From positions 310,001 to 374,000 of the forward strand of contig NZ_RKLO01000002.1 in assembly GCF_004011825.1 (NCBI RefSeq): a stretch of 64,000 nucleotides of DNA, given 5' to 3'. The notes beneath the pieces are model-generated. The model made no database searches. It saw nothing but the letters and a program-made list of their open reading frames with translations, and was not told where the DNA came from. This document shows, one piece after another, positions 1 through 64,000 of the stretch. Each line of letters starts with the position of its first letter. Within the stretch, counting starts at the first letter, position 1. Origin of the DNA: Rhodococcus xishaensis (lineage in GTDB: Bacteria > Actinomycetota > Actinomycetes > Mycobacteriales > Mycobacteriaceae). The position numbers and the translations under genes were made by a program.

Positions 1-189
1 GCCCGCCCGCTTCCGCTGACCGATCGTGAACGCGAGATCGCTGTGCTGGTGGGTCGGGGACTGTCGAACAAGGACATTGCCCGCCGGCTGGTTCTGTCGG
101 TGCGAACGGTCGAGGGACACATATACCGCGCGTGCGAGAAGCTCTCGCTCAGCCACCGAAGCGAACTCGCGAAACTCGTTCAGGTGTGA
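1..189 (+). CDS. LuxR-family transcriptional regulator, C-terminal HTH (partial)
   Basis: The window opens inside this gene. The 62 visible codons read in frame 1 to a TGA at 187-189. They hold a complete LuxR/GerE helix-turn-helix: LTDREREIAVLVGRGLSNK, then DIARRLVLSVRTVEGHIYRA, then a last helix ending in HRSELAKLVQV. This is the DNA-binding half of a NarL-type response regulator or a LuxR-type ATPase regulator. The sensing half lies upstream of the window, so neither ligand nor targets can be judged. The gene converges on the minus-strand ESX-associated gene that ends at 229. Confidence 0.85.
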   Translation, partial: ARPLPLTDREREIAVLVGRGLSNKDIARRLVLSVRTVEGHIYRACEKLSLSHRSELAKLVQV

Positions 190-228
190 CGTACCACCCG
201 CAATGGGTATCGGGACTCCGAGACGCTC

Positions 229-1482
229 TCAGCGCAGGTCGTCGAAGTCCACGTCGTCCGGGTCGATCCCACCGATGACAGCGGGAGTCACGAGCGGCAG
301 GTCGCCGACGACGGCGTGGTTCGGTGCGCCGTCCAGTAGGACCTTCGCGGCGCTGCGATCGACGGTGTCGTCGTAGCCGGGTCGAGCGGCCGGTGGCATC
401 ATCCCGGAGCTGGTCGGAGCGCCCGAGACCGTGCTCGGTGTTCCGAGTCCTGCTGCGGGCGTGGCTGGCCGGCCTGGCGTCCCCGCTGCGGGCCCTCCCG
501 CCGACAGCTGGGCTGCCGAGGCGCCACGCTCGACGGAGCCACCGGCGTTCGCGGACATGGACGGCGACAGATCTGCACCGGCAGCTGTCGTGACACCGGC
601 CGCAACGGTCTGTGCGGGCAGGCCGGCCGGGGTCGAATCGACCGGCGTGCGGGCAGCCTCGAGTAGGGAGTTTGCAATCGCGATCGGTGAAGGGCCCGCG
701 CCGCTCGTCAATCCTGGCGCCGGCGTCGGTGGGGCGGGCACCGGTATCGGCGTACCCAGCGTTGCCATTGCGGTCTGATGCTGGGCGAGTTCGCCCCTGG
801 TCTTTGCCACCACGGACAGGGCGCGCTGCAAGTGATCGGCCGCGGCCGCGATGATCATCGTCTGACCGGGAGGTGTCAGGACCACCGGTCCGGCGGCGGC
901 GACCGTCGCGATGAACGACTCGACGACGGCGACAAGTTCGGCGTTGCCACGGGACACGGTGCTCACCGCTTCTCGGGTGACCGCGGCGATCTCGTTGCCG
1001 CGTCGACTCAGTTCCTCGCCGGCAGCCTGGACCTGCTGCCCCTGCGACTGCGCGGCGGCGGCGGCCGGGCCGTCCCAGGCGCTGTCGAGGGCGCGCAACC
1101 CGGAGATGCCCATCGACAGGGCGGTGTCGATGATCGAGGACGACTGGTTCAGCAGAGCCGTCGGATCGAGACTTCCGATCGCGCCGGTGCCGAACGCACC
1201 CGCGAGGTTGGAGATCGGCTCGAGCAGCTGATCGATTCCGGGCAGCGGTGGCAGCGGTGGCAGCGTCGGAAGTGGCGGCAGCGTCGGAAGCGGTGGCAAG
1301 GCGTTGGCCGCGATGTCGGTGAACGGCGTATCCAGCACTGGCCCGAGCGGGGACGCCTCGAGCGCCTCCATCGGGGTGCTTGGGACCGGCATGTCGAGGA
1401 TCGGCCCGACCGGCGAACCCTGCAGCAAGTCCAGCACCGTCGGCTGGTCGCCCTCCGGCGAATGAGCGTCCGGCACGGTCAT
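229..1482 (-). CDS. Putative type VII (ESX) secretion-associated protein with W-D-G motif and proline-rich N-terminus
   Basis: I do not recognise the family of this 417-residue protein with certainty. The N-terminal ~100 residues are low complexity and include a Pro-Leu tandem (LPTLPPLPTLPPLPPLPG). A helical Ala-rich middle follows with SAWDGPAAAAAQSQG, resembling the WXG turn of ESX-secreted proteins. The C-terminal half is an Ala/Pro/Gly-rich linker ending in an acidic tail (DPDDVDFDDLR). There is no signal peptide. Its ATG overlaps the stop of the EspC-like gene by four bases (ATGA at 1479-1482), so the two are probably co-translated and may be partners, in the manner of EspA/EspC pairs. 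The T7SS assignment is inference from the motif and neighbour; no ESX machinery gene lies in the window. Confidence 0.6.
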   Translation of the reverse strand: MTVPDAHSPEGDQPTVLDLLQGSPVGPILDMPVPSTPMEALEASPLGPVLDTPFTDIAANALPPLPTLPPLPTLPPLPPLPGIDQLLEPISNLAGAFGTGAIGSLDPTALLNQSSSIIDTALSMGISGLRALDSAWDGPAAAAAQSQGQQVQAAGEELSRRGNEIAAVTREAVSTVSRGNAELVAVVESFIATVAAAGPVVLTPPGQTMIIAAAADHLQRALSVVAKTRGELAQHQTAMATLGTPIPVPAPPTPAPGLTSGAGPSPIAIANSLLEAARTPVDSTPAGLPAQTVAAGVTTAAGADLSPSMSANAGGSVERGASAAQLSAGGPAAGTPGRPATPAAGLGTPSTVSGAPTSSGMMPPAARPGYDDTVDRSAAKVLLDGAPNHAVVGDLPLVTPAVIGGIDPDDVDFDDLR

Positions 1483-1808
1483 GCGTTCTCTCCCAGAGCA
1501 GTTTGTGCGGCGCCGAGCACGGTGCTGGTGTTCTGGTCCGCAGCGTCGTACGCGGCGGCGATCGCGTGCGCGACCGATCCGGTCCCGGCATACGAGTGCG
1601 CGAGTGCGGCAACCGATCCCGCATGGGTCGCCTGTGTCGTGGCGTACGTGGCGAGGAAGTCGGCGCCGATCACCCCGAACACCGGCGTCAGTGCCGCGAC
1701 GTTGGCGGCGACTTCCAACCCTTCCGTCGCTGCGATGTGAGCGGCGGCTCCCGCCGCGATGCTGCCGTACGCGCGAATCTCATCGGGCGCGGCCGAGAAT
1801 CCGTTCAA
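1479..1808 (-). CDS. EspC-like type VII secretion target (DUF2580-like)
   Basis: A small helical protein of about 109 residues, the size expected of EspC/DUF2580 proteins. Two Ala-rich helices are visible, and the second ends with the sequence AAAYDAADQ, which contains the YxxxD motif that directs substrates to ESX secretion systems. I chose the TTG at 1808, preceded by a GGGGGG stretch at 1814-1819. The open frame continues to a GTG at 1853, but that would put the palindrome at 1830-1845 inside the gene, and EspC-like proteins start close to this point. It is followed by the W-D-G protein with an ATGA overlap and preceded by a same-strand tetR gene 77 bases upstream. Confidence 0.65.
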   Translation of the reverse strand: MNGFSAAPDEIRAYGSIAAGAAAHIAATEGLEVAANVAALTPVFGVIGADFLATYATTQATHAGSVAALAHSYAGTGSVAHAIAAAYDAADQNTSTVLGAAQTALGENA

Positions 1809-1829
1809 GATGACCCCCCAGGTAGTTGA

Positions 1830-1845
1830 ATTCGGGTGACCGAAT
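1830..1845. promoter_or_regulatory. Inverted repeat upstream of the EspC-like gene (candidate operator)
   Basis: ATTCGG-GTGA-CCGAAT, 6-bp arms with a 4-bp centre, lies just upstream of the chosen start of the EspC-like gene and downstream of the tetR gene. It is a plausible operator or short hairpin. Function is inferred only from position. Confidence 0.3.
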
Positions 1846-1885
1846 CTGAGCACACTCTAACCAATACCTGGTGGGCGCTCGCACC

Positions 1886-2584
1886 TCACGGGGAGGGCTG
1901 TGGATGACTCTCGGCCAGCCGATCGAGCAGAGCGACCGCGCTGTGGGCGATCGACTCGGTCGGGCCGGACCATCCGAGGGTACGCAAGGACGCTGCGGCG
2001 ATTGTGTGCGGTGTGAGCACGAACGTGCGGGCGCGACTGTTCGCGTCCGAGCGCGCGCCGATCATTGCCTCGACCAGTCGGAACGGCAACTCGGGAGTAC
2101 CTGGCCCACAGTCGCTCCCCCCGTTCGCTCGCAGCGCGTCGAGGGCGAACGAGGAATAACGAACCATGAGTTCGTTGCGCAGCCTTCGGAAGTCTGCGAA
2201 GCGTTCGGTGGAAACCTCCGGCAGCAGATACAGGGCACCGAGGTTCCAGCGCGCCGCCGCGAGTTGGCTGGTGTCGAACAGCGCGAGGGCGTACATGCGG
2301 ACAATCGGGTCCTCGCAGTTGAGCCGGATCTGCTCGGCGCGCTCGACGGGTCCCGCCACGGTGCCGAGCAGAAGCGTTGCGAGGATGTCGTCCTTGGTGG
2401 CGAAGTGGTGGTACATCGATGCCTGCCGGATACCGACGGCGTCGGCGATCATCCGGGTGGAGGTGCCGGTAAACCCCCGCGTTGTGAACAGTTCGGCCGC
2501 GGCGTCCAGGATTTCTTCGCGCGCGGTCGCTCCAGGCCGTCTGCGCGTCGACAGTCGCGGTCGGCCAACACCCGTCACCGTCAT
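1886..2584 (-). CDS. TetR/AcrR-family transcriptional regulator
   Basis: A 232-residue TetR-type repressor. Residues ~18-65 form the HTH: REEILDAAAELFTTRGFTG, then TRMIADAVGIRQASMYHHF, then the KDDILATLL helix. The ~150-residue ligand-binding half is diverse and gives no clue to the effector. The open frame extends much further upstream, but the ATG at 2584 (protein start MTVTGVGRPRLSTRRRPG) gives the normal family length and has a purine-rich AGGATGGGG upstream. The gene lies on the same strand as, and just upstream of, the EspC-like pair, so it could share their transcript. A 7-bp inverted repeat at 2621-2639 upstream of the start may be its operator. Confidence 0.85.
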   Translation of the reverse strand: MTVTGVGRPRLSTRRRPGATAREEILDAAAELFTTRGFTGTSTRMIADAVGIRQASMYHHFATKDDILATLLLGTVAGPVERAEQIRLNCEDPIVRMYALALFDTSQLAAARWNLGALYLLPEVSTERFADFRRLRNELMVRYSSFALDALRANGGSDCGPGTPELPFRLVEAMIGARSDANSRARTFVLTPHTIAAASLRTLGWSGPTESIAHSAVALLDRLAESHPQPSP

Positions 2585-3020
2585 GTCCCCATCCTTGCAG
2601 GAATGTTTGACGGCACAGGAGCGCCACGGCGTGTGGCGCGGGCGGAATCTGGTCGTGTGGGTTCCCGGGTGTCGGCGTATCAGGTGGCAACTACGCCGCC
2701 GAGGATCCGATAACCGGGCGAATGGTACCGATGTGCCCATATTCAGTACCAACCGGTCGCTGAGGGCCTTGGACGGTGTTACCGTTCGCACGGACACAGC
2801 CAGGACTGGTGCGCGGGGGCACCGTCTACCGAGAGTTTGACCCGCGCGATGCGTTCGACACCCATCCGGTCCGCCCGGCGGGTGCAGATACCAGCCGGGG
2901 AGGCGGTTCTCTTGCGGCGATAACAGATTGCGCCAGGTCTTCTTCGGATACAGCTCGTCGTCCTGTGCTGCCACCGATCGGGAACGGATTTTGATCCGAG
3001 GTTCGAGAGGGGATGTGGGG
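2585..3020. other. 436-base intergenic region between divergent tetR and M23 peptidase genes
   Basis: No convincing gene is visible; the ORFs crossing it are extensions of tetR or of the peptidase. It must hold the promoters of both flanking genes. It contains the inverted repeat at 2621-2639 and, nearer the peptidase, a long GC-rich stretch (about 2800-3010) that could be a structured 5' leader. Some actinobacterial cell-wall hydrolase genes have c-di-AMP riboswitches in this position, but I do not find the family's conserved sequence blocks. Confidence 0.5.
2621..2639. promoter_or_regulatory. Inverted repeat upstream of tetR (candidate operator)
   Basis: GCGCCAC-GGCGT-GTGGCGC, perfect 7-bp arms with a 5-bp centre, 37 bases upstream of the tetR start. 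This size and position fit autoregulation by a TetR dimer. No second copy was noticed upstream of the ESX-type genes, so a shared regulon is not supported. Confidence 0.4.
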
Positions 3021-3665
3021 ATGGGTAGTACGAAACAGCGATCACGGTGTCAGCGGTCGATCGCGGGAGTCCTTGCGGCGGCTGGGTTGACGGCGGGGCT
3101 CGCAGTCGTCTCGGGCCCGACGGCGTCGGCGCAACCTGCCTTGCCGATCGGGTTGGGAGAAATTGCGCAATACCTGGACACCGCAGCGGCGGCCTTGGAT
3201 AACGTTGCGGGAGCACTGCAGAGCCTCAGGTCCGGTTCGGATGCGGGACTGAGCAGTCTGGGCAGTCTGGGCAGTCTGGGCAGTCTCGGTGGCGTGGCAC
3301 GTCCGGCTTCCGGCCCGATCTCCCAGCACTTCGGTGGCGCGCACAGGGGGATCGATATCGCGGCACCGATGGGTGCACCGATCCTCGCCGCCGCCAACGG
3401 CACCGTCATCGATTCCGGTCCGGCCTCGGGCTTCGGTCTGTGGATCCGCATCCGGCACGACGACGGCACCATCACTACCTACGGCCACCAGGACGCCAAC
3501 CTCGTCTCTGTCGGGCAGCGGGTTTTCGCCGGCCAGCGCATCGCCAACGTCGGCAGCCGTGGCAACTCGACGGGGCCGCACCTGCACTTCGAGGTCGATC
3601 TTCCCGGCGGCATGAAGGTCAACCCCATTCTGTGGCTGGCCACGCGCGGAGTGTTCATGTTCTGA
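3021..3665 (+). CDS. Secreted M23/LytM-family peptidoglycan endopeptidase
   Basis: A 214-residue exported protein. The N-terminus is basic, then hydrophobic (SIAGVLAAAGLTAGLAVVSG), ending in a likely signal peptidase site at TASAQP. A helical spacer follows, then an in-frame 9-base repeat coding SLGSLGSLGSLGG (3252-3287). The rest is a LytM domain. The zinc motifs are intact: HRGID (His ~108, Asp ~112) and HLHFE (His ~187 and ~189). Such enzymes cut peptide cross-links in the cell wall; if the metal site is complete as it looks, this one is active. I chose ATG 3021 because it directly precedes the signal peptide and has GGGATGTGGGG upstream; an earlier in-frame start at 2928 would bury the signal. 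Confidence 0.87.
   Translation: MGSTKQRSRCQRSIAGVLAAAGLTAGLAVVSGPTASAQPALPIGLGEIAQYLDTAAAALDNVAGALQSLRSGSDAGLSSLGSLGSLGSLGGVARPASGPISQHFGGAHRGIDIAAPMGAPILAAANGTVIDSGPASGFGLWIRIRHDDGTITTYGHQDANLVSVGQRVFAGQRIANVGSRGNSTGPHLHFEVDLPGGMKVNPILWLATRGVFMF
3252..3287 (+). repeat. 9-bp tandem repeat inside the M23 peptidase gene
   Basis: Four consecutive near-identical 9-base units (consensus ggcagtctg) code for the linker Ser-Leu-Gly repeats. The length is a multiple of three, so copy-number slippage would lengthen or shorten the linker without breaking the frame. Confidence 0.85.
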
Positions 3666-3680
3666 ATCGCACGTACGGTC

Positions 3681-3746
3681 CACACCGAGCAGTCCCACAC
3701 CGAGCAGTCGTGCACCGAGATCGCCGCCCGCCGTCTCGGTGTGGGA
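3681..3746 (+). terminator. Direct repeats and 12-bp inverted repeat after the M23 peptidase
   Basis: The unit cacaccgagcag occurs at 3681-3692 and 3696-3707 (15-base period), with a third degenerate copy. TCCCACACCGAG (3693-3704) pairs perfectly with CTCGGTGTGGGA (3735-3746) across a 30-base loop. It lies 28 bases after the peptidase stop between convergent genes, so a terminator role is likely, although there is no U tract. Confidence 0.45.
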
Positions 3747-3840
3747 GTTGTTCTGGCCGTAGCGGACCGGATCCCCGTTCGGTGCTCGCCGAACCGGACA
3801 GCGTCGTGAATCCTTTTTGTCTCGAACGGGCGATTGGTCA

Positions 3841-3855
3841 GTAGTGCTGCACTAC
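3841..3855. promoter_or_regulatory. Orphan 15-bp palindrome GTAGTGCTGCACTAC
   Basis: A perfect 7+1+7 palindrome lies between the convergent peptidase and tetR genes, where no promoter is expected. It has the architecture of a TetR-family operator but a different sequence from the pair at 4569-4611. It may be a relic of a lost promoter. No gene is visible in the surrounding 278 bases. Confidence 0.3.
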
Positions 3856-3943
3856 AGTGCATTTCGCGCTGTCGTGACACACCGGTAGCAGACATTCCGG
3901 TAGTGGCTGAGCCGGACTGCTGTCGATGCCGGCAGGTCGAGAC

Positions 3944-4549
3944 TCAGCGTGGGCAAAGGTTTCGCAGGGCCAGAGCAAGAACACGCGGCAAATCTTCGGC
4001 CGCATAGCCCGTGCCGGAATCACACGCGCGGTCTGCGACCAGATGGTTGGACATCGCTAGTCCGTGGAGCAAGACCCAGAGCAGTGGACCGACGTCTCGG
4101 GCATCGTCGGCGACGAGGGTGTTGCTCTGTTGCGCCTCGACGACGAGTTCATGGAAGTACCTGTTGAAGTCGCTTGCGGCCGCTTCCAACACCCGACTCG
4201 GCTTGAACGCGAAGTCGCCTCCGAACTCGAGTCGATAGTGGTTCGGGTACCCCCACGCGACGCGCACGTAGGCAAGGCAGGCGCGGAACAGCGGGGTGGT
4301 GGCTGTGGTGGCTGTCGCGGGGTTCGCTGCTGCACGCTGCATCTCAGCCCTCAGAAAGACCAGGTTCTCAGCGGCCACCGTACTGAGGAGATCGGCCTTG
4401 TCTCGGAAGTGGCGGTACGGCGCGGTTCGAGACACGCTGGCGGCTGCGCCGACTGCTCGCAGTGTGACGTGAGCCGGTCCGCCCTGTGCCAGGAGATCGC
4501 TCGCTGCTGAGATCAGAGCACGGCGTGTGTCCCCGGTCTGTTCGTTCAT
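3944..4549 (-). CDS. TetR/AcrR-family regulator, likely repressor of the divergent pentapeptide gene
   Basis: A 201-residue TetR protein. The HTH is near the start: RRALISAASDLLAQGG, then TLRAVGAAASVSRTAPYRHF, then KADLLSTVA. The C-terminal half resembles the WHG-type ligand domain (LWVLLHGLAMSNHL). The ATG at 4549 starts MNEQTGDTRR and gives the usual family length; an upstream in-frame start at 4585 would run through an operator. It is divergent from the pentapeptide-repeat gene at 4685, and the 135-base gap carries two 15-bp palindromes of the same design. This layout strongly suggests autoregulation and repression of the neighbour. The ligand is unknown. Confidence 0.87.
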   Translation of the reverse strand: MNEQTGDTRRALISAASDLLAQGGPAHVTLRAVGAAASVSRTAPYRHFRDKADLLSTVAAENLVFLRAEMQRAAANPATATTATTPLFRACLAYVRVAWGYPNHYRLEFGGDFAFKPSRVLEAAASDFNRYFHELVVEAQQSNTLVADDARDVGPLLWVLLHGLAMSNHLVADRACDSGTGYAAEDLPRVLALALRNLCPR

Positions 4550-4568
4550 CTCAGCAGAATAGGGGGAG

Positions 4569-4583
4569 GTTGACGCCGTCAAC
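4569..4583. promoter_or_regulatory. TetR operator copy 1 (GTTGACGCCGTCAAC)
   Basis: A perfect 7+1+7 palindrome, 20 bases upstream of the tetR start at 4549. The same arms recur at 4597-4611. Centres are 28 bp apart, about 2.7 helical turns, so two dimers could bind on nearby faces of the DNA. Confidence 0.7.
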
Positions 4584-4596
4584 AAGCTGCTGCTAG

Positions 4597-4611
4597 GTTG
4601 ACGGCGTCAAC
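4597..4611. promoter_or_regulatory. TetR operator copy 2 (GTTGACGGCGTCAAC)
   Basis: The second copy has arms identical to the first (GTTGACG/CGTCAAC) and differs only in the central base. It lies on the side of the pentapeptide gene, 74 bases upstream of that gene's start, where it would control its promoter. Confidence 0.7.
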
Positions 4612-4684
4612 TTGGCGTTCATCGCGGCAACTGCTTTGGCAGGTAGTGAACAGCCGGCAGTGTTCGTCCTACCCGGGGGGTTCG

Positions 4685-5260
4685 ATGGCATCGACAGCAC
4701 GCACGGATTCTCTCGACCTGATCTTCTCTGACGTTGCCGCCTGGAATTCCCTTCGGACGCCAAATGACTCGGGGAGTACCAATCTCGTCGACGCCGACTT
4801 GGCTGGAGCGAACCTGGCGGGGGCGAACCTGGCGGGCGCGGACCTCACTGGCGCTGACCTGTCGGGAGCCGATCTCACGGATGCCAGCCTCGAAGGCGCC
4901 AACCTGACCTCGGTGGAGCTCGTCGGCGCCGACCTGGCAAGAGCCGACCTCTCCGGCGTGATCGCTCACGATGCCAACCTGACCGGCGCGTACCTCACGC
5001 GGGCCTGTCTGCGGGATGCTGACCTGACTTTGGCGTATCTGACGTCAACATTCCTCGGGTACGCGGACCTCGCTGGAGCGGACCTCTCCGGCGCGTACAT
5101 GACCGGCGCATATCTCGGAGACGCCGACCTGACCGGCGCCATCCTGATCAGCGCCTACCTGGGGAAAGCCAATTTGACCGGGGCGAACATCGTCAAGGCT
5201 GTCCTAGACGGGGCCGATCTCACCAACGCCACCATGCCGGACGGCACCTCAGTCGACTGA
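4685..5260 (+). CDS. Pentapeptide-repeat protein
   Basis: A 191-residue protein, nearly all of it A(D/N)LxG-type pentapeptide repeats from about residue 38 onward (DADLAGANLAGANLAGADL and so on), which should fold as a right-handed quadrilateral beta helix. Proteins of this fold include MfpA and Qnr, DNA mimics that protect gyrase from fluoroquinolones; many others have no known role. I chose ATG 4685 (protein start MASTARTDS) because it follows the run GGGGGG at 4675-4680; the earlier in-frame start at 4598 lies inside operator 2. Expression is probably controlled by the divergent TetR. Gyrase protection is a possibility, not a finding. Confidence 0.85.
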   Translation: MASTARTDSLDLIFSDVAAWNSLRTPNDSGSTNLVDADLAGANLAGANLAGADLTGADLSGADLTDASLEGANLTSVELVGADLARADLSGVIAHDANLTGAYLTRACLRDADLTLAYLTSTFLGYADLAGADLSGAYMTGAYLGDADLTGAILISAYLGKANLTGANIVKAVLDGADLTNATMPDGTSVD

Positions 5261-5367
5261 CGACAATCGGCAATCGGCACAGAACTCGGTTCGCTGGTAG
5301 CTCGATCTTCCGATCCGGCCGAACTCATGACAGCGGAGGCGACTCGTGACCTCGGTTGACACGAAAG

Positions 5368-5383
5368 TCGAACGTGTGTTCGA
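5368..5383. promoter_or_regulatory. SOS box (LexA operator) TCGAACGTGTGTTCGA
   Basis: A perfect match to the mycobacterial/actinobacterial LexA consensus TCGAAC-N4-GTTCGA. It ends 8 bases before the ATG at 5392 of the radical SAM gene, so LexA would block transcription or initiation there. It also argues that the gene begins at 5392 and not at the earlier in-frame ATG at 5356. Confidence 0.85.
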
Positions 5384-5391
5384 CTTGGATC

Positions 5392-6411
5392 ATGAGGTGG
5401 CAGGGGCAGACGCTCGGCGCAAACGACGACGCGCTCCCGGGGCTGGAGCGGGCTGGGTTGATGCGCAGTGTCCGGACTCCGGAGTTCGACGGCATCACGT
5501 TCCACGAGGTCCTGTGCAAGAGTGCACTCAACAAGGTGCCGGAGGGTTCGGCGCTGCCGTTTCGGTACACCATCAACACCTTTCGCGGTTGCACACACGC
5601 GTGTCGGTACTGTTTCGCGAGGCCGACCCACGAGTACCTGGACCTGGACTCCGGACGGGACTTCGACACCCAGATCGTGGTGAAGATGAATGTCGCGGCG
5701 GTCCTGCGGAAGGAACTGGCCCGACGATCGTGGAAGCGTGAGCACGTCGCGCTCGGCACCAACACCGATCCGTACCAGCGGGCCGAGGGCCGCTACCGGT
5801 TGATGCCGGCGATCATCGGGGCGCTCGCGGAATCACGCACCCCATTCTCGATCCTGACGAAAGGGACTTTGCTGCAACGAGATTTGCCGCTGTTGAAGCA
5901 GGTGTCGGAGCAGGTCCGCGTGGGCATAGGCGTGTCGCTGGCAATCCACGACCACGACCTGCAGATGGCGATCGAGCCAGGTACCCCGTCTCCCCGGGCG
6001 CGTCTGGAACTGATCCGCGCGATCACTGATGCGGGGCTGCCATGCAACGTCATGGTTGCGCCGGTGCTCCCGTACCTGACCGACTCGACGGAGCACCTCG
6101 ATGGACTCCTGTCCGCGATCTCTGAGGCCGGAGCGACCGGAGTAGCGATCTTCCCACTACACCTGCGCGGCAGTACCCGCGGCTGGTTCCTCAGCTGGCT
6201 CGAATCGGAGCACCCGGCACTGGTTCGCCGATATCGCCGGCTGTATGGGCGAGGCGCCTACGTCACACCTGAGTACAAGGCCTGGTTGCGGGCGCGCGTG
6301 CAACCGATGGTCGAGAACTACCGGCTGGGGGGACGATCCGAGCCTGAGGACTCGGCGGAGCGGGCCGAACGGCGCCCCGTCGAGAATGAACCGGTGCCGA
6401 CACTTTTCTGA
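5392..6411 (+). CDS. Rv2578c-family radical SAM protein, SOS-box controlled
   Basis: A 339-residue radical SAM protein closely resembling what I recall of M. tuberculosis Rv2578c, starting MRWQGQ and ending PVPTLF. The iron-sulfur motif is CTHACRYC (Cys-x3-Cys-x2-Cys), followed by FARPTHEYLDLD. Related sequences include spore photoproduct lyase-like (SplB-type) enzymes, so a DNA repair or nucleic acid role is possible; the exact substrate is not known to me. The start at 5392 is supported by the homologue's N-terminus and by the SOS box directly upstream at 5368-5383. The context supports a role in the DNA damage response. The pentapeptide gene upstream is a separate unit. Confidence 0.85.
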   Translation: MRWQGQTLGANDDALPGLERAGLMRSVRTPEFDGITFHEVLCKSALNKVPEGSALPFRYTINTFRGCTHACRYCFARPTHEYLDLDSGRDFDTQIVVKMNVAAVLRKELARRSWKREHVALGTNTDPYQRAEGRYRLMPAIIGALAESRTPFSILTKGTLLQRDLPLLKQVSEQVRVGIGVSLAIHDHDLQMAIEPGTPSPRARLELIRAITDAGLPCNVMVAPVLPYLTDSTEHLDGLLSAISEAGATGVAIFPLHLRGSTRGWFLSWLESEHPALVRRYRRLYGRGAYVTPEYKAWLRARVQPMVENYRLGGRSEPEDSAERAERRPVENEPVPTLF

Positions 6412-6493
6412 CTGTCGCCGCACTGACGCACCGAACGGCGTTCGCGCGGTAGGTTCCGCGGTAGAACTCGAACGATCGCGGGCGGAGGATGCG

Positions 6494-7630
6494 ATGGCTG
6501 GGGAGGACTCTACGGCCGACTCGGGTGCGCCCACGTCGATCGACGCCGAGACCCGAAGCACGAATCTGCGTTGGCTTCGAGTGGCAATCGTTTACGTTCT
6601 CCTCGCGGTCGCCGCCTACCAGATGGCAGGCTGGCTGTTCGTCAACATCCGCGGGTTTCTCGGCACATTGTTTCTTGCGTGGCTCGCCAGTGTGACCATC
6701 GAGCCGGTGGTGGACCGGCTCGAACGTGCGGGGTTGCGGCGGGGCGCGGGTACCGGCCTGGTTCTGTTCGGGTTCTTCGCGTTCGGGATCGGGTTCGTCG
6801 CGCTCTTCGGCACCTTGCTCGCCGAGCAGCTCGCGCAGTTGCTCGGCACACTGCCGGACGCGCTCACCCGCGCAACCGAATGGGCCAACCGCACCTTCGG
6901 CACCGACTTCAGTACCGAGGACCTCATCACGCTGACACCCGAGAACATCCGCGAGCTCGCGGACAGGTACGCGCCCAGCGTCCTGGGTGTGGTGTCTTCC
7001 GTGGTCGGGGTCGTGTTCCAGGCGCTGGCGTTGGTGTTGTTCGTCTTTTACATGTCCGCCCAAGGGCCGCAGCTCCGACGCACGATTTCGAGCTGGTTCC
7101 CTGCACGGCAACAGCGGATCATTGCGACCGTCTGGGAGATTTCCGTAGAGAAGGCCGGTGGATACGTGGTGTCCCGGCTCATCCTCGCCGCGGTCAGCGC
7201 CATTGCGACGGGGCTGTTCCTCATGGTGATCGGGGTCCCTTACTGGCTACCCCTCGCGATCTGGACAGGTGTCGTCTCCCAGTTCGTTCCCACCCTCGGG
7301 ACCTACCTCGCCATCGCGTTACCTGCTCTCATCGCCGCGGCGGCGGACCCGATCGAAGGTGTGTGGGTGGTGCTGTTCGGAACGGCCTACCAGCAGATCG
7401 AGAACTATGTCCTGCATCCGCGCATCACGTCCCGCACAGTGTCTATCCACCCCGCGGTCGCGTTCGGGTCGGTGATCGTCGGCGCGTCGCTGTTCGGGGC
7501 GATCGGTGCGCTGGTGTCGGTACCGGTGGTCGCGGTGATCCAGTCGCTCGTCGAGACGTACGGTCGCCGTTACGAACTCGTTCAGGAGCGGCAGGCGGAT
7601 CCGCAGCCGGAGCCCGATCCGGACGACTGA
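6494..7630 (+). CDS. AI-2E family transporter / UPF0118-type membrane protein
   Basis: A 378-residue integral membrane protein of the AI-2 exporter (AI-2E, PerM) superfamily. Two hydrophobic segments near the start (WLRVAIVYVLLAVAAYQMAG and FLGTLFLAWLASVTIEPVVD) are followed by TM pairs, the periplasmic helical region with LTPENIRELAD, and the conserved C-terminal segments LPLAIWTGVVSQFVPTLGTY and IENYVLHPRI. Members export small molecules or work as Na+/H+ antiporters; the substrate here is unknown. ATG 6494 follows GGCGGAGG at 6481-6488; longer in-frame starts overlap the radical SAM gene. The C-terminus is acidic (PQPEPDPDD). It converges on the acyl-CoA ligase. Confidence 0.85.
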   Translation: MAGEDSTADSGAPTSIDAETRSTNLRWLRVAIVYVLLAVAAYQMAGWLFVNIRGFLGTLFLAWLASVTIEPVVDRLERAGLRRGAGTGLVLFGFFAFGIGFVALFGTLLAEQLAQLLGTLPDALTRATEWANRTFGTDFSTEDLITLTPENIRELADRYAPSVLGVVSSVVGVVFQALALVLFVFYMSAQGPQLRRTISSWFPARQQRIIATVWEISVEKAGGYVVSRLILAAVSAIATGLFLMVIGVPYWLPLAIWTGVVSQFVPTLGTYLAIALPALIAAAADPIEGVWVVLFGTAYQQIENYVLHPRITSRTVSIHPAVAFGSVIVGASLFGAIGALVSVPVVAVIQSLVETYGRRYELVQERQADPQPEPDPDD

Positions 7631-7661
7631 CCGTGCGCCTCCGGGATCTCAACCGGCGGTG

Positions 7662-9194
7662 TCACCCTCGAACCCGTGGCTGCCGGTACGTTGCCCGCAG
7701 GCTCCTCTTGACGAGCTTGCCCATGGCGTTGCGTCCCAGATCGTCCCGGAACTCGATCGTTCGTGGCACCTTGTAACCAGCCAATGCGGTGCGGCAATGC
7801 CCGACCAGGTCGGCCACTGTCGGGATCTGTCGGTGCGGCACCACCAGCGCCACAACCGACTCGCCCATGTCCTCATCGGGCACACCGATCACCGCGACGT
7901 CGGCAACGTCGGGGTGGGTGACGAGGACCTTCTCGATCTCGGCGGGATAGATGTTCACACCGCCCGAGATGATCATGTCGGTCTCACGGTCGGTGATGAA
8001 CACGAAACCGTCGTCGTCGACGTATCCGATGTCTCCGAGTGTGAACATCCCTGGGCGTATCAGCGCCTCGGAGGTTTTCTGTGCGGCGCCCAGGTAGGTG
8101 ACCGATCGGCCGTCTCGTTCCTCGAACGCCAGCCTCCCCTCGGCACCTGTCGGTAGTTCGTTCCCGTCGGCGTCCACGGCGACCGCGCGTACGAACGGCG
8201 CCCGTACCCTCCCGACGCTGCCGGGTCGCCGCAGCCACTCGGCGGTCGAGATCCCGCACAGTGGGCCGGTTTCGCTGCCCCCGTACGAATCGAACAGCAC
8301 CGGTCCGAACCAGTCGATCATCGCTCGTTTGACGTTATGTGGGCACGCCGCGCCGGTGTGTGTGACCAGCTGCAGTGACCCGACGTCGTAGCGGGCGCGC
8401 GCGTCGTCGGGCAGCGACAGCAGGCGGCGGAAGTGTGTCGGCACCATCAGCGACGTCGTGATGCGGTACCGATCGATCGTCGCGAGCACCGTCTCGGCGT
8501 CGAATCTCTCGAGCACGGTGACTGGCATCGCGCACGCGAGGAGGCGCACACCGGCGAGAGGGCCGGTGTGGTGGAGCGGGCCGACCACGAGATGCCCCGG
8601 CCACTGCGCGAGGGGTAGTGCACGCATCGAGCGCACGTACTCGTCCACCGTCGAACCGGGAGAGGGGCTGCCCGCAAGTGCGTTGACGCCCTTGGGGGTT
8701 CCTGTTGTGCCGGACGTGTAGCACAGGAACGGCAGAGCAGGGGCGTCGGACGGCGGGTCGTCCGCGGAGGCGGCGTCGAGCCACTCGTCCCACGCGATGA
8801 CCCCGTCGGCCTCGCCGCGCCAGCCGACCACGAGCGGCACCCCGGCCAGTTGCGCCGCCTGCGCGCCGACGGCGGCGTTCTCCGGACCGACGAACAGGGC
8901 CGCGGCGCCCGAGTTCTCGAGGATGTACGCGAGCTCAGGTGCCGTCAGATGAAAGCTTGCCGGCACCGGGGAGCAGCCGGCGAAGATGATTCCCACGTGC
9001 GCGAGGATCGTCTCCGCCGAGTTGCGTGCGAACACCGCGACCCGTCGGTGGGGGCCGAGGTCCAATTCCCGCAGCGCATTCGCAACCCGATTCACGATGC
9101 TGTCGACGTCGGTCCACGACATCTCGACGCTGCTGTCCCGCAGGGCCACCTCGTTGGGTGCTTCGAGGGCGCGGTCGCGGTGGACGGTCGCCAC
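7662..9194 (-). CDS. AMP-dependent acyl-CoA synthetase/ligase (FadD-like)
   Basis: A 510-residue adenylate-forming enzyme, the usual length for medium or long-chain acyl-CoA ligases. Core motifs: the P-loop YTSGTTGTPKGV (~159-170), the A5 motif YGGSETG, the hinge GDIGYVDDDGFVFITDRETD with the following SGGVNIYPAEIE, and the C-terminal catalytic lysine in NAMGKLVKR. It should activate a carboxylic acid as acyl-AMP and transfer it to CoA; the chain or ring substrate cannot be read from sequence. The GTG start at 9194 has GGGAGG six bases upstream. It stands alone on the minus strand between the AI-2E gene and aspS. Confidence 0.88.
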   Translation of the reverse strand: MATVHRDRALEAPNEVALRDSSVEMSWTDVDSIVNRVANALRELDLGPHRRVAVFARNSAETILAHVGIIFAGCSPVPASFHLTAPELAYILENSGAAALFVGPENAAVGAQAAQLAGVPLVVGWRGEADGVIAWDEWLDAASADDPPSDAPALPFLCYTSGTTGTPKGVNALAGSPSPGSTVDEYVRSMRALPLAQWPGHLVVGPLHHTGPLAGVRLLACAMPVTVLERFDAETVLATIDRYRITTSLMVPTHFRRLLSLPDDARARYDVGSLQLVTHTGAACPHNVKRAMIDWFGPVLFDSYGGSETGPLCGISTAEWLRRPGSVGRVRAPFVRAVAVDADGNELPTGAEGRLAFEERDGRSVTYLGAAQKTSEALIRPGMFTLGDIGYVDDDGFVFITDRETDMIISGGVNIYPAEIEKVLVTHPDVADVAVIGVPDEDMGESVVALVVPHRQIPTVADLVGHCRTALAGYKVPRTIEFRDDLGRNAMGKLVKRSLRATYRQPRVRG

Positions 9195-9425
9195 AGGTGG
9201 CCTCCCTTGGGTGTTGACAGCCCTGTCGTCGGAACCGGAACCTGAACAGGCTAAGCGTCGCGGCCCGGCTCAGTGCAGGGGAGGGCGGTAGCAGCCACCC
9301 GAAACCGTCCAGGCTGGGCGTTACTGAATTCCTGCAATCCGGGCACAGGTTTCCGATCAAGCGAGGTGCCTCCGTAGGATCGCACCCGACAGAAACTTGT
9401 GCCGGAAGCTTGTGAAAGGAATCCC

Positions 9426-11207
9426 GTGCTGCGCACTCATCTGGCCGGTTCGCTACGACCCGAGCATGCTGAGCAGACCGTCACCCTCACCGGTTGGGTG
9501 GCCCGGCGGCGTGACCACGGCGGGGTGATCTTCATCGATCTCCGCGATGCGTCGGGTGTGTCGCAGGCGGTCTTCCGTGCAGGTGACGTGCTCGAGCAGG
9601 CGCACCGTCTTCGCGCCGAGTACTGCGTCAAGGTGACCGGCGTCGTCGAGGTTCGCCCCGAGGGCAACCAGAACTTCGAGATCCCGACCGGTGCGGTCGA
9701 GGTCAACGCGGTCGAACTCGAGGTGATCAACGAGAGCGACCCGTTGCCGTTCCAACTCGACGACCAGGTCGGCGAGGAAGCTCGTCTCAAGTACCGCTAC
9801 CTGGATCTGCGCCGTGAGGGTCCGGGTCACGCGATCCGCCTGCGCTCCAAGATCAACGCAGCGGCCCGCGCGGTGCTCGCGCACCATGAGTTCATCGAGG
9901 TCGAGACACCCACACTGACCCGCTCCACTCCCGAGGGTGCACGCGACTTCCTGGTTCCTTCTCGTCTGCAGCCCGGCAGCTTCTACGCGCTGCCGCAGAG
10001 CCCGCAGCTGTTCAAGCAGTTGCTCATGGTCGGTGGCATCGAACGCTACTACCAGATCGCACGGTGCTATCGAGACGAGGACTTCCGTGCGGACCGCCAA
10101 CCCGAGTTCACTCAGCTCGACATCGAGATGAGCTTCGTGACGCAGGAGGACGTCATCCTGCTGGCCGAAGAGATCCTGCACGCAGTGTGGAGGCTCGTCG
10201 GCCACGAGATCACCACCCCGATCCCGCGCATGACGTACGCCGAGGCCATGCGACGCTTCGGCACGGACAAGCCGGACCTGCGGTTCGGTGTCGAGCTCGT
10301 CGAGTGCACCGAATACTTCAAGGACACCACCTTCCGCGTCTTCCAGGCGCCGTACGTCGGGGCCGTCGTCATGCCCGGGGGCGCGAGCCAGCCGCGCAAG
10401 CAACTCGACGCGTGGCAGGAGTGGGCCAAGCAACGCGGCTCGAAGGGGCTCGCGTACGTGTTGGTGAACGAGGACGGCACCCTGGGGGGGCCGGTCGCGA
10501 AGAACCTTACCGACGCCGAACGCGAAGGCCTGGCTGCGCATGTCGGCGCGAACCCCGGCGACTGCATCTTCTTCGCCGCCGGAGCCGCCAAGACGTCCCG
10601 GGCGCTGCTCGGTGCCGCGCGCGGTGAGATCGCCCGCAAGCAGAACCTCATCGACCCCGATGCCTGGGCGTTCGTGTGGGTCGTCGACGCACCGCTGTTC
10701 GAGCCCACCGATGAGGCAACCGCCGCAGGCGATGTCGCCCTCGGCTACAGCGCGTGGACTGCGGTCCACCACGCCTTCACCTCACCCAAGCCGGAGTCGA
10801 TGGACACGTTCGACACCGATCCCGGCTCCGCGCTCGCCTACGCCTACGACATCGTCTGCAACGGCAACGAGATCGGCGGCGGCAGCATCCGTATTCACCG
10901 CAAGGACGTCCAGGAACGCGTCTTCAAGGTGATGGGTATCTCGCACGACGAGGCCGAGGAGAAGTTCGGGTTCCTGCTCGACGCCTTCGCGTTCGGGGCG
11001 CCCCCGCACGGAGGTATCGCGTTCGGCTGGGACCGCATCGCGGCGCTGCTGGCGGGCCTCGACTCGATCCGTGAGGTCATCGCGTTCCCGAAGTCCGGCG
11101 GCGGCATGGACCCGCTGACGGATGCTCCCGCGCCCATCACCGAATTGCAGCGCAAGGAGTCCGGCATCGACGTCAAACCGGAGCCGCGAGTGGTGAACGC
11201 CGAGTAG
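9426..11207 (+). CDS. aspS: Aspartyl-tRNA synthetase (probably non-discriminating)
   Basis: A 593-residue class II synthetase that charges tRNA with aspartate. The N-terminal OB-fold anticodon-binding domain ([22 protein letters not shown]) leads into motif 1-2 ([10 protein letters not shown] and [19 protein letters not shown]), the bacterial GAD insertion, and motif 3 ([14 protein letters not shown]). Bacteria that have GatCAB usually charge tRNA-Asn through this enzyme too, so relaxed specificity is likely but not shown by the sequence alone. GTG 9426 is preceded by GAAAGGA at 9414-9420; an in-frame start 9 codons earlier lacks this. The gene order matches the neighbourhood of Rv2572c. Confidence 0.95.
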
Positions 11208-11392
11208 GACGCCGACGGGCCTTTCGCGGTCGCTTGTGCGCGAGTGTGTGTGTAGTTTTACTGTTGTAATACTCGGGCACCGGCCGTGACCGAGCTGCAA
11301 CCTTTGGTTTTCCCAGTTGAGGACGTCCGGTGCCGCATCGACAGTCTTGAATGCCCGACTTCGGGCGTCTGGGCCAGGTAGGTTGGTGTCCG

Positions 11393-12568
11393 ATGACCGC
11401 GATATTGGCGGAACCCCTCTCCGAGGTTGTTGCCGCAGCAGAGAAGTTGCTCACCCGTCGTACCGGCGCACCGGTACGACTTGTCGACCCAGTTGACCTT
11501 GGTGGTAGCGGCCGGACTGTCGTCCTTCGTGTCCGCGTGGCCGAGAACCCGTTCTCGCTTCCGCGGACGCTCGTGATCAAGCAGTTGTTGGAGACACCGC
11601 ACCAGGTCGGGCCCTCCCGGCGTATCGAGATGGAGTTCCCGGAGCACTCGGCCGGCGAAGTCGCCTTTCTCCGGGAGGCCGTCTCGTACCAGTTCGCGAC
11701 CGCGCTGGCGACCGAGACTCGCCCCGGAGCGGCGTTGCTGGCCCACGACTTGGAAGCTCGACTCCTCGTGCTCGGGGATCTCGGCGACTCCACGCCGTTC
11801 GCGTCGCTACTCAAGAACGCAGATCCCGATACCGTGACGAACTCGCTGATGGCGATGGCACAGGCCCTGGGCCGGATGCACGCCGCGACTGTCGGCCGGG
11901 AGGAGGACTTCACGGCCCTGTTGCGTCGGGCGGAGGTCGCGCACCACGGCGACATGCTCGTCGAGCAGGCGGTGGTATCGCTCGAGGCGGTTCCCACGCT
12001 GCTCGCCGAGCACCTCGGGGTCGAGGTGCCGACGGACGTACTCGATATCGCGGCCCGTGCCTCGAAGCTCTTCGGCGGCGGCCGATTCCGGGCCTTCAGC
12101 CCATCGGACCTGTGCCCTGACAACATCATCGTCAACGACGAGGGTGTCCGGTTCCTGGACTACGAGTGGGGCGGCTTCCGAGACGCGACACTGGATCTCG
12201 CGTTCGCACTGGTCTCGTTTCCGGCCTGCCTGTGCAGCATCGACCTGTCATACGAGCGTGCCCGCGCGATGACGGAGGCGTGGCGCGCAGAGGTCGTGGG
12301 CATGTGGCCGACGCTCGCGGACGACGATTTCCTCACCGAACGGGTACTCGACGCCCAACTGGCCTGGGTGTGGCTGAGCACGGCCCTGTTCCTGCCCGAG
12401 GACTACACGCGGATCGCCGCCGTCCGCGAGCACCAACTGTCCGCGCCGCGCGCCGACGCCCTCCTCGCGCGCTGGGAGGGCCTGTCGACATTCGCGGAGA
12501 AGTCCGGCCACGACGTCATCGCCGAGCACGCGTCTCGGGTCGTAGCGCGGCTGCGCGAACGGGTCTAG
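11393..12568 (+). CDS. Aminoglycoside-phosphotransferase-like (APH/choline kinase fold) protein with altered active-site motif
   Basis: A 391-residue protein of the APH/choline-kinase fold. The ATP-binding lobe is visible (GGSGRTVVLRVRV...TLVIKQLL). The catalytic loop normally reads HGDxxxxN; here it reads SPSDLCPDNIIV, so the Asp and Asn remain but the leading His is missing. The metal-binding Asp is present in FLDYEWGGFRD. The substrate is unknown; the His loss is also seen in some active or degenerate members. ATG 11393 gives a natural N-terminus (MTAILAEPL). It lies 185 bases after aspS, and I cannot identify the promoter. Confidence 0.75.
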   Translation: MTAILAEPLSEVVAAAEKLLTRRTGAPVRLVDPVDLGGSGRTVVLRVRVAENPFSLPRTLVIKQLLETPHQVGPSRRIEMEFPEHSAGEVAFLREAVSYQFATALATETRPGAALLAHDLEARLLVLGDLGDSTPFASLLKNADPDTVTNSLMAMAQALGRMHAATVGREEDFTALLRRAEVAHHGDMLVEQAVVSLEAVPTLLAEHLGVEVPTDVLDIAARASKLFGGGRFRAFSPSDLCPDNIIVNDEGVRFLDYEWGGFRDATLDLAFALVSFPACLCSIDLSYERARAMTEAWRAEVVGMWPTLADDDFLTERVLDAQLAWVWLSTALFLPEDYTRIAAVREHQLSAPRADALLARWEGLSTFAEKSGHDVIAEHASRVVARLRERV

Positions 12569-12575
12569 TCGCACC

Positions 12576-12614
12576 CTGCCGATGCGGGTCTGCCGATGCG
12601 GATCCCTGCCGATG
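12576..12614 (+). repeat. Three imperfect direct repeats of CTGCCGATG
   Basis: CTGCCGATG occurs at 12576, 12590 and 12606, spaced 14 and 16 bases, just after the phosphotransferase-like stop codon. Downstream, TTGTCGACAA at 12627-12636 is a perfect 10-bp palindrome. Together they lie in the promoter region of the PIG-L gene. Function unknown. Confidence 0.4.
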
Positions 12615-12706
12615 GCGGCAACTCGGTTGTCGACAATCCGGTAGTTCGTCGTGCCGTGAGGCCGGGTGCGCGACACTGGGATTGTGGCGAGTGAAGGGAG
12701 TTCGGG

Positions 12707-13381
12707 GTGGATGGCACGACCGGCAACCTGAGGCTGCGGGAGGTGGCCTCCAGGGGGCCGGTTCTCGCGGTCGTAGCGCATCCCGATGATGAGAGCTTCG
12801 GCCTCGGGGCGATTCTTGCGTCGCTCGCGTCCGAGGGCGCTGAGGTGCGCGTGCTGTGCCTGACCCGCGGTGAGGCCAGCACGCTCGGCGCGGCGGTAGA
12901 CCTCGCCCAGGTGCGGCGTGGCGAACTGGTCGCGGCAGCCGACCTGTTGGGCGTCCGCGATGTCGTTCTCCTCGACCATCCCGACGGTGGTCTGAACGAG
13001 GTCGATCCGGCGATCCTGGACGCGGCGGTGCTCGATGTGCTCGGTGCAGCGGCGACTCTGGTGGTATTCGAGGTCAATGGGGTCACCGGGCATCCGGATC
13101 ATCGTGCCGCTACAGCGGCCGCGTTCCGCGTTGCGGCGGATCAGGGTCTGAACGTGGTCGAGTGGGGTGTCGCCCCCACGGTCGCGGATTCACTGAATGC
13201 CGAGTTGGGCACCGAGTTCGCCGGGCTCGATGGCGAGGGTGCCGTTGACGTCGACGTGGACCGGAAGGTGCAATCCGAGGCCATCGCGTGTCACGAAAGT
13301 CAGGCCACGGACAATCCCGTACTGCTGCGGCGGCTCGAACTCTCCGGATCGGTAGACCGCATCAGAATTCGCCGCGCGTGA
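12707..13381 (+). CDS. PIG-L family (LmbE-like) N-acetylglucosamine deacetylase
   Basis: A 224-residue zinc deacetylase of the PIG-L/LmbE family. The zinc motif is AHPDDES (~26-32), and the second zinc-binding site is GHPDHRA (~129-135). The family removes acetyl groups from GlcNAc-linked molecules; in actinobacteria it includes MshB (mycothiol synthesis) and Mca, but this protein is shorter than both (~300 residues), so neither name is assigned. GTG 12707 follows GAAGGGAG at about 12693-12700. It is followed by a separately regulated cysteine-rich small gene. Confidence 0.85.
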   Translation: MDGTTGNLRLREVASRGPVLAVVAHPDDESFGLGAILASLASEGAEVRVLCLTRGEASTLGAAVDLAQVRRGELVAAADLLGVRDVVLLDHPDGGLNEVDPAILDAAVLDVLGAAATLVVFEVNGVTGHPDHRAATAAAFRVAADQGLNVVEWGVAPTVADSLNAELGTEFAGLDGEGAVDVDVDRKVQSEAIACHESQATDNPVLLRRLELSGSVDRIRIRRA

Positions 13382-13449
13382 GCGGTCTGAAAGACGGTGC
13401 ACCCTGCTATGAATCGACCCCGGCGACAGGGCGAGTTGATCTTGAAGAT

Positions 13450-13465
13450 ATACCCAGGTGGGTAT
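13450..13465. promoter_or_regulatory. CsoR/RicR-like operator ATACCCAGGTGGGTAT overlapping a promoter
   Basis: ATACCC-AGGT-GGGTAT is a near-perfect palindrome whose arms resemble the binding sites of CsoR-family metal or sulfur sensors (including RicR in mycobacteria, TACCC...GGGTA). TATGAT at 13463-13468 is a good -10 hexamer and overlaps the right arm. Possible -35 boxes are TTGATC (13436-13441) and TTGAAG (13442-13447). The first codon of the cysteine-rich gene lies 39 bases downstream. Confidence 0.55.
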
Positions 13466-13504
13466 GATCGAGCATCCTGCAAGCCATCCCCGAGGAGACA
13501 TCCC

Positions 13505-13633
13505 GTGTGCTACCCCGTCACCTGCCGAGTCTGTTCCAAAACCACCTGGGAAGGCTGCGGGCAGCACATCGACGACGTCATGCGGGCGGTGCGAACCGCG
13601 GACCGGTGCAAGTGCGAGCAACCGGCGCGCTGA
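13505..13633 (+). CDS. 42-residue cysteine-rich small protein, putative metal-binding
   Basis: A small protein with six cysteines (2, 7, 10, 18, 35, 37) and one histidine, arranged as a compact metal-binding knuckle: MCYPVTCRVCSKTTWEGCGQ near the start and RCKCE near the end. Proteins starting MCYPVTC recur in actinobacteria as uncharacterised genes (recalled, not searched). The GTG start at 13505 has GAGGAG at 13492-13497 at ideal spacing. A CsoR/RicR-like palindrome overlaps the promoter, so copper, other soft metals or sulfur species may induce it; a MymT-like metallothionein role is possible. It is too short to be found by length filters. Confidence 0.72.
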   Translation: MCYPVTCRVCSKTTWEGCGQHIDDVMRAVRTADRCKCEQPAR

Positions 13634-13694
13634 GCTCGCGGTGAGCGCAGCTCGTTCCGTCGAACCAGTCGGTGGCGGCTAGTAGCGTCGAGGC

Positions 13695-15104
13695 GTGACT
13701 GATTTCTTCGGCGACACGGACACCGCGGACGAGTCGGCGGGCCTGTTCGAGGCACCGGCCGCCGAATCCGAGCCCGAGCCGCTCACGTCGGTGACGCGTC
13801 ACGCACCGACAACGAACGCCGGCGCACCTCTCGCGGTCCGTATGCGGCCGACGACGCTCTCGGAAGTGGTCGGCCAGCAGCACCTGCTGGGGCCGGGCAC
13901 TCCGCTTCGGCGTCTTGTCGAGGGCTCGGGAGCGTCTTCGGTGCTGCTCTACGGGCCGCCCGGGACAGGCAAGACGACCCTGGCGTCGCTGATCTCCGGC
14001 GCCACCGGCCGCAAGTTCGAGGCGCTGTCCGCGCTGTCGGCCGGTGTCAAGGAAGTGCGCGGCGTTATCGAGTTAGCTCGGCGGCGGCTGCTTCAGGGCG
14101 AACAGACCGTGCTGTTCATCGACGAGGTCCACCGATTCTCCAAGACCCAGCAGGACGCGTTGCTCGCCGCAGTCGAGAATCGCATAGTGCTGCTCGTCGC
14201 GGCGACCACCGAGAACCCGTCATTCTCGGTGGTCTCACCGCTGCTGTCGCGGTCTCTGGTGTTGCAGCTGCAGTCGCTCACGGGCGACGACATACGACTG
14301 CTCATCGAGCGCGCCCGCCTTGACGAGCGTGGCCTCGGTGGGTCCATCGAGATAGCTGACGACGCGTTCGAGCATCTCGTCCGGCTCGCCGCCGGTGACG
14401 CGCGTCGAGCGTTGACGGCGCTCGAGGCAGCGGCCGGGACCGCCCTCGACCGGACCGACGAGCGTCCCGCGATCCTCGACCTCGAGACCGTCGAGTCCAG
14501 CGTCGACAAGGCGGCCGTGCGCTACGACCGGGACGGCGACCAGCACTACGACGTGATCAGTGCGTTCATCAAGTCGATCCGCGGTTCGGACGTCGACGCT
14601 GCACTGCACTACCTCGCGCGGATGATCACTGCGGGAGAGGATCCCCGCTTCATAGCCCGTCGTCTCGTCGTGCACGCCAGCGAGGACATCGGCATGGCCG
14701 ACCCGACGGCGCTGCAGACCGCGACCGCTGCCGCGCAGGCGGTCCAGCTAATCGGTATGCCCGAGGCGCGACTCGCCTTAGCGCAGGCCACGATCCACCT
14801 CGCGACCGCGCCCAAGTCGGGCGCCGTCATCGCTGCGTTGGGCGCCGCGATGGCCGATGTCGCGGCCGGCAACTCCGGGCTGGTGCCGGCGCATCTGCGG
14901 GATGGCCACTACGCGGGCGCCGCGCAACTCGGCAATGCGGTCGGCTACCAGTATCCCCACGACCATCCGGATGGCATACTGCCGCAACAGTATCCGCCGG
15001 ACGAACTCGTCGGAGTCGACTACTACCAGCCGACCACTCACGGCTCGGAGCGGGAGCTGGCCGGCCGGGTACCGAAGCTGCGCCGGATCGTCCGCGGCGG
15101 TTGA
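13695..15104 (+). CDS. rarA: Replication-associated recombination protein A (RarA/MgsA-type AAA+ ATPase)
   Basis: A 469-residue AAA+ ATPase of the RarA/Mgs1/WRNIP1 family, acting at stalled replication forks. The Walker A is GPPGTGKTT (~87-95) and the Walker B/box is [19 protein letters not shown]. Sensor 1 ([12 protein letters not shown]) and the C-terminal RarA domain with [10 protein letters not shown] are present. There is an ~45-residue N-terminal extension rich in Asp/Glu ([16 protein letters not shown]), and the motif SAGVKEVR is intact. The start is a GTG at 13695. It is the likely counterpart of Rv2559c and precedes the degenerate AraC gene and alaS. Confidence 0.93.
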
Positions 15105-15690
15105 GCGTCGCGGACGTTCCCCCAAGCCGGATGGTGGCCTGCTTCACTACGTGGGCTGTGTTGCGAGCCACTGCTCGACGCGGCGCTGCGCCTCCCGGGA
15201 GTGGTTGCCGGGCGGGTCACCCACCCGGCCGGCACGTGTCGGTGGAGGAGGGAGACATAGCGTCGCGACACGTCTGCGTCCCGCCCCGGACCCGGAGTAC
15301 CGGAGGCTCTGAGCCGTCGTGGAGGACGTTGCTTCGGACCGCACGGTCGTCCGCGCTGCGGAGCCTCCCGCCGCCATGGCCTGACCGACCGCACACTGCA
15401 GCGGATACTGCGACGTTTCAGAATTGGCCGTCGTGCTCGGCGGGTACGACCAGGCACACCTCACCCGCGATTTCAGGGCGGCGATCGGTGTCCCGCCCGC
15501 CCGATATGCCCGCGGATTGATGACCGATATCGGCGGGTGATCACAGGCTTCGGTCGGACCGCCTCGCCTCGGGCGTCACATGCGGCGAATAATCGGTGCA
15601 TAAGAGGGCGTTAAGCTTGCCAATGGCTGATTCGCATCTCGGAGGCGACATTGGCGGCTGAAAACTGCGACATGCGAAGGACAGACACAG
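15105..15690. other. 586-base gap between rarA and alaS holding a decayed regulator and the alaS leader
   Basis: The first ~165 bases show nothing convincing. From 15271 to 15540 lies an AraC-family pseudogene. The last 150 bases (15541-15690) must hold the alaS promoter and ribosome binding site. I see no T-box features (specifier loop, T-box sequence, terminator) in this leader. Confidence 0.6.
15271..15540 (+). pseudogene. AraC/XylS-family regulator, degraded C-terminal HTH domain
   Basis: Pieces of the AraC HTH appear in order but in broken frames. RLRPAPDPEYRRL (15271-15309) ends at an in-frame TGA (15310-15312). The same frame continues AVVEDVASDRTVVRAAE. A one-base loss then moves the reading to RRHGLTDRTLQRILRRF (15369-15419). 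A deletion of roughly 45 codons joins this to ELAVVLGGYDQAHLTRDFR and a final ARYARGLMTDIGG, ending at TGA 15538-15540. At least one nonsense, one frameshift and one deletion are present, and the N-terminal ligand half is not recognisable. It cannot make a working regulator. Confidence 0.75.
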
Positions 15691-18363
15691 GTGCAGACCC
15701 ACGAGATCCGTAGGCGCTTCCTCGACCACTTCGTCAAGGCGGGCCACACCGAGGTGCCTAGCGCCTCGCTGATTCTCGACGACCCGAACCTGCTGTTCGT
15801 CAACGCCGGCATGGTCCAGTTCGTTCCGTTCTTCCTCGGCCAGGAAACGCCCCCCTACGACGCGGCTACCAGCGTCCAGAAGTGCGTGCGCACCCTCGAC
15901 ATCGAGAACGTCGGCATCACGACGCGCCACAACACGTTCTTTCAGATGGCTGGTAATTTCTCGTTCGGTGCCTATTTCAAGCGCGAGGCCATCAGGCACG
16001 CGTGGTCGCTGCTGACCAGCAGCGTCGACGACGGCGGCTACGGCTTCGACCCCGAGCGGTTGTGGGTCACCGTCTACCTCGACGACGACGAGGCGCGAGA
16101 ACTCTGGAAGGAAGAGGCCGGCATCCCCGACGAGCGCATCCAGAGCCGGGGCATGGCCGACAACTACTGGTCCATGGGCGTCCCCGGTCCGTGTGGTCCG
16201 TGCTCGGAGATCTACTACGACCGTGGCCCCGAGTACGGCAGGGCAGGCGGACCCGAGGCCGATGAGGACCGCTACCTCGAGATCTGGAACCTCGTGTTCA
16301 TGCAGAACGAGCGCGGCCTGGGGTCCGGCAAGGACAGCTTCGAGATCCTCGGCCCGCTGCCGAAGAAGAACATCGACACCGGGATGGGCGTCGAACGTGT
16401 CGCGTTCCTGCTGCAGGGCGTCGACAACGTGTATGAGACCGACCTGGTTCGCCCCGTCATCACCAGGGCGGAGGAGCTGTCCGGCCGTACCTACGGCACC
16501 GACCACGAGGCCGACGTCCGCTTCCGTGTCATCGCAGACCACGCCCGCACCGCCGTGATGCTCATCGCCGACGGCGTCAATCCCGGCAACGAGGGTCGCG
16601 GCTACGTGCTGCGCCGACTGCTGCGTCGGATCATCCGGTCCGCGAAACTGCTCGGCGCCGAGAAGCCGAGCATGGGTGAGTTCGTCACCGTCGTCAGTGA
16701 CACCATGTCGCCCTCGTATCCCGAGCTGGCGACCGACTTCGAGCGCATCCTGGCTGTCGCCGTAGGTGAGGAGACCGCGTTCCTGCGGACCATCGCGGCC
16801 GGATCGAAGATGTTCGAGGCCGAGGCAGAGCAGGTCAAGGCGGCCGGCAAGAAGGTGTTCGGCGGCAACGAGGCATTCGTATTGCACGACACCTACGGCT
16901 TCCCGATCGACCTGACGCTCGAGATGGCGGCCGAAGCCGGACTCGACGTAGACGAGGACGGCTTCCGCTCCCTCATGGCGGAGCAGCGCAAGCGCGCCAA
17001 GGAGGACGCGCAGGCCCGCAAGCACGCGCACGCCGACCTGAAGGTCTACAAGGAGTTCGTCGACCGCGGTCCCACCGAGTTCACCGGTTTCAACGAACTC
17101 GTCTCCGAGGCACACGTGCTGGCGCTCATCTCCAACGGTGTCCGGGTGCCCACCGCAAAGGCCGGCGAGGACGTGGAGGTGATCCTCGACCGCAGCCCGC
17201 TGTACGCGGAGGCCGGCGGCCAGATCGCCGACCGCGGCACGATCACCGCGTCCGGCCTGCGGGTGCAGGTCAACGACGTGCAGAAGATCGCCAAGAAGGT
17301 GTGGGTGCACAGGGTCACGGTCAACGAAGGCCAGATCACCGAGGGCGACATCGTCCTCGCTCAGGTTGATCCCGGGTGGCGCAGGGGCGCGACCCAGGGC
17401 CACTCGGGCACCCACATGGTGCATGCCGCGCTTCGGCAGGTGCTCGGCCCCAACGCCGTTCAGGCCGGCTCGCTGAACAAGCCGGGTTATCTGCGGTTCG
17501 ACTTCAACTGGCAGGGCCAGCTCTCGGAGTCCCAGAAGCAGGAGATCGAGGCTGTCACCAACGAGGCCGTCGCCGCGAATCATCACGTCAACACCTTCGT
17601 CACCGATCTCACCAAGGCGAAGCAGATGGGCGCGATAGCGCTGTTCGGTGAGAACTACGGCGACGAGGTCCGGGTCGTCGAGATCGGCGGACCGTTCTCG
17701 ATGGAACTGTGTGGCGGAACCCACGTGCAGGCGTCGGCGCAGATCGGGCCGGTCACCTTGCTCGGCGAGTCGTCGGTCGGCTCAGGTGTGCGTCGCGTCG
17801 AGGCGTTCGTCGGTCTCGACTCGTACCGCTATCTGGCAAAGGAGCGTGCGCTGCTCGCCGGTCTCGCGTCGTCGCTCAAGGTGCCTTCGGACGAGGTCCC
17901 CGCCCGCGTCGAGGCACTGGTTGAGCGACTGCGTGCGGCTGAGAAGGAACTCGAAGCCACCAAGGCGGCGGCCGTTCTCGCGTCTGCCGGAACGTACGTC
18001 GACAAGGCCCATCGAATCGGTGACGTGCTGCTCGTCGCCGAGCAGGCTCCTGACGGCGTTGCCGGAAACGATCTGCGCGGCCTGGTCAGTGACGTCCGCG
18101 GCCGCTTCGGCACCCAGCCTGCCGTGGTGGTGCTGCTCGGAAACGCCGACGGAAAGGTGCCGTTCGTCGTAGCGACGACGAAGGCCGCCCAGGATCTCGG
18201 TATCAAGGCCGGTGACCTGGTCTCGAGCTTCGGCCCGCTGATCGGCGGTCGTGGCGGCGGCAAGGCGGACATGGCGCAGGGTTCCGGCTCCGATGTATCG
18301 GGTATCCCCGCGGCCCTCAACGGCGTGCGCGGCCGGGTCGCCGAGTTGACCGGGAACTCCTAG
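15691..18363 (+). CDS. alaS: Alanyl-tRNA synthetase
   Basis: An 890-residue full-length enzyme that charges tRNA-Ala. The N-terminal class II catalytic domain ([21 protein letters not shown]; motif-2-like [20 protein letters not shown]) leads to the editing domain with HSGTHMVH and the CGGTH zinc site, and the C-terminal oligomerisation/C-Ala domain ([14 protein letters not shown]). The start is a GTG at 15691 after GAAGGACAG. It precedes ruvX by only 2 bases, so the two are probably one transcript, as in the Rv2555c-Rv2554c pair. Confidence 0.96.
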
Positions 18364-18365
18364 CG

Positions 18366-18926
18366 GTGCCGTCGGCTGTGTCGGGTCCAACCAGTCCCGA
18401 TCCGTCCGGGCCGGATCGGCCTGGGGTCGAGGATCCCGGTCCGGGACGTCGGATCGGCATCGATGTCGGCAGTGTGCGGATCGGGGTGGCGTCGTCGGAT
18501 CCCAACTGCATCCTCGCGACGCCGGTGGAGACGGTTCCCCGCTCCAAGGAAAGGGGGCCCGATGCGCCGGACATCCGACGCATTGTCGCGCTGGTCGAGG
18601 AGTACGAGGCCGTCGAGGTGATCGTCGGCTTGCCGCAGACCCTGCGCGGCGAACGTGGGAAGGCTGCCGATCTCGCATCCGCCTTCGCACGGCGACTGCA
18701 GCGCAGCATCGACCCGATTCCGGTGCGAATGGCGGACGAGCGACTGACGACGGTCACCGCATCGCGTGCACTGCGCGAGAGCGGGATCCGAGCCAAGGGA
18801 CAACGGCCGATGATCGATCAAGCCGCGGCGGTGGCGATCTTGCAGGGCTGGTTGGACGAGCGGAGCAGAGCGGTGAGCGTGACGGACTTGGAAGGCAGGC
18901 GACGACCCACGGAGGACGGCCTGTGA
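18366..18926 (+). CDS. ruvX: Holliday junction resolvase-like RuvX/YqgF
   Basis: A 186-residue RNase H-fold protein of the YqgF/RuvX family. The first catalytic Asp sits in [13 protein letters not shown] (~37-49), and [16 protein letters not shown] plus the C-terminal [16 protein letters not shown] carry the later acidic sites. YqgF proteins act in 16S rRNA 5' end processing and, in mycobacteria, in Holliday junction resolution. A Pro/Gly-rich N-terminal ~35 residues precede the domain. GTG 18366 lies 2 bases after alaS, and the stop overlaps the mltG start by four bases (GTGA). Confidence 0.92.
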
Positions 18927-20428
18927 GTGATCATCGGAAGCCGACGGGGCGCCGCCACGACGAGTCGACCGCCGGCCGCGCGGGTGATCACCGCTTCTAC
19001 GACCCAACCGGCTACGGCGCCGCGCCGAACCACGGCCACCGGAATAGCCACGGCCACCGGAATAGCCACGGCCACCAACGGAATTCGCCAGAGCATGCCC
19101 GGGGTCGGGGACGACGAGACCACGGTCAAACCGACCACGGCCAAACCGACCAGGGCTATACCGACCAGGGCCGGGGCTGGCAACCGGACTACGACCGGTA
19201 CCCGTACGAGGACCCACGGCGACACGCGCCGCCTCCAGTCGGCGCGCACCCGACCAGCCACCGGGAGGCCCCGCAACCGCCCGTCGCCAGGCGTCGCAAG
19301 CCCAAGCGCCGGGGCCGGATCATCGGGGTTCTTGCCGGTGCGGTCCTCCTCGGAGGCATCGGCGCTGCTGTGTACGACTGGATGACCGAGGTACCCGACT
19401 ACTCCGGGCCCGGCGGTCCCGAGGTTGTCGTCCAGGTACACCCGGGTGATACCGCTGACGACATCGCGGGCGAGATGGTGATCAAGGACGTCGTCAAGAG
19501 TGAGGCCGCGTTCTATCGCGCTGCGCTGCGCAACGACGAGATGAGTTCGGTACGGCCCGGCTTCTATGCGATCGAGACCAAGATCTCTGGTGCGGATGCG
19601 GTGTCGGCACTTGTGTCACCGGAGACACGAGTGGGGGCGGTAGTGATCGCGGAGGGACGCCAGCTGCACGACACACGCGACGTAACGACCGGTGCGGTCA
19701 AGAAGGGCATCTACAGCCTGATCGCCGAGGCCAGCTGTGTGGGACCCGCCGACGAAAAGAAGTGCGTCACCTATGACCAGCTCAACCAGGCCGGAGCGGG
19801 AACCGACCTGGTGGCGCTCGGTGTTCCGGTCTGGGCCCGCCCTCAGGTCGCGAGCGTCCCGGACCGGGACCGCCAACTCGAGGGGTTGATCGCGGCCGGT
19901 AGCTGGAACTTCGATCCGACGCAGCCGCCCACCGAGATCCTGCGCCAGCTCGTGAGTGCGAGTGCCGAGAGCTACGCGACCACCGGCATCGAGACCGCCG
20001 GTGCGAGTGTGGGTCTGAACCCCTATCAGATACTCATCGTCGCCTCGCTCGTCGAACGTGAGGCATTGCCCGCAGACTTCGACAAGGTCGCACGGGTTGT
20101 GCTGAACCGCCTCGCCGTGAACCAGCCCCTGCAGTTCGACTCCACCGTGAACTACTCCCTCGACGAGGTCGAGGTCGCCACCACGGACGCCGACCGCGCT
20201 CGGGTCACGCCGTGGAACACGTACGCCATGCCGGGTCTGCCCGCATCGCCGATCTCCGCGCCGAGCATCAATGCCCTTCGGGCGGCGGAGAACCCGGCTC
20301 CCGGGGACTACCTGTATTTCGTGACCATCGACAAGAACGGCACGACGCTCTTCACGCGCAGCTACGAAGAGCACCTCGCGAACATCGAGCTGGCGCACCG
20401 CAGTGGGATTCTCGACAGTGGAAGGTGA
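18923..20428 (+). CDS. mltG: Endolytic murein transglycosylase MltG (YceG-like)
   Basis: A 501-residue inner-membrane protein. The N-terminal ~130 residues are cytoplasmic, hydrophilic and repetitive (18-base and 15-base tandem units, 19031-19165). A single TM segment follows a basic stretch at ~131-153 ([20 protein letters not shown]). The periplasmic part has a LysM-like region and then the YceG domain with the catalytic Glu in [12 protein letters not shown] and the end [19 protein letters not shown]. It cuts nascent glycan strands and sets their length. GTG 18923 overlaps ruvX. aroE begins on the overlapping GTGA at its stop. Confidence 0.92.
19031..19165 (+). repeat. Tandem repeats in the cytoplasmic N-terminus of mltG
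   Basis: Two units: an 18-base unit (cacggccaccggaatagc) at 19031-19048 and 19049-19066 with a third partial copy, coding HGHRNS; and a 15-base unit at 19121-19165 (three copies) coding [10 protein letters not shown]. Both are multiples of three, so length can vary without breaking the protein. Confidence 0.85.
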
Positions 20429-21246
20429 CCGACGTGTCCGCGCGTAAAGCCGCAGTTCTCGGCAGTCCGATCACGCACTCCAAGTCCCCGCAACTCCACC
20501 TCGCGGCTTACCGGGCGTTGGGGCTGACCGAGTGGACGTACGAGCGCATCGAGTGCACCGGCGAGCAGTTGCCCGGCCTGGTCGCGGGTCTCGGACCCGA
20601 CTGGGTCGGCCTGTCGGTGACGATGCCCGGCAAGGTCGCGGCGCTCGACTTCGCCACCGAGCGCACCGAACGCGCCGTTGCGGTCGGGTCGGCCAACACC
20701 CTCGTACGCATCGACGGCGGATGGCGGGCCGACTGCACCGACGTCGACGGTGTCCGTGGCTCCCTCGTCGATGGTGGCGTCGGCGACCTGTCCGGGAGGT
20801 CGGCGGTGGTGGTCGGGGCCGGTGGGACCGCACGACCCGCGCTGGTAGCCCTTGCCGACCTGGGTGTTTCGTCGGTGACCGTGGTGGCGCGCGACGCCGA
20901 TCGTGCCCGCGCCACGCTCGACTGTGCGGAAGCGGTGGGGCTGGCCGTGCGACACGTGACGTTCGACAACGATCGGCTCGGTGCGCTCTGTGTGGGGTCC
21001 GCGGTGCTGGTCAGCACCATTCCGGCAGCGGGTGCCGCGCCCTACGCCGAGGCGCTCGGCGGCGCCCCGTTCGTTCTCGACGCCATCTACGACCCGTGGC
21101 CGACGCCTCTTGCCGAATCGGTCGAGCGCTCAGGCGGCACGGTCGTGGGGGGACTGGCGATGCTGCTCAATCAGGCGTACGGGCAGGTGGAGCAGTTCAC
21201 AGGGATGCCCGCGCCGCGAAAGGCGATGGCGGCGGCCCTCGGCTAG
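20425..21246 (+). CDS. aroE: Shikimate dehydrogenase
   Basis: A 273-residue enzyme reducing 3-dehydroshikimate to shikimate, step 4 of the shikimate pathway. The substrate site SPITHSKSPQLH is near the start. The catalytic Lys lies in TMPGKVAALDF, followed by GSANTLVR and the NADP site VVVGAGGTARPAL. The C-terminal GGLAMLLNQAYGQVEQFTG is conserved. GTG 20425 overlaps the mltG stop (GTGA); GTG 20434 is an alternative. It heads the aroE-aroC-aroK-aroB-aroQ run. Confidence 0.93.
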   Translation: MTDVSARKAAVLGSPITHSKSPQLHLAAYRALGLTEWTYERIECTGEQLPGLVAGLGPDWVGLSVTMPGKVAALDFATERTERAVAVGSANTLVRIDGGWRADCTDVDGVRGSLVDGGVGDLSGRSAVVVGAGGTARPALVALADLGVSSVTVVARDADRARATLDCAEAVGLAVRHVTFDNDRLGALCVGSAVLVSTIPAAGAAPYAEALGGAPFVLDAIYDPWPTPLAESVERSGGTVVGGLAMLLNQAYGQVEQFTGMPAPRKAMAAALG

Positions 21247-21372
21247 AGCGGGGCGACTGGATCGGGGCGACGACGGTGGTGGCCCCGTGGCGCCTGAGAC
21301 GACGGCCGACGCGACGGCCGGGGGGTGGCCCGCTGTCGAGGCGGAGGCCACCGACGTGGAAAGATGCTGCAT

Positions 21373-22560
21373 GTGTTGCGCTGGATAACTGCTGGAGAGT
21401 CCCATGGTCCCGCCCTCGTTTCCATGCTCGAGGGGATGGTCGCCGGCGTCGAGGTGACGTCGGACGATATCTCGACGCAACTTGCGCGCCGACGCCTCGG
21501 CTACGGTCGCGGTGCCCGCATGAAGTTCGAGGCCGACAAGGTCACGATCATCGGTGGCGTCCGGCACGGCCGCACCTTGGGTGGTCCGGTCGCGATCGAG
21601 GTCGGCAACACCGAATGGCCCAAGTGGGAGACCATCATGTCCGCCGACCCGGTGGACGAAGACGAATTGGCCGGCCAGGCACGCAACGCGCCGCTCACCC
21701 GGCCCCGTCCCGGCCACGCGGACTACTCGGGCATGCTCAAATACGGCTTCGACGACGCCCGCCCGGTCCTCGAGCGTGCGAGCGCTCGCGAGACGGCGGC
21801 CCGCGTGGCGGCCGGCACGGTGGCCCGCCAGTTCCTGCGCCAGCTCTTCGGCGTCGAGGTCCTCTCACACGTCATCTCCATCGGAGCCTCCGATCCGTAC
21901 GTCGGTCCTGGCCCGCTCGCCGGTGATCTCGAGGCGATCGACGCCAGCCCGGTGCGAGCGTTCGACGAAGCGGCCGAATCCTCGATGATCGCCGAGATCG
22001 AGGCAGCCAAGAAGGACGGCGACACGCTCGGTGGTGTCGTCGAGGTGGTCGTACACGGACTGCCGGTGGGCCTCGGTTCGTTCGTCAGCGGCCCCGACCG
22101 TCTCGATTCCCGTCTGGCGGCGGCCCTCATGGGTATCCAGGCGATCAAGGGCGTCGAGGTCGGCGACGGCTTCGAGACTGCGCGGCGCCGCGGCAGCGCT
22201 GCCCACGACGAGATGCGTCCCGGCCCTGATGGGGTCCTGCGGTCGACCAACCGCGCCGGCGGCCTCGAGGGCGGCATGACCAACGGTGAGGCGCTGCGTG
22301 TTCGAGCGGCAATGAAGCCGATCTCGACAGTCCCGCGCGCCCTGTCGACCGTCGACATGGCGACCGGCGAGGAAGCTGTCGCGATCCATCAGCGCTCCGA
22401 TGTGTGCGCGGTCCCGGCCGCAGGGGTTGTCGCCGAGGCGATGGTCGCGCTCGTGGTCGCACAGGCCGCGCTCGACAAGTTCGGCGGCGACTCGATCGCC
22501 GAGACCCGCTCGAACTTCCAGCGCTATGTCGACGGCATAGCCGCTCGTCCGCCGCGGTGA
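21373..22560 (+). CDS. aroC: Chorismate synthase
   Basis: A 395-residue FMN-dependent enzyme that makes chorismate from EPSP, the last common step to the aromatic amino acids. It begins [16 protein letters not shown] and contains [32 protein letters not shown] and the C-terminal [18 protein letters not shown], matching the mycobacterial enzyme. I chose GTG 21373 because M. tuberculosis AroC starts [15 protein letters not shown] 21364, three codons earlier, is the alternative. The 126-base gap after aroE holds no gene. Confidence 0.95.
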
Positions 22561-22564
22561 TCGG

Positions 22565-24684
<2,120 letters not shown>

Positions 24685-24703
<19 letters not shown>

Positions 24704-24730
24704 CGGCCGACCTCGCGGAGCGAGGTTGAC
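24685..24730. repeat. Duplicated 20-bp palindromic unit at the end of aroQ
   Basis: CCTCGCGGAGCGAGGCTGAC (24685-24704) and CCTCGCGGAGCGAGGTTGAC (24711-24730) are near-identical, start 26 bases apart, and each carries the hairpin CTCGC-GGA-GCGAG. The first contains the aroQ stop codon. The pair sits between convergent genes, so a bidirectional terminator is likely. Confidence 0.6.
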
Positions 24731-24745
24731 GAAGCCGCCTCGCTC

Positions 24746-25381
24746 CTACTGTTCGGCGCGATCTGCTCCGTCGGGCCGGCGGTCCTTGTCGACCGCCGGG
24801 AACACCTCGGTGTCGGTGTTGTCGGCGTCGCTGGCCTCCTGGGCGCCGGTGTCCGAGTCGTATCCGCTCTGGGAGCCGTGCTCGTACGACCACTCGCTGC
24901 CGGCGTAGGACTCGGCGGCGGCGTCTTCGAAGTCCTCGCCGGGCACGCCGGACTTGCTTGTCTCGCGCGCGACGAAGAGCCGACCCAGAGTGATCGCAAT
25001 CGTCGCCGGGACGAAGACCACGAGAACAGTGAACGCCGCTGCCGAGGTCAACTCGAAGAACAGTCCGCCGTTGGTTACCGGGATGTCGAGCACGAGCTCG
25101 ACGAACCAGGACAGGGCGCCCGCGACGACGCCGGTGACGAACGCGGCCTTGAGCCACATCATCGTCAGGTCTGCGCCGTCGTCCGGGTCGGGGTAGGCGC
25201 GACGGTCGCGGATGCCGTCGAGCCCTGCCCAGGCAATCGCTGCGAGGATCACGAGGATCAGCGCGAACCACCGCATGATGCTGCCCTGTTGCGGCCACTG
25301 TGTCACCGCGGCACCGAGAAAGGTGCGCACCACCACGTGTACCAATGCGAGACCGAGACCCCGTACGACCCACCCATTCAT
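24746..25381 (-). CDS. B-4DMT family transporter-like membrane protein (Rv2536-like)
   Basis: A 211-residue protein with four predicted TM segments (for example GSIMRWFALILVILAAIAWA and AAAFTVLVVFVPATIAITLG) and a long acidic cytoplasmic C-terminus. It occupies the same place between aroQ and pepQ as the Rv2536 membrane protein of M. tuberculosis, and the B-4DMT name is from memory of the family annotation. The substrate is unknown. ATG 25381 starts MNGWVVRGLGLAL. It is the only gene on the minus strand in this otherwise plus-strand run. Confidence 0.8.
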   Translation of the reverse strand: MNGWVVRGLGLALVHVVVRTFLGAAVTQWPQQGSIMRWFALILVILAAIAWAGLDGIRDRRAYPDPDDGADLTMMWLKAAFVTGVVAGALSWFVELVLDIPVTNGGLFFELTSAAAFTVLVVFVPATIAITLGRLFVARETSKSGVPGEDFEDAAAESYAGSEWSYEHGSQSGYDSDTGAQEASDADNTDTEVFPAVDKDRRPDGADRAEQ

Positions 25382-25526
25382 GTGGCACAGCGTAGCCAGC
25401 TGGATTTGGAGTCTGTGTCCTAACCCACACGAACCAGCCCGAGCGGTCTACGACACCTATTGGTGCGTGCATTCGACACGGTGCCCTCGGCGTGCCGTCG
25501 CGGGAGGTCAACGGTAGTTTCGAGGC

Positions 25527-26645
25527 ATGTCGATCGACCCGGTGACCGCTCCGACCTCCGCACGCCGCTCGAGGTTGCGCGAGGTGTTGCGCGACCGCGA
25601 ACTCGATGCCCTGCTGGTCACCGACCTGCTCAACATCCGCTATCTCACCGGATTCACCGGATCGAACGCGGCGCTACTGGTCTCCGCCGCTGACCGGGCC
25701 GACGCCGAGGACCACACCGTCATCTGCACCGACGGGCGATATCTGGTCCAGGTGGCAGAACAGGTGCCGGACCTACGTGCCGAGATCGCGCGGGCCACTG
25801 GGCCGAAGCTGTTGGAACTCGCGCTCGATTGGAGTCTCGGCAAGCTCGGGTTCGAGAGCCATGTCGTGACTGTCGACCAGCACACCGCGTGGTCCGACGC
25901 CACGGACGGAATTGTGTTCGAGAGGGCGCCCCACATCGTCGAGGAGTTGCGCGAGGTCAAGGACGAGAGCGAGATCAAGCTGCTGCGGCGTGCGTGCGCC
26001 GTCGCTGATCGCGCTCTCGCGGACCTTGTCCAGCGCGGCGGGCTACGACCCGGGCGCACCGAGCGCGAGGTCGGCCGGGAACTCGAATCGTTGATGCTCG
26101 ATCACGGTGCGGACGGTATTTCTTTCGAGACGATCGTTGCCGCCGGGCCGAACTCCGCGATTCCGCACCACCGACCGACCGGAGCGGTCCTGCAGTCCGG
26201 CGACTTCGTCAAGCTGGACTTCGGTGCCCAGGTAGGGGGCTACCACTCCGACATGACGCGCACATACGTCCTGGAGCGGGCGTCGTCGTGGCAGCGAGAC
26301 CTCTACGAACTGGTCGCTCGGGCACAGGCAGCCGGCTGTGCAGCCTTGGCGCCGGGCGTCGACGTCGGATCCGTGGATGCGTCGGCGCGATCGGTCATCG
26401 ACGACGCCGGCTACGGCGACCTGTTCCTGCACGGACTTGGCCATGGGGTCGGTCTGGAGATCCACGAAGCGCCGGGGATCGGCAAGCTGGGCACCGGTAC
26501 ACTGCTACGCGGTGCGGTGGTGACCGTCGAACCGGGTGTGTATCTCTCCGGACGCGGTGGCGTCAGGATCGAGGACACGCTCGTCGTTCGTGAGCAGGAG
26601 CCCGAACTCCTCACTCTCACCAGCAAGGACCTCGCAATCGTCTGA
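25527..26645 (+). CDS. pepQ: M24B-family Xaa-Pro peptidase
   Basis: A 372-residue metallopeptidase. The N-terminal creatinase-like domain ([13 protein letters not shown]) is followed by the pita-bread catalytic domain with [20 protein letters not shown] (Asp metal ligands), [14 protein letters not shown] (His) and EPGVY and IEDTL (Glu). It hydrolyses an X-Pro bond in small peptides. ATG 25527 starts [10 protein letters not shown]. It is followed 17 bases later by efp; the same order occurs as Rv2535c-Rv2534c. Confidence 0.92.
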
Positions 26646-26662
26646 AGGAGACGCGAAACCAA

Positions 26663-27226
26663 GTGGCAGATACCAGCGATTTCAAGAACGGACTCGTGCT
26701 GAAGATCGACGGTCAGCTTTGGCAGATCCTCGAGTTCCAGCACGTCAAGCCGGGTAAGGGGCCGGCCTTCGTCCGTACGAAGATCAAGAACGTGCTCTCT
26801 GGCAAGACTGTCGACAAAACCTGGAACGCGGGCGTCAAGGTCGAGACTGCCACGGTCGACCGTCGCGACATGACCTACCTGTACCACGACGGCACCGACT
26901 ACATCTTCATGGACGGCGAGACCTACGACCAGATCTCGATCGGCGAAGCCACCGTCGGCGACGGTGCCCGATTCATGCTCGAGAGCATGCAGGTCCAGGT
27001 GGCCACGCATGAGGGCGAGCCGCTGTTCGTCGAGCTTCCGGTCACGGTCGAACTCGAGGTCAAGCACACCGATCCGGGTCTGCAGGGCGACCGCTCCACA
27101 GGCGGGACCAAGCCGGCAACACTCGAGACCGGCGCCGAGATCCAGGTTCCGCTCTTCATCAATATCGGCGACAAGCTCAAGGTCGACTCGCGTGACGGCA
27201 ACTACCTCGGGCGCGTGAATTCCTGA
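26663..27226 (+). CDS. efp: Translation elongation factor P
   Basis: A 187-residue three-domain EF-P that prevents ribosome stalling at polyproline stretches. The loop that enters the peptidyl-transferase centre reads [10 protein letters not shown]. The C-terminal signature [18 protein letters not shown]...[14 protein letters not shown] is intact. GTG 26663 follows AAGGAGAC at 26644-26651. The stop directly abuts the nusB GTG at 27227. Confidence 0.96.
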
Positions 27227-27760
27227 GTGTCGGGTACGCGTAAGAAGCTCGGAGCACGGCACAAGGCCCGCAAGCGGGCCGTCGACTTCCTGTTCGAGGC
27301 CGAGGCGCGCGACGTCGACCCGGTCGAACTCGCCGAGGAGCGAGCCGAGTTGGCCGGGCGCGACGAAACGGTGGCGCCGGTGGCGCACTACACCATGACG
27401 ATCGTCGGGGGAGTGGCCGAGAACCTGGACCGGCTGGACGAGGTGATTGCGTCTCACCTCGAGGATTGGACGCTCGAGCGGCTACCCGCCGTCGACCGGG
27501 CCATCCTGCGAATCGCGGTGTGGGAGCTGTTCCACGCGACCGACGTTCCACCGGTGGTCGCTGTCGACGAGGCCGTCGAGCTCGCGAAGGAACTGTCCAC
27601 CGACGACTCGCCGGGCTTCGTGAACGGCGTACTCGGCCAAGTCGTCCTGGTCGCCCCGCAGGTGCGGGCCGCCGCAGCCGCGACCTCGCAGCGCTCGCGG
27701 TCGGACACCGCCGCTGCAACCGCCGCCGACGCTGCGGGCAGCGAAGATTCCGAGTCCTGA
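27227..27760 (+). CDS. nusB: Transcription antitermination factor NusB
   Basis: A 177-residue helical protein. The N-terminal [19 protein letters not shown] and the C-terminal [20 protein letters not shown] are NusB hallmarks. It binds boxA RNA in rRNA leader transcripts with NusE. An Ala/Thr-rich ~30-residue tail follows the domain. GTG 27227 touches the efp stop. A perfect 15-bp stem terminator follows 8 bases after the stop. Confidence 0.93.
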
Positions 27761-27768
27761 AGTGCACA

Positions 27769-27801
27769 CTGCCGCCCACCCCGAATCGGGGTGGGCGGCA
27801 G
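27769..27801 (+). terminator. Intrinsic terminator after nusB
   Basis: CTGCCGCCCACCCCG (27769-27783), loop AAT, then CGGGGTGGGCGGCAG (27787-27801): a perfect 15-bp stem with a 3-base loop and no U tract, as is usual in high-GC actinobacteria. It separates nusB from the pyr operon. Confidence 0.85.
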
Positions 27802-27910
27802 CGTGTTCAGGGTGCCTCGCGGCTCTACCTACCCTTGATCGGATGTCACCCCTGATCTGACGCGGAACTGGCTGCTGATAGGCTCGGCCGCGTCAGACAT
27901 CCTTTAAAGA

Positions 27911-27936
27911 TCCGTCCAGAGAGGCGGAGAAGGAGG
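27911..27936 (+). promoter_or_regulatory. PyrR-binding loop next to the pyrR ribosome binding site
   Basis: TCCGTCCAGAGAGGCGGA (27911-27928) forms the TCCG/CGGA stem around UCCAGAGAGGC, a good match to the PyrR binding-loop consensus (UCCNGNGAGGY). The AGGAGG ribosome binding site follows at 27931-27936, with the pyrR start at 27944. PyrR bound to UMP would therefore block translation initiation, as described for mycobacteria. No terminator/antiterminator pair is seen here. Confidence 0.7.
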
Positions 27937-27943
27937 TCGCTGA

Positions 27944-28603
27944 ATGCGTATGCCCGAAGAATCTTCATCCGGTCTTCCTGCAAACGCTCGCGAACTGCTG
28001 TCCCCGGCCGACGTCGGTAGGACCATCGCCCGCATCGCCCACCAGATCATCGAGAAGACCGCGCTCGACGCCGCCGAAGAATCCGCACCGCGCGTCGTTC
28101 TGATCGGCATCCCGACTCGCGGCACCACTCTCGCTGCTCGCCTCGCTGACAAGATCGCCGAATTCACGGGCGTGCGGCCGCCGGTTGGTTCCCTCGACAT
28201 CACGCTCTACCGCGACGACCTGCGGACCAAACCGCACCGGCCACTCGAGCGGACGTCCGTCCCCGAGGGCGGCGTCGACAACGCGCTCGTCGTCCTCGTC
28301 GACGATGTCCTGTTCTCGGGCCGGACGGTCCGCTCCGCACTCGACGCGCTGCGCGACCTCGGCCGTCCACGTGCGGTTCAGCTGGCAGTGCTCGTCGACC
28401 GCGGACATCGTGAGCTGCCACTGCGGGCGGACTACGTGGGCAAGAACGTGCCCACTGCACGCACGGAGGACGTCGCCGTGCTACTCGCCGAGCACGACGG
28501 ACGCGACGGTGTCGTGCTGTCGAGTGGGCCGATTTCCGAGCAGGTCCCCGAGGCCCGTGTTGACACAGAGGAGACCGGGCACACAGAGGAGAACGACAAG
28601 TGA
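27944..28603 (+). CDS. pyrR: Bifunctional pyr operon regulator / uracil phosphoribosyltransferase PyrR
   Basis: A 219-residue PRTase-fold RNA-binding protein. The PRPP loop is [21 protein letters not shown]. It senses uridine nucleotides and binds pyr mRNA; many also show uracil phosphoribosyltransferase activity. The ~25-residue C-terminal tail is acidic ([12 protein letters not shown]) and runs into the GTGA overlap with pyrB. Its own leader carries the PyrR-binding loop, so control of the whole operon is likely at this point. Confidence 0.94.
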
Positions 28604-29541
28604 AGCACCTGCTCTCCGTCGCGGATCTGACCCGGGACTCGGCGACCGCGTTGCTCGACGATGCCGAACGGCTCGAGCAGGCGCTGCTAGGGCGCGAGGT
28701 CAAAAAACTACCGACGCTTCGTGGGCGGACCGTCATGACGGTCTTCTTCGAGAACTCGACCCGCACCAGGGTGTCGTTCGAGGTGGCCGGCAAGTGGATG
28801 AGCGCGGACGTCATCAACGTCAGCGCGTCCAGTTCGTCGGTGTCGAAGGGCGAGTCGCTGCGGGACACGGCCCTGACGTTGCGTGCGGCGGGTGCCGACG
28901 CGCTGATCGTCCGGCATCCCGCATCCGGTGCTGCAAACCAGATCGCTGCGTGGACCGGCGCAGGCGAGGACAGTGGGCCCGCGGTCGTCAACGCTGGTGA
29001 CGGCACCCATGAGCATCCGACCCAGGCTCTGCTCGATGCGCTGACGCTGCGCCAGCGACTCGGTGGCATCGAGGGTCGCCGCATCGTGATCGTCGGCGAC
29101 ATCCTGCACAGCCGGGTGGCGCGCTCGAACGCGCTGCTGCTCGCGATGCTCGGCGCCGAGGTGGTGCTGGTCGCTCCGCGCACGCTGCTGCCGGCCGGGG
29201 TCGGGACATGGCCCGTCAGGGTGTCGCATTCGCTCGACGCCGAACTGCCCGGTGCGGATGCGGTGCTGATGCTGCGGGTGCAGGCCGAGCGGATGAACGG
29301 CGGGTTCTTCCCGTCACCGCGCGAGTACGCGATCACCTACGGCCTGTCCGAGAAACGACTCGGGTTGCTGGCAGACCACGCGGTGGTTCTGCACCCCGGA
29401 CCGATGCTGCGCGGCATGGAGATCGCGTCGTCGGTCGCGGATTCGCCGAAAGCTGCTGTGCTGCAGCAGGTCACGAACGGCGTTCACGTACGAATGGCGG
29501 TCCTGTTCCGCCTGCTGGTGGGTACGGAAGAGGTCGCGTGA
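28600..29541 (+). CDS. pyrB: Aspartate carbamoyltransferase catalytic subunit
   Basis: A 313-residue ATCase making carbamoyl aspartate, the second step of UMP synthesis. The carbamoyl phosphate motif is [13 protein letters not shown]. The carbamoyl phosphate/aspartate region includes [16 protein letters not shown] and [10 protein letters not shown]. It starts at GTG 28600, overlapping pyrR. No pyrI regulatory subunit is present; actinobacterial ATCases typically associate with pyrC-encoded dihydroorotase. Confidence 0.95.
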
Positions 29542-29582
29542 GCGGCCGGCACGATACGAGAAGCGAAGAGGTGGCGCCGCAG

Positions 29583-30902
29583 ATGTCCGCGAGCGGGAAC
29601 GTGTTGATCAAGAACGTTCTGGTGTACGGCGAGGGCGAGCCTACAGACCTCCTGCTCGGCGACAACCAGATCCTCGAGATCGGCGCCGATCTCACGGCCA
29701 GCGCGGACACCGAGGTGATCGACGGCTCTGGCCAGATCCTGCTTCCCGGCTTCGTCGATCTACACACGCACCTGCGTGAGCCCGGCAGGGAGGACACCGA
29801 GACCGTCGACACCGGCTCTGCCGCCGCCGCGCTCGGCGGCTACACCGCGGTGTTCGCGATGGCCAACACCGACCCGGTAGCCGACACCGCGGTCATCACC
29901 GATCACGTGTGGCGCCGCGGCCAGGATGTCGGCCTGGTCGACGTGCATCCCGTCGGCGCCGTCACCGTCGGGCTCGAGGGCAAGCAGCTCGCAGAGATGG
30001 CGACGATGGCCGCCGGTGCCGGTCGGGTGAGGATGTTCTCCGACGACGGCCACTGCGTCGCGGACCCGCTCGTAATGCGCCGCGCGCTCGAATACTCGAG
30101 CTCGCTCGGCGTCCTGATCGCACAGCATGCCGAGGAGCCGCGCCTGACCGTCGGATCGGTCGCCCACGAGGGCCCCACCGCGGCCAGGTTGGGTCTGACC
30201 GGCTGGCCGCGCGCTGCCGAGGAGTCGATCGTGGCCCGCGACGCACTGCTCGCGCGCGACGCCGGTGCCCGCGTGCACATTTGCCATACCTCGACCGCAG
30301 GCTCGGTCGACCTGGTGAAGTGGGCCCGAGGCCAGGGCATCGCCATCACCGCGGAGGTCACCCCACACCACCTACTGCTCGACGACTCGCGGCTCGAGAC
30401 GTACGACGCGGTCAACAAGGTCAACCCGCCGCTGCGTGAGGCGTCGGACGTCGCAGCGCTGCGCACGGGGCTCGCCGAAGGGATCATCGACTGCGTGGCC
30501 ACCGACCACGCGCCGCATGCCGAGCAGGACAAGTGCTGCGAGTTCTCGCAGGCTCGCCCCGGCATGCTCGGCCTCGAGACGGCCCTGTCGATCGTGGTGG
30601 AGACCATGGTTCGGCCCGGGCTGCTCGACTGGCGTGGTGTAGCCCGCGTCATGAGTGAGCGTCCTGCCGAGATCGTCGGACTCGACGATCAGGGCCGGCC
30701 CATCGAGGTGGGAGAGGCGGCGAACCTGGTGCTCGTCGACCCTGAGGTCGAGTGGACGGTGCACGGACCGGACCTGGCCAGCGTCGCGGACAACACCCCG
30801 TACGAGGCGATGACCCTGCCCGCGAAGGTGACGGCCACCGTGCTGCGCGGGCGGATCACCGCCCGCGACGGCAAGGTCCGGCCTCTGGGAGGGGAGCGCT
30901 GA
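29583..30902 (+). CDS. pyrC: Dihydroorotase
   Basis: A 439-residue type I dihydroorotase. The zinc motif [10 protein letters not shown] is at ~60-69, and the other metal/substrate residues lie in [27 protein letters not shown] and [18 protein letters not shown] 29583 is taken because it starts just before the first strand, as in the mycobacterial enzyme; a GTG at 29538 overlapping the pyrB stop is an equally readable alternative adding 15 residues. The gene precedes the Rv1382-like gene by 2 bases. Confidence 0.93.
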
Positions 30903-30904
30903 CG

Positions 30905-31447
30905 ATGGAGCGACTTCTGTGGATCGTCGGATGCGTCGTGATTTGGGCGCTCCTGGTGTTCCTCATGTATCGCGGGTGGAAGGCGCGGGCAGCGCGCCAG
31001 GCTGCGCGAGTCGGTGAATTACCCACGGTTCCAGCCGATCTCGGTGACCCGTGGATTGCGCAGACGACTGGGCTGTACGTCGGCAGCACGCTGGCTCCCA
31101 GCTGGCAGGACCGCGTCGCGGTGGGCGATATCGGGCACCGGGCGACCGGACGGATCAGCCGCTGGTCGCGGGGCGTCCTCCTCGAGCGTGACGGCGCGTC
31201 CGCGATCTGGATCCCGGACGAGTCGATTCGCGCGATCCGAACCGAACGCGGTCTGGCCGGAAAGGTGATGACGAAGGACGGGCTCCTTGTCATCCGGTGG
31301 GAGTTGCCCACAGGCACCGAGATCGATACGGGATTTCGTGGAGACGACAAGACCGTGTACCCGGAGTGGGTACGCGATTCAGACAGCTATCACACAGCGA
31401 ATGCGTCGGACTCTGGTGAGGTCGAGCAGAACGGAGAAGACGCATGA
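30905..31447 (+). CDS. Membrane-anchored conserved protein in the pyr operon (Rv1382-like)
   Basis: A 180-residue protein with a single N-terminal TM segment (LLWIVGCVVIWALLVFLMYR) and a soluble domain of about 130 residues with a beta-rich, PH-like look (ATGRISRWSRGVLLERDGAS). The place between pyrC and carA matches Rv1382. The function is unknown; retention inside the pyr operon suggests co-expression rather than a known pathway step. The start ATG is at 30905, and the stop overlaps carA as ATGA. Confidence 0.8.
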   Translation: MERLLWIVGCVVIWALLVFLMYRGWKARAARQAARVGELPTVPADLGDPWIAQTTGLYVGSTLAPSWQDRVAVGDIGHRATGRISRWSRGVLLERDGASAIWIPDESIRAIRTERGLAGKVMTKDGLLVIRWELPTGTEIDTGFRGDDKTVYPEWVRDSDSYHTANASDSGEVEQNGEDA

Positions 31448-32627
31448 GCGGCTTTGACACCAACACGGCGGTCCTGGTTCTCGAGGACGGCCGGGTCTTC
31501 CGTGGAACCACCTTCGGGGCCGTGGGACAGACGCTCGGAGAAGCGGTCTTCAGTACCGGCATGACCGGGTACCAGGAGACCCTGACCGACCCGAGCTACC
31601 ACCGTCAGATCGTGGTCTCGACGGCTCCGCAGATCGGCAACACCGGCTGGAACGACGAGGACAACGAGTCCGTCGGCCCCACCGGCAAGTCTTCCGAGTC
31701 GAGGATCTGGGTCGCCGGCTACGTCGTGCGCGATCCCTCACGGCGCACGTCCAACTGGCGCGCGACCGGCTCGCTGCAGGATGAATTGGTGCGTCAGGGC
31801 ATCGTCGGCGTCGCCGGCATCGACACCCGTGCGCTGGTGCGACACCTGCGTACCCGCGGATCGATGCGTGCGGGGGTCTTCTCCGGTGAGGCGCTCGCCT
31901 GGGCGAGCGGAGGGGAGGCGATCGACGTCGACATCCTGCTCGAACGGGTCAGGAGCCAGCCGACGATGCTCGGTGCCGACCTGGCCGGTCAGGTGAGCAC
32001 CCCGAACGGCTACATCGTCGAACCGAACGGCGACGACGCCCGCTTCACCGTCGCGGCCATCGACCTCGGCATCAAGACCAACACGCCGCGGATGTTCGCC
32101 GAGCGTGGCATGCGGGTGCACGTGCTGCCGTCGACCGCGACATTGCACGACATCCTCGACCTCGGGGCCGACGGTGTCTTCCTGTCCAACGGTCCGGGCG
32201 ACCCGGCCACCGCCGACGGCGCCGTTCACCTCACCAAGGAGGTGCTCGGGCAGGGACTGCCGCTGTTCGGCATCTGCTTCGGCAACCAGATCCTGGGCCG
32301 GGCACTGGGCCTGAAAACCTACAAGATGAAGTTCGGACACCGCGGCATCAACATCCCGGTCGTCGAGCACGAGACCGGCCGCATCGCGATAACTGCACAG
32401 AACCACGGCTTCGCGCTCGAGGGCGAGGCAGGCCAGGAGTTCGACACCCCGTTCGGTCGCGCAGTCATCAGTCATACCTGCGCCAACGACGGCGCCGTCG
32501 AGGGGGTGCGTCTGCTCGACGGGTCGGCCTTCTCGGTGCAGTATCACCCCGAGGCCGCCGCCGGCCCGCACGACGCCGCCTACTTGTTCGACCGTTTCGC
32601 CGCCATGCTCGAGGGAGTCAAGAAGTA

Positions 32628-32628
<1 letters not shown>
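31444..32628 (+). CDS. carA: Carbamoyl phosphate synthetase small subunit (glutaminase)
   Basis: A 394-residue class I glutamine amidotransferase that feeds ammonia to CarB. The catalytic Cys is in [16 protein letters not shown] (~277), and the His-Glu pair is in [10 protein letters not shown]. It starts with an ATGA overlap at 31444 and ends in a TAATG overlap with carB. Two-subunit CPS supplies both pyrimidine and arginine synthesis. Confidence 0.96.
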
Positions 32629-36001
<3,373 letters not shown>

Positions 36002-36005
<4 letters not shown>

Positions 36006-36868
36006 CGCCGGGGACCGGTTCGCCGCCGGGGACCGGGCCGCACGAGCCGTTCGGTTCCCGGCTCTATGCGGCGCTGGACCGGTTCGGCCCGCTCTGCGTC
36101 GGGGTGGACCCCCATCCGGAGCTTCTCCAGGCATGGGGACTCCCTGAGACGGTGGACGGCCTGGAGGAGTTCTCCGAGATCTGCGTCGAGGCGTTCGTCG
36201 GCCGGGTCGCCCTGGTCAAGCCACAGGTCGCGTTCTTCGAGGCACACGGCTCGGGCGGCTTCGCGGTCCTCGAGCGCACCATCGAGGTGCTTCGCGAGGC
36301 CGGCACACTCGTCGTGGCGGACGCCAAGCGCGGCGACATCGGATCGACCATGAGTGCATATGCCCAGGCATGGCTGGGGAGGGGCTCACCGCTCGAATCG
36401 GATGCGGTGACGGTGTCGCCGTATCTCGGGTTCGGGTCGGCCGATCCCATCCTCGAGCTTGCCGAACGCAACCACGGTGGCGTGTTCGTTCTCGCGGCCA
36501 CCTCGAACCCCGAGGGTGGTCAGGTGCAGCTGTCGACCGCTGCCGACGGCCGGCATGTCAGTCAGGTGATGGTCGACGAGGCGGCGGCCCGTAACGCCGG
36601 CGCCACCACCCTCGGATCGGTCGGTGTCGTGGTCGGCGCGACCCTCACGGATGCGCCGGCCCTAGGGGGTCTGCACGGGCCCATCTTGATGCCGGGAGTT
36701 GGCCACCAGGGCGGCACCGCCGACGACGTCCGCCGGCTGGCGGGGGACTGCCTGCGCTCGGTCGTGCCCAGTGTCTCGCGCGAGGTGCTGAGGGCCGGGC
36801 CGTCGGTTACGGCCCTTCGGGAGGCGGTATCCCGGTCTGTGGAGGAGTTTGCCTTCCTGCGGAGCTAG
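36002..36868 (+). CDS. pyrF: Orotidine 5'-phosphate decarboxylase (mycobacterial type 2)
   Basis: A 288-residue decarboxylase making UMP. The [10 protein letters not shown] catalytic motif holds the Lys-Asp pair. It resembles the longer mycobacterial (type 2) enzyme, not the ~230-residue E. coli one. GTG 36002 overlaps the carB stop (GTGA) and is followed by a Pro/Gly-rich lead of ~15 residues. The operon ends here; 396 bases of non-coding DNA follow. Confidence 0.94.
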
Positions 36869-37264
36869 TGGCGTGAGGCCCTCGAACAGGGCACGGTTGG
36901 CGCGCGACACGCACTGACACACGGAAGTTTTCACGAATTTTTTGCTCCGACGTGCGTGATTCGACGAATTGTGTGTGACGCCACGTCGAATGATCCCGCA
37001 GATCGACGTCGCCGCGACTAAAAAGTGGCCTCTAGCTGGGGATATGCCGATCACCTCGGGGTGTCACCGGGACGGCGCGGATGGGGCCAGGGGTGGGCCG
37101 ATTGGTCTTCGAACGCACCATCGAACAAGTACATAACCCACCCGAATCGGGCGGCGACGTCCGGGGGTGGGTTCGCAATCGGCGCCAGGCGTGAGTACGG
37201 TCGCTATCGCCCCTGGTTATCCGGGGGATGTAGACCATTGAGCACACGACGAGACGGAGGAACC
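36869..37264. other. 396-base gap between pyrF and mihF
   Basis: No gene is visible. An AT-rich patch (about 36925-36955) is followed by GC-rich sequence with several short inverted repeats. It probably carries the mihF promoter and a long leader. Candidate -10/-35 pairs are too weak to place. The GACGGAGG ribosome binding site lies at 37253-37260. Confidence 0.5.
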
Positions 37265-37585
37265 GTGGCCCTTCCCCAGTTGACCGACGAGCAGCGGGCC
37301 GCTGCATTGGAGAAGGCGGCTGCCGCCCGCAAGGCCCGGGCTGAGCTCAAGGAGCGCCTCAAGCGCGGCGGCACCGACCTCAAGCAGGTTCTGAAGGATG
37401 CCGAGGAGGACGAGATCCTCGGCAAGATGAAGGTGTCGGCTTTGCTCGAGGCCCTGCCGAAGGTTGGCAAGGTCAAGGCGCAGGAGATCATGACCGAGTT
37501 GGAGATCGCTCCGACCCGTCGCCTGCGTGGCCTCGGCGATCGGCAGCGCAAGGCTCTGCTGGCTCGGTTCGATTTCGAGGCCTGA
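37265..37585 (+). CDS. mihF: Mycobacterial-type integration host factor (mIHF)
   Basis: A 106-residue nucleoid protein that bends DNA and is needed for phage L5 integration in mycobacteria. It starts [18 protein letters not shown] and ends [18 protein letters not shown], with the helix-two-turn-helix [17 protein letters not shown], almost identical to the M. tuberculosis protein over its length. The GTG at 37265 follows GACGGAGG. It is a separate unit from pyrF, judging by the 396-base gap, and may share transcripts with gmk. Confidence 0.95.
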
Positions 37586-37595
37586 GCGCGAAAAG

Positions 37596-38231
37596 GTGAT
37601 TGCTGACCCACAACAGGTGTCAGGTGGTGAAACCGCTCCGGCGTTGGCCGAGAGTGGCGACGCTGCGCGGAGGGGCCGGCTGGTGGTTCTAGCCGGCCCC
37701 TCTGCTGTCGGCAAGTCCAGCGTCGTCCGCCTGCTGCGTGAACGCATGCCCGAGGTCGTCTTCAGCGTCTCGGTGACAACCCGGGACCCGCGACCCGGCG
37801 AAGTGGACGGACAGGACTACCACTTCATCTCGCGGGACGAGTTCGACCGCATGATCACGGCCGGTGAGCTGCTCGAATGGGCGGAGATCCATGGTGGGCT
37901 GCAGCGGTCGGGCACTCCGGCAGGACCGGTGCGCAAGGCCCTCGCGGAGGGCAAGCCGGTCTTGGTCGAGGTCGATCTGGCGGGAGCTCGCCTGGTGCGG
38001 TCGGCGATGCCCGAGGCGCTCCTGGCATTCATGGCGCCACCGAGTTGGGAGGTGCTGGTATCACGTCTGACCGGGCGCGGAACCGAACCGGCCGACGTCG
38101 TCGAGCGCCGGTTGCAGACCGCGAAGGTCGAATTGGCCGCGCAGGACGAGTTCGACAGCGTCATCGTCAACGAGGACGTCGGACGTGCCTGCGAGGAGTT
38201 GGTATCCTTGTTGGCTGAACGCAAACCGTAG
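37596..38231 (+). CDS. gmk: Guanylate kinase
   Basis: A 211-residue GMP kinase. The Walker A is [10 protein letters not shown] and the GMP-binding region is [22 protein letters not shown] 37596 is chosen 11 bases after the mihF stop; GTG 37617 is a possible later start. The ~30-residue N-terminal lead is Ala/Gly-rich and not part of the kinase fold. It precedes rpoZ, as in many actinobacteria. Confidence 0.94.
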
Positions 38232-38597
<366 letters not shown>

Positions 38598-38610
38598 GCG
38601 GAGGGGTACC

Positions 38611-39837
38611 GTGCGGATCGTCGTCGGCGTCGGCGGCGGCATCGCCGCGTACAAGAGTTGCGCGCTGATACGCAGCTTCACTGAGAGCGGTCACAGTGTC
38701 CGGGTGATCCCCACCAAGTCGGCACTGCAGTTCGTCGGTCGGGCCACCTTCGAGGCTCTGTCGGGTAATCCGGTCCAGACCGGCGTGTTCGCCGATGTAC
38801 CGGAGGTGGCGCACGTACGCCTGGGGCAGGACGCCGACCTGGTTGTCATCGCTCCCGCCACTGCGGACCTGATGGCTCGTGCTGTGGTCGGGCGGGCGGA
38901 CGACCTGTTGACCGCGACGTTGCTGACGGCCCGTTGCCCGGTGATGTTCGCGCCCGCGATGCACACCGAGATGTGGGAGCACCCGGCCACCGTCGCGAAC
39001 GTTGCGACGCTCCGTGAGCGCGGCAACGTGGTGATCGAGCCGGCGTCGGGTCGACTCACCGGCAAGGACACCGGTGCGGGCCGTATGCCGGAGCCGGAGG
39101 AGATCTTCGCGCATGCGTTGCTCCTGCTGGAACGGGGTTCCGCGTTGCCGCGTGATCTCGAGGGCCGGCGTCTGGTGGTCTCGGCCGGTGGGACCCGCGA
39201 GCCCATCGACCCGGTCCGCTATCTGGGCAATCGGAGCTCGGGCAAGCAGGGTTTCGCGATCGCTCGTCTCGCGGCCCAGCGTGGTGCAGAGGTGACGCTG
39301 GTGGCTGGTGCGACGGCCGACCTGGCCGACCCGGCCGCGGTCGACGTCGTGAACGTGCGTACCGCCGAGCAGATGCGCGAGGCGGTCATGAAGCAGGCTG
39401 CCGATGCCGACGCGGTGATCATGGCGGCCGCCGTGGCGGACTTTCGTCCTGCCACGGTCGCGGACAGCAAGATCAAGAAGGGTGCCGACGAACCGGAGTC
39501 GATTCCGCTGGTCAAGAACGAGGACATTCTCGTCGGCCTCGTGCAGGCTCGACGAGAGGGCATCCTCGCTCCCGGTACTGCGATCGTAGGGTTCGCGGCC
39601 GAGACGGGGGACGCGTCGGGCAGCGTCCTCGAACATGCGCGAACGAAGTTGGCACGCAAGGGTTGTGATCTTCTCGTCGTGAACGCCGTCGGGGAAGGCA
39701 AGGCATTCGAGGTGGACCACAATGACGGCTGGTTGCTCGGTGCAGATGGCTCCGAATCGGCGATCGAGCCGGGCTCGAAGGCGCTGATGGCCAGCCGCGT
39801 TCTCGACGAGGTCGCGAGTCTGCTCTCCAAGAGGTAG
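38611..39837 (+). CDS. coaBC: Bifunctional phosphopantothenoylcysteine decarboxylase/ligase
   Basis: A 408-residue fusion. The N-terminal CoaC flavoprotein (VVGVGGGIAAYKS, then the decarboxylase region MHTEMWEHPATVANV) is followed by CoaB (SAGGTREPIDPVRYLGNRSS, then MAAAVADFRPA). It makes 4'-phosphopantetheine from phosphopantothenate and cysteine in CoA synthesis. GTG 38611 has GGAGGGG upstream and lies 13 bases after rpoZ. Confidence 0.95.
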   Translation: MRIVVGVGGGIAAYKSCALIRSFTESGHSVRVIPTKSALQFVGRATFEALSGNPVQTGVFADVPEVAHVRLGQDADLVVIAPATADLMARAVVGRADDLLTATLLTARCPVMFAPAMHTEMWEHPATVANVATLRERGNVVIEPASGRLTGKDTGAGRMPEPEEIFAHALLLLERGSALPRDLEGRRLVVSAGGTREPIDPVRYLGNRSSGKQGFAIARLAAQRGAEVTLVAGATADLADPAAVDVVNVRTAEQMREAVMKQAADADAVIMAAAVADFRPATVADSKIKKGADEPESIPLVKNEDILVGLVQARREGILAPGTAIVGFAAETGDASGSVLEHARTKLARKGCDLLVVNAVGEGKAFEVDHNDGWLLGADGSESAIEPGSKALMASRVLDEVASLLSKR

Positions 39838-40023
39838 GTACACCGAAATTGGGATGCCGTGTCGGGGGCGACCTCCTGGCACCGGCCCCAACTGCGGTAT
39901 TGAATAGAAGCACTGAACTGAAGTAGAAGCTGAGCATCAGCGCAGGTGTCGTATCGGGACCGTACTTTCGAGAATGCGAATTCGAACGGAGTCGGCCCGA
40001 GCAGAACGTCGAGAGGGAGATCT

Positions 40024-41235
<1,212 letters not shown>

Positions 41236-41303
41236 CCGACCGAGAGAGCGGCTCTCTGACCGGCACCGACAAGACAGCGGCAGCACACGCTCCCGTAGCG
41301 CGA

Positions 41304-43277
41304 GTGCTGCCGCTGCTTCCGGTCGCCCATCTGGATCGGGAGTTCGACTACCTGGTGCCGTCCGAGCTCGACGAGCAGGCCCGTCCGGGCGTTCGTGTCC
41401 GGGTCCGGTTCTCCGGGAGACTCGTGGACGGGTACCTACTCGAACGGATCGACGCGAGCGAGCATGGCGGGAAACTCGCGTGGCTCGATCGGGTCGTCTC
41501 CGCCGAGCAGGTCCTCACGGCCGAGGTCCGCAGGCTGGTCGACGCGGTTGCGCAGCGGTACGCCGGGACGCGGGCTGATGTTCTGCGTCTGGCGGTCCCG
41601 CCCCGGCATGCGAAGGTCGAATCCGAGAAGTCCGAACCGGCACCGTCGCCCGGATCGCCGGAGGTCGATCAGGGCGCGTGGTCTGCGTATCTGCATGGTG
41701 TCAACTTCCTCGAGGCATTGAAGGGCGGACGCGGACCGCGGGCGGTGTGGCAGGCCTTGCCGGGCGAGGACTGGTGCGCCCGGCTTGCCGAGTTGGCTGG
41801 TGTCGTGGCGGCGTCCGGGCGTGGGGTCGTACTTGTCGTACCGGACCAACGCGACCTCGATCGGCTGGTTCGGTCCTGTGAAAGCCTGGTCGGCGCCGAA
41901 CACGTGGTCGGGCTCGCCGCAGGTCTCGGGCCGTCTGCACGGTACCGGCGGTGGTTGGCATCGCTTCGGGGGACCGCGCGGGTGGTCGTCGGCACCCGCG
42001 CGTCGGTGTTCGCTCCAACGCCGGATCTCGGCTTGGTGGTCGTATGGGACGACGGCGACAGCAGCCTGTCCGACCCGCGTGCACCGTACCCGCACGCGCG
42101 CGAGGTCGCGCTGCTGCGTGCTCATGCGACGGGCTGCGCTGTGGTCCTTGCGGGCCACGCGCGGACAGCGGAGGCGCAGGCGCTCGTCGATTCCGGGTGG
42201 GCGCATGATCTTGTCGCCGCACGCGACGTCGTGCGGGCCCGCGCCCCGATGATCACTGCGCTCGCGGACAGCGATCAGGCGCTGGCACGCGACCCGGGCG
42301 CCCGAGCCGCGCGCCTGCCTGCGATCGCATTCGGTGCGGCCCGCCAAGCGTTGGCAGCGGGAGCCGGTGTGCTGGTTCAAGTTCCGCGTCGTGGCTACAT
42401 CCCGTCGCTCGCATGTGCCAAGTGCCGAGCGCCGGCTCGGTGCCGCCGATGCAATGGGCCGCTGTCCTTGCCGGCAGCTGCTGAGTCCGACGGTGCCGGT
42501 TCTCCGACGTGCAAGTGGTGTGGTGTCGCCGACACCAGTCACCGGTGCCATGCGTGCGGTGCGCGGGCACTACGCGCAGTCGTCGTCGGTGCTGGTCGCA
42601 CTGCCGAGGAGTTGGGCCGCGCCTTTGCGGGTTTCGAGGTACACACTTCGGGCGGATCCGACGTGAAGGGCGAGATCGCACCCGGTCCCAAGCTCGTCGT
42701 GTCGACGGTGGGTGCGGAGCCGGTGATGCCCGGTGGGTACGGGGCGGCCCTGCTGCTGGACGGGTGGGCTTTGCTGGGGCGTGCGGATCTGCGTGCGGCG
42801 GAGGAGACGCTCCGACGGTGGATGACGGCATCGGCACTCGTTCGTTCACACGCCGACGGGGGACAGGTCGTGGTCGTTGCCGAGTCGGGACTTCCGACAG
42901 TCCAGGCGCTGGTGCGTTGGGATCCGGTGTGGCACTCCCGAGCTCAGCTCGCAGAGCGGGCCGAGGTCGGGTTTCCCCCGGCGGTGCACATGGCCGCCAT
43001 CGACGGCGCGGGGACGGCGATTGCCGAATTGCTCGAATTGGCGGAGGTGCCCGATTCGGCCGAGATCCTGGGTCCGGTGCCGCTCCCGCCGGGGGAACGG
43101 TTGCCGTTCTCGGATGACGAGCCGGAGCCGGAGGACGTGGAGCGCATGCTCATTCGCGTGCCGCGAACCGCCGGGCTCACGCTGGCGAAAGGGTTGGCTG
43201 AGGCGCAGGCGATCCGCAGCGCCCGCCGCTCCACAGGCCCGGTACGCGTGCAGGTGGATCCGCTGCGGATCGGTTAG
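41304..43277 (+). CDS. priA: PriA-like primosomal protein without helicase motifs
   Basis: A 657-residue actinobacterial PriA. The N-terminal 3'-DNA-binding domain (LDREFDYLVPSELDEQARPG) is present, and all four zinc CxxC pairs are intact (CAKC, CRRC, CKWC, CHAC). But the Walker A GxGKT is absent and the DEAH-like box reads VVWDDGDSS, as in M. tuberculosis PriA. It is therefore likely a structural primosome/restart factor, not an active helicase. GTG 41304 is the first plausible start; homologues seem to have a few more residues at the N-terminus. Confidence 0.88.
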   Translation: MLPLLPVAHLDREFDYLVPSELDEQARPGVRVRVRFSGRLVDGYLLERIDASEHGGKLAWLDRVVSAEQVLTAEVRRLVDAVAQRYAGTRADVLRLAVPPRHAKVESEKSEPAPSPGSPEVDQGAWSAYLHGVNFLEALKGGRGPRAVWQALPGEDWCARLAELAGVVAASGRGVVLVVPDQRDLDRLVRSCESLVGAEHVVGLAAGLGPSARYRRWLASLRGTARVVVGTRASVFAPTPDLGLVVVWDDGDSSLSDPRAPYPHAREVALLRAHATGCAVVLAGHARTAEAQALVDSGWAHDLVAARDVVRARAPMITALADSDQALARDPGARAARLPAIAFGAARQALAAGAGVLVQVPRRGYIPSLACAKCRAPARCRRCNGPLSLPAAAESDGAGSPTCKWCGVADTSHRCHACGARALRAVVVGAGRTAEELGRAFAGFEVHTSGGSDVKGEIAPGPKLVVSTVGAEPVMPGGYGAALLLDGWALLGRADLRAAEETLRRWMTASALVRSHADGGQVVVVAESGLPTVQALVRWDPVWHSRAQLAERAEVGFPPAVHMAAIDGAGTAIAELLELAEVPDSAEILGPVPLPPGERLPFSDDEPEPEDVERMLIRVPRTAGLTLAKGLAEAQAIRSARRSTGPVRVQVDPLRIG

Positions 43278-43398
43278 TTCGCGAAAAGATCGTGTGGGTG
43301 TACTGGATTGTTATCCAGTCTGCCAGCCAGCAGCGTGTGAATGATGTTGCAATTGAGATTGATGTGCCTCGAGATTCCCTTGGAAACGGGAGGTGCGT

Positions 43399-44406
43399 AT
43401 GCGGCGATCGATGCGAACGGCCGCCGTCGGTGCGGTGGCTGCTGTCACGACCGTTCTCGGTTCGTCCGGACACGCGGCGACTGCAACCCCGGCCGACGCC
43501 GGGCGTGGACCAGACTCCGAACTACTGACGTACGTCGTTCCGAATTCGCCTGGACCTGTCCAGACCCGGCACGGCGCCGCCCTGCGATACGCCGAGCAGA
43601 ACCCGGATTCGGCTCCCTTGGGCGCGAACGACTTCGACTGCCAGCCGGGACCAAGACACCCGAATCCTGTTGTCCTCGTGCATGGTAGCGATTCCGACGC
43701 GTACACCGACTGGGCGGCACTCTCGCCGATGCTTGCGGCCCAAGGATTCTGCGTGTTCGTGCTCAACTACGGGTCAGACGGCAAGCCCGGCAAGTACGGG
43801 CGAAGCGACATGACCCGCAGCGCTGGCGAAGTCGCGGATTTCGTTGAACGAGTCCGGGCATCGACCGGCGCGGATCAGGTCGACCTGGTCGGGTATTCGC
43901 AGGGCGCGACCGTAACCCGGTACTTCGTCAATCGACTCGGCGGCGCTGATGTGGTGAATCGGTGGGTCGGAATCGCGTCGCCGACCTACGGCGGAACGAT
44001 GTTCGGGATAGTGCCGCTTTTGCGGTTGTTGCCGCACTCCGACCGGATTGCCGAGTTGCTCACGTCCAAAGCGGTCAGCCAGCACATGCGGGGTTCGCCT
44101 TTCCTGACTGCGCTGAACGCGGGCGGCGACACGGTGCCCGGGGTGCGGTACACGACGATCGCGTCCCGCTACGACGAGATGATCCAGCCGTATACCAACA
44201 TCGCACTGCGGGGCCCTGGCGCAGTGAATCTGGTGGTCCAGGATTTGTGTGCGGAGGACCAGGGCGGGCACTTCAGCATGGTGTACGACCCGTTCGTGCT
44301 CGGACTCGTGGTGCAGGTGCTCGATCCGTCCGCGCCCTCACCAGCGTGCGTACCGGTCCCGCTGGGCTACGGAATCCTCGACATGATGATCGCGAGCAAT
44401 TCGTGA
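43399..44406 (+). CDS. Secreted lipase/esterase, class 2 (LipA/EstA-type alpha/beta hydrolase)
   Basis: A 335-residue exported hydrolase. The N-terminus is basic then hydrophobic (AAVGAVAAVTTVLGSSGHA), a clear signal peptide. The oxyanion-loop motif is VVLVHGS and the nucleophile elbow is VGYSQGA with Ser ~165. The catalytic His is likely in DQGGHFSM. ATG 43399 has GGGAGG five bases before it. Related class 2 lipases hydrolyse triacylglycerols or esters. It lies alone between priA and fmt. Confidence 0.87.
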   Translation: MRRSMRTAAVGAVAAVTTVLGSSGHAATATPADAGRGPDSELLTYVVPNSPGPVQTRHGAALRYAEQNPDSAPLGANDFDCQPGPRHPNPVVLVHGSDSDAYTDWAALSPMLAAQGFCVFVLNYGSDGKPGKYGRSDMTRSAGEVADFVERVRASTGADQVDLVGYSQGATVTRYFVNRLGGADVVNRWVGIASPTYGGTMFGIVPLLRLLPHSDRIAELLTSKAVSQHMRGSPFLTALNAGGDTVPGVRYTTIASRYDEMIQPYTNIALRGPGAVNLVVQDLCAEDQGGHFSMVYDPFVLGLVVQVLDPSAPSPACVPVPLGYGILDMMIASNS

Positions 44407-44667
44407 CAAACGCCGGGTGTGTCTATCAACGCCCGTCTTGTCCGTCAACCCGAACCCGTTCCACCCGCGCGGGGTGCGGATCCTGAGGTCGGATGCATAG
44501 TCCGATGCCTACACCTCACCGGCGCAGGTGGCGCTGACCGGGACGAGGTGCTCTCCGTAGAATCTCCGGGATGAACCCCCTTCCGGCGCCGCCGGGATTC
44601 GACGCACCGGGAGCCGTCTCGTGAACTCTTCGACCGCCTGTTCCGCTCGTGTGGAGGTCCGTCGCTG

Positions 44668-45594
44668 ATGCGGATCGTCTTCGCGGGGACGCCCGAACCG
44701 GCCGTGCCGTCGCTGCGGCGGCTCATCGCTTCCGAACGCCATGAGGTCCTCGCGGTTGTCACCAGGCCTGACGCGGTCGCCGGGCGGGGCCGCAAGGTGG
44801 TGCGTTCGCCGATCGGGCAGCTCGCGGACGAACACGGCCTCGAGGTGCTCACGCCGAAGTCTGCGATCGATCCGGAGTTCCTGACTCGGTTGCGAGAGCT
44901 CGCGCCGGACGCCTGCCCCGTCGTCGCGTACGGGAACCTGCTGCCGCGTCCCGTCCTCGACGTCCCGCTCCACGGATGGATGAACCTCCATTTCTCGCTG
45001 CTTCCAGCCTGGCGCGGTGCGGCTCCCGTTCAGGCCGCGATCAACGCCGGCGACGAGATGACTGGCGCGACCGTGTTTGCGCTCGACGAAGGCATGGACA
45101 CCGGCCCCGTCTACGGGGTGGTGACCGAGTCGATTCGGACGACGGACACCGCCGGTGAGCTGCTCGCTCGGCTTGCCGAAAGTGGGGCCGTGCTGCTCGA
45201 GAACGTGCTCAACGGCGTCGAGGACGGTGCGTTGCACGCTGTCCCGCAGCCGCGTGACGGCATCTCCCACGCGCCCAAGATGACAGTCGAGTCGGCCCGA
45301 ATCCGTTGGGACCAGCCCGCTCTCGCGGTACACCGCCACATCCGGTCGGTGACGCCGGCGCCAGGCGCGTGGACCATGATCGGCGACCTGCGGGTCAAGA
45401 TCGGTCCAGTGACGCTCATGGAGGAAACACTGCTCCCGCCGGGGCGGATCGAAATCCGTAGGGACGGTTTCTTGGTCGGAACGTCCACGACCGCGGTCCG
45501 GCTCGGACAGGTTCAGCCGCAAGGCAAGAAGCAGATGGCGGCGCTCGACTGGGCGCGTGGGGCTCGTCTCAACGGAGAGGTTCGAGCACATTGA
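44668..45594 (+). CDS. fmt: Methionyl-tRNA formyltransferase
   Basis: A 308-residue enzyme that formylates initiator Met-tRNA. The folate-dependent core [16 protein letters not shown] and the C-terminal domain ([19 protein letters not shown]) are typical. ATG 44668 is at the usual position ([13 protein letters not shown]). It overlaps rsmB by four bases (TTGA). The 261-base gap upstream holds no gene. Confidence 0.95.
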
Positions 45595-47072
45595 GCGAGG
45601 CGAAGCGACCGGGACGGCGGTCCGGAGGAGCAGGTCGCCGAAGCGGACGCCCCGACGGTCAGGGCGGCAGGGGCGATCGCAGCAGGCGCCCCCGCCAGGC
45701 GGGGCGCCCTGGTTCCGCACAGGCGTCGATCGACCAACCGAGGCGTGCGGCCCGAGACGTGCTGCGGGCGGTTCGTGAACGTGACGCGTACGCGAATCTG
45801 GTTCTGCCGAAACTTCTTCGGGAGCGTGGGATCGACGGTCGCGACGCTGCCCTGGCCACCGAACTGGCTTACGGCGCAGCGCGCGCTCGGGGCCTACTCG
45901 ATGCCGTCCTCGAACGGTGTGCGGGCCGGTCGATCGACGAGATCGACGGTCCGCTGCTCGACGTCCTCGAACTCGGCGCCTATCAGCTGATGCGCACTCG
46001 GATCGCACCTCACGCGGCCGTCGCGACCTCGGTGGATCTGGTGCGGGCCGAGGCGGGACCGGGTCAAGCCGGGTTCGTCAACGCCGTACTGCGCCGGGTG
46101 TCGGAGAAGACTGAGGACGAATGGGTGGCTGAGCTCGCGCCCGACGCGTCCAGCGACCCAGTCGGGCACCTGGCGTTCCGATACGCCCACCCGCGATGGA
46201 TCGCGCAGGCCTTCGCGGACGCTCTCGGCGCCGACGCAGGTGAGCTCGAAGAGGCCCTGATCGCCGACGACGCGCGACCGGCGGTGCACCTGGTGGCGCG
46301 GCCCGGAGAGATCTCCGCGGAGGAACTTGCGCTCATCACCGGTGGCGAGGTCGGCCCGTATTCCCCGTATGCGGTTCATCTCGACGGCGGCGACCCAGGT
46401 CTGCTCGACGTCGTCCGCGAGGGACTGGCGGGTGTCCAGGACGAGGGCAGCCAGTTGGTGGCGCGGGCATTGACGCTCGCACCGCTCGACGGGCCGGACG
46501 GCGGTCGCTGGCTCGATCTGTGTGCGGGCCCCGGCGGCAAGGCCGCCCTCCTCGGTGCGCTCGCGGACATCGAGGGCGGGCGTGTCGACGCGGTGGAGCC
46601 ATCCGAGCACCGGGCCGACCTGATCCGCAAGACGACCCGAGAGTTGCCGGTCGACGTCCACGTCGTGGACGGTCGCGACCCAGGCCTGGAGGGTGGCTTC
46701 GACCGTGTCCTGGTCGACGCTCCTTGCACCGGTCTCGGCGCGCTGCGTCGGCGTCCGGAGGCACGCTGGCGCCGGCAGCCGTCGGATGTGGCCGGATTGG
46801 TGAAGTTGCAGCGCGAGTTGCTCGAGTCAGCGTTGAAGCTCGTCCGGCCCGGTGGCGTGGTGCTCTACTCGACGTGTTCGCCGCATGTCGCCGAGACCGT
46901 CGGCATCGTCACCGACGCAGCGCGGCGGCACGGCGCAATCCTGCTCGACACCCGCGAGATGGTGCCGGGCGTGCCGGGACTGGGGGACGGTCCGAGCGTC
47001 CAGTTGTGGCCACACCGCAACGGCACCGACGCGATGTTCATGGCGGCGCTGAAGCGACCTTTGGCGAGCTGA
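45591..47072 (+). CDS. rsmB: 16S rRNA (cytosine-C5) methyltransferase RsmB (Fmu/Sun)
   Basis: A 493-residue protein: an Arg/Gly-rich start, an N-terminal NusB-like domain, then the SAM methyltransferase with [19 protein letters not shown], the [15 protein letters not shown] motif and [10 protein letters not shown] carrying the second catalytic Cys. It methylates 16S rRNA. The TTG at 45591 overlaps the fmt stop; GTG or ATG alternatives are not obvious. It converges on the phosphoketolase gene with only 17 bases between. Confidence 0.92.
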
Positions 47073-47089
47073 ACACCCTGGGTCCGGTC

Positions 47090-49471
47090 TCACACAGGTT
47101 CGGGCCAGATCCAGTTGCGGACCTCGGGCATGTCCTCGAGGTGCTCGCGCACATAGTTGTGGTGACGTTGGAGCATCCGCTCGCAGTAGCCGACAAGGTC
47201 GGCGGCACCATCGGGTGCTCGACGACAGCGCCGCAACGCCTCGATCGCCAGGTGGTAGCGGCTCATGTGGTTGAGCACCACCATGTCGAACGGAGTCGTC
47301 GTCGAACCCTGCTCGGTGTATCCGCGGACGTGGAAGCGGTCCGGGGCGGGTCGCCCGTGCAGTAGTTGGTGGAAGGCGCGGGCGTACCCGTGCCAGGCGA
47401 CGACGACGTCGACGTCGTCGGTGAACAGCCCGGTGAAGTCTTCGTGGGGGCGCCCGTGTGGGTGGGCGCCGGGTGGGGCCATCGACATCAGGTCGACCAC
47501 GTTGACCACGCGTACCCGCAGATCCGGGACGTGGCCACGCAACAGTGCCGCCGCAGCGAGCGTCTCCTCGGTCGGGACGTCGCCGACGCACGCGAGGACG
47601 ATGTCCGGTTCCCGTACCCCGGAAGCGTCGCTGCTCTCGCTGCCGGCCCATTCCCACACCGACGCGCCCGCCGCGAAATGGTCCCGCGCCTGCTCGAGCG
47701 TGAGGTACTGCGGGTGCGACTGCTTGTCGACGACGAGCAGGTTGACCCGGTCGCGGGAGGCGAGTGCTTCCTCGGCGACGATGAGCAGCGAGTTCGCGTC
47801 CGGTGGTAGGTAAACCCGCGTGACATCCCCCGACAGGGACAGCACCGTGTCGATCAGGCCTGGTCCCTGGTGAGAGAACCCGTTGTGGTCGTTGCGCCAG
47901 CAGGTCGACGTCAACAGGATGTTCAGGCTTGCGACGGGGTCTCGCCAGCTCAGTGACCGGGCTCGTTCGAGCCACTTGGTGTGCTGGATCGTCATCGACG
48001 CGCTCACCATGGCGAACGCTTCGTATGTGGCGAAGAGGCCGTGCCGGCCGGTGAGCAGGTAGCCCTCGAGCCAGCCCTGGCACAGATGCTCGGACAGTAC
48101 CTCCATCACCCGTCCGTGGTGCCCGACGTGGTCGTCGCCAGGTATGAGAGAGCCGACGAAACAGCGCTCCGTGACCTCGAAGACGGCGCCCAGGCGGTTG
48201 CTGTTGGTCTCGTCGGGACAGAACAGCCGGAAGTTGTCGGGGTTCGCCGTGTAGACGTCGCGGAGGAATTCTCCGAGTGGCCGGGTGGTTTCGTGATGAA
48301 CCGCTCCGGGCGCGGGGACGTGGACCGCGTACACCTCGGGTGTGGGCAGGGCCAGGGGGTGCAGCACGCGTCCGCCGTTCGCGTGCGGGCTCGCGCCCAT
48401 CCGAGCGTCACCGCTCGGTGCCAGCGCGGCCAGCTCGGGTTGCAGTCGGCCCTGCTGATCGAACTGCTCCTCCGGCCGGTAGGACTGCATCCAATGTTCG
48501 AGCATGCGGAGGTGCTCGCGGTTGTCCGGCACGTCGGCGATCGGGACCTGGTGGGCACGGAACGTTCCCTCGACCTCGAGACCGTCGACGATGTCCGGCC
48601 CGGTCCAGCCCTTGGGTGTGCGGAGGACGATCGCCGGCCACCGTGGCCGGTCCGTGGCCCCCGACTCGCGGGCGTCGCGCCGAATCCGGGTGATCGCGGT
48701 GTGGACGCGGCCGAGTGTATCTGCGAGGTCCTGGTGGACCTGCATGGGATCGTCCCCTGCGACCACTTCGGGATCCCAGCCGTGCGTGTGCAACAGCGCC
48801 AGCACCTCGTCGTCGGAGCGCCGGCCCAGCACGGTCGGGCCCGAGATCTTGTATCCGTTGAGGTGCAGGATCGGCAGCACCGCGCCGTCCCGTGTCGGGT
48901 CCAGAAAGGAGGGCGCGTCCCACGACCCCGACAGCGGTCCGGTCTCCGCCTCGCCGTCACCGACGACGCACGCGACGATCAGATCGGGGTTGTCCATCGC
49001 CGCGCCGGTCGCGTGGGCGAGCGAGTAGCCGAGTTCGCCGCCTTCGTTGATCGACCCAGGAGTCTCGACACCGGAGTGGCTCGGAATTCCTCCCGGTGTG
49101 GAGAACTGCCGGGCCAGTCGTCGCAGACCTGCTTCGTCCCGCGTGACGTCGGGGTACAGCTGCGAGTACGTGCCCTCGAGATAGGTATTCGCGACGACGG
49201 CCGGTCCGCCGTGCCCGGGCCCGGCGATGAACACGATGCTTGCGCCCGTGCGGCGGATGAGCCTGTTCAGGTGCACGTACACGAGGGAGAGGCCGGGGCT
49301 CGTACCCCAGTGCCCGAGGAGTCGGGGCTTGATATCGGGTTCCGTCAGCGGTCTGCGCAACAGCACGTTGTCGCGGAGATAGATCTGAGCGACCGTCAGG
49401 TAGTTGGCCGCCATCCAATACCGGTGGAGAAGGTCGAGATCGTCGCTCGGGGCGTCCTGTCTAATAGTCAA
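47090..49471 (-). CDS. xfp: Xylulose-5-phosphate/fructose-6-phosphate phosphoketolase
   Basis: A 793-residue thiamine-diphosphate enzyme that splits xylulose-5-P or fructose-6-P to acetyl phosphate. Family motifs: [39 protein letters not shown] (TPP), [11 protein letters not shown] and RYHLAIEAL. The TTG start at 49471 has GGAGGAG nine bases upstream. It lies opposite to the neighbouring genes and divergent from adhA, separated by 244 bases that must hold both promoters. It is inserted between fmu/rsmB and rpe relative to mycobacteria, so it may be horizontally acquired or moved. Confidence 0.92.
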
Positions 49472-49715
49472 TTGGTTGGCTCCTCCGTTCGGGCGAAGGT
49501 GCTTCCATCCTCGCGGGGCCGGGCGTCAGCCGCCAGGCTTTTTACGAGCCGTGACCGGTTACTCCGGTTCCCACTTGTTGCGAGTGCGTCGAACCAGGCA
49601 TCCTGGAGAGAGCGACAGTGGTACCGCCCCCGGTGCCGAGCGCGAGGCGCCCAGTCGCCCCACCACGAAGTGCGGATCAGGTATGCGGACGGAAAACTCG
49701 CGGACCTCGCGAACC
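49472..49715. other. 244-base divergent region between xfp and adhA
   Basis: Promoters for both genes should lie here. No clear operator is visible. A T-rich GGCTTTTTACG (about 49538) stands out against the GC-rich surroundings. I could not assign a regulator. Confidence 0.4.
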
Positions 49716-50735
49716 ATGACGCCCACCACGACGATGCGGGCGTGGCGGACGACGAGGCCCGGGCCGCTGGCGGACCGGCCGTTGCAGATGAGACGCGAAT
49801 TGTTGCCCAGGCCCACCAGCAAGGATCTGTTGGTCCGGGTGCTGGCGTGCGGCGTGTGCCGGACCGATCTGCACGTCGTCGAGGGCGACCTGCCGCCGCA
49901 TCGCCTCAATGTGATCCCCGGACACGAGATCGTCGGTGAAGTCGTGAGCGTGGGGGAGGACGCGGGCGGACGGTTCGAGGTGGGTCAGCGCGTCGGCATC
50001 GCATGGCTCCGCGGCACGTGCGGGCACTGCCGGTACTGCGTCCGCGGCGATGAGAACCTGTGCCCGTACTCCACATACACCGGGTGGGACGCCGACGGCG
50101 GCTACGCCGAGTACACGACGGTGCCCGCCGACTACGCGCTCGAACTGCCGAGCGGCTACCCGGTCGTGGAACTGGCGCCATTGTTGTGTGCGGGCATCAT
50201 CGGATATCGCTCTCTGGTGCGAGCGGACCTGCCCGACGGCGGTCGACTAGGCATCTATGGATTCGGTGGCAGCGCGCATCTGACCGCGCAGGTCGCGCTC
50301 GCCAGAGGAGCCCGAGTCCACGTGATGACCCGTGGTGCGGAAGCCCGTGAGCTGGCGTTCAGCCTCGGTGCGGCCTCGGTGCAGGGAGCCTCTGATCCGC
50401 CGCCGGAGCCGCTGGATTCGGCGATCTTGTTCGCCCCGGCCGGTGATCTCGTGCTGCCTGCCCTCGAGGCGCTCGACGCCGGTGGCACACTTGCGCTCGC
50501 CGGGATCCACCTCAGCGACATCCCGTCGCTCAACTACGAGCGGCACCTGTTCCGTGAACGCCAGATTCGTAGCGTCACCGCGAACACCCGGCAGGATGCG
50601 AAAGAGTTCCTCGGCATAGCGCAGCAGCATCGGTTGCGGGTCAGCGCCCACCGGTATCCACTCGACTCCGCGGACAGGGCGCTCGTAGACCTGGCCGGTG
50701 GAGTGTTCAGTGGTGCGGCCGTTCTCGTGCCGTGA
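49716..50735 (+). CDS. Zinc-dependent alcohol dehydrogenase (MDR family)
   Basis: A 339-residue medium-chain dehydrogenase. The catalytic zinc site has [13 protein letters not shown] and GHEIVGEV; the structural zinc site has the four-Cys [15 protein letters not shown]. The NAD site is [16 protein letters not shown]. It probably oxidises alcohols or reduces aldehydes; the substrate is unknown. ATG 49716 gives [20 protein letters not shown] 49734 and ATG 49683 are alternatives. Its pairing with phosphoketolase may channel acetaldehyde or ethanol, but this is inference. Confidence 0.85.
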
Positions 50736-50837
50736 CAGCTCCGGTGTCCTAGCGTGAACTGCGGGATCCGTCAGCCCTCCCGGTGATTGAGCACTGGAGG
50801 TGACTGGGCTCGCACGCGACTGGGAGGTACCGAGGCC

Positions 50838-53213
50838 GTGATCACTCATCCCGCCTTCACCGTCGAACCCTGGAGTCTGCGCGCCACCAGCCTGGACTTC
50901 GAGGTGTTGGCCCAAACGGAATCGCTGTTCACCCTCTCGAACGGGCACCTCGGCTGGCGGGGAAACCTCGATGAGGGCGATCCACACGGGTTGCCGGGCA
51001 GCTACCTGGCGGGCGTCTACGAGGTCCGGCCGATGCCGTATGCCGAACCGGCGTACGGCTATCCGGACTCGGGCGAGACGATCATCAACATCACCGACGG
51101 CAAAGTCGTACGTCTGCTCGTCGACGACGAACCGTTCGACGTCCGTCGTGGAGACATCCTGAGACACGAGCAGGAACTGGACCTGCGCGCCGGGGTGCTG
51201 CGACGGACCGTGGAGTGGCGCTCGCCGGCCGGTAGGACCGTGCGCGTGGTCACGACCAGGTTGGTCTCGTTCACACAGCGGGCGATCGGAGCCATCCGCT
51301 ACGAGGTGACACCGCTCGACGGACCCGCGAGGGTGGTGCTGCAGTCCGAACTTGTCGCCAACGAGCCGATGCCCAAGCCGGAAGCGGATCCGCGCGCGGC
51401 GGCGGTGCTGTCGGAGCCCCTGTGCTCCGAGGAGAACTTCGTCCACGGCACCGGGGTGCAGTTGATCCACACGACCGGGGAGAGCGATCTGCGGATTGCA
51501 GTCGCGATGGACCATGAGGTGTTCGGCCCGCACGTACACGTCGAAGCCGACAGCTACCCGGACCTGGGTCGCGTGACCGTCTCGTCTCGGCTCGGACCCG
51601 GTGAGTGCCTGCATTTGGTCAAGTACGTCAGCCACGCGTGGTCCGCGCGGAGGACGGCTCCGGCGATGCGCGACCAGGTGGCCGGCGAGCTGACCCTTGC
51701 GCACGAGAGTGGTTGGGACGGACTGGTTTCCGAGCAGCGGGAATACCTGGACACATTCTGGGAACGCGCCGACGTCATCGTCGACGGCGATCCCGAGGTG
51801 CAGCAGGCGGTCCGGTTCGCGCTGTTCCACATCCTGCAGGCGTCAGCCCGCGCGGAGGGCGTCGCGATCGCGTCCAAGGGACTCACGGGGCGCGGCTACG
51901 ACGGCCACGCATTCTGGGACTCTGAGATGTTCGTCCTGCCGGTCCTGGCGTTCGTGCTTCCGCACGCGGTCGCCGACGCGTTGCGGTGGCGGCACTCGAC
52001 CCTGGACAGGGCACGCGAACGCGCACGCCAGCTGGGCCTGACCGGTGCGGCGTTCCCGTGGCGGACCATCACCGGCAGGGAGTGCAGCGGGTACTGGCCG
52101 GCCGGTGCGGCCGCGTTCCACGTCAACGCCGCGATCGCCCGGGCTGTGATCGGGTACGTGCGGACGGATGGGGACGCCGAATTCGAGCGAACGATCGGGC
52201 TGGATCTCCTCGTCGAGACCGCGCGCCTGTGGCGATCACTCGGTTACTTCGACGAGGACGCCAGGTTCCGCATCGACGGTGTCACCGGACCCGACGAGTA
52301 CAGCGCTCTCGTCCGGAACAACCTGTACACCAACCTCATGGCCCGGGAGAACTTCATCGCTGCGGTAGCGATCGTCGAACGGCACCCCGACCGAATGCCC
52401 GACCTCGGCGTCACCGACGAGGAGGTTGGTGGCTGGCGAACCGCTGCCGACCGCATGTACGTGCCGTACGACGAGCGCCGCGGCGTCCATCCGCAGTCGT
52501 CCGGGTTCACCGATCGGCAGGTGTGGGACTTCGCCGCGACACCTCCGGAGCACTACCCGTTGCTGCTGCACTACCCGTACTTCGACTTGTATCGAAAGCA
52601 GGTCGTGAAGCAGGCCGACGTCGTGCTGGCGATGCAATGGGTACCGGACGCGTTCACTGCGGAGCAGAAGATCCGAAACTTCTCGTACTACGAGCGGCTG
52701 ACCGTCCGCGACTCGTCCCTGTCCGCGTCCAGCCAGGCGGTGGTCGCCGCCGATGTCGGCGCACTCGACCTCGCTTACGACTACCTGGGTGAGACTGCGC
52801 TGATCGACCTGCGCGATCTCGAACACAACACGAGTGACGGACTTCACCTCGCGTCGCTCGCCGGCATCTGGATCGCGCTGGTCCAAGGATTCGGCGGCGC
52901 GCGACGGCGGCGGGCGGGGCTGACATTCCGGCCGACGCTCCCACGCGGCATCGACAAGCTCGCGTTCGGCGTCACGGCGGCCGGGACTCGGTTGCGGGTC
53001 GAGATCGGACGGGACGAGACCCGCTACCGGCTCGTCGCAGGCGACGAGCTGACCCTGTACCACGACGACACCGAGGTGACGCTGCGCAGCAACGAGGTTC
53101 GCGTGATGCCGACCGTGCGCCCGCCGGCGGGGCCGATCGTGACACAACCTGCCGGCCGGGAACCGGCCCGGCGCTACCCCGGTGGTGCCGGGAAATCGGC
53201 GCCCGCCGACTAA
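50838..53213 (+). CDS. GH65-family glycoside phosphorylase (Rv3401-like)
   Basis: A 791-residue GH65 protein closely resembling Rv3401. It has the N-terminal beta domain ([21 protein letters not shown]), the (alpha/alpha)6 barrel with [19 protein letters not shown], and the catalytic acid in [12 protein letters not shown] (Glu ~487). Such enzymes phosphorylate trehalose, kojibiose or maltose, or hydrolyse them. GTG 50838 ([12 protein letters not shown]) follows GGGAGG and matches the homologue; an earlier start at 50787 adds 17 poor residues. A beta-phosphoglucomutase, usual next to Rv3401, is not present here. Confidence 0.88.
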
Positions 53214-53223
53214 ACTCGCCTCT

Positions 53224-53907
53224 GTGGCAACCCCGATGATCGCTCCGTCCATTCTGTCCGCCGACTTCGCCCGTCTCGCCGACGAGGCCGACGCCGTCGC
53301 CGGTGCCGACTGGCTGCACGTGGACGTCATGGACGCCCACTTCGTACCGAACCTGACGCTCGGTCTGCCCGTCGTCGAGAGCCTGCTGCAGGCCACCGAC
53401 ATCCCGCTGGATTGCCACCTGATGATCGAGGACCCGGGTCGGTGGGCGCCGCCGTATGCCGAGGCCGGAGCCCACAATGTCACCTTCCATGCCGAGGCCA
53501 CTGATGATCCGGTCGCCGTGGCCCGCGACATCCGCGCCGCCGGCGCGAAGGCGGGCCTGAGCGTCAAGCCGAACACCCCGCTCGAGCCGTACCTCGAGAT
53601 TCTCCGGAGCGTCGACACACTGCTCGTGATGAGCGTTGAACCCGGCTTCGGCGGTCAGTCGTTCATCCCGAGCGTGCTGGACAAGGTCCGCGCGGCCCGC
53701 AAGCTGGTGGATTCGGGTGAGCTGAGCCTCATCGTGGAGATCGACGGCGGTATCAACGTCGACACGATCGAGCAGGCAGCCGAGGCGGGTGTCGACTGCT
53801 TCGTCGCCGGGTCGGCGGTCTACGGGGCGACGGACCCTGCCGCCGCCGTTGCAGGACTGCGCCGACAGGCTGCGAAGGCGTCTCCGCACCTGACACTGAC
53901 GTTCTGA
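53224..53907 (+). CDS. rpe: Ribulose-5-phosphate 3-epimerase
   Basis: A 227-residue TIM-barrel epimerase linking Ru5P and Xu5P in the pentose phosphate pathway. [14 protein letters not shown] and [16 protein letters not shown] give two metal/active residues, and [15 protein letters not shown] is the C-terminal phosphate loop. GTG 53224 directly precedes the conserved IAPSIL. Its product Xu5P is the substrate of the phosphoketolase encoded nearby. Confidence 0.94.
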
Positions 53908-53917
53908 CGAGCCAATC

Positions 53918-54937
53918 GTGACTTCGTCTGCGCGCGGTTACGAGGCCGCGATGAGGCTCGCGATCGACGCCTCCCAAGGCGTGCGAGGGACCACCAGTCC
54001 CAACCCTCCCGTGGGGGCTGTGATCCTCGACTCCTTTGGTGAGGTCGTCGGGATCGGTGCCACCAACCCGGTGGGAGGTCCGCACGCCGAGGTCGTGGCT
54101 CTCGCCGAGGCCGGTGGGAGAGCCCGGGGCGGTACCGCGGTCGTGACCCTCGAACCGTGCAACCACCATGGCCGGACCGGTCCCTGCTCGCAGGCGCTCG
54201 TCGATGCCGGAATCGCGGCTGTGCACTATGCCGTCCCCGACCCCCACCCGATCGCCGCAGGTGGCGCCGACACGTTGCGGGCGGCCGGTGTCGCGGTGGC
54301 CGTGGGCCCGCTCACCGCCGATGTCGAACGCGGTCCGCTGCGCGCCTGGCTGCACAGGCAGCGACACGGTCGCCCTCACGTGACCTGGAAGTTCGCCGCC
54401 ACGATCGACGGCCGCAGCGCGGCCGCGGACGGTACGAGCCAGTGGATCACCGGACCCGCGGCGCGGGCACGGGTGCACGCCGACCGTGCGCGCCTCGACG
54501 CGATCGTCGTGGGTACCGGGACCGTCATCGCGGATGACCCGTGGCTGACAGCCCGACTGCCCGACGGGTCGCTCGCGCCGCATCAGCCGGTGCGAGTCGT
54601 CGTGGGCACTCGAGGGATCCCATCGACCGCGAAGATCCTCGACGACGCGGCGCCGACTCTGGTGCTGCGTACACACAATGTCGACGAGGTACTTGCCGAG
54701 CTGGCAGATCAGGACGATGTCCTGGTCGAGGGTGGACCGCGCCTGGCGGGCGCGTTCCTCGCCGCCGGCCGGGTCGACCGGATCCAGGCGTACCTGGCGC
54801 CGGCCCTGCTGGGTGACGGACCCAACGCGGTGGAAGGCGCGGGAGTGCGCACCATCTCCGAGGCGCTACGGTTTCGGCGAGAGAGCGTCGAGACGATCGG
54901 CGACGACCTGTTGTTGAACCTGATCCCGGAGCAGTGA
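53918..54937 (+). CDS. ribD: Bifunctional diaminohydroxyphosphoribosylaminopyrimidine deaminase/reductase
   Basis: A 339-residue riboflavin enzyme. The N-terminal deaminase has the zinc signature GGPHAEVVAL (HAE) and EPCNHHGRTGPC. The C-terminal reductase has VTWKFAATIDGRSAA and VEGGPRLAGAFL. It catalyses the second and third steps from GTP. GTG 53918 starts MTSSARGYEAAMR. It is followed after 106 bases by ribE. Confidence 0.94.
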   Translation: MTSSARGYEAAMRLAIDASQGVRGTTSPNPPVGAVILDSFGEVVGIGATNPVGGPHAEVVALAEAGGRARGGTAVVTLEPCNHHGRTGPCSQALVDAGIAAVHYAVPDPHPIAAGGADTLRAAGVAVAVGPLTADVERGPLRAWLHRQRHGRPHVTWKFAATIDGRSAAADGTSQWITGPAARARVHADRARLDAIVVGTGTVIADDPWLTARLPDGSLAPHQPVRVVVGTRGIPSTAKILDDAAPTLVLRTHNVDEVLAELADQDDVLVEGGPRLAGAFLAAGRVDRIQAYLAPALLGDGPNAVEGAGVRTISEALRFRRESVETIGDDLLLNLIPEQ

Positions 54938-54981
54938 TCCCGGAACAAGGCCGCGCAGCGGCGTCGGAACGTCAGTGACCC

Positions 54982-55023
54982 CGATCCCGGTCGGGATCGT
55001 GTTGAACTGATCCCTCCGGGATC
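54982..55023 (+). promoter_or_regulatory. Two similar hairpins directly before the ribE ribosome binding site
   Basis: CGATCCCG-GT-CGGGATCG (54982-54999) and GATCCC-TCC-GGGATC (55009-55023) share the same arms, so either left arm could pair with either right arm. The AAGGAG ribosome binding site begins at 55026. This may be a leader control element or an operator pair. There is no FMN riboswitch consensus. Confidence 0.4.
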
Positions 55024-55043
55024 TGAAGGAGTGAGACGAAGAC

Positions 55044-55664
55044 ATGTTCACCGGAATCGTCGAGGAACTCGGCGAGATCGTCGCCGAGGAGAACCTGGCG
55101 GACGCGGCTCGCTTCAGCGTGCGCGGTCCGATCGTCACCTCTGATGCCGGCCACGGCGACTCGATCGCGGTCAACGGCGTGTGCCTGACGGTTGTCGAGG
55201 TACTCGACGGTGGGGTGTTCACCGCGGACGTAATGCGCGAGACCCTCCAGCGATCGAGTCTCGGAGCCCTCCAGGTCGGCAGCCGCGTCAACCTCGAACG
55301 TGCGGCGGCGGTCGACAGCCGGTTGGGCGGGCACATCGTCCAGGGGCATGTCGACACCGTCGGCACCGTCCTGACCCGCAATCCGTCGGAGAACTGGACT
55401 GTGGTGAGGATCTCGCTTCCGTCCAGTGTCTCGCGATACGTAGTGGAAAAGGGCTCGATCACGGTGGACGGCGTCTCGCTGACGGTGTCCGCGCTCGGCG
55501 GCGAGCCCGGCGACGAGTACTTCGAAATCTCCCTGATCCCGACGACACTCGCGCTCACCACGCTCGGTACGGCCGAACCGGGGACCCCGGTCAATCTCGA
55601 GGTCGACGTCATCGCGAAGTACGTCGAACGCCTGCACTCCGCGTCCGGTCGACAGCCGGAATAA
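55044..55664 (+). CDS. ribE: Riboflavin synthase alpha chain
   Basis: A 206-residue protein made of two similar lumazine-binding barrels, each starting like [12 protein letters not shown] and [14 protein letters not shown]. It dismutates two 6,7-dimethyl-8-ribityllumazine molecules to riboflavin. The ATG 55044 follows AAGGAGTGAG at ideal spacing. It corresponds to Rv1412 (ribC). The LprG-type lipoprotein gene that sits nearby in mycobacteria is absent. Confidence 0.95.
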
Positions 55665-55762
55665 CGATCGGGAATCGATGGGTCGTACTGTTGAGTTGCA
55701 TCCGAGCAGATGCACCGGGGCATACTCGAGCAGACCCGTTCAACACTTTGGAGCCCAAGCAC

Positions 55763-57962
<2,200 letters not shown>

Positions 57963-58012
57963 GTCTCGCGCGCCGAATGAGTACCGTCGGCATCGCCGAC
58001 TAGCCTTGAATC

Positions 58013-60142
58013 GTGCCTGATCCTTCGACGTATCGTCCCGCGCCCGGAACCATCCCGGTGGAACCGGGGGTCTACAAGTTCCGCGATCCACACGGGCGGG
58101 TCATCTACGTCGGCAAGGCGAAGAGCCTTCGGTCGCGGCTCGGTTCGTACTTCGCCGACGTCTCCTCGCTGCATCCACGGACCCGACAGATGGTCACCAC
58201 TGCCGGCAGTGTCGAGTGGACCGTCGTCAGCACCGAAGTCGAGGCGCTCCAACTCGAGTACAACTGGATCAAGGAGTTCGATCCGCGGTTCAACGTCCGC
58301 TATCGGGACGACAAGACGTACCCGGTGCTCGCGGTGACGTTGAACGAGGAGTTCCCCCGACTGTTCGTCTATCGCGGGCCTCGCCGCAAGGGTGTTCGGT
58401 ACTTCGGCCCCTACTCGCATGCGTGGGCCATCCGGGAGACGCTCGACCTGCTGCTGCGGGTCTTTCCGGCCCGCACTTGCGCTGCAGGAGTATTCAAGCG
58501 ACACAATCAGATCGGGCGGCCGTGCCTGCTCGGATACATCGACAAGTGCTCGGCCCCGTGCGTGGGTCGGGTGACGGCAGACGAACACCGGCAGATCGTC
58601 GCCGACTTCTGTGACTTCCTCGCCGGGCGGACCGACCGATTCGTACGCCAACTCGAGGCGCGGATGCAGGAGGCGGCCGAGGAACTCGACTTCGAGACCG
58701 CAGCGCGCCTGCGCGATGATGTCGGCGCGCTGAAGAAGGCGCTCGAGAAGCAGGCCGTCGTCCTCGGTGACGGCACCGACGCCGACCTGGTCGCGTTCGC
58801 GTCCGACGAGCTCGAGGTCGCCGTGCAGGTCTTCCACGTCCGCGGCGGCCGTGTGCGCGGTCAGCGCGGCTGGGTCGTCGAGAAGGCCGGCGACGTCATC
58901 GAACGCGATGCCGTACTCGAGGACGGCGCCGACTCCAGCGACACCGGACCGGACACCGAACTGGCGATCCTGGTCGAACAGTTCCTCACCCAGTTCTACG
59001 GTGAACAGGCTGCCCTCGATGCCGTGGCAGGCCAGTCCGAACCGGCCAACACCGTCCCCCGCGAGGTCCTGGTGCCTGTGTTGCCTCGCAACACGGTCGA
59101 GATCCAGAACTGGCTCTCGACGCTGCGCGGATCCGCGGTGAAGCTGCGGGTGCCACAGCGCGGCGACAAGAAGGCGCTCGCCGAGACGGTCGAGCGGAAC
59201 GCGAAAGAAGCACTGGCGCAACACAAACTCAAGCGAGCCGGCGACTTCACGTCACGATCGGCAGCGCTGCAGGGCATCCAGGAAGCGCTCGACCTCGACT
59301 CTGCGCCGCTGCGAATCGAATGCGTCGACATCAGTCACGTGCAGGGCACCGACGTCGTGGCCTCGCTCGTCGTGTTCGAGGACGGACTTCCGCGCAAGTC
59401 CGACTACAGGCACTACGCGATCAAGGAGGCGGCCGGCGACGGGCACAGTGACGACGTCGCAAGCATCGCCGAGGTGACCCGCCGCCGGTTCCTGCGGCAC
59501 AACCGTGATGCTGCGGCCGGGGGCGCCCTGGAGGGCGACGGCGGCGATCTGTCGCCCGAGTCGGCGCTCGACCCGCAGACCGGTCGGCCGCGCAGATTCG
59601 CCTACCCGCCGAACCTCTTCGTCGTGGACGGCGGCGCCCCGCAGGTCGCGGCAGCTTCTGAAGTGCTCGATCAACTCGGCATCACCGATGTCGCGGTCAT
59701 CGGCCTGGCCAAGCGCCTCGAGGAGGTGTGGGTGCCGGGCGAGGAGAACCCGGTGATCCTGCCTCGGACAAGCGAGTCGCTGTACCTGCTGCAACGAGTC
59801 CGCGACGAGGCACACCGGTTCGCGATCACGTTCCACCGCAGCAAGCGGTCGCGCCGTATGACGGCGTCCGCGTTGGATTCGGTGCGTGGTCTCGGGGAGG
59901 CGCGGCGTACGGCGCTGGTCAAGCACTTCGGGTCGGTAGCCCGGTTGCGCAATGCGACCGTCGAGGAGATCACCGCGGTGCCCGGTGTCGGTGTCGCGAC
60001 CGCCCGCGCAGTGCTGAGTGCCCTCGGCGCCGCAGGCGTGGAAGATAACGCTGGGTCGGATGTCGCTGCGCGAGAGCCGACAGTAGGGGATGATGTGACG
60101 GGCACCGTCGCAACAGAACGAACAGGACAGAGTCGCGAGTGA
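58013..60142 (+). CDS. uvrC: Excinuclease ABC subunit C
   Basis: A 709-residue nuclease that makes both cuts in nucleotide excision repair. The GIY-YIG domain ([25 protein letters not shown]) is at residues ~18-45, the UVR motif ([19 protein letters not shown]) follows, then the RNase H-like C-terminal nuclease ([20 protein letters not shown]) and the HhH pair ([17 protein letters not shown]). The GTG 58013 starts [15 protein letters not shown]. It overlaps rapZ by four bases. Confidence 0.96.
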
Positions 60143-61038
60143 ACGACCAACTGAAGCGGGACGAGGGCGGCATGGAGGTCGCGCTCGTCACGGGGTTGTC
60201 GGGAGCCGGGCGCAGTACGGCCGCGAAGGTCCTCGAGGATCTCGGCTGGTACGTCGTCGACAATCTGCCACCCGAACTGATCACGCGCATGGTCGACCTC
60301 GGCGTCGAATCCGATCCACCGATCCGTCGGCTCGCCGTCGTGCTCGACGTCCGCAGCCGCCCGTTCTCGGGCGATCTCGGTCGAGTCGTCGCTGAGCTCG
60401 AGGAGATGCCCGTTCAGATGCGGGTGCTGTTTCTCGAGGCGAACGATTCGGTTCTGATCCGTCGGTTCGAGCACGTACGGCGTAGCCACCCGCTGCAGAG
60501 TGACACCAAAGAAGGCACCTTGTCCGACGGGATCGCCGCCGAGCGCGTGAAGCTGGCCCAAGTGCGAGCTGCCGCCGACCTCGTTGTCGACACATCGTCC
60601 CTCGCGGTTCGCGAGTTGCGTGAGAAGATCGAGACCGCGTTCGGCGGCGAGGCCAGCGGCGAGATCCAAGTCACGGTGCAGTCTTTCGGGTTCAAGCACG
60701 GGCTTCCGATGGACGCCGACGTGGTGTGCGACGTCCGGTTCCTGCCGAATCCGTACTGGGTCCCGGAATTGCGCGTGCACACCGGCCTCGAGGAGACGGT
60801 ACGGGACTACGTGCTGTCACGGGACGGGGCCGAGGAGTACCTCGGCACTTACCTGCGCCTGCTGGAGTTGACGACGGCGGGATACCGCCGGGAGGGAAAG
60901 CGCTATATGACGATCGCGGTCGGGTGTACCGGCGGCAAGCATCGGAGCGTCGCCATGTCGGAGGAGCTCGCGGCACGACTGCGGATGCAAGATGGCCTCG
61001 CCGTCCGTGTCGTCCACCGCGATGTGGGGCGCGAATGA
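60139..61038 (+). CDS. rapZ: RNase adapter RapZ / P-loop nucleotide-binding protein
   Basis: A 299-residue P-loop protein. The Walker A is [10 protein letters not shown] (~20-30) and the C-terminal domain carries the CTGGKHRSV motif. In E. coli it targets GlmZ sRNA to RNase E; in actinobacteria the role is less clear. GTG 60139 overlaps uvrC; another start 11 codons later is possible. It precedes cuvA by an ATGA overlap. This trio (rapZ-yvcK-whiA) is conserved across Gram-positives. Confidence 0.93.
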
Positions 61039-62129
61039 GCGACGAGCGACGCAGCGGTGACGGTTGTGTGCCGAGAATCGTCGCGTTCGGTGGTGGCCAC
61101 GGCCTGTACGCGACGCTCAGCGCGGTGCGGCGCCTGAGTTCGGACGTCACCGCCGTGGTGACCGTCGCGGACGACGGTGGCTCCTCGGGTCGACTGCGCA
61201 ACGAACTCGGGGTCATCCCACCCGGTGACCTGCGGATGGCGCTGGCCGCACTGGCTGGGCGTGAACCGCATGTCCAGTCGTGGACCGACGCTGTCCAGCA
61301 TCGCTTCGGCGGTACCGGCGCGCTCGCCGGCCACTCCGTCGGCAACCTGATCCTCGCCGGCCTCACCGAGGTGCTCGGTGACCCCGTCGCTGCCCTCGAC
61401 ACGGTCGCGCGGCTGCTCGAGATCGAGGGCCGGGTCCTGCCCATGTCGCCGGTCGCGCTCCAAATCGAGGCTGACGTCGTCGGGCTCGAGTCCGATCCCC
61501 GGGTCAGTCGTTGCATCCGCGGCCAGGTCGCGGTCGCCACGACGCCCGGCAAGGTTCGGCGGGTGCGACTGCTCCCAGCCAACCCACCGGCCTGCCCCGA
61601 CGCGGTCGACGCGGTCGAGACGGCCGACGTCGTCGTGCTCGGGCCCGGGTCTTGGTTCACGAGCGTGATTCCACACGTCCTGGTCCCTGAGCTGCTCGAT
61701 GCGATGATGCGCTCGCCGGCACGGAAGGTGCTGATTCTCAACCTTGCGCCGGAGACGGGGGAGACCGCCGGGTTCTCCGCCGAGCGCCATCTGCACGTGC
61801 TGTGCCAGCACGCGCCGGATTTCCGGGTGGATCACATAGTGGTCGATTCGGCATCGGTGCCGGTGGGCCCTGAACGCGACCACGTCTGCCGCGCAGCGAA
61901 ACAACTCGGCGCGCAGGTCGTCTATGCGGACGTCGCCGAGGACGGCAGTCACAAGCATCACGCGGGAAAACTCGCTGCCGTCCTCGAGCGTCTCGCCGTG
62001 CGGGAGCGGGTCGAAGCCAGGCTGGTCGAGGCACACGGTGGGATTGACGACGGCGGGATTGACAACGGCGGGAATGACAACACTGCGGAACGGACGGTCG
62101 GGGGAAGGGAGAGCGCCTCGTGGCAATGA
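61035..62129 (+). CDS. cuvA: YvcK/CuvA-family gluconeogenesis and cell-shape protein
   Basis: A 364-residue protein like Rv1422 (CuvA) and B. subtilis YvcK, needed for growth on gluconeogenic carbon sources and for cell shape. The nucleotide-sugar site has [18 protein letters not shown] and [16 protein letters not shown]-terminal extension of about 35 residues includes the 15-base repeats coding [15 protein letters not shown]. The ATG 61035 overlaps rapZ, and the stop overlaps the whiA start. Confidence 0.92.
62037..62081 (+). repeat. 15-bp tandem repeat in the cuvA C-terminus
   Basis: Three in-frame 15-base units (consensus ggcgggattgacaac) code Gly-Gly-Ile-Asp-Asn-like repeats. They lie beyond the conserved enzyme-like domain and just before the whiA start. 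Confidence 0.8.
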
Positions 62130-63103
62130 CAGCCGAGGTCAAGGACGAGCTGAGCAGAATCGCGGTGACGCAGGTCAGCTGCCGGAGGGCGGAGGTGTCC
62201 TCGCTGCTCCGGTTCGCGGGCGGCCTGCACATCGTGGGCGGTCGTGTGGTCGTCGAGGCCGAAGTGGATCTGGGATCGATCGCGCGCCGGTTGCGCGCCG
62301 AGATCCTCGACCTCTACGGCTATCACTCCGACGTGCACGTCCTCAGTGCCAGCGGTCTGCGAAGGGGCTCGCGCTACGTCGTGCGGGTCGCGAAGGACGG
62401 TGAGGCGCTGGCCCGCCGGACCGGGCTGCTGGACATGCGCGGGCGACCCGTCCGCGGTCTCCCCGCGCATGTCGTCGGCGGCAGTGTCGGCGACGCCGAG
62501 GCGGCCTGGAGGGGCGCGTTCCTAGCTCATGGATCCCTGACCGAACCCGGTCGTTCCTCGGCGCTCGAGATCAGCTGCCCCGGCACCGAGGCGGCACTCG
62601 CGCTCGTGGGAGCGGCGCGGCGGCTCGGTATCACCGCCAAGGCCCGCGAGGTCCGCGGCACCGACCGCGTGGTCGTGCGCGACGGTGAAGCGATCGGTGC
62701 CCTGCTCACCCGGATGGGCGCGCAGGACACCCGTCTGACGTGGGAGGAGCGCCGGATGCGGCGCGAAGTGCGGGCGACGGCGAACCGGCTCGCGAACTTC
62801 GACGATGCCAACCTGCGGCGTTCGGCACGCGCAGCTGTCGCGGCCGCGGCACGGGTGGAGCGTGCTCTCGAGATCCTCGGCGAAGACGTCCCGGACCACC
62901 TCGCGGCGGCAGGCACGCTGCGTGTCAAGCATCGGCAGGCGTCGCTCGAGGAACTGGGTCAGCTTGCCGACCCTCCGATGACCAAGGACGCGGTCGCGGG
63001 ACGGATCCGCCGACTGCTGTCGACGGCCGATCGCAAAGCCAAAGAGCTCGGAATCCCCGACACCGAATCGGCGGTCACCCCGGAGTTGCTCGACGAGGCG
63101 TGA
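62120..63103 (+). CDS. whiA: WhiA-type transcriptional regulator
   Basis: A 327-residue protein with an N-terminal LAGLIDADG-like domain ([20 protein letters not shown]) and a C-terminal HTH ([21 protein letters not shown]). In Streptomyces, WhiA works with WhiB to switch on cell division genes; its Rhodococcus role is probably cell division as well. The start is GTG 62120 ([13 protein letters not shown]), overlapping cuvA by ten bases. It closes the conserved rapZ-cuvA-whiA run. Confidence 0.95.
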
Positions 63104-63121
63104 GCGCTCCGAACGGGACCC

Positions 63122-63997
63122 TCACTCGATCGAGAACAGCCGCGCCGCGTTGTCGTGGCACACCGCCCGCAACCACGCCTCGCCGAGGTCGAATCGGGTA
63201 AGCCCGTTCAGCGCTTCCAGATACGGATACGGAATGTTGGGGAAATCGCTGCCGAACATGATGCGATCCTGCAGGTCTTCGAGTCGTTGCACCTGATCAC
63301 GTGGAAAGGGCGATAGCTCTTCGGAGTAATCGGTGAACACCATGGTCGTATCGAGGTAGACGTTGGGATACTTTGCAGCCAGCTCCAGAAAGTCTCGATA
63401 CTCCGGGAGGCCCATGTGGGCGATGATGAGAGGCAATCCGGGATATCTCCCCAGCAACTCTGAGATCGGCTCAGGGCCGGTGTAGTTGCCGGGCGCAGGA
63501 CCGGAGCCGCAGTGGATGACGACGGGGACGCCGGACTCCTCCAGCAGTCCCCATACCGGGTCGAGGAGCGGGTCGTTGGGCGAATAGTCGCCCACTTGGA
63601 TATGCGACTTGAAGACCCGAGTACCCGACTCGATCGCGTCCGCTACATACGTCGCCGCGGACTCCTCCGGGTAGAACGTCGATGTCCGCAGGCAGTCGGG
63701 TGTGTGTGCCGCGAACTCAGCCGACCATTGGTTCAGCCACGCAGCCATGTCCGGCTTGTGTGGATAAATCATCGAAGTGAAACGTCGAACACCGAACCTC
63801 CGGAGCTGCTCGACGCGGACATCCTCATCGTGCCGGTAGTGAATCGGCCAATGACGGCCGGTCAGCGGCCCGGCCGAGTCGAAGTAGCGCCACACCTTCT
63901 CCATCACGTTCGCGGGCATGAAATGGGTGTGCACGTCAATGATTCCGGGCAGCCCGAGACGGCGCCAGAACTCCTGCACGTGTAGATCTTCGGACAC
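63122..63997 (-). CDS. Metal-dependent amidohydrolase (amidohydrolase_2/ACMSD type), edge of window
   Basis: A 291-residue (or longer) TIM-barrel hydrolase of the amidohydrolase 2 superfamily. The metal motif is IDVHTHFMP; HCGSG, IIAHMGLPE and GSDFP carry the other metal or proton-relay residues. The family includes decarboxylases such as ACMSD, so hydrolysis or decarboxylation are both possible. The reading starts at GTG 63997, 3 bases from the edge, and could extend beyond. It converges on whiA with 18 bases between. Confidence 0.8.
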   Translation of the reverse strand: MSEDLHVQEFWRRLGLPGIIDVHTHFMPANVMEKVWRYFDSAGPLTGRHWPIHYRHDEDVRVEQLRRFGVRRFTSMIYPHKPDMAAWLNQWSAEFAAHTPDCLRTSTFYPEESAATYVADAIESGTRVFKSHIQVGDYSPNDPLLDPVWGLLEESGVPVVIHCGSGPAPGNYTGPEPISELLGRYPGLPLIIAHMGLPEYRDFLELAAKYPNVYLDTTMVFTDYSEELSPFPRDQVQRLEDLQDRIMFGSDFPNIPYPYLEALNGLTRFDLGEAWLRAVCHDNAARLFSIE

Positions 63998-64000
63998 CGC

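Follow-up and report, generated by a model that had tools for sequence, protein, structure and literature searches.

A putative CstR-type operator precedes a small cysteine-rich protein gene

In the window, the 64-kb stretch of Rhodococcus xishaensis DNA analysed here, a gene for a 42-residue cysteine-rich protein lies behind a palindrome with the spacing found at CstR genes. We consider it probable that this gene belongs to the regulon of a CstR-type persulfide sensor and encodes a zinc-binding protein of the persulfide response; the regulatory assignment to CstR, taken by itself, is very likely. As the Cys-rich protein stands behind a persulfide-type and not a copper-type switch, it may be a component of sulfide/persulfide defence that has been overlooked, and would add a recurrent, conserved component to the actinobacterial defence against sulfide and reactive sulfur. 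CstR regulons are already known; the small protein as a recurrent member of them was not found in our searches of open-licence papers, and it is in this sense that we call it undescribed.

The palindrome ATACCCAGGTGGGTAT (ATACCC-AGGT-GGGTAT; 13450-13465, assigned to neither strand) has the form TAC-N8-GTA and is a putative CstR-type operator. It overlaps a putative -10 hexamer, TATGAT (13463-13468, + strand), and the 16-bp palindrome lies 39 bp upstream of a GTG start codon (13505-13507), which a Shine-Dalgarno-like GAGGAG (13492-13497, + strand) precedes by 7 nt. The open reading frame (13505-13633, + strand), recognised as a gene by its homologues, ends in TGA and its product, MCYPVTCRVCSKTTWEGCGQHIDDVMRAVRTADRCKCEQPAR, contains six Cys and one His. 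On all these points the direct sequence agrees with the original prediction. The pattern ATACC-N6-GGTAT occurs once in the 64-kb window and in none of 100 dinucleotide shuffles. A strict sigma-70 scan of 13380-13700 found no promoter, so that the -10 in this genome is read from TATGAT only. The 5′ neighbour of the small gene is a PIG-L gene and the 3′ neighbour a gene for a RarA/MgsA-type AAA ATPase, and no sulfide or persulfide genes adjoin it at this locus.

The small protein was found in all 14 genus genomes (a set that includes records of Prescottella defluvii and Rhodococcus hoagii), in 15 copies. The CsoR-family-type operator that the original prediction had placed before the gene is retained throughout, with a TACC-N6-GGTA core upstream of 15/15 copies. 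This core palindrome ends 34-55 bp before the start codon and mostly reads TACCCCTGGGGGTA or TACCCCAGGGGGTA; in L009 the outermost base pair is asymmetrical. Judged by eye, GAGGAG precedes the start in all 15 upstream stretches, and a TTG hexamer stands ~16 nt before the -10 position in nine of them (L010-L018). When the 15 loci (~3 kb each) were searched by tblastn for the PIG-L and RarA neighbours, seven had both, seven had one and one had neither. The small gene does not lie beside cstR in the genus.

Operator spacing separates CstR-type from copper-type genes in the genus

At the Pfam cut-off, the 3.7-Mb source genome has two genes of the CsoR family. The first, on contig C1, encodes a protein with C35-x28-C64 and with Gly at the place of the copper-CsoR His, and is of the CstR type. 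The second, on C18, encodes a protein with the copper His and adjoins an HMA-domain CopZ-like gene. CstR, with C-x28-C and without the copper His, is thus encoded in the genome itself (L023:7855-8121), and all 14 genus genomes have a CstR. Within 250 nt upstream, a TAC-N8-GTA site (N8) was found at 15/15 CstR genes of the genus, whereas 15/15 copper-type CsoR genes have a TAC-N9-GTA site (N9), that of the source genome being 15 bp long. One spacer base therefore separates persulfide-sensor genes from copper-sensor genes in the genus, and the small gene has N8 at all 15 copies, which does not match the copper-type spacing.

The original prediction had suggested that the gene could be metal- or sulfur-responsive. 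The sulfur part gains support from the N8 spacing shared with the CstR genes, whereas the N9 spacing at csoR speaks against copper. The copper reading takes the small protein for a metallothionein or chaperone that responds to copper through CsoR/RicR, and we regard it as improbable. MymT is a small Cys-rich copper protein that mycobacteria control by RicR, and the original prediction had drawn the parallel to it. The two systems share a repressor superfamily, a similar G-tract palindrome resembling CsoR sites and a small Cys-rich product. In addition, N8 is not exclusive to sulfur sensors, since one P-type ATPase gene of the genus (in G008) has both an N8 site and, next to it, an N9 site upstream. 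In S. coelicolor, a CsoR that responds to sulfane sulfur is reported to bind ATACCn6GGTAT and to leave it when polysulfide is present; the sites from which this consensus was derived included a copper CsoR site of Geobacillus and a RicR site of M. tuberculosis (PMC7533328). For this reason the N8/N9 rule is firm within the genus and only suggestive outside it. In M. tuberculosis, H2S is reported to induce genes of both the CsoR and the RicR copper regulon, so that the two signals cross-talk (PMC6987094). On the other side, the sole copper-type CsoR gene of the source genome has the longer spacer, and TACX9GTA is given as common to the copper CsoR operators of S. lividans (PMC3902906). The ligand spacing of the small protein is also fixed and a hairpin-helix fold is predicted. 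Searches of Pfam and NCBIfam gave no match to a metallothionein family. The parallel with RicR and MymT was set aside on the operator spacing in the genus, the residues of the regulators and the neighbours, the last two of which are described below.

The operator fronts persulfide-handling genes

The pattern TACCCN4GGGTA has five sites in the source genome and its reversed control four, so the count alone is not above chance. The five sites front the small gene, a gene for a CoA-disulfide-reductase-rhodanese (CoADR-rhodanese), the CstR-like gene, a gene for a Pyr_redox_2 flavoprotein, which we read as SQR-like, and one for a YgaP-like (DUF2892) protein. In the 14 genus genomes, the 16-bp N8 pattern gave 51 sites compared to two for the reversed pattern, and the N9 pattern gave 18 compared to none. 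From these 51 sites, 36 N8 loci were examined; they front CoADR-rhodanese (14), DUF2892 (12), the small gene (four), cstR (one) or none of these (five). At seven of the 12 DUF2892 loci a weak rhodanese-like match precedes the DUF2892 gene. The remaining five consist of three sites without the G-tract, L178 before a P-type ATPase gene, and L176, which has no explanation. Among the 15 N9 loci are P-type ATPase, CopZ-like, CsoR and MFS genes, and also some sites that lack a G-tract (Pfam matches for four ORFs). We read the P-type ATPase at the N9 site as copper-linked from its His-rich start.

Some individual loci show further features. At L178 (G008; 1987-2017) the N9 and N8 palindromes before the P-type ATPase gene share two bases, so that this gene might be controlled by both sensors. 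N9 sites lie near MFS transporter genes at L156, L159 and L160 (three genus genomes, with Pfam matches on two), possibly those of a copper-regulated efflux pump. In the source genome CoADR-rhodanese and cstR are separated by an MMPL transporter gene (L023:5600-7765), and cstR is followed by a DUF302 gene (8173-8559); in some relatives MMPL and DUF302 genes are again present near the small gene.

Many relatives beyond the genus carry the small gene near sulfur-linked genes

A scan of public genomes returned at least 558 related stretches. The best 80 of these, all with actinobacterial titles, were used as named loci; they were chosen by motif and not at random, and three of them (L027-L029) come from three genomes that are also in the genus set. 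In a sample of the phylum, homologues were found in 51 of 396 genomes, of which 48 are strong-hit genomes after three weak matches (E about 1e-3) were dropped. Together this gave 115 homologues, or 114 distinct proteins with one occurring twice.

The original prediction had asked whether the palindrome is conserved in relatives. Beyond the 15/15 copies in the genus, N8 was found within 150 nt of the gene for 49 of the 114 distinct proteins outside the source genome (shuffles: mean 0.11, maximum 2). Of other spacers, N7 occurred at two of the 114, and N5, N6, N9, N10 and N11 at none. By set, N8 was present at 42 of 86 named-locus genes and at only seven of the 29 phylum-sample genes. In control windows placed 300-2700 nt upstream, N8 occurred in 49 of 1565 cases (3%) compared to 49/115 next to the gene, and we read the sites in the control windows as other operators of the same islands. 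The small gene also occurs inside multi-gene operons and on plasmids. Following same-strand ORFs upstream from all 115 genes reached N8 in 74 cases, N7 in three, and N6 and N9 in one each. The 41 genes without N8 are made up of 24 negatives and 17 walks cut by the end of the locus.

CsoR-family genes of the CstR type were found in 52 of the 80 named loci (55 genes), and 29 of the 55 lie less than 1 kb from the small gene. All 55 products have C-x28-C and Ala, Gly, Ser or Ile at the place of the copper His; none is a copper CsoR by best match and none has the copper His. The nearest upstream ORFs (66 scanned of 83) matched rhodanese (26), MBL fold (16) and the CsoR family (10), and pyridine-nucleotide-disulfide reductase is also among the upstream families. 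The nearest downstream ORFs (70 scanned of 82) matched TauE (eight) and the CsoR family (six). These neighbours were taken by a crude rule, from which genus loci, spurious-looking ORFs, ORFs of second copies and some others were dropped by hand. Among the 20 upstream families and the first 25 of 47 downstream families, no copper family and no zinc-transport or zinc-regulator family was found. An example is plasmid pRHL3 of R. jostii RHA1, where the small gene is annotated as 'hypothetical protein' and is surrounded by a sulfur island of MBL-fold, trxA, rhodanese, MMPL, CsoR-family, DUF2892, DUF302 and TauE genes.

In the phylum sample, where a CstR-like gene is defined by an E<=1e-20 match alone and not by a residue check, such a gene was present in 29 of 48 strong-hit genomes compared to 49 of 348 genomes without a strong hit (Fisher 2e-11, with no correction for kinship). 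The two genes are less than 5 kb apart in 20 of these 29 genomes. At the same threshold, 19 of the 48 strong-hit genomes have no recognisable CstR, and in 12 of these 19 no sulfur-linked Pfam match was found near the small gene (loci of ~3 kb; 28 of 31 ORFs). In such genomes, either another sensor may be used or the protein may have a wider role from which it was recruited to the CstR regulon.

The small protein is a predicted zinc-binding module

That the small Cys-rich protein is conserved but undescribed, as originally predicted, is borne out by the 51 phylum genomes with homologues and by the library searches: no family in Pfam, NCBIfam, PADLOC or PHROGs matched the window's protein, and no convincing relative was found among PDB sequences. 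Nine residues are invariant in the 115 homologues: C2, C7, C10, W15, G17, C18, G19, H21 and C35. This invariance is partly built in, because some of these residues belong to the motifs by which the 80 named loci were selected; the phylum sample was collected by profile. Six potential metal ligands are thus invariant, and the seventh is Cys or His: its place is CxC in 56 homologues, CxGH in 55 and C..H with longer spacing in four, so that 59 of 115 have His instead of the last Cys. Cys/His swaps are typical of metal ligands. The swap suggests a structured metal site and not the metallothionein that was originally considered.

A chance ORF, or a leader peptide with a purely regulatory role, would agree with the short frame and the GTG start. 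Against this stand the nine invariant residues, although the named loci were picked by motif, and the homologues inside multi-gene operons and on plasmids, and we regard its probability as close to negligible.

The AlphaFold model, of moderate confidence (mean pLDDT 76.9, pTM 0.39), has strands at 3-6 and 13-16, with C7xxC10 on the hairpin between them, and a helix at 19-28; the model of a second, longer protein is similar. The structure alignment covers 54 of the 85 distinct named-locus proteins and the window's protein. A hairpin with CxxC followed by a helix is the treble-clef layout. We therefore predict that the small protein is probably a zinc-binding, treble-clef-like module formed by the C7xxC10 hairpin and C18xxH21 at the start of the helix, with C2, C35 and C37-or-His probably forming a further ligand set. 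In this model it would resemble small treble-clef and zinc-ribbon proteins in its CxxC and CxxH motifs and in the hairpin followed by a helix, but unlike them it matches no Pfam or NCBIfam family and has no convincing match among PDB sequences.

Proposed role in the persulfide response

The closest known systems are the CstR regulons, represented by the cst operon of S. aureus and the ScCsoR circuit of S. coelicolor. As far as the available part of the description goes, they share with the present system a two-Cys CsoR-family repressor, an ATACC-N6-GGTAT operator and persulfide-handling genes, but what is described there includes no small Cys-rich protein, which is a recurrent target here (PMC7533328). 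We infer that the regulator of the small gene is the CsoR-family repressor with two Cys and without the copper-binding His that is encoded elsewhere in the genome. When no reactive sulfur is present, CstR would sit on the TAC-N8-GTA palindrome over the -10 and block transcription. Persulfides or polysulfides formed from sulfide would modify its two Cys, and CstR would leave the operator. The small protein would then be made together with the CoADR-rhodanese, DUF2892, SQR-like and CstR products.

Two roles are conceivable for the induced protein, and each is held tentatively. As a zinc-thiolate partner it may accept, buffer or hand on the sulfur of persulfides; alternatively it may protect zinc sites during sulfide stress. 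The second role is considered because S. aureus exposed to sulfide is reported to show a zinc-limitation response (PMC5480029). A rival reading is a zinc-homeostasis protein, induced by CstR as sulfide makes zinc scarce, that carries or stores zinc and does not handle sulfur. The seven conserved potential ligands with their Cys/His swap agree with this reading, as does the S. aureus response, and genomes that have the protein without a recognisable CstR fit a more general role. The lack of zinc-transport and zinc-regulator families among the neighbour families searched weighs against it, and we consider it possible though not probable.

A redox-active thiol protein without bound metal, acting as a sulfur carrier or as the partner of a persulfide reductase, would explain the six Cys and the rhodanese, MBL-fold and pyridine-nucleotide-disulfide reductase neighbours, with trxA in the R. 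jostii island. However, more than half of the homologues have His in place of the last Cys, which is easier to reconcile with a metal ligand than with a catalytic thiol, and this explanation is unlikely. Returning to zinc-thiolate chemistry, we speculate that the small proteins could form a new family that carries or buffers persulfide by way of zinc thiolates, an idea that we rate as somewhat doubtful. In it, the CstR-induced mini-protein would receive sulfane sulfur from thiol persulfides and deliver it to the enzymes encoded nearby (rhodanese, MBL-fold dioxygenase-like and CoA-disulfide-reductase), and metal release would be part of the chemistry.

Variant copies of the small protein

A C-terminal tail like GFFxxLFGR, a loose pattern, is absent from the window's copy and its closest relative, L009, and was found in 74 of the 115 homologues. 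One homologue (L221:6001-6162) lies on an unverified, unannotated contig from human faeces that is labelled as phage (MT835623.1), and which may be mislabelled bacterial DNA. In five Microbacterium records (L044, L050, L065, L075 and L082) a second copy, shorter than the main one, lies 2-3.2 kb upstream of it; in this second copy GKATW replaces GKTTW, and it has its own N8 site in four of the five records.
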